Assembly (NCBI GenBank): GCA_947624155.1
Contig: CANQJB010000009.1
Span: 1-40,957 of the forward strand
From: an uncultured Clostridia bacterium
GTDB lineage: Bacteria > Bacillota > Clostridia > Oscillospirales > Ruminococcaceae
Direction: 5' to 3'
Length of the DNA stretch: 40,957 nucleotides
A program made the translations under genes and the position numbers. Positions 1 through 40,957 of the stretch are shown piece by piece. Each line of letters starts with the position of its first letter. The stretch's first letter is position 1. The notes beneath the pieces were generated by a model. It worked only from the letters and a program-made list of their open reading frames with translations. It was not told where the DNA came from and ran no database searches.

Positions 1-72
<72 letters not shown>

Positions 73-105
73 GCCTCGACACGATTACCGCGCCAACAAT
101 TTGAT

Positions 106-134
106 ATTATAAGGCATAAAGGGTCGTTTGTCAA
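106..134 (-). promoter_or_regulatory. Sigma-A-type promoter of tRNA-Thr
   Basis: The minus strand carries TTGACA (134 to 129), a 17-base spacer and TATAAT (111 to 106), a full consensus match. It lies between the comEA stop and tRNA-Thr, so the tRNA need not depend on the metK-comEA transcript. Confidence 0.88.
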
Positions 135-179
135 GTGTTTTTTCAAAATTTCTTCAAAAATTTTTTGCCCGAATCGGCC

Positions 180-911
180 TCAAAAAAGCAGGTAACTCTT
201 GATCCGCTGATAGAGCTCTTTGTCGACTCCGTCGCAAAATTCATAGATCTCGGCGGCGTTGCTGAGGTAGTGGATCTTTTCGCGGAGCGCGACGATTTCC
301 TCGGCGATCTCACGGTCGATAAGGAGCGCGTCAGCGATCTCTTCGGCTGTTGCAGTGTTGACGTTGACCGGCGTCATTTCGGCGGCCTCGGTCGGAAGCT
401 CCTTGGGAATCTCAGAGACGGTTTCGGTTTCGGCAGAGGTCAGCGGAGCGGAGGTCACGACCGGAGCGGGCTGAGCTGTCTGAGCCGCAGCCGCCTGCGA
501 TGCGGAAGTTTCAGGCGTTTCGGAATTATCGGGCGCATCGGAGGCCACGGCGGGAGGCGCGGGATTTTCGGGATAAAAGTGCTCGATAATCTTTTGAATC
601 AGCGAGTCGCCGATGCCGCTTATATCCGCGAGCTGGGAAAGGCTCTTAAAACCGCCGATAGCGTCGCGGTAGGCGATTATGTCGTCGGCCTTGACCGCGC
701 CGATGCCGCTGACCTGCATAAGCTGCTCGGCGGTCGCGGAATTTATCACAGAGACGTCATAGCCGGAATAGGGGTCTTCCTCCTCGGAATACGATACGCT
801 TATCTCGCTCGCCGGTGCGGCCTCACGGACGAAATATGCTGCGGCAACTGATATCACCGCGAAGAGAACACATACTGCGGCGAAGAAAATTTCGTAGGGC
901 TTGAGCTTCAT
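180..911 (-). CDS. comEA: ComEA-like helix-hairpin-helix DNA-binding protein
   Basis: A 243-aa protein with an N-terminal membrane anchor (about residues 7-28), so the rest is probably extracytoplasmic. A first helix-hairpin-helix unit at about 55-112 contains [16 protein letters not shown] and [13 protein letters not shown]. An Ala/Pro/Thr-rich linker (about 115-180) leads to a second, weaker unit at 182-243 that opens with [11 protein letters not shown]. ComEA proteins bind incoming double-stranded DNA during natural transformation. Here the domain pair is duplicated and the protein is longer than a minimal ComEA. Its ATG overlaps the metK stop codon by 4 bases (ATGA), so translation is probably coupled to metK and expression should follow the SAM riboswitch upstream. 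No comEC is in the window. A role in DNA uptake is inferred from the family; another periplasmic DNA-binding role is possible. Confidence 0.85.
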
Positions 912-2083
912 GATCTCCCCAGAGCCTCAATCAGCTCCCCTGTTTTGTCGGTTTTTTCCCAGGAAACGCCAAGATCCTCGCGGCCCATGTGGCCGTAGGC
1001 CGAGAGAGGGAGATAGGACATTTTTCTCAGACCGAGCTGCTCGATTATCGCCGCGGGCCGAAGATCAAAGACCTTTATAACGGCTTTCGCGAGTTCTTCG
1101 TCGCTGACCCTGCCGGTGCCGAAGGTGTCGACCATCAGGGAAACAGGCTTCGCGACACCGATGGCGTAGGCAATCTGGAGCTCGCATTTTGAGGCGAGGC
1201 CCGCCGCAACGATGTTCTTAGCGGCATAGCGCGCGGCATAAGCCGCCGAGCGGTCGACCTTTGTCGGGTCCTTGCCGCTGAAAGCGCCGCCGCCGTGGCG
1301 GGAATAGCCGCCGTAGGTGTCAACGATGATCTTTCTGCCGGTCAGACCGCAGTCGCCCTGCGGCCCGCCGATAACGAACCTTCCGGTCGGGTTGACATAG
1401 TAGACGGTCTTTTCGTCGAGAAACTCGGCGGGTATGACCTTCTTAATGACGTTTTCGATTATGTCGCCGCGGATCACGCTCTGAGAGACGTCGGGGTCGT
1501 GCTGAGTCGAGATAACAACGCTGTCGACTCTGACCGGTCTGCCGCCGTCGTATTCGATAGTCACCTGGCTCTTTCCGTCAGGTCTGAGATAACCGAGAAC
1601 GCCGCTCTTTCTGACTTCGGCAAGGCGCTTTGCGAGCTTATGTGCAAACGAAATCGGCATCGGCATCAGCTCGGGAGTCTCGTCGCAGGCGAAGCCGAAC
1701 ATCATTCCCTGATCCCCTGCCCCGATGTCGAAGGCGCCGGAGCCGCGGCTTTCGAGCGCATCGTCGACGCCAATGGCGATGTCGGGAGACTGGCGGTGGA
1801 TCGAGCTAAGAACCGAGCAGGTCTCGGCGTCGAAGCCGTATTTCGCCCTGTCATATCCGACCTCGCGGACTGCGCCCCTTACTATTTCGGGAATTTCAAG
1901 ATGGGCCTTTGAGGTTATTTCGCCGCTGCAAAGGACCATGCCGGTCGTCGCGACTGTCTCGCAGGCGACGCGGGACATCGGGTCCTGGCGCAGGCATTCG
2001 TCGAGTATCGCTTCCGAAATGCGGTCGCAGAGCTTGTCGGGGTGGCCCTCGGTGACCGATTCTGATGTAAACAGCTTTCTCAT
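908..2083 (-). CDS. metK: S-adenosylmethionine synthetase
   Basis: A 391-aa protein of normal length for MetK, which makes S-adenosylmethionine from ATP and methionine in the cytoplasm. It has the N-terminal GHPDKLCD substrate loop, [10 protein letters not shown] in the middle and the phosphate-binding loop [16 protein letters not shown] towards the C terminus. The start is an ATG behind GGAGGAATTAAA. The leader carries a SAM-I riboswitch and intrinsic terminator, so its end product should shut the gene off. comEA follows with a 4-base overlap. The product supplies methyl groups for methyltransferases such as the TrmH-type enzyme in this window. Confidence 0.98.
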
Positions 2084-2131
2084 TTTAATTCCTCCGTTAT
2101 GATTTTCTTGAATTTTTAAATGTCATTATTC

Positions 2132-2160
2132 AAAAAGCGCACCCCGAAAGGAGCGCGCTT
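2132..2160 (-). terminator. Expression-platform terminator of the SAM riboswitch
   Basis: In the minus-strand RNA an 11-bp stem with two G-U wobbles (AAGCGCGCTCC paired to GGGGTGCGCTT, loop TTTC) is followed by a short U run. It sits between the riboswitch aptamer and the metK Shine-Dalgarno sequence, as expected for transcriptional OFF control. Confidence 0.9.
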
Positions 2161-2168
2161 AATTTCGT

Positions 2169-2259
2169 CCTCATCTTTCGGTTAAACCGCAGGATTTAGC
2201 ACCTTAAATTAGGTTGCCGGGCTTCACAGGGCCTGATCCCTCCGCCGCTCTTGATAAGG
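2169..2259 (-). promoter_or_regulatory. SAM-I (S-box) riboswitch controlling metK-comEA
   Basis: The minus-strand leader shows the conserved S-box segments in order: CTTATCAAGAG, GGAGGGA, GGCCCTGTGAAGCCCGGCAACC, AAGGTGCTAAATCC and GAAAGATGAGG. P1 forms between 2259-2253 and 2175-2169. SAM binding should stabilise P1 and allow the downstream terminator to form, reducing metK and comEA transcription. Confidence 0.96.
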
Positions 2260-2277
2260 CATATTCAGTTCTTATGT

Positions 2278-2306
2278 ATTATATATCAGTATGCGGGATT
2301 TGTCAA
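2278..2306 (-). promoter_or_regulatory. Promoter of the metK-comEA operon
   Basis: The minus strand carries TTGACA (2306 to 2301), a 17-base spacer and TATAAT (2283 to 2278). The predicted transcript begins a few bases before the S-box aptamer. Confidence 0.88.
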
Positions 2307-2335
2307 TAGGCATTTGGGTAATATCATCTGCCGCC

Positions 2336-3016
2336 TCAGCCGTTTGACGCTCCGTTGAGAATCATAAACAGTATTGCTGCGACGAGGATTACTGCGCAGA
2401 TTATGTTCAGAACGACAGGGACAACGCTCTTGCCGGTAACTGCCTCCCTCTTTGGGAGAAGATTCGCCTTTCTGAGAACATTTATCAGCGGCTTATAGAG
2501 CAAAAATGTTATCGCAGCGTTCACCGAGGCCTTGACGGCGTTGAACGGCAGGAAGCCCGGGATCAGGAGCGCGGTTATCGCCTCGCGGGAGATTCCCATA
2601 TACATCGGCGAGATCAGATAGTTCCAGAGAAGCATTATGACCGTCTCGGAGACGACCGAGCAGACAAGCCCGATAACCGCCCCGCTGATGTTGCGGCGGT
2701 ATTTATAGATCAGACCGACAGGGAGCACAAAGGCCATTGACGACAGGAAATTCATCAGCGCGCCGATCGGGCCGGTATCGCTGATTGTGACCATCTCAAT
2801 AAGCGATATGACGAGTGAGCTCAGCGCCGACGGAAGCGGGCCGAGTATCAGGGCTTCGAGCGCGAGAACCGCGTCCTTTGCCTCATATTTTAAAAAGCCG
2901 ACGGCGGGAACAAAGGGTATTCTCAGAATAAAAACGGTCAGAAAAGCGAGCGCCGCAAAGATTGCCGCGAGAACAAGCCGCTCGACCGTGTATTTGTTTT
3001 CGGTGTTTTTTTGCAT
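2336..3016 (-). CDS. ribU: ECF transporter S component, RibU-like riboflavin importer
   Basis: A 226-aa integral membrane protein with about six hydrophobic segments. The family pattern includes FLKYEAKDAVLALEALILGP, ISDTGPIGALMNFLSSMAFV and a late MLLWNYLISPMYMG segment, as in riboflavin-binding S components. These proteins bind vitamin in the membrane and depend on a separate energising module (EcfT plus two ATPases), which is not in this window. The FMN riboswitch directly upstream supports riboflavin as substrate. I place the start at the ATG at 3016, behind AAGGAGATGTTATCT. An in-frame ATG at 3094 lies inside the riboswitch and would translate through the terminator hairpin, so it is rejected. 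Confidence 0.9.
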   Translation of the reverse strand: MQKNTENKYTVERLVLAAIFAALAFLTVFILRIPFVPAVGFLKYEAKDAVLALEALILGPLPSALSSLVISLIEMVTISDTGPIGALMNFLSSMAFVLPVGLIYKYRRNISGAVIGLVCSVVSETVIMLLWNYLISPMYMGISREAITALLIPGFLPFNAVKASVNAAITFLLYKPLINVLRKANLLPKREAVTGKSVVPVVLNIICAVILVAAILFMILNGASNG

Positions 3017-3031
3017 AGATAACATCTCCTT

Positions 3032-3064
3032 AAAAATAGAAAAGCCCGAGAAGACCTCGGGCTT
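3032..3064 (-). terminator. Expression-platform terminator of the FMN riboswitch
   Basis: The minus-strand RNA forms a 9-bp stem, AAGCCCGAG with CTCGGGCTT, with a five-base loop, followed by a U-rich run. It lies just before the ribU Shine-Dalgarno sequence, so FMN binding should end transcription here. Confidence 0.9.
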
Positions 3065-3081
3065 AGCGCGCAGTAATTGCG

Positions 3082-3189
3082 TTTCTTCTCTCATCCGGAC
3101 TTTACCGTCGGTATCGGAATTTCACCGATTCATGCTTTTGCTCGCGGACTTTGACCGCCGGTCGGGAATTTCACCCAACCCCGAAGAAA
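3082..3189 (-). promoter_or_regulatory. FMN riboswitch (RFN element) upstream of ribU
   Basis: Minus-strand RFN hallmarks appear in order: CTTCGGGG, GGGTGAAATTCCCGACCGGC, AAAGTCCGCGAGC, GGTGAAATTCCGATACCGAC and AAAGTCCGGATGAGAGAAG. P1 pairs 3189-3183 with 3088-3082. The aptamer begins only about 21 bases after the stop of the upstream gene. I see no clear promoter in that gap, so ribU may be read from the efp promoter or from one inside the preceding gene. Confidence 0.96.
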
Positions 3190-3210
3190 TATATTCAGTT
3201 TTTTAGAGGA

Positions 3211-3660
3211 TTACTCCCCGTCTTCTCCGTCCTCTTCGTCTTCTTCTTCTTCGTCGAGGTCAAATTCGAGGAGCTCGCCGCAGTTCGGGCATTCGACCGA
3301 ACCGTCTTCGAGCATCAGGTCGTTGAGCTCGATCGTGTCGCCGCAGCTCGGGCAGACGACTTCATAAGAGCAGTCGTCATCGTCGTCTTCGCAGTCGCAG
3401 TGGTGGTGGCCGCAGCAGCAGTCGCCGTCACACTCGCAGTCTTCGCCGTAATAGTCATCTTCGAGCTCGCCGAGATCCTGGTCAACGGTGTCGCAGAACT
3501 CAACGATGTCGTCGACATCGGCGTCGATAGCGTCAACTGTCTCGCAGATCTCGTTTACTACGTCATAAAGAGCGAGAAGAACCTTTCCTTCTTTAGTGGA
3601 GGAGTCGATTTCGAGGCCGTCCATAAGACCTTTAAGATAAGAAGCCTTTTCAGAAAGCAT
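3211..3660 (-). CDS. CD1247-type acidic zinc-ribbon protein
   Basis: A 149-aa protein of unknown function. Residues 1-65 are a helical N-terminal domain starting MLSEKASYLKGLMDGLEI, of the type called CD1247 N-terminal domain in clostridia. Residues 74-97 form a Cys/His/Asp-rich stretch: Cys at 75, 77, 81-83, 88, 90 and 97, His at 85-87. A C-terminal zinc ribbon uses CPSC (103-106) and CPNC (124-127), and the tail is almost all Glu and Asp. The start is the ATG at 3660 behind GAAAGGAAG; an upstream in-frame ATG at 3738 lies inside efp and has no support. It follows efp by 40 bases and is probably co-transcribed with it. It looks cytoplasmic and metal-binding; a transcriptional or stress role is only a guess. 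Confidence 0.82.
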   Translation of the reverse strand: MLSEKASYLKGLMDGLEIDSSTKEGKVLLALYDVVNEICETVDAIDADVDDIVEFCDTVDQDLGELEDDYYGEDCECDGDCCCGHHHCDCEDDDDDCSYEVVCPSCGDTIELNDLMLEDGSVECPNCGELLEFDLDEEEEDEEDGEDGE

Positions 3661-3700
3661 TGCAATCTTCCTTTCTATTAAATTTAATGGGTTCGGGGAA

Positions 3701-4258
3701 TTAAGCTCTCTGCATATATTCCCCGGTGCGGGTATCAACGCGGATAACGTCGCCTTCGTTGATAAACAGCGGGACCTTTATCTCGGCGCCGGTCTCAAGG
3801 GTCGCGGGCTTGGTCGCGTTGGTGGCGGTGTCGCCCTTAAAGCCGGGGTCGGTTTGGGTCACAACAAGGTCGACAAAGAACGGAGGCTCAACGCCGAAGA
3901 CCTTGCCCTTATAGGAAAGGATGGTGCAGACCATGTTTTCCTTGACGAAGCGGAAGCTGTCGCCGACATCGTTAGGGCTGACAGGAACCTGCTCATAAGT
4001 CTCGGAATCCATGAAGTAATAGAGCTCGCCGTCGGAATAGGAATATTCCATATCCTTTCTTTCGATATACGCTGTCTGGAACTTCGCGGTCGGGTTGTAG
4101 GATTTTTCTACCACGGCGCCGGTGAGAACGTTTTTGGTCTTTGTTCTCACGAAAGCTGCGCCTTTGCCCGGCTTAACGTGCTGGAATTCGATTACCTGCA
4201 TTACGTTGCCGTCTTCTTCAAATGTTACACCGTTTCTGAAATCACCTGCTGTGATCAT
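3701..4258 (-). CDS. efp: Translation elongation factor P
   Basis: A 185-aa three-domain EF-P of standard length. EF-P enters the ribosomal E site and rescues ribosomes stalled on proline runs. The N-terminal KOW-like domain carries the conserved tip loop [10 protein letters not shown], with the lysine to be modified at residue 32; Bacillus-type EF-Ps carry 5-aminopentanol there, but the modification genes are not visible here. The C-terminal OB domain begins near [10 protein letters not shown]. The gene has its own promoter at 4334-4362, overlapped by a perfect dyad. It sits downstream of an M24 peptidase gene, as efp follows yqhT in Bacillus. Confidence 0.98.
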
Positions 4259-4321
4259 GCTAGTGTCCTCACTTTCTCGCGGGGGCGACCCGCTATTCTG
4301 TCTTTTTTGATATGGTGCTAA

Positions 4322-4343
4322 AGGTTACAGTATATTGTAACCT
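4322..4343. promoter_or_regulatory. Perfect dyad over the efp promoter -10 region (candidate operator)
   Basis: AGGTTACA and TGTAACCT form an 8-bp perfect inverted repeat with a 6-base centre, one helical turn between arm centres. It covers the -10 box and predicted start site of the efp promoter. The symmetry and placement fit a dimeric repressor site. It could instead be a weak terminator for the preceding peptidase gene, though the following U run is short. I cannot assign it to a known regulator. Confidence 0.55.
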
Positions 4344-4362
4344 ATCTTTTGAAATAATGCAA
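4334..4362 (-). promoter_or_regulatory. Promoter of efp
   Basis: The minus strand has TTGCAT (4362 to 4357), a 17-base spacer and TACAAT (4339 to 4334). It leaves a leader of about 70 bases before the efp start. Confidence 0.72.
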
Positions 4363-4368
4363 GTCTTT

Positions 4369-5433
4369 TTACAAAGAAATCAGATTTTTCTTTGCCAAAG
4401 TCATGTTTTCGCACCCGTTTTTCTTGATTATTACAAAATCTTCTATCCTGACGCCGAATTCGTCGGGCAGATAGATGCCGGGTTCGACGGTCACGATCAT
4501 ATTTTCCTTGAAAATATGCTTTGAGCTGGGCGAGGCGTTAGGAGTTTCATGGATATTCATTCCGACGCCGTGACCCAACGAATGGCCGAAGGCTTCGCCG
4601 TATCCGGCATTCGAGATCACGTCTCTCGCGATTTTGTCGATATCGACGCCCTTTTCGCCCTCTTTGATTGCGGCAAGGGCTTTAAGCTGAGCGTCGAGGA
4701 CGATTCCGTAGACACGCTCCATTTTCTCGGTAGGCTTGCCGACGCAGACGGTTCTGGTCATATCGCTGTGATAGCCGTCGTATGTCGCGCCGTAGTCCAT
4801 CAGAACAAACTCTCCTGACCGAACCGGACGGTCGGTCGGAACGCCGTGGCAGAGCGAGGTGTTCGGGCCGGAGACAGCGATCGTGTCGAAGGAAAGACCC
4901 TCTGCGCCGTGGGAGAGCATATAGTAGTCGAGATGCAGGCCGATCTCCTTCTCGGTAACTCCGGGGCGGATAAAGTTCAGAACATCTTCAAACGCCGCCT
5001 CAGCGATCCTCTGAGCCTTGATAATCTTGTCGATCTCGTCCTGTGATTTGACTATTCTGAGGCTGTCGATCGCGTCGCTCAGAGCCTCAGAACCGTCGAT
5101 CTCGGCTTTAAGCGCCTTGCGGAGCGAATTGAGCTGGGAAACGGTTACGCTTCTGCTCTCAATCGCGACGGTTTTGACGCCGTGCTTTAAAAGAATTTCG
5201 TTGATCTGGTCATAGAGCTTATCCTGCATTATGACCTCGGCGTCGCGGACGGTCTTCTGCGCCTTTTCGATGTAGCGGAAATCAATGATAAGATATGCCC
5301 TTTCGCGGGTAACAAGAACGGTTCCGGCGGAAGATTTCATTCCGGTGAAATAGCGCCTGTTGATGTCTTCGGTGATGAGCGCGGCGCCGATATTCTCGGG
5401 CAGGGCGTTCATCAGCCTCTCATATTTTGACAT
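4369..5433 (-). CDS. pepP: M24 family aminopeptidase (Xaa-Pro dipeptidase type)
   Basis: A 354-aa two-domain 'pita-bread' metallopeptidase. The N-terminal creatinase-like domain spans about 1-125 and the catalytic domain about 132-354. All five expected metal ligands are visible: D213 (LMDYGA), D224 (HSDMTRT), H288 (GHSLGHGVG), E317 (VEPGIY) and E331 (RIED). Such enzymes remove N-terminal residues next to proline in the cytoplasm. The order peptidase then efp matches Bacillus yqhT-efp, though here efp has its own promoter. The start is an ATG behind GAGGAGGAATTACT. Substrate choice between Xaa-Pro dipeptides and longer peptides cannot be read from sequence. Confidence 0.93.
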   Translation of the reverse strand: MSKYERLMNALPENIGAALITEDINRRYFTGMKSSAGTVLVTRERAYLIIDFRYIEKAQKTVRDAEVIMQDKLYDQINEILLKHGVKTVAIESRSVTVSQLNSLRKALKAEIDGSEALSDAIDSLRIVKSQDEIDKIIKAQRIAEAAFEDVLNFIRPGVTEKEIGLHLDYYMLSHGAEGLSFDTIAVSGPNTSLCHGVPTDRPVRSGEFVLMDYGATYDGYHSDMTRTVCVGKPTEKMERVYGIVLDAQLKALAAIKEGEKGVDIDKIARDVISNAGYGEAFGHSLGHGVGMNIHETPNASPSSKHIFKENMIVTVEPGIYLPDEFGVRIEDFVIIKKNGCENMTLAKKNLISL

Positions 5434-5446
5434 AGTAATTCCTCCT

Positions 5447-6304
5447 CTATTTATTAAGTTCGCTGAGATAACAGTTTTTCATCGCGAGGGCGTCGATGTC
5501 CTGGGTCCCTGCGCTCTCGCAGATAAATGTCGGGTGAAGTCCCCTCTTCGCGATAAGCTCCATCAGCGGCTCGAATCTCGGGCCGTAGAGCTCGTCTTCA
5601 AAGGTCAGGTGGCGCTTTTCTCCGCCGTTTTGGGTGTATTCGATCTTGGAAAAGTGGGAGTGAAAGCGCGAAAGGCGGTCGCTGCCGAGCTTGCTGCCGA
5701 TTTCGTCGAGGATCTTTGCGTAGGCTTCGGAGGAGTTGACAGCGCCGAGAGTGCGCGCGTTGAGGTGGCCGAAGTCGATGCAGGGCAGGAAGCTGTCGTC
5801 GAGGCGGCAGAGCTCAAGGACTTCTTCGAGATTACCGAGCTGGTTGAACTTTCCCATCGTCTCGGGGCAGAAGATTATATCCTCAAAGCCGGCCTCGACA
5901 GCGGCTTTTCGCGCTCTTGAAAGGGTGTCCTTCGCGAGTTCCAGCGCTTCCTCGCGGGTGATCTTCGAGCAGGAGCCGGAGTGGATTATAATCCTTTCGG
6001 CGCCGATTTTTTTCGCGGCGGAAGCGCTCTGGAGTATGTAGTCGATAGATTTGTCCCTCTTTTCGGGCTCGGTTCCGGAAAGTGAGATGAAATAGGGGGC
6101 GTGGAGCGAGAGGGTGATTTTGTGCTCCTCGGCCTTTGACTTTAAGGCTGCGGCGGATTTGTCGGTTATCCTGACTCCCTGGCCGCACTGATATTCAAAG
6201 GCGTCGAGGCCCATTCTTTCGAGGTAGCCCGGCATTTCGGCGGAGGACTTGCATTCCTTCGCGAACTTTTCGGAGCTGCCTGCGGGGCCGAATATTGCGT
6301 TCAT
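5447..6304 (-). CDS. Endonuclease IV-like TIM-barrel protein (AP endonuclease family 2)
   Basis: A 285-aa TIM-barrel protein related to deoxyribonuclease IV (Nfo), which cuts DNA at abasic sites using three zinc ions. Residues that align with zinc ligands are H68 (LHAPY), H108 (IHSGS), E148 (PETMGK), D177 and H180 (IDFGH), H215 (FHSHFSK), H232 (KRH) and E263 (ICES). The usual Asp-Arg-His motif reads Lys-Arg-His at 230-232, so one ligand appears lost; E229 might replace it. It may be a divergent repair nuclease or a sugar-isomerase-like relative. Its ATG overlaps the yqeG stop by 4 bases, and the peptidase gene follows 13 bases later, so the three form one operon. Confidence 0.8.
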   Translation of the reverse strand: MNAIFGPAGSSEKFAKECKSSAEMPGYLERMGLDAFEYQCGQGVRITDKSAAALKSKAEEHKITLSLHAPYFISLSGTEPEKRDKSIDYILQSASAAKKIGAERIIIHSGSCSKITREEALELAKDTLSRARKAAVEAGFEDIIFCPETMGKFNQLGNLEEVLELCRLDDSFLPCIDFGHLNARTLGAVNSSEAYAKILDEIGSKLGSDRLSRFHSHFSKIEYTQNGGEKRHLTFEDELYGPRFEPLMELIAKRGLHPTFICESAGTQDIDALAMKNCYLSELNK

Positions 6305-6801
6305 TTTATCACGTCCTTTTTCGGGTGCTTCGGCAGAAGCGGCTTTTCGAGAAATCTCTTTACTCTGAACCAGAAGCCGGTCTCATATTCGATCGGAAAG
6401 ACGAAGACAGATCTTATCCCCGCGGCCTTGCAGCCCATTACGTCGGTAAAAATCTGGTCGCCGACCGCGGCGATCCTGTTTTTTGGGAGATTAAGCCTCG
6501 CGCAGGCTTCGTTATAGCCCTTTGGGAGAGGCTTTTTGCCGTCGGGGACAAAGTCAAGGCCCAAAAACTCCGCAAACGGCTTCACCCGCTCGGGGTGGTT
6601 GTTTGAGACGATTATCATTCTGAGCCCGCGGTTTTTTGCGGCGTTGAACCATTCGAGACGGGTCTTGTCGGGAACGGGGTTGTTGTGGGTCGTGAGGGTG
6701 TTGTCTAGGTCTAAAATCAGAGCGTCGATCCCCTCTTTTTCAAAGAAGTCAAGGGGGATATCGGATATTGATTCAAAGACATAGTCTGGCCTGTGGAGCA
6801 A
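6301..6801 (-). CDS. yqeG: YqeG-type HAD IIIA phosphatase
   Basis: A 166-aa HAD-superfamily protein of family length. Motif I is LILDLDNTLTTHN, motif II the Ser in IIVSNN, motif III the Lys in GKKPLPKG, and motif IV AVGDQIFTDVMG. The family resembles phosphatidylglycerophosphatases and is often annotated as such, but the substrate is not proven here. The start appears to be TTG at 6801, because it sits 5 bases from GGAGGCGG and no ATG is better placed. It follows the rpsU terminator by only 18 bases, so it is presumably transcribed by read-through or from a promoter I cannot see. Confidence 0.9.
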   Translation of the reverse strand: MLHRPDYVFESISDIPLDFFEKEGIDALILDLDNTLTTHNNPVPDKTRLEWFNAAKNRGLRMIIVSNNHPERVKPFAEFLGLDFVPDGKKPLPKGYNEACARLNLPKNRIAAVGDQIFTDVMGCKAAGIRSVFVFPIEYETGFWFRVKRFLEKPLLPKHPKKDVIK

Positions 6802-6819
6802 ATTACCGCCTCCATGCTT

Positions 6820-6856
6820 AAAAAACCGAGCGGACAGAGAGATCTGCCCGCTTCGT
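6820..6856 (-). terminator. Intrinsic terminator after rpsU
   Basis: The minus-strand RNA forms a stem of about 12 bp (CGA-A-GCGGGCAGA with TCTGTCCGCTCG, one bulged A, one G-U pair, loop TCTC), followed by six U residues. It begins about 20 bases after the rpsU stop. Confidence 0.88.
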
Positions 6857-6875
6857 TTAATATTGCACTGTTTAA

Positions 6876-7049
6876 TTAGTACTTGCGCTTACGAGCAGCT
6901 TCAGACTTTTTCTTGCGCTTTACCGAAGGCTTTTCGTATTGCTCGCGCTTGCGGACTTCGGCGATGATGCCGTCTCTGGCGCAGCTTCTCTTAAAACGTT
7001 TGAGAGCTGTATCCAGCGATTCGTTCTTGCCGACACGGACTTCTGCCAT
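6876..7049 (-). CDS. rpsU: 30S ribosomal protein S21
   Basis: A 57-aa basic protein starting [16 protein letters not shown] and ending in a Lys/Arg-rich tail ([14 protein letters not shown]), typical of S21, a late-assembling small-subunit protein. The start is an ATG 8 bases after GGGAGGG. It is a monocistronic-looking unit with a consensus promoter at 7120-7148 and a terminator at 6820-6856, placed between leuS and yqeG. The gene is shorter than many ORF cut-offs but is unambiguous. Confidence 0.97.
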
Positions 7050-7119
7050 ATTTACTGTTCCCTCCCTTAGCCGCCTTAGGGCGAAGGTATTTTACATTTC
7101 ACCACAATGTACTAAAAAG

Positions 7120-7148
7120 ATTATAACCCTAATTTCCGAATAAGTCAA
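7120..7148 (-). promoter_or_regulatory. Promoter of rpsU
   Basis: The minus strand has TTGACT (7148 to 7143), a 17-base spacer and TATAAT (7125 to 7120). It lies between the leuS stop and rpsU. Confidence 0.88.
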
Positions 7149-7175
7149 TACCCTGAAGCCAAAAATCTTCCGTTT

Positions 7176-9581
7176 TTATTTCACAACTATATTGACAAGT
7201 CTGCCCTTGACGTAAATTGCCTTGACTATCTGTTTTCCGGCGATCTCCTGGGCGACGCGGTCGAGCTTTTTGACCGCTTCGATTACCTCGTCCTGCTCGG
7301 CTGAGGCGCTGACGGTTATTCTGTCGCGGATCTTTCCGTTGATCTGGACAGCGACCTCGACCTCGTCGTCGCGGCAGAGCGATTCGTCATAGGACGGCCA
7401 CTTTGCGTCGTGGAGCAGGTCGCCGAAGCCCTGGGACTCATAGATTTCCTCGGTTATATGGGGCGCGAAGGGGTAGAGAAGAATGCAGAAATCGCGGAGC
7501 TCGGCTCTTGTGACGCTCCCCGAAGAATAGAAGTCGTTGATAAGCGTCATCAGAGCGGCGATTGCGGTGTTGTATTTTATCGTGTCGATGTCTGATGTGA
7601 CCTTTTTGATAGTCTTGTGCATCTTTGAGACAAACTCGGAGCGGTAGCTTTCGCCGGCGGTGACGATGTCCTGAAGACCCCAGACGCGGTCGAGGAATCT
7701 CTTGCAGCCTGTAACTCCGCTTTCGGACCAGGGGGCGGCCTTTTCGTAATCGCCCATAAAGAGGACATAGGTTCTAAGAGTGTCGGCGCCGTAAACCTTT
7801 ATAACGTCGAGAGGGTCGACGACGTTTCCCTTTGACTTCGACATCTTGTCGCCGTCGGGGCCGAGAACGAGGCCGATGCAGGTGCGCTTCATATATGGCT
7901 CTGGGGTGTTGACCTCGCCGATGTCATAGAGGAAGCGGTGCCAGAACTGGGAATAGATCATGTGGCGGGTGACGTGCTCGTTGCCGCCGTTATACCAGTC
8001 GACAGGGAGCCAGTAGTTCTTAGCCTCTTCCGAGGCGAACTCCTTGTCGTTGTGGGGGTCGACATATCTGAGATAATACCAGCTCGAACCGGCCCACTGG
8101 GGCATTGTGTCGGTCTCGCGCTTAGCGTCGCCGCCGCACTTCGGACACTTGCAGTTGACAAATTCCTCGATCCTCGCAAGCGGGCTTTCGCCGTCGGTCC
8201 CGGGCTCGAAGTTCTTGACATCGGGGAGCCTAAGCGGCAGCTCGTCATAGGGAACGCCGACAAGGCCGCAGTGTGGGCAATGGATAATCGGGATAGGCTC
8301 GCCCCAGTAGCGCTGGCGGTTGAAGGCCCAGTCCTTCATTCTGTATTGAACGCCCTTTTCACCGATTCCCTTTTCGGTCAGAAATTCGAGCATCTTCGCG
8401 ATGGAATCCTTTTTATTGGTCATGCCGTTGAGGACGCCGGAGTTGATCATTTCGCCGTCGCCGTCATAGGCTTCCTTTTCGATGTCTCCGCCCTTGATTA
8501 CCTGAATTATGTCGATACCGAATTTCTTTGCAAACTCCCAGTCGCGCTGATCGTGAGCCGGAACGGCCATAATCGCGCCGGTGCCGTATCCCATCATTAC
8601 ATAATCCGATATGTAAATCGGGATCTCCTTGCCGTTGACGGGGTTGACTGCGCTGAGGCCGTCGAGCCTGACGCCGGTCTTGTCCTTGACAAGCTGGGTG
8701 CGCTCAAATTCGGTCTTTTTCGCGCATTCGGCCCGATAGGCTTCGACCTCGTCCATGTTCTTAATTACGCCGCTGCTGCGGTCGATAACAGGGTGCTCGG
8801 GGGCGATTACCATAAAGGTCACGCCGTAGAGGGTGTCGGGGCGGGTGGTGTATATTCTGAGCTTTTCGTCGGAGCCCTTAAGCTCGAAGTTGACGAATGC
8901 GCCGGTCGATTTGCCGATCCAGTTTTCCTGCTGGGCCTTGACATAAGGCGGGTAATCGACCTTCGCGATACCATCGAGGAGCTTTTCGCAGTATTCGGTT
9001 ATTCTGAGATACCAGACCTCTTTCGGAAGCTGGATAATATCGCTGTGGCAGACATCGCACTTTCCGCCCTGTGAATCCTCATTTGAAAGAACGACCTTGC
9101 AGCTCGGGCAATAGTTGACGAGGGCGGTGTCACGGAATGCGAGGCCGTGCTCAAACATCTTGAGGAATATCCACTGTGTCCACTTATAATACTCCTCGGA
9201 GGAGGTGTCGATCACTCTCGACCAGTCGAAGCTGTATCCGACCTTTTTCATCTGCTCCGAAAAATGAGCGATGTTCTTGTCGGTCGAAATTCTCGGGTGG
9301 ACGCCGGTTTTGATCGCGTAGTTCTCGGCAGGAAGGCCGAAGGCGTCAAAGCCCATCGGGAAGAGGACGTTATAGCCCTCAAGGCGCTTCTTTCTCGAAA
9401 GGGCCTCGAGACCGGTATATGCCTTTATATGGCCGACATGGAGCCCCGCGCCGGAGGGATAGGGAAACTCGACGAGGGCGTAATACTTCGGCTTTGAGTG
9501 ATCGATGCCGACCTCAAAGGTCTTGTTTTTGTCCCAGAAATTCTGCCACTTGGCCTCAACTTCTGAAAAATTGTATTTCAT
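7176..9581 (-). CDS. leuS: Leucyl-tRNA synthetase
   Basis: An 801-aa class I synthetase charging tRNA-Leu. The HIGH signature is HVGH at 48-51 (YPSGAGLHVGHIKAY) and the KMSKS loop appears as DGDKMSKSKGN. Between them lie a zinc-knuckle region (CPSC and CDVC), the CP1 editing domain with TTRPDTLYGVTFMVIAPEHP, and a second knuckle CPKC. The C-terminal domain ends normally. I place the start at the ATG at 9581, 9 bases after AAAGGA; an ATG 33 bases upstream has no ribosome-binding site. No T-box leader is present, which fits its place as last gene of a long operon rather than a separately controlled unit. I see no strong terminator after it. Confidence 0.98.
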   Translation of the reverse strand: MKYNFSEVEAKWQNFWDKNKTFEVGIDHSKPKYYALVEFPYPSGAGLHVGHIKAYTGLEALSRKKRLEGYNVLFPMGFDAFGLPAENYAIKTGVHPRISTDKNIAHFSEQMKKVGYSFDWSRVIDTSSEEYYKWTQWIFLKMFEHGLAFRDTALVNYCPSCKVVLSNEDSQGGKCDVCHSDIIQLPKEVWYLRITEYCEKLLDGIAKVDYPPYVKAQQENWIGKSTGAFVNFELKGSDEKLRIYTTRPDTLYGVTFMVIAPEHPVIDRSSGVIKNMDEVEAYRAECAKKTEFERTQLVKDKTGVRLDGLSAVNPVNGKEIPIYISDYVMMGYGTGAIMAVPAHDQRDWEFAKKFGIDIIQVIKGGDIEKEAYDGDGEMINSGVLNGMTNKKDSIAKMLEFLTEKGIGEKGVQYRMKDWAFNRQRYWGEPIPIIHCPHCGLVGVPYDELPLRLPDVKNFEPGTDGESPLARIEEFVNCKCPKCGGDAKRETDTMPQWAGSSWYYLRYVDPHNDKEFASEEAKNYWLPVDWYNGGNEHVTRHMIYSQFWHRFLYDIGEVNTPEPYMKRTCIGLVLGPDGDKMSKSKGNVVDPLDVIKVYGADTLRTYVLFMGDYEKAAPWSESGVTGCKRFLDRVWGLQDIVTAGESYRSEFVSKMHKTIKKVTSDIDTIKYNTAIAALMTLINDFYSSGSVTRAELRDFCILLYPFAPHITEEIYESQGFGDLLHDAKWPSYDESLCRDDEVEVAVQINGKIRDRITVSASAEQDEVIEAVKKLDRVAQEIAGKQIVKAIYVKGRLVNIVVK

Positions 9582-9625
9582 ATAAATCATTCCTTTTTCG
9601 GAAAAATAAATCAAACGCTATTTTA

Positions 9626-9976
9626 TCACAGCAGGCTCTGAATGTCAACACTCTCCCCGTCGCTCCAAAGCTTTTCGAGGTTATATTGGTCTCTGACGTC
9701 GCGGTAGAAGACATGGACAACGATGTCGCCGTAGTCCATCGCGATCCAGCTCGCGCCGTCGACTCCCTCGATGTGGTCGGGGTTGACTCCCTTTTCGCCG
9801 AGCCTGAAATCGACCTCGTCGACAAGTCCGCGGGTGTGAGTGGTCGAGGTGCCGTTAGCGATTACAAAGTAGTCCGCGATAACGGTCAGATCGCCGATCC
9901 TGATCACCCTGATGTCCTGAGCGCTTTTTGAGTCGAGCGCCTTGACGATGACCGAAAGCTTTTCATGTTGTGTCAT
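9626..9976 (-). CDS. rsfS: Ribosomal silencing factor RsfS
   Basis: A 116-aa protein of the Iojap/RsfS family, which binds L14 on the 50S subunit and blocks subunit joining when nutrients are short. Diagnostic segments are DIRVIRIGDLTVIADYFVIA, GVDGASWIAMDYGDIVVHVF and the C-terminal YNLEKLWSD. The start is an ATG behind GAGGAGGATCAGTA. The order nadD-yqeK-LCP-rsfS-leuS matches a common Firmicutes arrangement. Confidence 0.96.
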   Translation of the reverse strand: MTQHEKLSVIVKALDSKSAQDIRVIRIGDLTVIADYFVIANGTSTTHTRGLVDEVDFRLGEKGVNPDHIEGVDGASWIAMDYGDIVVHVFYRDVRDQYNLEKLWSDGESVDIQSLL

Positions 9977-9996
9977 TACTGATCCTCCTCAGTTAT

Positions 9997-10959
9997 TTAA
10001 TTCAAAATTTCGGTTACCCTTTCGGGCAGATTTTTATATTGGGGCTCCCCTGCCGAAAAATGCGGAATGCTGAGCTCTTCTTCGGGGATTTCGATGTCCT
10101 TGACCCTGAAATGCCCGTTCAGGAGTTCGGCGACTTCGCCGCGGTCAAGAGCCCAGATAATCTTCTCGCCGTATTTCGCGGGACACCCCGGCGCGAGCCA
10201 AAGGTTCATCTTCTTCGGCCTTATCCCCTTTGCGGAATTGACAGCGCCGATCATTTTTTCAACCGACATATCGGTTTCAACGCGGTTGACGATCAGGTTC
10301 ATAAGCGTCGAGAAGCTCTCGAGCGAGCCGCGCTCGCAGAGCTCGCAAAGAAGAGCCGAAACCGCCGCGCGGTAAAGTCTGACTGCGCTTTCGTCGCTGC
10401 CGGAATAGGAGAAGCCGTCGAGCGCGATTTTTTCGCCGGCCGCGCTGTCGATTTCAATGCCGCGCTTATCCGGTCTCGGCGAGGAGATTCCCTTCGGGAG
10501 TTTCATTTTAACGCCGAGCATCTCAAATGCGTCGCCGAAGGTCTTTGAGTCAAAGCTCAGCGAGCCGTCGAGCCGAAGCGAAAAGGCGTGGGAAACGATT
10601 TGACTGTAAACATTGGTTTTGAAGGCGTCCCTGACGGTTCCGGAATAGCCGTCGGCGATGATGAACGAGTCGGGCGGGAGCTCTAATATGTCGAGAGTTT
10701 TTTTGTCGGAGTCTATTGTCAGGATATGGATTCTGACCGGAAGCTCGCCGTCGGTGACGGTCAGAAGAAGGTTGGTCTTGCTGCTGACGGTGTCAAATTC
10801 ATAGCCCTGAGTAATATAGCGGATATAGTCGGGCGAGGTATATTGCGAAGCGACGCGCAGGCGGGCGGAACGGGCCGCCGAGCCGAGTATCACAAGGGTC
10901 GCCGCCGCGCTCACAAGGCAGGTTATCATCATTAAAAAGGAAAGGCGCCTTTTTTTCAT
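9997..10959 (-). CDS. Divergent LytR-CpsA-Psr (LCP) family-like protein
   Basis: A 320-aa protein with an N-terminal membrane anchor (about residues 6-27), so its main domain should be outside the cell. Position and fold signs suggest LCP: TNLLLTVTD, a strand pair ending TLDILELPPDSFI, and FGDAFEMLGVKMKLP. LCP enzymes transfer wall polymers to peptidoglycan. However, the usual RSDT and IPRDT arginines are not present (the latter reads LPPDS), so it may lack transferase activity and act in polymer binding or regulation. I see no good Shine-Dalgarno sequence before the ATG at 10959, so the start is less sure than for its neighbours. It lies between yqeK and rsfS, where many clostridia carry an LCP gene. 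Confidence 0.72.
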   Translation of the reverse strand: MKKRRLSFLMMITCLVSAAATLVILGSAARSARLRVASQYTSPDYIRYITQGYEFDTVSSKTNLLLTVTDGELPVRIHILTIDSDKKTLDILELPPDSFIIADGYSGTVRDAFKTNVYSQIVSHAFSLRLDGSLSFDSKTFGDAFEMLGVKMKLPKGISSPRPDKRGIEIDSAAGEKIALDGFSYSGSDESAVRLYRAAVSALLCELCERGSLESFSTLMNLIVNRVETDMSVEKMIGAVNSAKGIRPKKMNLWLAPGCPAKYGEKIIWALDRGEVAELLNGHFRVKDIEIPEEELSIPHFSAGEPQYKNLPERVTEILN

Positions 10960-10993
10960 ATTCTGAGCCGAAGGGCGCTGAATCCTTTATCTC

Positions 10994-11581
10994 CTAGTTT
11001 TTGTCAGAAAATCTCTTTAGCTCAAGCGAGGTGTATTCGTTATAGGCGTCGACGGTCGACTGCGGCAGAAGCTTTTGGCCGACCTTGTCGACAATCATAA
11101 ACTTGAACGCCTCATAAAGGCCGAGTTCAAGGTCGCGGTATGTAATCTCCCTGATCCTTTCGGCGTCGGGATAGCTTCTTTCGTCGGAGATCAGATCGGC
11201 CATGAAAAGTATCTTTTCATAGAGGTTCATACCGCCCTTGCCGACGGTGTGCCAGCGAATCGGGTCGCAGATCTCGGGATCGGTTATATTGTAAAATTCT
11301 CTGATAAACTGCGCGCCGGCGACGGCGTGGTGGGTCTTCGCCGCTCCCCACTCGACCCAAGAAATTTCGTAGCCGGAGCGCTTCATCAAAGCGATCTGCT
11401 CCTCGGGCGGAATCTCCTTGCAGATATCGTGTAAAAGCCCGGTCAGATAGCACTTTTCGGGGTCGGCGCCGTTGATTTCTGCGAGTCTTTTCGCGGCGTC
11501 GGCGACGCAGAGGCTGTGGTGAAAGCGCTTTTTTGAAAGCGAAGATTCGAGATAATTCTTTATTTCGTCAATCGTTACCAC
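10994..11581 (-). CDS. yqeK: YqeK-type HD-domain hydrolase
   Basis: About 195 aa. The HD-domain metal and catalytic residues are visible: HSLCVADAAKRLAE, then LLHDICKE, HAVAGAQF, HTVGK and FMADLISDERSY. YqeK proteins are symmetrical diadenosine tetraphosphate hydrolases that yield two ADP. The reading frame is open far upstream inside nadD. I prefer the GTG at 11581, because AAAGGA ends directly at the in-frame ATG at 11593 and cannot serve it, while the GTG lies 12 bases further on; the two choices differ by four residues. It overlaps nadD by about 14 bases, so translation is probably coupled to nadD. Confidence 0.92.
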   Translation of the reverse strand: MVTIDEIKNYLESSLSKKRFHHSLCVADAAKRLAEINGADPEKCYLTGLLHDICKEIPPEEQIALMKRSGYEISWVEWGAAKTHHAVAGAQFIREFYNITDPEICDPIRWHTVGKGGMNLYEKILFMADLISDERSYPDAERIREITYRDLELGLYEAFKFMIVDKVGQKLLPQSTVDAYNEYTSLELKRFSDKN

Positions 11582-12176
11582 GGTAAAGTCCATTCCTTTC
11601 AATATAATCCGCGACCGGCTTCGGTACAAGGTCGGTAATCGGAAGGCCGGCTTTGATCCGCTCTCTGACTGTCGTCGAAGAGCAGACCAGCGGCTCGCAC
11701 TCGGTAAAGACGCACCTGCCGCCCTTTTCGGCGATTCTCTCCCCTGCCGATTTCGCAGCGGCCATTTCGGATTCGTCGCGGCAGTTGCAGACAAGCACCG
11801 CGAGCTCCAAAATCCTTTCGGCGCGGTACCAGTTCAGAAACGAGATCAGCATATCGCTCCCCATCGCGAAATAGAGCTGCTCGTCGGGGTAAAGCCGATG
11901 GAGATATTCAAGAGTGTTGACGGTGTAGCTCTTTCCTCCGGTTTTGATCTCATAATCGCTGACCTCAACGCCGCTGAGTTCACTCGCCGCCAGCCTCAGA
12001 ATTTCGAGGCGGTCGGAATCGTTAAGAAGCTCTTCTTCGATTTTATGAGGCGGGAGATGGGCGGGCATCAGGATAAACCTGTCAGGTCTTACGGTTGAAA
12101 TTACCTCGTTTATAAGTTTAAGATGCCCAAAATGAAAGGGATTAAACGTTCCGCCGAAAACAACCGTCTTTTTCAT
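11568..12176 (-). CDS. nadD: Nicotinate-nucleotide adenylyltransferase
   Basis: A 202-aa nucleotidyltransferase that joins NaMN and ATP to make deamido-NAD. The N-terminal signature GGTFNPFHFGHL and the C-terminal CSSTTVRERI (ISSTxxR motif) are intact. Its ATG overlaps the yhbY stop by 4 bases, and it leads directly into yqeK. The neighbouring pair nadD-yqeK is conserved in Firmicutes. Confidence 0.97.
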   Translation of the reverse strand: MKKTVVFGGTFNPFHFGHLKLINEVISTVRPDRFILMPAHLPPHKIEEELLNDSDRLEILRLAASELSGVEVSDYEIKTGGKSYTVNTLEYLHRLYPDEQLYFAMGSDMLISFLNWYRAERILELAVLVCNCRDESEMAAAKSAGERIAEKGGRCVFTECEPLVCSSTTVRERIKAGLPITDLVPKPVADYIERNGLYRGND

Positions 12177-12466
12177 AAATTCAGGCTTACCGAGGGCTTT
12201 TCTGGATTGCGCTTGAAAAGCACCGCCTTTGAGCCGATCACGATCACGACCTCGGAGCCGGTCATTTCGGCGAGCTCTTGGGCGGCCTCGGCCGCAGAGC
12301 AGAGCGAGTTGTCGAGCACATTTATCTTTACAAGCTCGTGGGCTTTTAAATATTTCTCTATCCCCTCGGCCTGCTCGGGCGAAACCCCGCCCTTTCCGAC
12401 CTGGAAGGCCGGGTCGAGCTTTGAGGCGACGCCTTTTAAATATGAGCGCTGTTTTGATGTCAGCAT
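12173..12466 (-). CDS. yhbY: YhbY-type CRM-domain RNA-binding protein
   Basis: A 97-aa single CRM domain, starting MLTSKQRSYLKG and containing FQVGKGGVSPE, a GxxG-type RNA-binding loop. Members associate with the assembling 50S subunit. The ATG lies one base after the HAD gene stop, behind AAGGAGGACATATAA. The usual upstream neighbour, the GTPase gene obg, is absent and a HAD gene stands there instead. Confidence 0.95.
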   Translation of the reverse strand: MLTSKQRSYLKGVASKLDPAFQVGKGGVSPEQAEGIEKYLKAHELVKINVLDNSLCSAAEAAQELAEMTGSEVVIVIGSKAVLFKRNPEKPSVSLNL

Positions 12467-13288
12467 TTATATGTCCTCCTTAAATATTTCAAGCAGAAAT
12501 TTCGCAACGCCGTCTTCGTCGTTTGAGGCGACGACGCCGGTCGCGGTCTCTTTGAGCCTGCTGTCGGCGTTTGAGACCGCGTAGCTCTCATCCGATATTT
12601 CAAAGAGCTCGCGGTCGTTGAGCCCGTTGCCGAAGCTGACGATTCTGTCGGCTTTAAGCAGCTCCTTTAATCTTAGCGCGGCTCCTGCCTTTGAGATGCC
12701 CTTCGGAATGATTTCCAGCCACTTATCGCCGGTGTAGTCGTTTCTTTCGTAAAGGCACTTGTATTTTTCACAAAAGCGCCGATATATCGGCTCGAGCCTA
12801 TTCGGGCTGTCGATGCAGGTGAAATAGAACACGTCTCCGAAAACGAGCTCTTCGGCGCTCTTAACCGGATTGTCGCGCGGGTCGCCCCTTCGGGTCGCGA
12901 TGAAATTCCGATGCTCGTGGCTGAGTTTGCCGTAAATATATGAAAATCTCTCGACTCCGCCGATATAGGAATAAACCTGCGGATAAACGCCACATGAGAG
13001 CATTTCGGCAAGTATCTCGCGCGACTGATCGGGGCTGAACGAGGTTTTATAAAGGATTCTGCCGGTGACATTTTCGACGATCGACGCGCCGTTATAGGTT
13101 ATCAACGGAATTTTTGAGACAAGCCCGGAGGTCACTTTTGAAGCGGTGACGACCGAACGCGCGGTCGCATAGGAAAAGAGCATTCCTTTTGAAGTCAGAC
13201 GGTTTATTACAGAATTTGTAAAATCCGAGGTGCGCTCGTCGCTTTTAAGCAGAGTTCCGTCGAGGTCGGAGATATAGAGCGTTTTCAC
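12467..13288 (-). CDS. Cof-type HAD-IIB hydrolase
   Basis: A 273-aa HAD phosphatase with a C2 cap. Motif I is ISDLDGTLLKSD at the N terminus and the metal-binding motif IV is SFGNGLNDRELF, where the first Asp of the usual GDxxND is Asn. Family members hydrolyse small phosphorylated metabolites such as sugar phosphates or nucleotide cofactors; the substrate here is unknown. The start is GTG, overlapping the rdgB stop by 4 bases (GTGA). Placement between rdgB and yhbY suggests expression with the growth operon, but not a function. Confidence 0.93.
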   Translation of the reverse strand: MKTLYISDLDGTLLKSDERTSDFTNSVINRLTSKGMLFSYATARSVVTASKVTSGLVSKIPLITYNGASIVENVTGRILYKTSFSPDQSREILAEMLSCGVYPQVYSYIGGVERFSYIYGKLSHEHRNFIATRRGDPRDNPVKSAEELVFGDVFYFTCIDSPNRLEPIYRRFCEKYKCLYERNDYTGDKWLEIIPKGISKAGAALRLKELLKADRIVSFGNGLNDRELFEISDESYAVSNADSRLKETATGVVASNDEDGVAKFLLEIFKEDI

Positions 13289-13872
13289 TTCTTTTCGGAG
13301 CTTAAAAACTCAGCGAAGGCTCGAAGCGCCTTTCCGCGGTGGCTGACCGCGTTTTTCTGCTCGGGGGTCATTTCGGCGGAGCTGATGTCGCCGACCATGA
13401 ATATCGGGTCATAGCCGAAGCCGTGCTCCCCGCGCATTTCATAGCCGATCCTGCCCTCAAACTTTCCGACAAACTGGGACTGCGCGCCGTTTTCGTCGAT
13501 ATAGGTTATCACGCAGACGAATCTCGCGGTGCGCTTTTCGTCGGGAACACCTGCGAGCTTTGAGATGACAAGGTCGTTGTGGGCGATGTCGTCGCGGGTT
13601 CCGCCGTATCTCGCGGAATAGACGCCCGGCTCGCCGCCGAGCGCATCGACCTCGAGGCCGCTGTCGTCGGCGATTACGGCGCATTTCGCGATGTTGTATA
13701 TCGCCCTCGCCTTGATCGCGGAGTTTTCGGCGAAGGTCGTTCCGGTCTCCTCGGGGTCGGCGTCGATTCCGGCGTCATGCTGAGAAATCACCTCACAGCC
13801 GAGCGGCTCGAGAATTTCGCGGAATTCGCGGAGCTTATGGGGGTTGGAGCTGGCTAAAATCATTTTAGTCAT
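13285..13872 (-). CDS. rdgB: XTP/dITP diphosphatase (RdgB/HAM1 family)
   Basis: A 195-aa pyrophosphatase that removes non-canonical purine nucleotides (dITP, XTP) before they enter DNA or RNA. It shows ILASSNPHKLREFREIL at the N terminus, ADDSGLEVDALGGEPGVYSA in the middle and HGFGYDPIF before SHRGKALRAF near the end. The start is an ATG behind GAAAGGAAAAACT. It follows ftsY by 24 bases. Confidence 0.97.
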   Translation of the reverse strand: MTKMILASSNPHKLREFREILEPLGCEVISQHDAGIDADPEETGTTFAENSAIKARAIYNIAKCAVIADDSGLEVDALGGEPGVYSARYGGTRDDIAHNDLVISKLAGVPDEKRTARFVCVITYIDENGAQSQFVGKFEGRIGYEMRGEHGFGYDPIFMVGDISSAEMTPEQKNAVSHRGKALRAFAEFLSSEKK

Positions 13873-13896
13873 AGTTTTTCCTTTCGGGTCAGGGCG

Positions 13897-14808
13897 TCAG
13901 TCGCCGGTTTCAAAAAGTGCGTCGACAAAATCCTGGGCGGCAAAGGGCTGGAGATCGTCGATCTTCTCGCCGACCGAAATCAGCTTTACCGGCACCTTCA
14001 GCTCGTTTGCGATCGAGATTACTATTCCGCCCTTTGCGGAGCTGTCGAGCTTGGTGAGGATTATTCCGGTGATGTCGGCGGCCTCATTAAAGGCTCTCGC
14101 CTGGTTCACTGCGTTCTGGCCGGTTGTCGCGTCGAGGGCAATAAGCACTTCGAGCGCGCAGCCCTCGGCCTTTTGGTGAACGATCCTCGAAATCTTCGCG
14201 AGCTCGCTCATCAGGTTCTGCTTGTTGTGCAGGCGCCCGGCGGTGTCGATTATCACGACGTCGGACTTTCTCGACTTCGCAGCGTCAAGAGCGTCGTAGA
14301 CGACGGCGGCGGGGTCGGAGCCCTCATTGTGCTTGATTATATCGACTCCGGCGCGGTCGGTCCAGACATTGAGCTGGTCGATCGCGGCCGCGCGGAAGGT
14401 GTCCGCCGCGGCGACGAGAACCTTTTTGCCCTCTGATTTAAGCTGGTGCGAAAGCTTTCCGATCGCAGTGGTCTTTCCGACTCCGTTTACTCCGATAACT
14501 AAAATTACCGACGGAACTGTCGAGAGGTCGAGCGGGGTGTCCTCGCCGAGCATATCGCGGATCATCTCTTTAAGAGCGTCCCTGACGCCGTCGGGAGTGG
14601 TGATCTTCTGCTCTTTGACGCGCTGGCGCAAGCCGCTGACGAGATCCTCGGAGGTCTTTGCGCCGATATCCGAGAGAATCAGCGTTTCTTCGAGCTCGTC
14701 ATAAAAGTCGTCGTTGATCTCGGAGCCCGAGAGGAGCGAGTTGATGCTCCCGACAAGGCTGTTCTTGGTCTTTTGAAGACCCTGTTTCAGTTTTTCAAAA
14801 AATCCCAT
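13897..14808 (-). CDS. ftsY: Signal recognition particle receptor FtsY
   Basis: A 303-aa SRP GTPase with a very short N-terminal extension, so essentially an NG core. The N domain is about 20-90, the G1 loop GVNGVGKTT at 106-114, G3 is [11 protein letters not shown] and G4 is [10 protein letters not shown]. It docks ribosome-SRP complexes at the membrane; ffh is not in this window. The short acidic region means membrane binding probably relies on the N-terminal amphipathic helix ([15 protein letters not shown]). It sits 9 bases after smc, a common clostridial arrangement. Confidence 0.97.
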
Positions 14809-14817
14809 ATCTATCTC

Positions 14818-17800
14818 CTAATTCCGGTTTTCCTGAACCTCGCTGATGTCCATTCTGAGGAGCTTTGAAACTCCCTTTTCCTGCATCGTTACGCCGTAGA
14901 GGATATCGGCTTCTTCCATCGTTCCGCGGCGGTGGGTTATCATTATGAACTGAGTTGTGCCGGTGAAGTTGCGAAGATACTGCGCGTAGCGGGTGACGTT
15001 GACGTCGTCGAGCGCGGCTTCGATCTCGTCGAGAATGCAGAACGGCGACGGACGCAGTTTAAGTATTGCAAAATAGATTGCGATTGCGACGAAAGCCTGC
15101 TCTCCGCCGGAAAGTAAAGAGAGGTTCTTTATCACCTTTCCGGGAGGGGCGACATTTATTTCGATTCCCGATTCCAAAACGTTGTCGGGGTCGGTGAGAG
15201 TCAGCTCGGCTCTTCCCCCGCCGAACAGCTCGACAAAGGTGGTCTTGAAATTTTCATTTATCTTGTTGAAGCTGTCGGTGAAGATTTCGCGCATACTCTT
15301 TGCGAGGCTTGCAATCAGCTTTTCAAGCTCGTCCTTTGATTTCAAAACGTCTTCGAGCTGAGCAGAGAGGAACTCATATCTTTCGAGGACCTCTTTATAT
15401 TCGTCAATCGCGTCGGTGTTGACCGAGCCGAGTGCGCGGATCTTAGACTTGATCTCGTTGAGGCGCTTCTGGGCGTCGGCGATGTCTCCAACGTCCTCGG
15501 CCTGCTCGGCGGCCTCAGCGACGGTCAGAGAATACGACTCCCAAAGCTGGGTAATCATTCCGTCGCATTCCTTCTGAATGTTGTCGCGGCGCTCGGTGAT
15601 TCTCGAAATCTCGGCGGACACCTTTTCCTTTTCGTCGGATTTTGAGCGCTGTAAGTCTCTGATAACCTGAGTTTTGCGCTCATATTCCATGCTTTTTGAA
15701 AGCTCTTCCTTGATCCTGCCGCCGAGAGCGGCCGCGGTCTCCTTCGACTTTGCGGCGTCCTCTCTGCGCTCGGCGAGCTTGGTGTTCTCCTCGTCAATCG
15801 CCTGTCTGAGCTCCTCGATCCGCTGATCAAAGCGCTTTGCTTCCTCGGCGGAATCCGCGGCGCTTTGCTCTAACTGAGAAATCGAGTCCTCGGCGGACTG
15901 GATATCCTTTGAATATTCCGCGAGCTTCAGGCGCTTGTCTGAAATCTCGTTTGACAGGCGCTCTCTCGCCTCTTTCGACTCGCCGCTTTTTTCCTGATCG
16001 GCAGCGAGGCGGCTTTCGAGCTCGGCGATTTTTGCGCTGCATTCCTCAAGCTCATTGGCGCTCGTCTTTTTGAGTTCGGCGGCTGAGACGATCTTATCGG
16101 CGTTCTCACGGACTGATTTTTCAAGCTCGCTAATTCTAAGCTCATATTGGCCGATCAGTGTTTCGATTCGAGAGCGCTCGCCCTCGAGCCTGACCTTTTC
16201 GGTCTCTGCCCGCGAGATCATATCCTTTTCGCCGTCGATGTCAAACCCGAGCTTTTCGACCTCGGCAGAAAGCGAGGCGCGGCGCTGCTTCATTAACTCA
16301 AAGTCGCCGCTGAGCTTTTCAAGCTGAGTGGTTATTGTCTTTATCTCGTTTTTGCGGGATAGTACGCCGCTCGAGCGCTGCGAGCTGCCTCCGGTGAAGG
16401 AGCCGCCGGCGTTGATGATCTGGCCGTCGAGGGTGATTATTCTGAATCGGTAGCCGTATTTCTTGGCGATATTTGTCGCGAGGTCGATGTCCTCTGCAAC
16501 GGCAATTCTGCCCAAAAGCGAATTGACGATCCCGCGGTATTCCGGTTCACAGTTTACGAGCTCGCTCGCGAGAGCGACATAGCCCTCCTGCATATCGAGA
16601 TTTTTCTCCGAAAGGGTATTTCCCTTTACAGAAGTGATCGGCAGGAATGTCGCGCGGCCGCCATTGGTCTCTTTAAGCAGCCTGATTCCGCACTTTGCGG
16701 TGTCCTCGCTGTCGACGACGACATTCTGGAGCGAGCCGCCGAGAGCGGTCTCGATTGCAAGGCTGTAACTCTGCTCGACCGAGATGAGCTGAGCAACGGT
16801 TCCGCGAACGCCGCGGAGCTGGCCGCTTCTGCCGGCCTTGATTATCTGGCGGACGCTGCCCGCAAAGCCCTCCATCGAGTTTTCGAGGTCGATCAGCATC
16901 TGCCTGCGCTGGGTCATGTTGCGGATATTCAGGTCGGCCTCGGCAAATTCATCGTTCAGCTTTTTGAGCTGGGCGTCCTTTTTGCCGAAAAGCATATTGA
17001 AGCCGTTCAGGCGGTTGGTGTGCTCCTTAGTGTCGGACACGGTCTCGGAAATGTCGGAATTGATTTTTTCGAGCTCGGACTGAGCCTCGGCGACTGCCGC
17101 CCTGCCCTGTGAAAGAGCGGCGTTTGATTCCTCGACCGATTTTTCAAGCTCGGTGCGGGTGATGTCGGAATTGGCAAGAGAAAAGCTCAGCTCGGACTTT
17201 TTTATATAGAGCCGGTTGAGGTCCTCGCCGGCGCTCGACAGAGTTTTCTCAAATTCGTTTGCCTCGGCGGCGAGCGCAGAAAGCCTGTCGGAAAGGGCGG
17301 ATATCTCCTTTTCGAGATCATTGCGCTGTGTGCCGATATTTTCGATCTGCTCTCTCTTTTCGTTGATCCGCCCGCGAATCTGGGCGTCGCTAAGCGAAAG
17401 CTGTTCCTTTCGCTTTTCGTTTTCCGAGATCTGCTCGTTATAGTGCTTTATATTGTTGTTGAAGACGGCTATATCTGCCGCCGCGGCCGCGCTGTCGGCC
17501 TCGAGCTCCGAAATCCGCACGCGGTAATCCTCTGCGGCGGCGGTGCATTGCTGCTTTTTCAGAGAGAGGTCGGCGATATCCTCGTCGCACTTGTCGATCT
17601 CGTTGCCGAGATGCTCATATTCTGCGTTTGAGGCGAGCAGCTTGTCCTCAAGGCCGTCGAGATTTCCTCTCAGCTCCTGGAGCCGGTGAGTCCAGACAGC
17701 TATTTCGAGCGCGCGGCGGGAATCGGAGAGGACGAGAAACTTTTTCGCCTTTTCGGACTGAACCCTCAGCGGCTCAACTCTGCCCTCCAGCTCTGAAAGA

Positions 17801-18381
17801 ATGTCTCTCAGGCGAAGGATATTGTCCTCGGCGGAAGCGAGCCTGCGCTCGGCCTCGGCTTTTTTATATCTGAACTTTGAAATACCGGCGGCTTCCTCAA
17901 AGATTTCGCGGCGCTCGGCGGATTTGCTGCCGACGATGTCGGCAACTCTGCCCTGGCCGATTATTGCGTAGCCGTCGCGGCCGAGACCGGTGTCCATAAA
18001 GAGCTCGACGACGTCTTTAAGCCTGACGGGATTTCCGTTTATCAGATATTCGCTGTCGCCGTTGCGATAGAGCTTTCTTGTGACGCTAACCGCGTCGGAA
18101 TCGACAGGGAGCTTGCGGTCGTCGTTGACGATGTTTAAGGTTACCGAAGCGAAGCCGACCGGCTTGCGCTGCTGGGTGCCGCCGAAAATAACGTCTTCCA
18201 TCTTTCCGCCTCTTAAAGTCTTCGAGGACTGCTCCCCGAGGACCCACCTGATGGCGTCGGCAATATTGCTCTTTCCGCTTCCGTTAGGGCCGACTACGGC
18301 AGTCAGTCCCTTGCCGAATTCAAGAGTTACCTTATCCGGAAAGGATTTGAAGCCGTGCAGCTCAAGCGATTTAAGATACAC
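14818..18381 (-). CDS. smc: Chromosome segregation protein SMC
   Basis: A 1187-aa condensin ATPase. The N-terminal head has Walker A GPNGSGKSN at 31-39. Two long coiled coils (about 170-490 and 680-1010) flank a hinge at about 500-670 (GFAGSVRQIIKAGRSGQLRG, then GGSFTGGSSQ). The C-terminal head has the signature LSGGEQAF and Walker B FCILDEIEAALDD. SMC works with ScpA and ScpB, not encoded here, to compact and separate replicated chromosomes. The start is GTG at 18381, behind GGAGGACAACTAA, abutting the radical SAM stop codon. Length and motifs are normal. Confidence 0.98.
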   Translation of the reverse strand: MYLKSLELHGFKSFPDKVTLEFGKGLTAVVGPNGSGKSNIADAIRWVLGEQSSKTLRGGKMEDVIFGGTQQRKPVGFASVTLNIVNDDRKLPVDSDAVSVTRKLYRNGDSEYLINGNPVRLKDVVELFMDTGLGRDGYAIIGQGRVADIVGSKSAERREIFEEAAGISKFRYKKAEAERRLASAEDNILRLRDILSELEGRVEPLRVQSEKAKKFLVLSDSRRALEIAVWTHRLQELRGNLDGLEDKLLASNAEYEHLGNEIDKCDEDIADLSLKKQQCTAAAEDYRVRISELEADSAAAAADIAVFNNNIKHYNEQISENEKRKEQLSLSDAQIRGRINEKREQIENIGTQRNDLEKEISALSDRLSALAAEANEFEKTLSSAGEDLNRLYIKKSELSFSLANSDITRTELEKSVEESNAALSQGRAAVAEAQSELEKINSDISETVSDTKEHTNRLNGFNMLFGKKDAQLKKLNDEFAEADLNIRNMTQRRQMLIDLENSMEGFAGSVRQIIKAGRSGQLRGVRGTVAQLISVEQSYSLAIETALGGSLQNVVVDSEDTAKCGIRLLKETNGGRATFLPITSVKGNTLSEKNLDMQEGYVALASELVNCEPEYRGIVNSLLGRIAVAEDIDLATNIAKKYGYRFRIITLDGQIINAGGSFTGGSSQRSSGVLSRKNEIKTITTQLEKLSGDFELMKQRRASLSAEVEKLGFDIDGEKDMISRAETEKVRLEGERSRIETLIGQYELRISELEKSVRENADKIVSAAELKKTSANELEECSAKIAELESRLAADQEKSGESKEARERLSNEISDKRLKLAEYSKDIQSAEDSISQLEQSAADSAEEAKRFDQRIEELRQAIDEENTKLAERREDAAKSKETAAALGGRIKEELSKSMEYERKTQVIRDLQRSKSDEKEKVSAEISRITERRDNIQKECDGMITQLWESYSLTVAEAAEQAEDVGDIADAQKRLNEIKSKIRALGSVNTDAIDEYKEVLERYEFLSAQLEDVLKSKDELEKLIASLAKSMREIFTDSFNKINENFKTTFVELFGGGRAELTLTDPDNVLESGIEINVAPPGKVIKNLSLLSGGEQAFVAIAIYFAILKLRPSPFCILDEIEAALDDVNVTRYAQYLRNFTGTTQFIMITHRRGTMEEADILYGVTMQEKGVSKLLRMDISEVQENRN

Positions 18382-19377
18382 TTAGTTGTCCTCCGTTTTA
18401 ATTTTTATGAGTGGTTCGCTCTGGCCGGGGTTCGGGAAAATTTTTACCGATATACCCTTTGAACGAAAATATGTGATGTTGCTCTTTTTTTGACCGAGCG
18501 CCTTTGAAAGCGACTCAGGCGGGACTGTAAAGCTTGCAGACTTGTCAGAACCGATCAGGAACTCCATTTTTCTGCGGCAGCGCTCGCTTTCGCAAAGCTC
18601 ACGGAACGCGGGGTGATAGAGCCCGCCCAGCATATCAGATTCAACCTCGCGCGAGGAATGGAGCCCGAGCTTTATCACGCTGACTCCGGCGGCCTCGAAT
18701 TTGTCTAGTAGGTCGGCGCAGAGTGATATTGCGGCGCTCAGGTCATAGGGCTTATACTCGCCGGAAAGATAGAGCTCAGCGAGGCGGGTGTCTTTCAGAA
18801 TGACGGTTGGGTAGATTCTCGCCTCCTGCGGCCGAAGCGAAATCAGCCGGTCGGCGGTAAAGCGGTCGAGCTCGGGGGTTGAGCCGTATAGCCCGACCAT
18901 CATCTGAAGCCCGAGAGTAAAGTCAAATTGCTTTACAAGCTCAGACGCTTTCTCAATGTCCTCGGCGGTGTGGCCGCGCCCGTTCAGCTCCAAAACCCTG
19001 TCAGACATCGACTGAGCTCCGAGCTCGACCGAGCTGACGCCGTAATCGGAAAGAATGCCGAGTATCTCGGGGGTTATCGCGTCGGGGCGGGTCGAGAGGC
19101 GGATACCTCTGAAACCGGCGTCAACATATGGCTTTGCGGCGCTTAAAAGCTCGATCATGTAGTCTCTCGGGACGGCGGTGAAGCTGCCGCCGAAAAACGC
19201 GATCTCGGTCCGCTTCGGGTCGGCCCCGCAGACGATCGCGCGCTCGACGGCGCTGACGACATCGGCGGCATGAGGAATCTTTTGCGCGCCGGTTATCGCG
19301 CGCTGGTCGCAGAAGCTGCATCTGTGAGGGCAGCCGATATGCGGCACGAAAACCGCCACTGAAGCGCGTTTGCTCAC
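18382..19377 (-). CDS. Radical SAM protein, Elp3-like without acetyltransferase domain
   Basis: A 331-aa radical SAM enzyme. The 4Fe-4S cluster motif is C16-x3-C20-x2-C23 (GCPHRCSFCDQRAITG). It is followed by GGSFTAVPRDYMIELL, RLSTRPDAI and VELGAQSMSD, which match the Elp3/YhcC-like subgroup. There is no C-terminal GNAT domain as in true Elp3, and the last part is unassigned. It is conserved between rnc and smc in many clostridia, but I know of no established substrate; RNA modification is a reasonable guess from its neighbours. The start is GTG overlapping the rnc stop by 4 bases. Confidence 0.9.
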   Translation of the reverse strand: MSKRASVAVFVPHIGCPHRCSFCDQRAITGAQKIPHAADVVSAVERAIVCGADPKRTEIAFFGGSFTAVPRDYMIELLSAAKPYVDAGFRGIRLSTRPDAITPEILGILSDYGVSSVELGAQSMSDRVLELNGRGHTAEDIEKASELVKQFDFTLGLQMMVGLYGSTPELDRFTADRLISLRPQEARIYPTVILKDTRLAELYLSGEYKPYDLSAAISLCADLLDKFEAAGVSVIKLGLHSSREVESDMLGGLYHPAFRELCESERCRRKMEFLIGSDKSASFTVPPESLSKALGQKKSNITYFRSKGISVKIFPNPGQSEPLIKIKTEDN

Positions 19378-20066
19378 TTTCTGCTCCAGCCCATCAGCCT
19401 AAGAGCCTCGCGGGCGGCGAGCTGCTCGGCTGATTTTTTGCTGTGGGCGGTACCCTCGCCGATCACGTTTGAATTGAGCATCACATGAATTGTGAAAAGC
19501 TTGTTGTGGTCGGGGCCGGATTCGGCGGCGAGCCTGTATTCGACGTGTTCCTCGGGATTTTTCTGAATTATCTCCTGCAAAATCGTCTTGTAATCGTCAT
19601 AAGCCGCGGCGACGGCGGCCTGAACGTCTTCGGGCATAAACCGAAGTATATGGCGCTTTGCGGCTTCCATTCCGCCGTCGAGATAAATCGCGGCGATAAC
19701 CGCCTCAAAGGCGTCGGCGATAATCGACGGGCGCTCGCGGCCTCCGGCAAGCTCTTCGCCTTTACCAAGCATTATATACTGCCCGAGATTGATCTGGCTG
19801 CCGAAGTGGTGGAGAGCCTTTTCGCAGACAAGAGTCGCGCGGGTCTTGGTCAGCTCGCCCTCCGGAATGTCGGTGAAATGCTCGAACAGATAGTCGGAAA
19901 CAACTATTGAGAGCACAGAATCGCCCAAAAACTCCAATCTTTCGTTGGAGCGGTAGCGGTGTTTCGACTCGTTCGCAAAGGAAGAGTGCGACAGCGCTTC
20001 AAACAAAAGATCGCGGTTTTTGAACTTGTAGTTTATTACCTTTTCAAAATCTTCAAGATTGCTCAT
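19374..20066 (-). CDS. rnc: Ribonuclease III
   Basis: A 230-aa endonuclease for double-stranded RNA, used in rRNA processing. The catalytic signature NERLEFLGDS is at 41-50, with the second acidic site in IADAFEAVIAAIYLD. The C-terminal double-stranded RNA-binding domain covers about 157-226 and ends KKSAEQLAAREALRLM. The start is an ATG behind AGGTGG. plsX lies 26 bases upstream; the acpP gene usually found between them in Firmicutes is missing. Confidence 0.97.
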   Translation of the reverse strand: MSNLEDFEKVINYKFKNRDLLFEALSHSSFANESKHRYRSNERLEFLGDSVLSIVVSDYLFEHFTDIPEGELTKTRATLVCEKALHHFGSQINLGQYIMLGKGEELAGGRERPSIIADAFEAVIAAIYLDGGMEAAKRHILRFMPEDVQAAVAAAYDDYKTILQEIIQKNPEEHVEYRLAAESGPDHNKLFTIHVMLNSNVIGEGTAHSKKSAEQLAAREALRLMGWSRK

Positions 20067-20092
20067 TTTACCACCTGTAAAGTAATTATGCC

Positions 20093-21100
20093 TTACGAAT
20101 TGTCAGACGCCTTGACCTCTTCAATGCCCTTTGAAATTTCGCCGACGAGGTCGTTTTCAACGCAGATCCTAGCCTGCCTGACGGCGTTAAAGAACGCTTT
20201 GGCGTTGGAGGAGCCGTGGGCCTTGATGACCGGCTTCTGTGTTCCGAGAAGCGGCGCGCCGCCGTGCTCGGTATAGTCCATTTTCTTTTTAAATGCGTTA
20301 ATTTTCTTTATCAAAAGGACAGCGCCGAGCTTTGAGCCGATACCGCCCGAGAACATCTCTTTGAGGCTTGTTGAGAAGAATTTGCCCATTCCCTCGATCG
20401 TTTTAAGTATCAGATTGCCGGTGAAGCCGTCGGAAACGACGACGTCGGCGGCGCCGAGCGGAATGTCGCGGCCCTCGACGTTGCCGATAAAATCGAGCGG
20501 CGCTTCGGAGAGGAGCTTATAGCTTTCGAGTTCTAACTCTCTGCCCTTTGAGGGCTCAGCACCGATATTCGCAAGAGCGACCTTCGGCTTTTTAACATTC
20601 ATGAATTTGGTCATATATGCCGAACCCATTATTCCGAACTGAACGAGCATTTCGGGGCGGCAGTCGGCATTTGCGCCGACGTCCAGAAGAAGGGTGTTCG
20701 ATTTCAGGGTCGGGATAAGTGTCGCGAGCGCGACGCGCTTTATTCCCCTGATTCTCTTGACGATAAAGGTTGAGCCGACGACGAGCGCGCCGGTAGAGCC
20801 TGCGGAGAGGAAGGCGTCGCCCTCTCCGTCTGCGAGCATTTTAAGCCCGACAGCCATTGAGGTGCCGGAATATTCCTTTAAAATCTTTGTCGGCTCATAG
20901 CAGACTTCCATTACTCCGTCGGCATGGCGAAGATCGAGCTTTGAAATGTCAACGCCGTTTTCGGAAGCAGTTTTGCGGATTATTTCCTCGTCGCCGACAA
21001 CGGTTATATCGACTCCGAGCTGATCGACCGCCTGCGCGCAGCCCTTTAAAACCTCGAGAGGCGCGTTGTCTCCGCCGAAGCCGTCCACAATAATTCTCAT
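20093..21100 (-). CDS. plsX: Phosphate acyltransferase PlsX
   Basis: A 335-aa enzyme of family length that turns acyl-ACP into acyl-phosphate, the first step of phospholipid synthesis in Gram-positive bacteria. Typical segments are IIVDGFGGDNAPLEVLKGC, SAGSTGALV, NIGAEPSKG, VVSDGFTGNLILKTIEG and YTEHGGAPLLG. The ATG follows the trmFO stop by one base, and its Shine-Dalgarno GGAGGTAACTGAA lies over that stop, so the two are probably coupled. Confidence 0.98.
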   Translation of the reverse strand: MRIIVDGFGGDNAPLEVLKGCAQAVDQLGVDITVVGDEEIIRKTASENGVDISKLDLRHADGVMEVCYEPTKILKEYSGTSMAVGLKMLADGEGDAFLSAGSTGALVVGSTFIVKRIRGIKRVALATLIPTLKSNTLLLDVGANADCRPEMLVQFGIMGSAYMTKFMNVKKPKVALANIGAEPSKGRELELESYKLLSEAPLDFIGNVEGRDIPLGAADVVVSDGFTGNLILKTIEGMGKFFSTSLKEMFSGGIGSKLGAVLLIKKINAFKKKMDYTEHGGAPLLGTQKPVIKAHGSSNAKAFFNAVRQARICVENDLVGEISKGIEEVKASDNS

Positions 21101-21101
21101 T

Positions 21102-22412
21102 TCAGTTACCTCCGTTCAAAGATTTTTCAAGATATTCCAGCGAGCGCCTTGCGAGCGCCGCATATTTTTCCTGCTTGCCGCGAATTTTTTCGGGCAGCTC
21201 CGGAAGTATTCCCATATTTGCGCCCATCGGCTGAAAACCGGAGGGCGAGCCGGTCTCGACATATTCCGCGAGAGCGCCGAGCATCGTTTCAGGCGGGAGG
21301 GTTATCTCAGGCAGACCCTTTAATCGTCTCGAAAGGCTCAAAGCTGCATAGATTCCGCTCGCAGCGGATTCGATATATCCCTCTACGCCGGTTATCTGAC
21401 CGGCGAAATAGATCCGCGGGTCTGATTTCAGGCAGAAATGGCGATCGAGGAGCTTGGGCGAGTTGAGATAGGTGTTGCGGTGCATAACGCCGTAGCGCAT
21501 AAACTCGGCGTCTTTAAGCCCGGGGATCATCGAAAAGACGCGCTTTTGTTCGCCGAACTTAAGATTTGTCTGAAAGCCGACGAGGTTATAGAGCGTTCCG
21601 GCGGTGTTTTCAAGCCGAAGCTGAACGACGGCGTAGGGGCGTCTGCCGGTTCGCGGGTCGGTCAGCCCGACGGGCTTCATCGGGCCGAAGCGCATACAGT
21701 CAACTCCTCGCTTCGCGAGCGCCTCAATCGGCATACAGCCCTCGTAAACGGTATAATCGCCGGAGGCGTCGAAGTCGTGGAGCGGAGCGGTTTCGGCGTT
21801 TATCAGCTCGTTGTAAAATCCGAGATACTCGTCCTTGTCCATCGGACAGTTGAGATAGTCCTCGCCTCCCCTGCCGTATCTCGAAGCGCCGAAGACAAGG
21901 CTTCGGTCAAGGCTTTCGGCGGTGACGATCGGGGCGGCGGCGTCGTGGAAATAGAGATATTCCGCGCCGACGAGCTTATTTATGCTCTCTGAGAGCCTGT
22001 CCGACGTCAGAGGCCCGGTGGCGATTATCACATAGCCGTCGGGAATAGCGGTAACTTCGCCCTCAACTACCTTTATAAGGGGGTGGGAGCGGACCTTTTC
22101 GGTTATATAATCGGAAAACTGCTCGCGGTTGACGGCGAGCGCTCCCCCCGCGGGGACCTTTGAAAGCTCGGCAGACTCCATTGAGAGAGAACCTAAGCGG
22201 CGCATTTCCTCTTTCAGAAGACCCGCCGCGGATTCGAGCCGCTCGGCTTTCAGAGAATTTGAGCAGACGAGCTCGCTGAAGCCGGAATATTTGTGCGCCG
22301 GAGTGAATTTTTCTGGTTTCATTTCGCAGAGCTCGACCTCGATGCCGCTGTTTGCGAGCTGCCAGGCGGCCTCGCAGCCGGCAAGCCCCGCGCCGATGAC
22401 CTTAACGCTCAT
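21102..22412 (-). CDS. trmFO: Folate-dependent tRNA U54 methyltransferase TrmFO
   Basis: A 436-aa flavoprotein that makes ribothymidine at tRNA position 54 using methylenetetrahydrofolate. The FAD-binding start is VIGAGLAGCEAAWQLANSG, followed by the conserved YSGFSELVCSNSLKAERLE and, late, FAGQITGVEGYIESAASG. It overlaps the topA stop by 4 bases. TopA-TrmFO adjacency is common in Firmicutes. Confidence 0.98.
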   Translation of the reverse strand: MSVKVIGAGLAGCEAAWQLANSGIEVELCEMKPEKFTPAHKYSGFSELVCSNSLKAERLESAAGLLKEEMRRLGSLSMESAELSKVPAGGALAVNREQFSDYITEKVRSHPLIKVVEGEVTAIPDGYVIIATGPLTSDRLSESINKLVGAEYLYFHDAAAPIVTAESLDRSLVFGASRYGRGGEDYLNCPMDKDEYLGFYNELINAETAPLHDFDASGDYTVYEGCMPIEALAKRGVDCMRFGPMKPVGLTDPRTGRRPYAVVQLRLENTAGTLYNLVGFQTNLKFGEQKRVFSMIPGLKDAEFMRYGVMHRNTYLNSPKLLDRHFCLKSDPRIYFAGQITGVEGYIESAASGIYAALSLSRRLKGLPEITLPPETMLGALAEYVETGSPSGFQPMGANMGILPELPEKIRGKQEKYAALARRSLEYLEKSLNGGN

Positions 22413-24487
22413 GAGAGCTCCTTTTCATATCCGCAGCCGTCCTTGTGGCAAAGAAGCTTACCGTGGGCGCCTCCCTTGTTGAAGAGGGTGCTGCCGCAGT
22501 TGGGGCAGATTTCGGAGGTCGGAGTGTCCCAGGTCATGAATTTACAGTTTGGGTTGTCTTCACAGCCGAAGTATTTTTTCGCGGTCTTGGTCTTTTTCTG
22601 GAGAATCCTCTTGCCGCAGATCGGGCATTTGCCGGGGGTCTCCTGGACTATCCGCTTGGTATTCCGGCACTCGGGGAAGCCGGTGCAGGCGAGGAATTTG
22701 CCGTATTTTCCGAGCTTTATCACCATCGGCCTGCCGCAGAGCTCGCAGACCTCGTTTGTCGCTTCGTCGGGGACCTTGACTCTCTTTCCCTCCATATCGG
22801 TCTCGGCCTGCTTAAGGGTCTTTTCAAAGCCGCCGTAGAAGCCGGAGAGTACGTCGGTCCACTCCTTCTGCCCGAGCTCGATTTTGTCGAGGTCGTCCTC
22901 CATTTCGGCCGTGAAGCCGAGGTCGACGATGTCTTTAAAGTGGTCCTTCATCAGCTCTGTCGTCACCTCGCCGAGGGCGGTCGGCTTTAGCTGGCGGCCG
23001 TCGCGCTCAACGTAGGAGCGGGAGATTATTGTCGTTATAGTTGAAGCATAAGTCGACGGCCTTGCGATGCCGTATTCCTTGAAGGCCTTTATCAGCGTGG
23101 CCTCGGTATATCTCGCCGGAGGCTGGGTGAAATGCTGCAAACCGTCGAGGGATTTGAGCTTCAGTATATCCCCCTTTTCGAGAGGCGGGAGAGCGTTGTT
23201 TTCCTCGGCGTCGTCGTTCTGCTCCTCGTAGAGGACTGTAAAGCCGTCGAACTTGACGGAAAAGCCGGAGGTGCGGAAAACGCAGCCGTTGGCGCTGATC
23301 GCGGCGGCGGTGGTATTCAGCTCGCAGTCGGCCATCTGGCTCGCGAGGAAGCGGGACCAGATCAGCTTATAGAGCTTATATTGGTCGTTTGTCAGCGAGG
23401 GGCGCGCGGTCTCGGGACGAAGATCGGGCATTGTCGGCCTGATCGCCTCGTGGGCGTCCTGGACATTGCTGCCGCCGGCGCGGTAGTTTCTCGGGGTCTT
23501 TGGGAGATACTGCGGGCCGTAGGCGCTTTCGATAAAGGTCTTTGCGGCCTGCTTCGCCTCGTCTGAGATCCTCAGAGAGTCGGTTCTCATATAGGTGATA
23601 AGACCCATCGCGCCGATGCCCTCGATATCGACGCCTTCATAAAGCTCCTGAGCGACGCTCATGGTTCGCCTTGACTGCCAGCCGAGGCGCTGTGCGGCGT
23701 CCTGCAAAAGGGTCGGGGTCGAGAACGGAGCGGCAGGAGAGCGCATTCTGGTGCCTTTTTTGACCGACGAAACGGTGAAATCGGCGCCGTCGAGGCGCGC
23801 AAGAACAGCGTCGGTTTCTTCTTTGGTCTTAAGCTCCGCCTTTTTGCCGTCTACGGTCGAGAGCTTGGCGGTGAAAGCCTTTCGGGATTCGGAGGCGTTG
23901 AACTTTGCCTCAACGGTCCAGTATTCGACCGGAACAAAGGCGCGAATCTCCTGCTCGCGGTCAACGATCATTCTGACCGCGGCGGACTGGACTCTGCCGG
24001 CGGAAAGGCCGCGCCTGACCTTTTTCCAGAGAAACGGAGAGAGCTTATAGCCGACGATTCTGTCGAGAATGCGGCGCGCCTGCTGGGCGTTGACGATGTT
24101 CATGTCAATGGTGCGGGGCGATTTCATTCCGGCCTCGACGCCGGTCTTCGTTATCTCGTTGAAGGTTACGCGGTTCTTTTCACTCATGTCAAATCCGAGT
24201 ATGGTCGCGAGGTGCCAGGAGATCGCTTCGCCTTCGCGGTCGGGGTCGGTCGCGAAATAGACATGGTTGGACTTTTTTGCGAGCTTGCGGATATCCTCGA
24301 TTATCTTCTCCTTGCCGGCGATGTCGACATAGGTGGGGGTAAAGCCGTGCTCGATATCGACTGCGAGCTTTGACTTCGGAAGATCCCTGACATGGCCGAC
24401 GCAGGCGACGACCTTATAGCCGCTGCCGAGAGTGCTCTGGACGGTGTGGATTTTAGACGGTGACTCCAAAATAATTAAATCTGACAT
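22409..24487 (-). CDS. topA: DNA topoisomerase I
   Basis: A 692-aa type IA topoisomerase that relaxes negative supercoils. The TOPRIM domain starts LIILESPSKIHTVQ and includes FATDPDREGEAISWHL. The active-site Tyr lies in GLITYMRTDSLRIS. The C terminus carries three four-Cys zinc units (CELCGRPM, CPICGKRI and CPNCGSTL starts). The ATG follows AGAGGTAAC. dprA lies 22 bases upstream. Confidence 0.98.
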   Translation of the reverse strand: MSDLIILESPSKIHTVQSTLGSGYKVVACVGHVRDLPKSKLAVDIEHGFTPTYVDIAGKEKIIEDIRKLAKKSNHVYFATDPDREGEAISWHLATILGFDMSEKNRVTFNEITKTGVEAGMKSPRTIDMNIVNAQQARRILDRIVGYKLSPFLWKKVRRGLSAGRVQSAAVRMIVDREQEIRAFVPVEYWTVEAKFNASESRKAFTAKLSTVDGKKAELKTKEETDAVLARLDGADFTVSSVKKGTRMRSPAAPFSTPTLLQDAAQRLGWQSRRTMSVAQELYEGVDIEGIGAMGLITYMRTDSLRISDEAKQAAKTFIESAYGPQYLPKTPRNYRAGGSNVQDAHEAIRPTMPDLRPETARPSLTNDQYKLYKLIWSRFLASQMADCELNTTAAAISANGCVFRTSGFSVKFDGFTVLYEEQNDDAEENNALPPLEKGDILKLKSLDGLQHFTQPPARYTEATLIKAFKEYGIARPSTYASTITTIISRSYVERDGRQLKPTALGEVTTELMKDHFKDIVDLGFTAEMEDDLDKIELGQKEWTDVLSGFYGGFEKTLKQAETDMEGKRVKVPDEATNEVCELCGRPMVIKLGKYGKFLACTGFPECRNTKRIVQETPGKCPICGKRILQKKTKTAKKYFGCEDNPNCKFMTWDTPTSEICPNCGSTLFNKGGAHGKLLCHKDGCGYEKELS

Positions 24488-24509
24488 TTGTTACCTCTTA
24501 AATATAGTG

Positions 24510-25712
24510 CTAAACTGTGAATCTGTTGCCGGGCAGGGCCTTTATCAGCCCTTCGAGCTCAAGCTCGGTAAGGTAGGCTTCGAGCTCATATACGTCGCCG
24601 ATGCCGACCGCGAGCTGGTCGAGATGGGTCTCGCCGTTGTCGCGGATATAGAGATAGATTTTCTTCTTAGTCCCCTCAAGACCGTCGGGAAGCGGAGCGG
24701 GCTCGGGTTGAATCGGTGCTCGGTCTTTCTCCGGCACTTTGGGCTTCGGCTTCGGCTTTTTCGGCGAAACGGGCTTTTTCTCCGCAATCGGCATAAGAGA
24801 CGGGGCGGTTTCGGGCTCCGATTGAAGCCTATGCGGGAAGAGTCCTCTGTATTCGTTTATTATATCCGACGCATCGAAGACCGGTATCGCGCCGTCGCGT
24901 ATCAGCCCGGAGGCGCCGGAATAGGCGTCGTCGAAAAGCTCATGTGGCGGAATGCAGAAGATATCCCTGCCCTGGGCGAGGGCGAAGGAGGCGGTGCTGA
25001 GAGCGCCGCTGGTTTTTCCGGCCTGCAAAACAAGGGTGCCGAGGCCGATTCCGGAGAGGATTCGGTTTCTCGCGCGGAAGTTAAGCTTGGTCACGCGGTC
25101 GTTCGGGAAATACTCGCTTATTACCGCGCCGCGGGCGGATATGACCTCTTTTGCTCCGGCGTTCTCGGGCGGATAGCCGTAAAGAATACCGCAGGGCAGA
25201 ACGGCGTAGGTCATTCCTCCGGCCTTTAAAGCCGAGGAATGGGCGACAGAGTCTAGGCCGACCGCGAAGCCGCTCGCAATCCTGACGCCGGAAGCGGCGA
25301 GATCGGAGCATATTCTCCGGCTGACCTGAACCGAATATTCGCTCGGCTTTTTGGTGCCGACGGCGGTTATGACGATGTTTTCGTCGATTCCCGAGATGTC
25401 GCCGGTGTAGAACAGAACGGCGGGAGGGTTATATATTTCGGCGAGCCTCGCGGGATAATCGGGAGCGCCGAAATAGGTCAGGCTGATATTGTTTTCGCCG
25501 CAGAGCTCGAGAATCTTTTGGACATAATCCATCTTCGCGGCGCTGACCGTTCTGTGGTCCTCGGGGAGGACGCGGGAAAGGTCGCCCGAGGACAGCCGCT
25601 CGAAGATTTCGGCGGCGGAGCGGTAGTGTGAATAGACATTCCACTTTCGCGGATTGGCCGGGCCGAAGGCGTGTTGAAACCAGAGCCAGTATTCGAGCTC
25701 GGTATAGGACAT
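24510..25712 (-). CDS. dprA: DNA-processing protein DprA
   Basis: A 400-aa protein that loads RecA onto incoming single-stranded DNA during transformation. The Rossmann-like domain contains ITAVGTKKPSEYSVQVSR and IASGFAVGLDSVAHSSALKA, followed by PCGILYGYPPENA and ILSGIGLGTLVLQAGKTSGA. A Lys/Pro-rich linker (about 315-345) connects to a C-terminal winged-helix domain, which ends at the stop codon. The start is an ATG behind GGGGAGTGTCAGA. With comEA and comF elsewhere in the window, it suggests that at least part of a transformation apparatus is kept; DprA is also found in species not known to transform. Confidence 0.96.
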   Translation of the reverse strand: MSYTELEYWLWFQHAFGPANPRKWNVYSHYRSAAEIFERLSSGDLSRVLPEDHRTVSAAKMDYVQKILELCGENNISLTYFGAPDYPARLAEIYNPPAVLFYTGDISGIDENIVITAVGTKKPSEYSVQVSRRICSDLAASGVRIASGFAVGLDSVAHSSALKAGGMTYAVLPCGILYGYPPENAGAKEVISARGAVISEYFPNDRVTKLNFRARNRILSGIGLGTLVLQAGKTSGALSTASFALAQGRDIFCIPPHELFDDAYSGASGLIRDGAIPVFDASDIINEYRGLFPHRLQSEPETAPSLMPIAEKKPVSPKKPKPKPKVPEKDRAPIQPEPAPLPDGLEGTKKKIYLYIRDNGETHLDQLAVGIGDVYELEAYLTELELEGLIKALPGNRFTV

Positions 25713-25727
25713 TCTGACACTCCCCTT

Positions 25728-26513
25728 CTATTTCATAAGCTCCCAGAGAAGTATTGCCGCGGCTGCGGCTGCGTTCAGGGATTCGGTGTTTCCCCTCATT
25801 CTTATCGTTATCCTGCCGTCGCAGAGCGAGGTCTCTCCGGCGCTGAGGCCGTTTCCCTCGTTTCCGATCACGACCGCGCAGCTCTCGGGGAATTTAAACT
25901 CCGAAAGGTCGGCGGCGTCCTGATCGACGACCGAAGCGTAGACCGGTATTCCGGAACGCCGGAACAGAGAAACGGTATCTTCAAAGCTCAGGCAGTCGGC
26001 AACAGGAAGCCGGAACAGCGAGCCCATCGTCGAGCGGACGAGCTTCGGGTTATATATGTCGCAGGAGGAGCAAAGATATACGCCGGAAACCCCGACAGCG
26101 TCGGCGGCGCGGAGAATTGTGCCGACATTGCCCGGGTCCTGAAGCCTGTTCAGTATGAGGTATTTCCCCCCGAATACTATTTTATCCAAAGGCGGCGTTT
26201 TGTCAAGTCTTGAGGCGATTGCAAAAATCCCTTGGGGTGAAACCGTCCCCGCGAGCTTTTGGGCGGCGTCGTCCGAAATCTCAAACGCCTCTTGGCCGCA
26301 GAGGGCGCATAAATCGGAAACAAGGCCGGAAAAGCGCTCTTCGGCCAACCGGGTGTAAAAAACCGATCTCAGGCCGACGCCCTCTTTAAGCGCCTCGGCG
26401 ACAAGCCTTTCGCCCTCAAGAACGAATAAGCCCTCGTCGACCCGCGCGGATTTTTTGTCTCTCAGGCGGGTATAGAGCTTGATTTTGGGGTTGTCGCGGC
26501 TTTGGATAAGCAT
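25728..26513 (-). CDS. TrmH/SpoU-family RNA 2'-O-methyltransferase
   Basis: A 261-aa SPOUT methyltransferase with an N-terminal substrate-binding domain (about 1-100). The three SPOUT motifs are present: LQDPGNVGTILRAADA, VIGNEGNGLS and IRMRGNTESLNAAAAAAILL. It uses SAM to methylate a ribose in rRNA or tRNA; the target cannot be named from sequence. The start is an ATG behind AAAAGGAGGAGCCGAAA. It is the first gene of the 17-gene run after the rplT terminator, and no separate promoter is clear, so read-through from the infC promoter may feed it. Confidence 0.95.
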   Translation of the reverse strand: MLIQSRDNPKIKLYTRLRDKKSARVDEGLFVLEGERLVAEALKEGVGLRSVFYTRLAEERFSGLVSDLCALCGQEAFEISDDAAQKLAGTVSPQGIFAIASRLDKTPPLDKIVFGGKYLILNRLQDPGNVGTILRAADAVGVSGVYLCSSCDIYNPKLVRSTMGSLFRLPVADCLSFEDTVSLFRRSGIPVYASVVDQDAADLSEFKFPESCAVVIGNEGNGLSAGETSLCDGRITIRMRGNTESLNAAAAAAILLWELMK

Positions 26514-26546
26514 TTTCGGCTCCTCCTTTTAATCTGCGGATAATGA

Positions 26547-26577
26547 GAAAACACGCCCGCGTGAGGAGCGTGTTTTC
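26547..26577 (-). terminator. Weak intrinsic terminator after rplT
   Basis: Minus-strand RNA pairs GAAAACACGC with GCGTGTTTTC (10 bp, 11-base loop). The U run is inside the stem and is followed by CAUUA, so termination is probably partial. It lies between rplT and the TrmH-family gene. Confidence 0.6.
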
Positions 26578-26584
26578 AAGGGGC

Positions 26585-26941
26585 TTAGTTCAGAGCCGCC
26601 TTTGCTTTTTCAACGATTGCGGTGAAGCCTGCGGGGTCGCTGATCGCGATTTCGGAAAGCATTTTTCTGTTGAGGGTGATGCCGGCCTTCTTAAGACCGT
26701 TCATCAGAGTCGAGTAGTTGGTGCCGTTGAGCTTCGCAGCGGCGGAGATTCTGGCGATCCAGAGCTGGCGGAATTCGCGCTTTTTCTGCTTTCTGCCGAT
26801 ATATGCGTAGTTGCCGGATTTCATGACGGCCTGTTTGGCCATCTTAAAATGCTTGGATTTAGAACCCCAATAGCCCTTTGCGAGCTTGAGGGTCTTGTTT
26901 CTTCTCTTGCGGGTCATCATTGCGCCCTTAACACGAGCCAT
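26585..26941 (-). CDS. rplT: 50S ribosomal protein L20
   Basis: A 118-aa basic protein starting [20 protein letters not shown], with the family segments [19 protein letters not shown] and [12 protein letters not shown]20 is needed early in 50S assembly and in many bacteria represses its own operon. It is the third gene of infC-rpmI-rplT. The ATG follows GGAGGTAAATAATT. Confidence 0.98.
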
Positions 26942-26991
26942 AATTATTTACCTCCGTTAATTTGATGTTTGAGCTTCCTTACGACCGGTGA

Positions 26992-27195
26992 TTACTTGTA
27001 AGGGATGGTTTTTCTGAGCGCTTCGATGTTCGCGCTGGAAGCGTAAGCGGTGCCTCTTGCGATTCTTTTTGCCTTGTGGTCCTTAGAGACGAGGCGATGT
27101 CTTTTGTAGGCGTGCTGGAACTTTACCTTGCCGGTGCCGGTGAAAGCAAAGCGCTTCTTGGAGCCGGAATGGGTTTTGACCTTGATCTTTGCCAT
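26992..27195 (-). CDS. rpmI: 50S ribosomal protein L35
   Basis: A 67-aa basic protein starting MAKIKVKTHSGSKKRFAFTG, with HAYKRHRLVSKDHKAKR, matching L35 in length and pattern. The ATG follows AGGAGGATACAAAA. It lies between infC and rplT in the standard order. Confidence 0.98.
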   Translation of the reverse strand: MAKIKVKTHSGSKKRFAFTGTGKVKFQHAYKRHRLVSKDHKAKRIARGTAYASSANIEALRKTIPYK

Positions 27196-27220
27196 TTTTG
27201 TATCCTCCTAAGATAATGAT

Positions 27221-27742
27221 TTACTGCTTTTTCGGCGAAACAAAGAGAACGATGTTTCGGCCTTCAACTTTGCTGGGTTTGTCGAAAACGCCGTATTCAG
27301 CCACCGCCGCCTTGAACTCGTCAAGGAGCTTGCTGCTCAGTTCTGAATGAAGCGCAACACCCTTGCGGAACTGAAGCCTGATCGAAACTTTAACTTTATC
27401 CCCGGCCTTCAGGAACTTTATCGCCTGGTTGACCTTTGTGTTGAAATCGTTGGTGTCGATCTTAGAGGTCATTCTGACTTCCTTGATTTCGACTACCTTC
27501 TGGTTCTTGCGGGCTTCCTTTTCACGCTTGGACTGTTCAAAGCAATACTTTGCGTAGTCCATAATTTTACACACCGGCGGAGCGGCGTTCGGCGCGATCT
27601 TGACAAGATCCAAATCCTTCGAGGCGGCGATATTAAGCGCTTCCTTCGAGGAAATGATGCCGAGCTGAGTGCCGTCAGAGTCGATTACTCTGACCTGCGG
27701 GTCGCGGATTTCTTCATTGATCTGATGCTCCATGATGGCTAT
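27221..27742 (-). CDS. infC: Translation initiation factor IF-3, probable AUA start
   Basis: About 173 aa. The N domain has INEEIRDPQVRVIDSDGTQL and APNAAPPVCKIMDY; the C domain has KEVRMTSKIDTNDF and KVKVSIRLQFRKGV. IF-3 keeps subunits apart and rejects wrong start codons. A strong Shine-Dalgarno GGAGGTG (27756 to 27750) is 7 bases from ATA at 27742, but 16 bases from the first in-frame ATG at 27733, too far for efficient use. Non-AUG starts in infC are established in E. coli (AUU) and allow IF-3 to limit its own synthesis. If ATG at 27733 is used, the protein is 170 aa. The gene has a consensus promoter and a hairpin in its leader. Confidence 0.95.
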   Translation of the reverse strand: MAIMEHQINEEIRDPQVRVIDSDGTQLGIISSKEALNIAASKDLDLVKIAPNAAPPVCKIMDYAKYCFEQSKREKEARKNQKVVEIKEVRMTSKIDTNDFNTKVNQAIKFLKAGDKVKVSIRLQFRKGVALHSELSSKLLDEFKAAVAEYGVFDKPSKVEGRNIVLFVSPKKQ

Positions 27743-27767
27743 GGCGCAACACCTCCAAAGTTAAGAT

Positions 27768-27802
27768 AAAATTAAAGAGCGTGAGCCATTCGGTTCACGC
27801 TC
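27768..27802 (-). terminator. Attenuator-like hairpin in the infC leader
   Basis: Minus-strand RNA pairs GAGCGTGAaCC with GGcTCACGCTC (10 pairs, one A-C mismatch, loop GAAT), followed by UUUAAUUUUAU. It is about 115 bases after the predicted start site and before the infC Shine-Dalgarno sequence. This arrangement resembles infC-operon leaders controlled by L20 or IF-3 in Firmicutes, but I cannot show an L20-binding motif. Confidence 0.7.
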
Positions 27803-27922
27803 CGAAAAATCAGACGCAGAACGGCGCAAAACGGCCGACGGCGGCAAATTCTTAGGGATATTGACCTCTTCGCAACAGGCTGGAGGCGAGAACGCGAACG
27901 CTTCTGCTTTCTTTACCCAAGT

Positions 27923-27951
27923 ATTATACAACGGCCGTAGAGCTTTGTCAA
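27923..27951 (-). promoter_or_regulatory. Promoter of the infC-rpmI-rplT operon
   Basis: The minus strand has TTGACA (27951 to 27946), a 17-base spacer and TATAAT (27928 to 27923), a perfect consensus. The addA stop codon TGA lies within the -35 hexamer. The resulting leader is about 180 bases long. Confidence 0.92.
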
Positions 27952-30900
27952 GGGGTTTCGGCAAATTTTTTCAGATCGGCCTCGATCCCCTCGCCGAGCC
28001 GGAAGGAATAGATATATCCCGACTTAACCGGCTTGTCGAGAAGAACGTCGAACGCGGCTTTATAAAGCGCGAGCTGAGCGCGGTATCTCGAAATCAGCTC
28101 TGCGGCGGAACCGACTCTGTCGGTCTTATAGTCGACGAGCACCCAGCCGTCGGGTTCTTCAAACAGGCAGTCCGCAACGCCCTGGAGCATTCCGTCGGTG
28201 CCGCGGTAGATTTCCTTCAAGTTTTCGTCGACCGAAATGTCGTCGAAGCGGATAATGAATCTTCGCTCGCGGAGGACGTTTTCAGACGCGCTGAGGCGCC
28301 TGTAAATATCGCTTCTGAAAAATCCTCTGACGCTTCTGCGGTCGATTGCGCCGGCTTCCCGCGCGGTGAAGACATTTTCTGCGGTCAGGCGGGATATTTC
28401 CGCCTCGATGTCGCGGCTGGCGGCGGAATAGTCGCAGAACTGCATGAATTTGTGGGTGATAGTTCCGCGCTGGGCGGCGGTGAATTCTTCGAGAGACTCG
28501 CCGAGGCTCGGCACCTTCGGGAAGAAGTTAAGAGCGTCGTCCTTTACTATTTCCGAGACGGTCAGCTTCGCTTCGTTGAGGGTGAGGCGGCTGTCAAGGC
28601 TGACTGCGAAGCTCTCTTTAAGCTTGTTATACAGAGCAGCGTCGGACTGCGGGGATTCCTGAGCTTTCTTGGCTGCCGAAGCGGAGCGCTCGGGGATCGG
28701 GATAACCTTAATCGGCGGGAGATTTTCGGTGTCGGAATAAAGTCCCTCGTCGAGGCGGGATCTCAGCGCCCTGAAATCGGGGTGCTTCATCAGCGCGAGC
28801 ATAATCCAGTCGGCGGCGCAGACAGCCTTTTCCGCGACGGCGGGCGGGATCTTATAGCCGTCTATTCCGTAGGACAGCTCGGCCGCGCGCTTGACCGACG
28901 AATCGCTGAGATCGAGGACGATAAACAGCCGCTCTCTCGCCCTCGTCATCGCGACATACAATAGCCTCAGCTCCTCAGAAAGAAGCTCGGAGCGGTTGGC
29001 GTTTTTAATGTATTCCCAAAAGACGGTCGGGTGCTTTGTCAGAGTAGAATAATCCAAAAAGCTCAGACCGGCGCCCTTTTCGGTGTTGAGCTGGAGTCTT
29101 CCGCGAAGATCGGTCTGGTTAAAGCGCTTTCGGGTCTGGCAGATAAACACAAAGGGATATTCCAGGCCCTTTGAGCGGTGGATAGTTTTGACCGAAACTG
29201 CGTCCTCGGACTCGGTGACGGTCAGAGCCTGCTCAAAGTCGCCGCCGCTCGCGGATATGTAGTCGATATAGCGAAGAAAACCGGCTATTCCGTCGGGAGA
29301 AGACTGCTCATAGCCGCGGGCATATTCGAGAAGCAGATAGAGATTCGCGCACTTTTGCTCGCTGTCTTCATAAGCCGAGGCGATTGCAAACATATCGGTC
29401 AGGTCATAAATCTTTCTTATCAGGCGGGTCAGAGGCAGACCGGAGGCATATACTCCCAGCCTTTTCAGAAGCGAGACCGCCTCGGAGCACCTTGCTTTGA
29501 GCCTGTCATCGGCGGGATATTCGCCGTTTGATACGCCGAGGACGGTTTTATAGAGCTTATTCTCGCGGGATATGAGCCTCAGAGCGGCGATGTCATCGTC
29601 AGAAAAGCCCATTACAGGAGAGAGCATCACGGAAGCGAGCGGAACGTCCTGCATCGGGTTGGAAATTATCGCGAGAAGATTCAGAAGGACAGAAATTTCA
29701 CGCGAGCCGAGATAGCCGGAGGTGTCGCCGGAAAGGACCTTCAGACCTTCGGACCCGAAAATCTCCTTAAGCTCGGAGCCGGAGATATTGTTTCTTGTCA
29801 GAACGCAGAAATCGGACGGGCGGCAGGGGCGGAAGCCGTCGCCGTCCTTTACCTTTGCGCCTTCGTCGAGAAGCTGCCTGATTCTTCGCGCGACGGCGGT
29901 AAATTCGACGGTCGAAAGCTCCTCGCCGCCGTCGTCGCTGACGGCGATTATCTCGGTAGGCTCGTCGGGGGTCACAAAGTCGGAGCCGTTGACAAGCGCC
30001 TCTTCTTCGGTATAATCGGTCTCGCCGACGCGGGCAGACATCAGCGCGCCGAAGACATAGTTTGAAAAGTCGAGGACGCTTTTGCGGCTTCGGAAATTCC
30101 GCCGCAGAAGCAGCTCGCGGACAGGGCTGTCGGGCGACTTACCCTGGGCGCGGGTGCGCATGAAAATCTGAGGGTTGGCGAGCCGGAAGCGGTAGATCGA
30201 CTGCTTGACATCGCCGACGACAAAGACGTTGTCACCGATTCGGCCGAGGTCGTCGGTCTCGGAAACGGCTTTCAGAATTACCTCCTGGAGATTGTTGACG
30301 TCCTGAAACTCGTCGATTAGTATTACCCTGTATCTTTTTGAGCGGACTATCTCCTCGGCGAGAGGGGTGCGCGAAAGGGTTCCGTCAGGGTCGCAGCGAA
30401 CAAGCAGTCTGACGCTCATCAGCTCGGTGTCGGAAAAATCGACGGCGTTGCGCTCGACCTTCATCTGATGGGCTTCGGCGTCGAGCTTTTCACAGAGCTC
30501 GACCAGCTTTTCAAACCAGAACGCGACCTTTTCGGCGTCGGACTCGGGATCAAGGCCGACAAAACCGAGAATTTCGGAAAGCTCTTTGAATAAATCCTTG
30601 ATGTGGGTATTGCAGTTCTTGGCGGATTCATATATTGCCGCTTCTAGTTCGGAAGCCGACTCCTTTTCTAGCTTTGTCTGATTGCCTTTTAGAGCCTTCC
30701 AGCTCACCGTTGAAGCGATCTCGCAGGCAGATTCTGGCGGAGCGGTTTTTAGGTTTTCAAGCGCAGAGAGGGCGATCCCGCAGTTTTCGAGAAGCGAACG
30801 CCGCGCGGCGGAGTGGTATTCCAGAGCCTCAGAAAGGGATTGGAGCCGCTGAACCGAGCTTTCGATCAGAGCCTCGGTTTCGGAAGCGGAGCGCAAAAAC

Positions 30901-31526
30901 TCGCTTCTGATCTTCTCAAAGGTCTCGCCGCTTCGGAGCTCGGTTATTACGCGGTTTGTCCAGAGCTGGGGGAACGGGAGCGAGCGCAGAAAGCGGTAGA
31001 GCTGTAAGATCATTCGGCGCAGAGCGGCGTCGTTTTCGCGGCAGAAGAGCGAGATCATCTCCTCGGTCAGCTCAGGCCGCTCGGAATATTCGCGCTCGAG
31101 GACCGCGGTCAGCGCCCTGTCGGTCAGCATCATCGCCTCGTTTTCTTCGAGGATCCTGATGCCGCTTTGGAAATCGGTTTCCGAGAGGTTGTCTTTTACC
31201 AAGCTGTAACAGAACGAGTTGATGGTCGTTATTTCGGCGAGCCTCAGAAGCGCCTGCTGGCGCTGAATCCATTCGTTTTCGGGTTCGAGCTCGGCGCGGA
31301 GGTCGATTTCCTGCGAGAGCTTTTGTGACATCTGGGAGGCGGCGTCGTTGGTAAATGTCACGGCGAGAAGCGAATCGGCGGGGATAGCGAGTTCGCGGTC
31401 GCAGAGAAGGCGGATAGTCCGCTCGACTAAAACCGCCGTCTTTCCGCTGCCGGCAGCGGCCGAAACGACGATCGGCGCGCCCTTCGCCCCGATCGCGGCA
31501 AGCTGTTCATCTGTCCAGTTATACAT
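27948..31526 (-). CDS. addA: ATP-dependent helicase/nuclease subunit A (AddA)
   Basis: A 1192-aa UvrD-like helicase with a C-terminal RecB-type nuclease; with AddB it resects double-strand breaks for RecA. Walker A is AAAGSGKT at 23-30, Walker B region LIDEFQDVN, then VVGDVKQSIYRFR and SVKTIHRSKGLEYPFVFI. The nuclease motif WVLVDYKTDRV is near the C terminus. I choose the ATG at 31526, which is 9 bases from GGAGG; a GTG at 31535 directly abuts that site and is unlikely. It overlaps the addB end by 8 bases. Confidence 0.97.
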   Translation of the reverse strand: MYNWTDEQLAAIGAKGAPIVVSAAAGSGKTAVLVERTIRLLCDRELAIPADSLLAVTFTNDAASQMSQKLSQEIDLRAELEPENEWIQRQQALLRLAEITTINSFCYSLVKDNLSETDFQSGIRILEENEAMMLTDRALTAVLEREYSERPELTEEMISLFCRENDAALRRMILQLYRFLRSLPFPQLWTNRVITELRSGETFEKIRSEFLRSASETEALIESSVQRLQSLSEALEYHSAARRSLLENCGIALSALENLKTAPPESACEIASTVSWKALKGNQTKLEKESASELEAAIYESAKNCNTHIKDLFKELSEILGFVGLDPESDAEKVAFWFEKLVELCEKLDAEAHQMKVERNAVDFSDTELMSVRLLVRCDPDGTLSRTPLAEEIVRSKRYRVILIDEFQDVNNLQEVILKAVSETDDLGRIGDNVFVVGDVKQSIYRFRLANPQIFMRTRAQGKSPDSPVRELLLRRNFRSRKSVLDFSNYVFGALMSARVGETDYTEEEALVNGSDFVTPDEPTEIIAVSDDGGEELSTVEFTAVARRIRQLLDEGAKVKDGDGFRPCRPSDFCVLTRNNISGSELKEIFGSEGLKVLSGDTSGYLGSREISVLLNLLAIISNPMQDVPLASVMLSPVMGFSDDDIAALRLISRENKLYKTVLGVSNGEYPADDRLKARCSEAVSLLKRLGVYASGLPLTRLIRKIYDLTDMFAIASAYEDSEQKCANLYLLLEYARGYEQSSPDGIAGFLRYIDYISASGGDFEQALTVTESEDAVSVKTIHRSKGLEYPFVFICQTRKRFNQTDLRGRLQLNTEKGAGLSFLDYSTLTKHPTVFWEYIKNANRSELLSEELRLLYVAMTRARERLFIVLDLSDSSVKRAAELSYGIDGYKIPPAVAEKAVCAADWIMLALMKHPDFRALRSRLDEGLYSDTENLPPIKVIPIPERSASAAKKAQESPQSDAALYNKLKESFAVSLDSRLTLNEAKLTVSEIVKDDALNFFPKVPSLGESLEEFTAAQRGTITHKFMQFCDYSAASRDIEAEISRLTAENVFTAREAGAIDRRSVRGFFRSDIYRRLSASENVLRERRFIIRFDDISVDENLKEIYRGTDGMLQGVADCLFEEPDGWVLVDYKTDRVGSAAELISRYRAQLALYKAAFDVLLDKPVKSGYIYSFRLGEGIEADLKKFAETP

Positions 31527-34500
31527 CGGCTTCACCCTCCACGCTTATCTCGGCGCGGAGCTTTTCCGCGTCGCTCTTTTCGATCAGCTTCATCAGATAT
31601 TTTTTCCTGTCGCAAACAGAGGTATATTCGCAGTAGGCGCAGCGAAGGTGGTCGGGATCGTCTCCGGCGGGGAGAGCGTCGATTCTTCCGTCGAGTAGAT
31701 CACGGCCGAAGCGGGCGACTTTACTTTTCGCAAATTCTTCGAGCCGCTCAAAGCTCTTGGGGCTGATAAGCTCGGAATACTTTGAATAGGAGCCGTCCTT
31801 ATTGCGGCTGACCGGCACAAACCGGCCGCTGAACGACGAATCCATCGCCTCGATCGCGTCGTCGTCACGAACGATCAGGCCGTCGCGCTTCAACTGCTCG
31901 GCGCTGAGGCGCAACCTGTCCTTTGTTTCGGGGGTCAGGAACTCCTTGCACTCCAAAAAGCCGGAATTCATATAGAGCACTCCGCTCGGGACAGAACCGC
32001 CGAACTCGGGGTCGCGACCCTCGGTCAGCGCGAGCATATAAAGCAGGAGCTGGAGGTTTATTCCGTTATAGATGTCTTCAAAGCAGAATTTCTTTCCGCC
32101 GGTTTTGTAGTCGATCACTCGGATATAGCGCTTTCCCTCGGGAGAAGTATAGGTGTCGATCCTGTCGACGACGCCGCGGATATTTACCTTCACTCCCCTG
32201 CCGACCGGAATCGAGAGGACGCTGCCGGAGCCGTCGCTTGAAAGATCGTATTCAAAGCGCTCGGGGCGAAATTTGCTGACCTTGAACTCCTCACGCATAT
32301 TTATCAGAATGTCGGAGGCGGCCTTTCCGAGCCGGAGATAGTCGGCCTTGAACTTTGAGGATTTTCCGAAGTCGCCGCCGAGCATCTTCTCGGAAAATTC
32401 GGCAAGAAGCCTGTCGATCAGATCGTTTATTTCGGAATCTGTGGCCTCGGAGAAGTCTGCGCCGAAGTATTCCAGGACGCTTTGGAACAAAAAGTGCAGC
32501 ACGGTGCCGCGGCTGGTGGGGTCGACGGCGATCGGGCGGATTGTTTCGAGCTTCAGACCGTATTTGCAGAAATATTCAAACGCGCAGCGGTTATAGACGT
32601 CGATTCGCGAGGCGGTAACGTTGATGTCGTTTTTCGCGAAAAGCTGTTTTGAAATTTCGGGGCTGAGACGGTGGGCGGAGCTTCTTTCGCCGAGGCGTGA
32701 GAGCTTTTCCAGGTATTCCGGAACGGTTTTCAGAGCTTCATATACCGCAGCCTTTTCGGATGCGGAGAGGGAGCGGGAGACCGCCGAGCTGTAATATGCG
32801 GCGGCGGGAGTTGCGCAAAGGTCGGTTGGGTCGAGCGAGGAAACCGGCTCGATTTTCAGCCCGCAGAGGCGCTGTATCCTCAAAATAAAGCGGGAGGGCT
32901 TGAGCTCCTTTCCGCGAAGATCGGAGCCGGAAAAGCTCAGATAGAGCCGCTCCGAAGCCGCTGTCATCGCCTTATAGCAGTCAAAGCGCTCGGAGTCGAG
33001 GCGGGCTTTGGGAGATGCGTCGATCGAAATTCCTGCGGCCTCGAGCTCGGCGATATCACGGCCAGAGAACAGTCCGGTCTTCTTTATATCTGCGGGGAAA
33101 AGGCCGTCGGCAAGCCCGACGACGAACGCCGCTCTCGGCCTGTCGATAACCGAACGGCTGACGTCGGCGACGGTAACGCTCTGGAGCTTCTGGGGCGGCC
33201 GCGCGACCGAGCTTTGAAGCAAAATCAGCCGAAGGAGCTCGGAAAAGCTGCGCAGCGTCATTTTTTCGTCGCCTGCGATCAGATAAACCGAGGTCACTGC
33301 GGACATTATCACGTTCCAGAGCTGTTTGAAAAGTCGCGCTGTTTCGAGCTTCAGGCCGTCCTCGGAGCAGTTTTCGATCACGCTGTAAGCGCGGTCGGCA
33401 AGGCCGATGTCGTTTAAAAACTCGCAGAAAGAGGCCGCCGCTTCCTTCGCGGTCAGGCCGGAGGATTCTTCCCGTAGTTTTAAAATCGGCCCGACCGCCT
33501 TTTGGCGCGCGGCCTCGGCGGCGCTGAGGCGGGGTTCCTCTCCGGCGGTAAACGGCGAAAGCCACATATTTCCGTCGACGTTCCAGCGGACGGCGTAGTC
33601 CCAGAGGGCGGAGACCTCCTCCTGAGAAAGAGGCGAGAACGGCGAGCGAAGATATTTCATTAGTCTATCGGTGCTCATTGAGCGGGAGGCGGCCGCGTCT
33701 AGAGCGTCGAGCGCAAAGAGCGCCAAAGACATTCCTGCGGCGGTCTGTGGGCGGTCGATGAACGCCGAAACGCCGTATCTCTCAAAAGCGGCTTCAAGCG
33801 GGCCGGAGTAGCTCTCGGGGTCGTGGGTTATAACGGCGATGTCGTTGAATTCAAAGCCCTTGCGGGTCACAAGGCGGCGAATCGCGGCGGCGACATATTC
33901 CGCCTCCTCATAGATACTGTCAGCACGGAGGATTTTCAGACTGTCCCCTGCGGGAACCGGTTCGCGCGGAGGGTAATAGAGGCACTCACCGACGCTCAAA
34001 AGAAGCTTCGAGGCGGCCTTCGGGGCGTCGCAGAAGAGGTATCTGATCGGAGAATTGACCTCGGCGGCGAGGTTTATTAACATATTCTGAGTGGTTTCGC
34101 TGTGTGAAAACGGGGAGATCGCCGAGCTGCGGCGGGTCTTGGGCATCGCGATGCTGACTGTCACGCTCGAAGCGTCGCGGACAGCCGCGCGCAGGAGCGC
34201 GAGCTCGTCGGGCGAAAAGCTGTCGAAGCGGTCGACAAAGACGCTTGCGCCTTTAAAATAGGAGTTTTCCAGAGCGATGCGCGCGCCCTCAGAGATCACC
34301 GAGCTTTCGTCGCGGAAGGAGCGCTCTGAAAGGAGATTAAGGTATGCGCCGTAAATTTTCGAGACGTCGGCGAGCTTTTGGGAGAGTGAGCCGCCGAGCT
34401 GCCCCGCAGCGCCGCTCAGAGCCTCGGGAGAAATTCCTCCGCGGCGCAAAGAGTCGATCAGCTCCGACATATCGGCGCAGAAAGCGGGCTTTTCGGAAAG

Positions 34501-34830
34501 GCGCTTCAAAAAGCCGAGGGATTTTTCCTCTTTGACCCTTTTCAGCGCGAGATAGAGAACGATCATTCGCTCATTGGCGGAGATCAGTGAGCCGCTGTCG
34601 GTGCCGAAGCGGTCGATCAGCGATTCAGAGAGGCGGCGGAAGCTGAGGAGGGTCACGTTGTTGAAATCACGGGCGCCGAGCTCGGCATAGAGCGACTTGT
34701 CATAAGCAAAAGAGAACTGGTCGGGAACTATCGAAATGACCCTTTCACCGTTTTTAAGGAGCGAACTCATCTCGGCGGCGCAGCATTTAAGCTTTTCGCC
34801 CTGGTTTTCGCCCAAAAAAATTCTCAGCAT
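31519..34830 (-). CDS. addB: ATP-dependent helicase/nuclease subunit B (AddB)
   Basis: An 1103-aa partner of AddA. The C-terminal nuclease has VIDYKTGGKKF, and the four Fe-S cysteines are visible: one in YNRCAFEYFCKYG and three in CAYCEYTSVC. In other Firmicutes the N terminus carries a Walker A loop; here it reads GENQGEKL at 7-14, with the second Gly changed to Glu and the Ser/Thr to Leu, so ATP binding by AddB is doubtful. It still begins with the AddB-like IVPDQFSFAYDKSL. The start is an ATG behind GGAGGTGTTTGA, with a promoter at 34855-34883. Confidence 0.96.
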   Translation of the reverse strand: MLRIFLGENQGEKLKCCAAEMSSLLKNGERVISIVPDQFSFAYDKSLYAELGARDFNNVTLLSFRRLSESLIDRFGTDSGSLISANERMIVLYLALKRVKEEKSLGFLKRLSEKPAFCADMSELIDSLRRGGISPEALSGAAGQLGGSLSQKLADVSKIYGAYLNLLSERSFRDESSVISEGARIALENSYFKGASVFVDRFDSFSPDELALLRAAVRDASSVTVSIAMPKTRRSSAISPFSHSETTQNMLINLAAEVNSPIRYLFCDAPKAASKLLLSVGECLYYPPREPVPAGDSLKILRADSIYEEAEYVAAAIRRLVTRKGFEFNDIAVITHDPESYSGPLEAAFERYGVSAFIDRPQTAAGMSLALFALDALDAAASRSMSTDRLMKYLRSPFSPLSQEEVSALWDYAVRWNVDGNMWLSPFTAGEEPRLSAAEAARQKAVGPILKLREESSGLTAKEAAASFCEFLNDIGLADRAYSVIENCSEDGLKLETARLFKQLWNVIMSAVTSVYLIAGDEKMTLRSFSELLRLILLQSSVARPPQKLQSVTVADVSRSVIDRPRAAFVVGLADGLFPADIKKTGLFSGRDIAELEAAGISIDASPKARLDSERFDCYKAMTAASERLYLSFSGSDLRGKELKPSRFILRIQRLCGLKIEPVSSLDPTDLCATPAAAYYSSAVSRSLSASEKAAVYEALKTVPEYLEKLSRLGERSSAHRLSPEISKQLFAKNDINVTASRIDVYNRCAFEYFCKYGLKLETIRPIAVDPTSRGTVLHFLFQSVLEYFGADFSEATDSEINDLIDRLLAEFSEKMLGGDFGKSSKFKADYLRLGKAASDILINMREEFKVSKFRPERFEYDLSSDGSGSVLSIPVGRGVKVNIRGVVDRIDTYTSPEGKRYIRVIDYKTGGKKFCFEDIYNGINLQLLLYMLALTEGRDPEFGGSVPSGVLYMNSGFLECKEFLTPETKDRLRLSAEQLKRDGLIVRDDDAIEAMDSSFSGRFVPVSRNKDGSYSKYSELISPKSFERLEEFAKSKVARFGRDLLDGRIDALPAGDDPDHLRCAYCEYTSVCDRKKYLMKLIEKSDAEKLRAEISVEGEADV

Positions 34831-34854
34831 TCAAACACCTCCGATACTGAGAAA

Positions 34855-34883
34855 ATTTTATCATAATGAGGCGATAATGTCAA
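34855..34883 (-). promoter_or_regulatory. Promoter of addB-addA
   Basis: The minus strand has TTGACA (34883 to 34878), a 17-base spacer and TAAAAT (34860 to 34855). A 6-bp inverted repeat, GGCGAT at 34870-34875 and ATCGCC at 34891-34896, brackets the -35 box and may be a binding site or chance. Confidence 0.8.
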
Positions 34884-34897
34884 ATAAAAAATCGCCG

Positions 34898-34929
34898 AAA
34901 TCAAAATAAGTCCACTAAAACGGACTTAT
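34898..34929 (-). terminator. Terminator after spoIIR
   Basis: Minus-strand RNA pairs ATAAGTCC (34929 to 34922) with GGACTTAT (34913 to 34906), 8-base loop, followed by UUUGAUUU. The spoIIR stop codon is inside the 5' arm. It separates spoIIR from addB. Confidence 0.7.
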
Positions 34930-35519
34930 CTGAACAGCTTTATAAGTTTTCTTATCGTCTCATAGCACCAGAGCTTATATCTGACCTTTTCCGGCTCTTT
35001 GACTATCATTATCTCTCCCTCGCTGAACACGCCGCAGTCCTCGATCGAGACTGCGCTGCCGAAGCAAAGGCGCGGATAGCAGACGCACCACCAGTTTCTG
35101 CCCTCGGCTCGGCCGATTCGCAGGCAGAGCGAGTCATATTCTCCGGCGGGGAGGGTGAAATCTTCATAAGCGCGCTCGGAAAACGTCTCTTTTTGAAGAG
35201 TGCAGCTAAGGTCGCAGCCGCAGCCCTCGGTCTCGAGAACCTCGCGGGCTGCGGCCTCGATTGACGGTAAACCGCTTTCGAGCCTTTCCATCACCTCGGC
35301 CTTTGAATTGCAGCCCGAAAGGAGCCGGGAAGCACATTCAAGAACGGCGTCGCGGACTTCGAGCTTTAAGCTCTGGTCATATTCGCTGTCGGAATTGGCG
35401 ATAACATGGAGCCGGATCAGCTTTTCGGTCATTCTGTTCACCTCGGAAGCGCCGGAGAATATGCTCAGAATGGCGCAGAGAAGAAGCGAAATAAGTATTG
35501 AAAGAGTCAGTTTTTTCAT
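34926..35519 (-). CDS. spoIIR: Stage II sporulation protein R
   Basis: A 197-aa protein with an N-terminal signal or anchor (about 4-24). Typical segments are LIRLHVIANSDSEYDQSLKL, LPAGEYDSLCLRIG and NWWCVCYPRLCF. In Bacillus, SpoIIR is made in the forespore under sigma F and is secreted to trigger SpoIIGA to process pro-sigma E, linking the two cell programmes. Its presence argues that the organism sporulates or descends from sporulators. The ATG is 8 bases from AGGAGG, but that site is buried in a perfect hairpin (35522-35555). mreB lies just upstream. Confidence 0.96.
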   Translation of the reverse strand: MKKLTLSILISLLLCAILSIFSGASEVNRMTEKLIRLHVIANSDSEYDQSLKLEVRDAVLECASRLLSGCNSKAEVMERLESGLPSIEAAAREVLETEGCGCDLSCTLQKETFSERAYEDFTLPAGEYDSLCLRIGRAEGRNWWCVCYPRLCFGSAVSIEDCGVFSEGEIMIVKEPEKVRYKLWCYETIRKLIKLFR

Positions 35520-35521
35520 TG

Positions 35522-35555
35522 AATAATCCTCCTGAAATTTGTCAGGAGGATTATT
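35522..35555 (-). promoter_or_regulatory. Perfect 14-bp hairpin sequestering the spoIIR ribosome-binding site
   Basis: On the minus strand AATAATCCTCCTGA (35555 to 35542), a six-base loop CAAATT and TCAGGAGGATTATT (35535 to 35522) pair without mismatch. The Shine-Dalgarno AGGAGG of spoIIR lies in the 3' arm, against CCTCCT in the 5' arm. No U run follows, so it does not look like a terminator of mreB. Transcripts that read through from mreB should be poorly translated for spoIIR. Confidence 0.85.
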
Positions 35556-35578
35556 GGCATATTATCACGCTTATATTC
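35549..35578 (-). promoter_or_regulatory. Candidate sporulation-sigma (sigma F-like) promoter of spoIIR
   Basis: The minus strand has GAATA (35578 to 35574), a 15-base spacer and GCCAATAATC (35558 to 35549). These partly match the sigma F pattern GYATA and GGnnAnAnTR, with mismatches at a few positions. A start about 7 bases on would fall at the end of the hairpin's 5' arm. A vegetative reading, TTCAAA with GATAAT at 17 bases, is also possible. The match is weak. Confidence 0.35.
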
Positions 35579-36593
35579 AGATTTTTGAAACCGAGACCTT
35601 TTCAAAGCCGTTTCTGAGCTTGTCGCGAACCTTGAACGCGAGGTGGGTGCCTCTCGCGACACAGCCGAGAGGGTCGTTCGCGACATAGCACTTGACGCCG
35701 AACTCATGGGTGATATACATATCAAGACCTCTGAGCAGCGCGCCGCCGCCGGTTATCACGATTCCGTGGTCGAAAATGTCGCCGACGAGCTCGGGTGGGG
35801 TCTTCTCGAAGACGGTGCGGATCGCCGCGACGATCGCGTCGATGTCCTCGGTGATCGCGGTGCAGATGTCGTATTCGCTGATCTCGAGCTTCGCTGGCAT
35901 ACCGGTTATCAGGCTGCGGCCGGAGATCACGCCGGTTTTTTCGTTTGAGGGCCAGAATAGGTTGGCGGTCGAAATTTTGGCGTCCTCGGCGGTGCGCTCG
36001 CCGATCAGCATTTTATAATTCTCGGCAAAATAGCGCTGAATCGAGGCGTTAAAGGCGTTTCCGGCCTTTTTTACCGAATTTGCCGCAACTATTCCACCGA
36101 GAGAGGTGACTGCGATGTCTGAGGTGCCGCCGCCGATATCGACTACCATTCTGCCGAAGGGCTTCATTATGTCCTCGCCTGCGCCGAGAAGCGCGGCGAC
36201 CGGCTCTTCGATCAGATAAACCGTTCGCGCTCCGGCGGAGACGGCGCTCTCGACTACCGCCTTTCTCTCGACGGCGGTGATGTTGCTCGGAACGCACATC
36301 ACGATCCTCGGGTTTATCAGCCTCTTGCCGATGACTTTAAGTATGCAGAGCCGGATCAGCTCCTGAGCCATGTCGTTGTTGGTGATCACGCCGTCCTTCA
36401 GAGGCTTGATGACCGCGATATGCTCGGGTGCGCGGCCGATCATGTTATATGCCTCTCTGCCGAAGGCGACTACCCTCTCGGTGTTCTTATCAAAAGCGAT
36501 GACTGTGGGCTCGTTTAGAATCGCGACGCCCCGCCCCGCGGAAATTATGATGTTGGCTGTACCGAGGTCGATGCCCAGATCAAGTACAGACAT
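35577..36593 (-). CDS. mreB: MreB/Mbl-type cell-shape actin homologue
   Basis: A 338-aa bacterial actin that guides lateral wall synthesis under the membrane. Phosphate 1 is GIDLGTANI near the N terminus, phosphate 2 VVDIGGGTSDIAV, and the adenosine motif is ITGGGALLRGLD. mreC and mreD do not follow, so this is an isolated copy, as with mbl or mreBH of Bacillus. The ATG lies one base after the comF stop, and GGAGGAGTAAA spans that stop. spoIIR lies downstream, which may point to a role in sporulation-time shape change, but this is only context. Confidence 0.95.
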   Translation of the reverse strand: MSVLDLGIDLGTANIIISAGRGVAILNEPTVIAFDKNTERVVAFGREAYNMIGRAPEHIAVIKPLKDGVITNNDMAQELIRLCILKVIGKRLINPRIVMCVPSNITAVERKAVVESAVSAGARTVYLIEEPVAALLGAGEDIMKPFGRMVVDIGGGTSDIAVTSLGGIVAANSVKKAGNAFNASIQRYFAENYKMLIGERTAEDAKISTANLFWPSNEKTGVISGRSLITGMPAKLEISEYDICTAITEDIDAIVAAIRTVFEKTPPELVGDIFDHGIVITGGGALLRGLDMYITHEFGVKCYVANDPLGCVARGTHLAFKVRDKLRNGFEKVSVSKI

Positions 36594-36594
36594 T

Positions 36595-37293
36595 TTACTC
36601 CTCCTTTTCGATAACTGTCGACGCCAGAACGGCGCAAACCACTTTTTCGGCGCCCATCTCGCGGAGCACCTTTGCGCAACTGTTGAGAGTGCTACCGGTG
36701 GTGATGATGTCGTCGCATAAAATCACCGTTTTCCCTGCGATTCCGAGGCTGTCCCTGCCTTTGAAATAAGCTTTTGAGGCTGCTTCAGCGCGCTCTACGG
36801 CAGAAAGCTCGTGCTGAGCAGGCGAATCGGCGAGCTTTTTTAAAAGCCCGAAGTCGGTTTTAAGGCCGGTCTGCTTCGCCAGAAGCCGCGCGATAACTTC
36901 TGCCTGATTATATCCGGTCGTTCTGCGGCGCTTTTCGGTCATCGGGACGGCGGTCACAACGCAGCCGCGGGTTACCAGCCCGGCGGAGTCGAGCTTTTTG
37001 ACAACCTCGGGAACGAGATATTTTGCGGCGTTAAAGCCGTTGTGATATTTGAGCTCTAATATCCCCCGTCTGACCTTTCCGACATAGGGGCGGGCGGCGG
37101 CGCAGGCGGCGAAATCTCTTTCGGAAGTTTCGCAGCAGCACTTGGCGCTGCCGCAGCGAATGCAGAAATCGGCCCTTTCCAGGCTTCCGGCGCATTCGGC
37201 GCAGCAGTATTCGTTCCACCTGATGAAGCAGCCGCAGAAGGGGCAGGTGTTCGGGAAAATAAGATCAAGAAGAAAATCAGCCGATCTGCTCAT
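36595..37293 (-). CDS. comF: ComF family phosphoribosyltransferase-like protein
   Basis: A 232-aa protein with an N-terminal zinc-binding region (CPFC, CCAEC, CIRCGSAKCCC) and a PRTase fold with the PRPP loop VILCDDIITTGSTLNS. ComF is needed for DNA uptake in Bacillus and Haemophilus; its biochemical role is not settled. It overlaps the recD2 end by 17 bases and leads into mreB, so the three are co-expressed. Confidence 0.94.
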   Translation of the reverse strand: MSRSADFLLDLIFPNTCPFCGCFIRWNEYCCAECAGSLERADFCIRCGSAKCCCETSERDFAACAAARPYVGKVRRGILELKYHNGFNAAKYLVPEVVKKLDSAGLVTRGCVVTAVPMTEKRRRTTGYNQAEVIARLLAKQTGLKTDFGLLKKLADSPAQHELSAVERAEAASKAYFKGRDSLGIAGKTVILCDDIITTGSTLNSCAKVLREMGAEKVVCAVLASTVIEKEE

Positions 37294-39511
37294 CGCTGTC
37301 CTCCGGGGCGTTGAAAGCCTCCTCGCAGAGCATCTGTTTAAGGCAGGTATAGCGGTTCATTTTCAGATTGTTGCCGATCATGAATTCGAGGCGCTTTTTC
37401 GAGCCGACTATTACAAGCAGCTTTTTCGCGCGGGTCACTGCGGTGTAGAGAAGGTTTCGGAAATAGAGCTTGTCATATCCGCCGAGAATCGGCAGAATAA
37501 CGGCGTCGAATTCGCTTCCCTGACTCTTGTGGACGGTCGCGGCGTAGGCAAGCTCGACATTTTCTAGCATTTCGGTGTTATAGACAGCGACGCGGCCGTC
37601 AAAGTCGATCTCGATCTCGCCGAGTAGACGGTTGAGCCGCCGAATCACGCCGATGTCGCCGTTGAAAATGCCAGTTCCCCGCTCGTCGCCCTTTTTCCAC
37701 TCGATGTCGTAGTCGTTTTTGGTCTGCATCACCTTGTCGCCGGTGCGGAAGGTATATAAAAAGGTCTTTAATTCGGTCTTCTGGCGGGAGGGAGGGTTCA
37801 GAGCCTCCTGGAGCCTTTTATTGAGTTCCACCGTTCCGAGAGGACCCTTTCGGGTCGGGCTCAGGACTTGTATTCCGCTGATTGGGTCGAGGCCGTATGC
37901 CTTCGGCAGGCGGGTCTCGCAAAGCTCGACGGTCAGCTCGGCGGCGGAGTCAAATTCGAGGCGCTGCAAAAAGAAAAAGTCCTTTTTGTTGTCGAGCTCC
38001 GGCATTTCGCCCTTGACGATTTTGTGAGCGTTGGTGACTATCGCGCTCTCGAGCGCCTGGCGAAAGATCTCGGTCAGGGCGATAACCGGAACGGTGCGGG
38101 ACTCGATTATGTCGTGGAGAACGTTTCCCGCGCCGACAGACGGAAGCTGGTCGCTGTCGCCGACCATTATCAGCTTGCAGTTGATCGGGAGCGCGCGGAG
38201 CAGAGCTTCAAACAAAAGCGAATCGACCATCGACATCTCGTCGATTATGACGGCGTCGCATTCCAAAAGATTGTTTTCGTTGTGTTCAAAACCGGCGATC
38301 TCTCCCCCGCCCTTTACTCCGAGAAGGCGGTGGATCGTCTTTGCCTCGCAGCCGGTGAGGTCGGAGACGCGCTTTGCGGCGCGGCCGGTCGGCGCACAGA
38401 TAAGCGGCTTTAAGCCCTGCTGCTCATAGAGCGAGATTATCGCGTTGAGGGTCGTGGTCTTGCCGGTGCCGGGGCCGCCGGTCAGAACCATAAAGCCCTT
38501 TGAAAGAGCGGTGTTGATCGCCTCGCGCTGTTTGTCGGCGTATTCGATTTCGTTCTCCTGCTCGGCGATGTCGATCACTTCGTCGTAGTTTATTCTTGTG
38601 TCATAAGAAAGGCTGTTCATGATCGCGAGTCGGCGGGCGATATAGTCCTCGGCGGTGTAATAGCTTTGAAGCATTACAAACGGGCGGTCTTTTTTAAAAT
38701 ATATATAAAGATTTTCTTCCTCAGCCTCTTCGTTTATCACCCCCGAAACCGTTTCGGGGTCGACTCGCAGAAGCCGCGACGCGAGCTCGAGCAGCTTGTC
38801 CTTCGGCAAACAGGTGTGGCCAGCGGAGGCGTTTTCCTCGAGGATATATTTTATCCCCGCGCTGATGCGAAAAGAGCTGTCCTCGGGGATTCCCTTTTCG
38901 CGGGCGATCTCCTCGGCTTTCGGGAAAGGGAGCTCTATTCCGTGTGAGCAAAGGATATAGGGGTTTTTGTCGGTCAGAGAAAGGGCGTTTTCGCCGTATT
39001 TATTCCAGAGCCTTATTCCGTAGAGCGCGGGGATCCGGCAGTCGGTGAAATACATTAAAAGCGTTCTGAAGCCGATCACCTTTCGGAATTCCTCGGCAAA
39101 GGATTCGGCCTTTGATGCGGTTATTCCCTCGACCTCTGTCAGGCGTTCGGGCTCGTTCTCCATTATTTCGAGGGTTTTGTCGCCGAATCGGGCGACGAGC
39201 TTTTTAGCGATTACGGGGCCGATCCCCTTAACTACTCCCCCGGCGAGATAGCGCTGGATCGCGGAAGCCTCTACCGGAAGGGTGCGGACACAGAGCTCGG
39301 CGCGGAACTGGTTGCCGAATTTCGGGTGGCTGACAAAGCTGCCGGTAAGCTCGAGATCCTCGCCCTCTTCGACGTTTCCGAGCTCGCCGACAACATTAAG
39401 CGGCTCTCCGGCGTAATCCAAAACGATCACGCCGAAGCCGTTTTCATCGTTGCGATATGTAACACTGTCGACCGTTCCTTTAATCGTAACGGCTTTTTGC
39501 TGTTCCGCCAC
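37277..39511 (-). CDS. recD2: RecD2-type 5'-3' DNA helicase
   Basis: A 744-aa SF1B helicase. An N-terminal OB-like part and two helix-hairpin-helix units (GVVKGIGPVIAKKLVARFG, EVEGITASKAESF) precede the motor. Walker A is TGGPGTGKTTT, Walker B IIDEMSMVDS, then GDSDQLPSVGAGNVL, LTEIFRQ and the late ATVHKSQGSEFD. RecD2 acts in DNA repair without RecBC; here the main resection enzyme is AddAB. The start is GTG at 39511, 12 bases from GGAGG. It overlaps the preceding unknown gene by 32 bases. Confidence 0.96.
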   Translation of the reverse strand: MAEQQKAVTIKGTVDSVTYRNDENGFGVIVLDYAGEPLNVVGELGNVEEGEDLELTGSFVSHPKFGNQFRAELCVRTLPVEASAIQRYLAGGVVKGIGPVIAKKLVARFGDKTLEIMENEPERLTEVEGITASKAESFAEEFRKVIGFRTLLMYFTDCRIPALYGIRLWNKYGENALSLTDKNPYILCSHGIELPFPKAEEIAREKGIPEDSSFRISAGIKYILEENASAGHTCLPKDKLLELASRLLRVDPETVSGVINEEAEEENLYIYFKKDRPFVMLQSYYTAEDYIARRLAIMNSLSYDTRINYDEVIDIAEQENEIEYADKQREAINTALSKGFMVLTGGPGTGKTTTLNAIISLYEQQGLKPLICAPTGRAAKRVSDLTGCEAKTIHRLLGVKGGGEIAGFEHNENNLLECDAVIIDEMSMVDSLLFEALLRALPINCKLIMVGDSDQLPSVGAGNVLHDIIESRTVPVIALTEIFRQALESAIVTNAHKIVKGEMPELDNKKDFFFLQRLEFDSAAELTVELCETRLPKAYGLDPISGIQVLSPTRKGPLGTVELNKRLQEALNPPSRQKTELKTFLYTFRTGDKVMQTKNDYDIEWKKGDERGTGIFNGDIGVIRRLNRLLGEIEIDFDGRVAVYNTEMLENVELAYAATVHKSQGSEFDAVILPILGGYDKLYFRNLLYTAVTRAKKLLVIVGSKKRLEFMIGNNLKMNRYTCLKQMLCEEAFNAPEDSDEQIG

Positions 39512-39827
39512 TTTTCGATTCTTCCTCCGTTATAACTTCAAAATCCCACTTCAGCTTTGATCTAAGAGCTTCGAGCCACTTCCGGCTTTCGCCGGTGTTG
39601 ATTAAGTCGACAACGGTAACGCGCAGATCGGTGTCCCTTAGCTCGGGACATCTGAAAATTCTGCCCAGATAATATTCCAGACACTCGCAGTCGCTGCCGT
39701 AATAGATTCTCAGCTCGGCGCGCGGCCGGCGGCATCCGCCCTGAAGACCTGCGGAAAACAGCCTGATAAGATATATCAGACCGACTGTTGCCGTGATAAT
39801 TGCAAACACGAAAATCAGATTGTTCAT
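39480..39827 (-). CDS. Small single-pass membrane protein of unknown function
   Basis: A 115-aa protein I do not recognise. Residues 4-25 form a membrane helix (LIFVFAIITATVGLIYLI), followed by a soluble part with GSDCECLEYYLGRIFRC and DLRVTVVDLINTGES and a Ser/Glu/Gly-rich tail. The soluble part alternates strand and helix like a small alpha/beta domain. The ATG at 39827 follows AGGAGGAACGGACG; an upstream in-frame ATG at 39887 has no such site. Its end overlaps recD2 by 32 bases, so recD2 translation may depend on it. It is the first gene of the recD2-comF-mreB operon. Confidence 0.82.
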   Translation of the reverse strand: MNNLIFVFAIITATVGLIYLIRLFSAGLQGGCRRPRAELRIYYGSDCECLEYYLGRIFRCPELRDTDLRVTVVDLINTGESRKWLEALRSKLKWDFEVITEEESKSGGTAKSRYD

Positions 39828-39895
39828 CGTCCGTTCCTCCTGTCGGTGCTGATATATAATATGACAGAAGAGCCGAACGCGCCACATTTAAGTTC

Positions 39896-39924
39896 ATTAT
39901 ACTACAAACGCCCGCGGTTTGCAA
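39896..39924 (-). promoter_or_regulatory. Promoter of the recD2-comF-mreB operon
   Basis: The minus strand has TTGCAA (39924 to 39919), a 17-base spacer and TATAAT (39901 to 39896). It leaves a leader of about 60 bases before the first gene. Confidence 0.78.
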
Positions 39925-40018
39925 GATATAAATCGGAGAATGATGTGTTGGGTAGGATACATCTAATATAGCAGAAATCAAATGTCGGAATTTCGGGGTA
40001 TCGCTTTTCTGCAACGAT

Positions 40019-40044
40019 AAAAGCGACCCTCTCGGGCCGCTTTT
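40019..40044 (-). terminator. Terminator after the 56-aa gene
   Basis: AAAAGCGGCCC pairs with GGGTCGCTTTT (11 bp with one G-U, loop GAGA), followed by UAUCG in the minus direction. It begins two bases after the stop codon. The A/U-flanked stem could act in either direction. Confidence 0.82.
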
Positions 40045-40045
40045 A

Positions 40046-40216
40046 TTACTTTTTATTGGCGTCGGTCTCTTCTTTAGCCTGAATGACATTCTCGACGGAA
40101 CGGTTGTAGACTCTGCCGTTTTCGTCGGTGTAGTTGTCGGTCACGGGATAGGTCTCATAGGTCGGGACAACGCCGCTCTTTGGGCGGTAGATTTTGGTTT
40201 TATCCTTCTTTGGCAT
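40046..40216 (-). CDS. Small conserved-looking hypothetical protein (56 aa)
   Basis: A 56-aa charged, soluble protein I do not recognise, starting MPKKDKTKIYRPKSG, then VVPTYETYPVTDNYTDENG and a hydrophilic helix ending in KK. It has no membrane segment or cysteine. The ATG follows AAAGGAAG by 8 bases and the stop leads directly into a terminator, so a good ribosome site and a terminator support a real gene. No consensus promoter is clear upstream; CATAATAT at about 40229-40236 resembles a sigma E/K -10 but lacks a well-spaced partner. It diverges from tRNA-Leu. Confidence 0.75.
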   Translation of the reverse strand: MPKKDKTKIYRPKSGVVPTYETYPVTDNYTDENGRVYNRSVENVIQAKEETDANKK

Positions 40217-40273
40217 ATTGCTCGCTTCCTTTCGGAAATATTATGCGCAGAAAAAATATTTCTATGCCGGAGG

Positions 40274-40302
40274 TTGACAATTCGTTTTCAAAGTGGTAAT
40301 AT
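40274..40302 (+). promoter_or_regulatory. Promoter of tRNA-Leu
   Basis: On the plus strand TTGACA (40274-40279), a 17-base spacer and TAATAT (40297-40302) lie 9 bases before the mature tRNA 5' end. Confidence 0.85.
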
Positions 40303-40311
40303 AATTCTCGC

Positions 40312-40397
40312 GCCGCTGTGGTGAAATTGGCAGACACATGGGACTTAAAATCCCCCGCCCTTAAAGCGTACCGGTTCGAGTCCGGTCAGCGGCACCA
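40312..40397 (+). tRNA. tRNA-Leu (anticodon TAA), CCA encoded
   Basis: An 86-base class II tRNA on the plus strand, the only plus-strand gene in the window. GCCGCTG (40312-40318) pairs with CAGCGGC (40387-40393). The anticodon arm TGGGA-CTTAAAA-TCCCC gives anticodon TAA. A long variable arm and the T arm CCGGTTCGAGTCCGG follow, with A and CCA at 40394-40397. Confidence 0.97.
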
Positions 40398-40398
40398 T

Positions 40399-40437
40399 GT
40401 AAAAAGGCAGACCCCTTGAGGGGGTCTGCCTTTTTAC
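40399..40437 (+). terminator. Terminator of tRNA-Leu
   Basis: GTAAAAAGGCAGACCCC pairs with GGGGTCTGCCTTTTTAC, a perfect 17-bp stem with loop TTGAG and U residues at the 3' side. It begins one base after the encoded CCA. Confidence 0.93.
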
Positions 40438-40596
40438 CGCGGAACACTGACGTGACGGTCAAAACAAAGCAATTTTCGGCTCAAAGCGAAAACAGCAAAA
40501 AGACGCAAAGACAAAGCTTGCGCCATGAAGTCAGCGATTCGCGAAGCGAATCAGCATCCAGTCTGTCAGCGGCACCAAGCGAAGCGTTAAGGCTTG
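40438..40596. other. Non-coding patch with a short dyad between two terminators
   Basis: About 160 bases without a supportable gene. It contains the inverted repeat GATTCGC-GAA-GCGAATC (40536-40552), a second GCGAAGCG at 40579-40586 and a copy of the tRNA-Leu 3' end (40565-40577). The short plus-strand frame across it has no ribosome site and runs through both terminators. The mix of short repeats looks like debris of a small repeat or integration event. Confidence 0.5.
40565..40577 (+). repeat. Direct repeat of the tRNA-Leu 3' end (candidate att remnant)
   Basis: GTCAGCGGCACCA matches tRNA-Leu bases 40385-40397 exactly, including the CCA, in the same orientation, 180 bases downstream. With one short indel the similarity reaches back to AGTC on both sides. 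Integrases often use tRNA 3' ends as attachment sites and rebuild them, leaving such repeats. Confidence 0.55.
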
Positions 40597-40634
40597 ATAT
40601 AATAAAAGGCACCTGTCAGTGCCTTTTATTATAT
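40597..40634. terminator. Bidirectional terminator between the GNAT gene and the tRNA-Leu region
   Basis: ATATAATAAAAGGCAC pairs with GTGCCTTTTATTATAT, a perfect 16-bp stem with loop CTGTCA. A and U runs on the two sides would allow termination from either direction. It lies 27 bases after the GNAT stop codon. Confidence 0.85.
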
Positions 40635-40660
40635 GTTGCTTAGTAGTTAGCCTCTTTCAG

Positions 40661-40957
40661 CTATCTCCTCTTTGCCACGCCTCTCCAGTTATCGGGGAAC
40701 CAGCCGAGGTCGAGGCGAACCTCTTTGCGCTTGATATCCGCGTTGGTGTAGCAGCAGGAATCGAAGCCGATCAGCTCAAAGCCCTCGTGAAGATAGAACC
40801 CGATCGCGTTTGCGTTGCAGGACTGAGTCTCAAGAATGACCGCGCGGTGGCCGCGGCTGATGCAGAGCTCCTTGACCTTGTTCATCAGAGCCTTTCCGAC
40901 GCCATTTTTGCGGTGTCCGTCCTTTACCCAAAGCTCGGTCACTGCGAGGCGGTTAGA
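40661..40957 (-). CDS. GNAT acetyltransferase, N terminus beyond window edge
   Basis: The frame stays open to the last base, so only the C-terminal 98 residues or so are visible. The acetyl-CoA loop is RKNGVGKALMNKV, preceded by the strand TELWVKDGH. NANAIGFYLHEGFELIGFD is the usual motif B, followed by CCYTNADIKRKEVRLDLG. This ending resembles streptothricin acetyltransferases, but small GNAT enzymes have varied substrates and resistance is not shown. The apparent GTG start at 40942 is internal. It is separated from tRNA-Leu by a strong terminator. Confidence 0.85.
   Translation of the reverse strand, partial: SNRLAVTELWVKDGHRKNGVGKALMNKVKELCISRGHRAVILETQSCNANAIGFYLHEGFELIGFDSCCYTNADIKRKEVRLDLGWFPDNWRGVAKRR

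Follow-up and report, generated by a model that had tools for sequence, protein, structure and literature searches.

The window analyzed in this study is a stretch of 40,957 nucleotides. Its minus strand carries, in order, recD2, a comF-like gene, mreB, spoIIR, addB, and a long open reading frame (ORF) that is taken as addA from its place past addB. SpoIIR acts as the signal from the forespore through which sigma-E in the mother cell becomes active. The spoIIR product matches PF09551 with 146.4 bits (E=8e-43), over the curated cut-off of 25, and its TIGR02837 score of 143.2 bits is below the cut-off of 151.9. The upstream gene was identified as mreB by profile matches. The spoIIR start codon is 57 nt past the end of mreB, and the mreB stop codon TGA (35579-35577) supplies the opening letters of TGAATA and thereby overlaps the -35 box of a sigma-F-type promoter (Table 1). 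By eye, several leaders from the same genus have this overlap as well.

Table 1. Coordinates of features at the mreB-spoIIR junction
Feature	Position	Strand	Basis
mreB, upstream gene and presumed read-through source	35577..36593	-	PF06723, E=6e-115
-35 box GAATA, sigma-F-type promoter	35574..35578	-	random-start motif and pattern match
-10 box GCCAATAATC	35549..35558	-	seeded model, random-start motif, and pattern match
Hairpin 5' arm AATAATCCTCCTGA, part of the -10 box plus seven bases beyond; anti-SD strand only in read-through RNA	35542..35555	-	
Hairpin loop CAAATT	35536..35541	-	
Hairpin 3' arm TCAGGAGGATTATT, contains the Shine-Dalgarno sequence (SD) AGGAGG (35533-35528)	35522..35535	-	
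Predicted transcription start, 7th base past the -10 box	35542	-	inferred
spoIIR coding sequence, 197 aa, ATG at 35519-35517	34926..35519	-	PF09551

A good sigma-A-like promoter precedes addB (34855-34883, minus strand; TTGACA-17-TAAAAT, 11/12, with TG before the -10 box), so addAB need not rely on read-through from spoIIR. Elsewhere on the minus strand, the window has two riboswitches above gathering score, FMN (3079-3192) and SAM (2168-2260).

Hairpin over the spoIIR ribosome-binding site

The spoIIR SD is enclosed in a hairpin with a mismatch-free 14-bp stem and a loop of six nucleotides, exactly as the first-pass annotation of this DNA had described it. The 5' arm runs from base four of the -10 element to the base where polymerase is expected to start, and CA lies between the 3' arm and the spoIIR ATG. 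Perfect stems of at least 14 bp with loops of 3-12 nt are expected 0.0017 times in the whole window. Two longer perfect inverted repeats are present, at 40399-40437 (17-bp stem) and 40597-40634 (16-bp stem); they sit just past a tRNA gene (40312-40394) and are probably terminators or repeats. The spoIIR hairpin has a folding z-score of -4.4, and none of 200 shuffled sequences was as stable. At the score required for gathering, Rfam gave no match at the junction in the window or at 13 other loci, and the weak matches had E values from 0.78 to 4.6.

Opening the spoIIR SD is predicted to cost ~21 kcal/mol in the long RNA, the highest value among 33 window ORFs called by a simple rule (the runner-up is 11.9), vs 4.4 kcal/mol in the short RNA. 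The latter cost is nearly unchanged (5.1 to 4.4 kcal/mol) for starts at +4 to +9, so the result is independent of the exact start. We refer below to the pairing of the promoter-side segment with the SD as the lock.

The hairpin lies directly after mreB, and no other terminator-like site was found on the minus strand between 34700 and 37300. It could therefore end the mreB transcript, or it could guard that mRNA from exonucleases as a 3' stabilizer, a role compatible with a lock, and hiding of the SD would then be a side effect. Against this, the stem is followed by CAATGAAAAAAC and lacks the U-run of an intrinsic terminator, and the 3' arm always tracks the SD. Moreover, the lock is still present in the family, where spoIIR mostly lacks mreB before it (a search for mreB gave 40 ORFs in 210 sequences). 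We consider a primary role in ending or protecting mreB RNA very unlikely.

A sigma-F-type promoter at spoIIR and sigG

spoIIR was found in all 31 genomes of the genus and in 120 of 148 genomes of the family. A seeded two-block model was applied to 137 usable loci (136 of 146 plus the window; the other 10 had a short upstream region or a doubtful start) and found a promoter in 121, at a score met by 0.44% of shuffles, although this model was scored on its own training set. Because of the seeding and self-scoring, the motif search was redone from random starts with the genus left out. In 236 loci outside the genus, it returned TGAATA-14/15-GNCAATAATN, with the long form nTGAATA-(14/15)-GnCAATAATn. 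Under this motif, the window sequence CTGAATA-15-GCCAATAATC, with 15 nt between GAATA and the -10 box, scores 14.1. The first-pass annotation had proposed a weak sigma F-like promoter here. The position holds, since it is conserved and coincides with the random-start motif, but the promoter is not weak, since it follows the consensus of near relatives.

In C. difficile, sigma-F promoters are marked by a G that heads the -10 element (PMC3789822). The spoIIR promoter fits this type in both boxes, in spacing, and in the G heading the -10 box, and its sequence suggests a forespore promoter that sigma-F itself would read. Excerpts of the same source report that some spoIIR expression remains without sigma-F in C. 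difficile (PMC3789822), so sigma-F need not be the sole route everywhere.

The exact GAATA promoter pattern has two sites in the genome, at spoIIR and before sigG. A reversed control also gave two, so the number of matches is uninformative and only their places inform. A third exact match (L342; genome G000, C4:45028-45055) lies between an ORF for a MATE-type transporter (by eye) and, following it, a lipoprotein-like ORF of 144 aa. The lipoprotein-like gene is possibly another forespore gene, and by eye it has no clear SD lock.

The promoter is close to spoIIR in 29 of the 31 genus loci. The exceptions are L066, where it is 974 nt from the start codon, and L077, where it is 126 nt away. In L066 (genome G025), the promoter, 5' arm, and loop directly follow mreB, and ~970 nt of other DNA come before the SD; this DNA splits the hairpin 3' arm and is a natural separation of promoter and gene. 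In L077 (genome G005), palindromic extra DNA lies between promoter and start codon, and by eye a terminator-like hairpin and T-run follow mreB.

The spoIIR-type promoter was also present in 22 of 29 sigG loci (taken from 30, with the partial L239 left out). In these 22 loci, the upstream segment of the locus itself occluded the SD more than segments swapped in from other loci (10.9 vs 5.8 kcal/mol; own higher in 18/22, p=2e-5). Among the matches listed, at least 14 of 30 genomes have a second sigma-family match on the strand of sigG, ~0.4 kb ahead of it. We take this to be sigE from the gene order. At least two promoters serve sigG in C. difficile, including one before spoIIGA (PMC7438776). 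For gpr, another forespore gene, the promoter was found in 2 of 27 loci (27 of 30 taken, as three were second pieces), too few to be informative.

The lock in relatives and its relation to gene order

Long and short RNAs were compared in 110 of the 121 promoter-bearing genus and family loci. The median SD opening cost was 10.8 kcal/mol with the promoter region vs 3.6 kcal/mol from the predicted start. The upstream segment added more than 2 kcal/mol in 90 of the 110 loci, more than 4 in 72, and less than 1 in 13. In 11 of the 121 loci with the promoter, the predicted start lies beyond the first base of the SD. A transcript from the candidate promoter had been proposed to lack the anti-SD strand, and the partners of the SD agree with this: in 145 co-directional loci, the pairing mass is 0.66 ahead of the predicted start vs 0.04 within the transcribed leader. 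The corresponding values in 45 divergent loci are 0.43 and 0.07.

Co-adaptation of the arms was assessed by exchanging promoter-side segments between species; all locus statistics given here come from loci that share ancestry. In 83 family loci outside the genus, mean occlusion was 10.8 kcal/mol with the own segment vs 5.2 with that of another species (own higher in 69/83, p=2e-13). The class set comprised 70 loci from 140 matching genomes, taken best-scoring first or hand-picked for spread; in the 46 used, the values were 7.8 vs 4.7 kcal/mol, with the own segment higher in just 28/46 (p=9e-4). The genome_contigs set gave 9.7 vs 4.9 kcal/mol (own higher in 23/28, p=9e-6) for 28 of its 52 loci (L011-L062), some of which are probably of the same species as whole-genome loci, an overlap corrected only in the reduced 155-locus analysis below. 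In the 27 genus loci, own segments also exceeded swapped ones (mean 12.2 vs 9.0 kcal/mol; own higher in 23/27, p=1.5e-5).

The fairly good pairing of swapped segments within the genus is what would be seen if -10 boxes and SDs were complementary merely through composition or common motifs. However, own segments outperform both swapped and shuffled ones in the family, class, and genome_contigs sets, and neither the paired changes nor the dependence on gene order described below fits such a by-product, which we regard as extremely improbable. Of 70 loci read outside the class (from 128 matching genomes of the phylum, best-scoring first or hand-picked for spread), the promoter model recovered only 12. 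The comparison is weak there, with own segments exceeding swapped ones in 8 of the 12 (p=0.039).

Paired changes in the stem, which the first-pass annotation had suggested looking for in related genomes, were seen in an alignment of 14 rows from the genus. Five of 12 pairs changed on both sides, and covariation was 0.322 vs 0.190 in shuffled and at most 0.151 in slid versions. The 14 rows were hand-picked out of 31 loci for a stem near the -10 box, which biases the pairing percentage upward. The number of pair types is unremarkable (reached by 77 of 500 shuffles), and in 11 of the 14 rows the outermost positions do not pair. In the family, the arms are, by eye, wholly different words, such as CCGTCC/GGACGG, CCTGTCC/GGACAGG, and GCACGTCC/GGACGTGC. 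By eye, two leaders may represent other solutions: L011 has a terminator-like hairpin across the -10 box, and L014 has a long helix that extends over the start codon.

A near-perfect palindrome over a promoter is also a usual layout of an operator, and the repeat could be a DNA site for a dimeric regulator of spoIIR. Such a site would keep its sequence and spacing, but the loop length varies, the arms change together, and family arms differ in both sequence and spacing (by eye). A dependence on the direction of the upstream gene and on terminators would not be expected of an operator either, and we give this explanation little credence.

A lock that silences read-through RNA is expected to be strong only where read-through is possible. 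Lock strength was expressed as excess occlusion of the SD over shuffled segments and compared in 192 of 269 loci, with the upstream gene called by a simple longest-ORF rule. Median excess occlusion was 5.65 kcal/mol behind co-directional genes (n=145) vs 0.22 behind divergent genes (n=45; p=2.6e-6). After removal of near-duplicates and of all genus loci except the window (155 of the 192 loci left), the values were 5.54 vs 0.22 kcal/mol (p=1.8e-5). In this reduced set, occlusion was 7.83 kcal/mol where the upstream gene ends within 80 nt vs 3.25 where it ends farther away (p=0.003). It was 6.92 kcal/mol in 82 loci without a terminator-like site vs 1.18 in 15 loci with one (p=0.001). Among genus loci, the values were 9.3 without (n=14) and 2.9 with (n=11) such a site (p=1.4e-4). 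When each divergent locus was paired with a close co-directional relative, 29 of 45 pairs differed in the expected direction (p=0.007). Against the expectation, excess occlusion reaches 3 kcal/mol or more in 15 of the 45 divergent loci. Outside the class, the trend between close and far upstream genes is reversed (4 vs 8 loci), and zero divergent loci are left to compare.

Absence of the stem from close relatives with the same gene order had been named as evidence against the proposed switch. For the most part it is not absent: in 15 genus loci the upstream gene ends no more than 80 nt away, and excess occlusion reaches 3 kcal/mol or more in 14 of them. The hairpin, the conservation of the promoter, the co-adaptation of the arms, and the dependence on the direction, distance, and terminator of the upstream gene are direct features of the genomes compared. 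The lock is present in many relatives and is probably kept mainly where run-in transcription is possible.

Proposed mechanism and relation to known systems

These features argue that spoIIR probably carries a translation lock that would act only on read-through RNA, with the SD exposed in RNA from its own sporulation promoter. In the mechanism that we infer, with its start site, sigma factor, read-through, translation difference, and benefit, polymerase leaving mreB would transcribe through the spoIIR promoter region. In that RNA, the -10 region together with the seven bases that follow it would pair with the spoIIR SD, and little SpoIIR would be made from growth-phase RNA. In sporulation, sigma-F polymerase would begin at the final base of the 5' arm or close to it, and the resulting short RNA, lacking the anti-SD strand, would be translated normally. 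The promoter DNA would thus have a double role, the DNA itself serving as a -10 box and its RNA copy, made only in transcripts begun elsewhere, serving as an anti-SD. The benefit may be avoidance of premature pro-sigma-E processing.

Silent long and active short transcripts are known for some phage and regulatory genes, and two systems of this kind can be named. In phage T4, long early RNAs of gene e (lysozyme), soc, 49, and I-TevI hide the ribosome-binding site (RBS), late promoters lie within the DNA encoding the 5' strand so that the short late RNA is without that strand, and the long RNA of gene e yields ~100-fold less lysozyme (PMC3014915). In B. subtilis, excerpts of PMC5942855 and PMC2530871 describe a large hairpin at sigG (spoIIIG) that blocks translation of read-through RNA from spoIIG. 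The stable SD helix in the long RNA that defines this kind was found here at ~21 kcal/mol in the window and at a median of 10.8 kcal/mol in 110 loci. The second mark, a 5' strand within the own promoter, was found relative to the predicted start (pairing mass of 0.66 vs 0.04).

spoIIR is like T4 gene e in that the long RNA hides the SD and the 5' strand is encoded by the own promoter region, for the predicted start. The T4 case differs in concerning the timing of phage late genes, with no sporulation or cell-type control. B. subtilis sigG, like spoIIR, is a forespore gene behind a gene transcribed elsewhere, with an RBS hairpin only in read-through RNA. The differences are the gene (spoIIR behind mreB), the phylogenetic range, and the stem (14 bp vs 20+ at sigG); at spoIIR, furthermore, the -10 region itself forms the arm, and the lock co-varies and follows gene order. 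The kind of mechanism is therefore already known, and what is added here is its occurrence at spoIIR, its wide range among Clostridia, the evidence that the two arms are co-adapted, and the link between lock strength and gene order. No description of a spoIIR lock or hairpin was found in the non-subscription literature searched, and none occurs in the consulted parts of PMC5942855, PMC2530871, and PMC6353076.

B. subtilis sigG also has small RBS hairpins within the transcript from PsigG, which cut translation 2-4-fold (PMC5942855, in the part consulted). They resemble the spoIIR hairpin in sequestering the RBS of a forespore gene, but the small sigG hairpin has 5 bp and lies inside the transcript, whereas at spoIIR the lock precedes the predicted start. 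If the true spoIIR start were farther upstream, the hairpin would be part of the sporulation transcript and would tune or delay spoIIR translation, like the sigG leader hairpin. A weak sigma-A-like site (9/12) ending at 35561 would yield such hairpin-containing RNA, but by eye it is not common to the aligned genus leaders. The -10 box of the conserved promoter sits within the arm, and a barrier of ~21 kcal/mol would burden the sole productive RNA. A leader hairpin would also need no dependence on upstream direction or terminators, and that dependence was found. We judge this reading improbable, though less so than the other alternatives. The leader hairpin, the DNA operator, the mreB terminator, and the by-product of composition were all rejected for the reasons given with each.

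The lock may be part of a wider design rule in Clostridia, which we favor with some reserve. Early forespore commitment genes (spoIIR and sigG) that follow genes with transcription in a different cell or at a different time would use their -10 region a second time as an anti-SD, and the lock would be gained, lost, and re-invented with new sequences as gene order and terminators change. If this rule is true, eukaryotic long, poorly translated transcript isoforms would be a counterpart of such a bacterial developmental lock.

The lock would account for the position of spoIIR, 57 nt past a growth gene with no terminator, and it may provide a sequence signature for forespore genes facing read-through. 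The comparative pattern makes the idea of the lock directly testable. Loci with a divergent upstream gene are natural controls and open the cost of leaky sporulation signals to testing as well.
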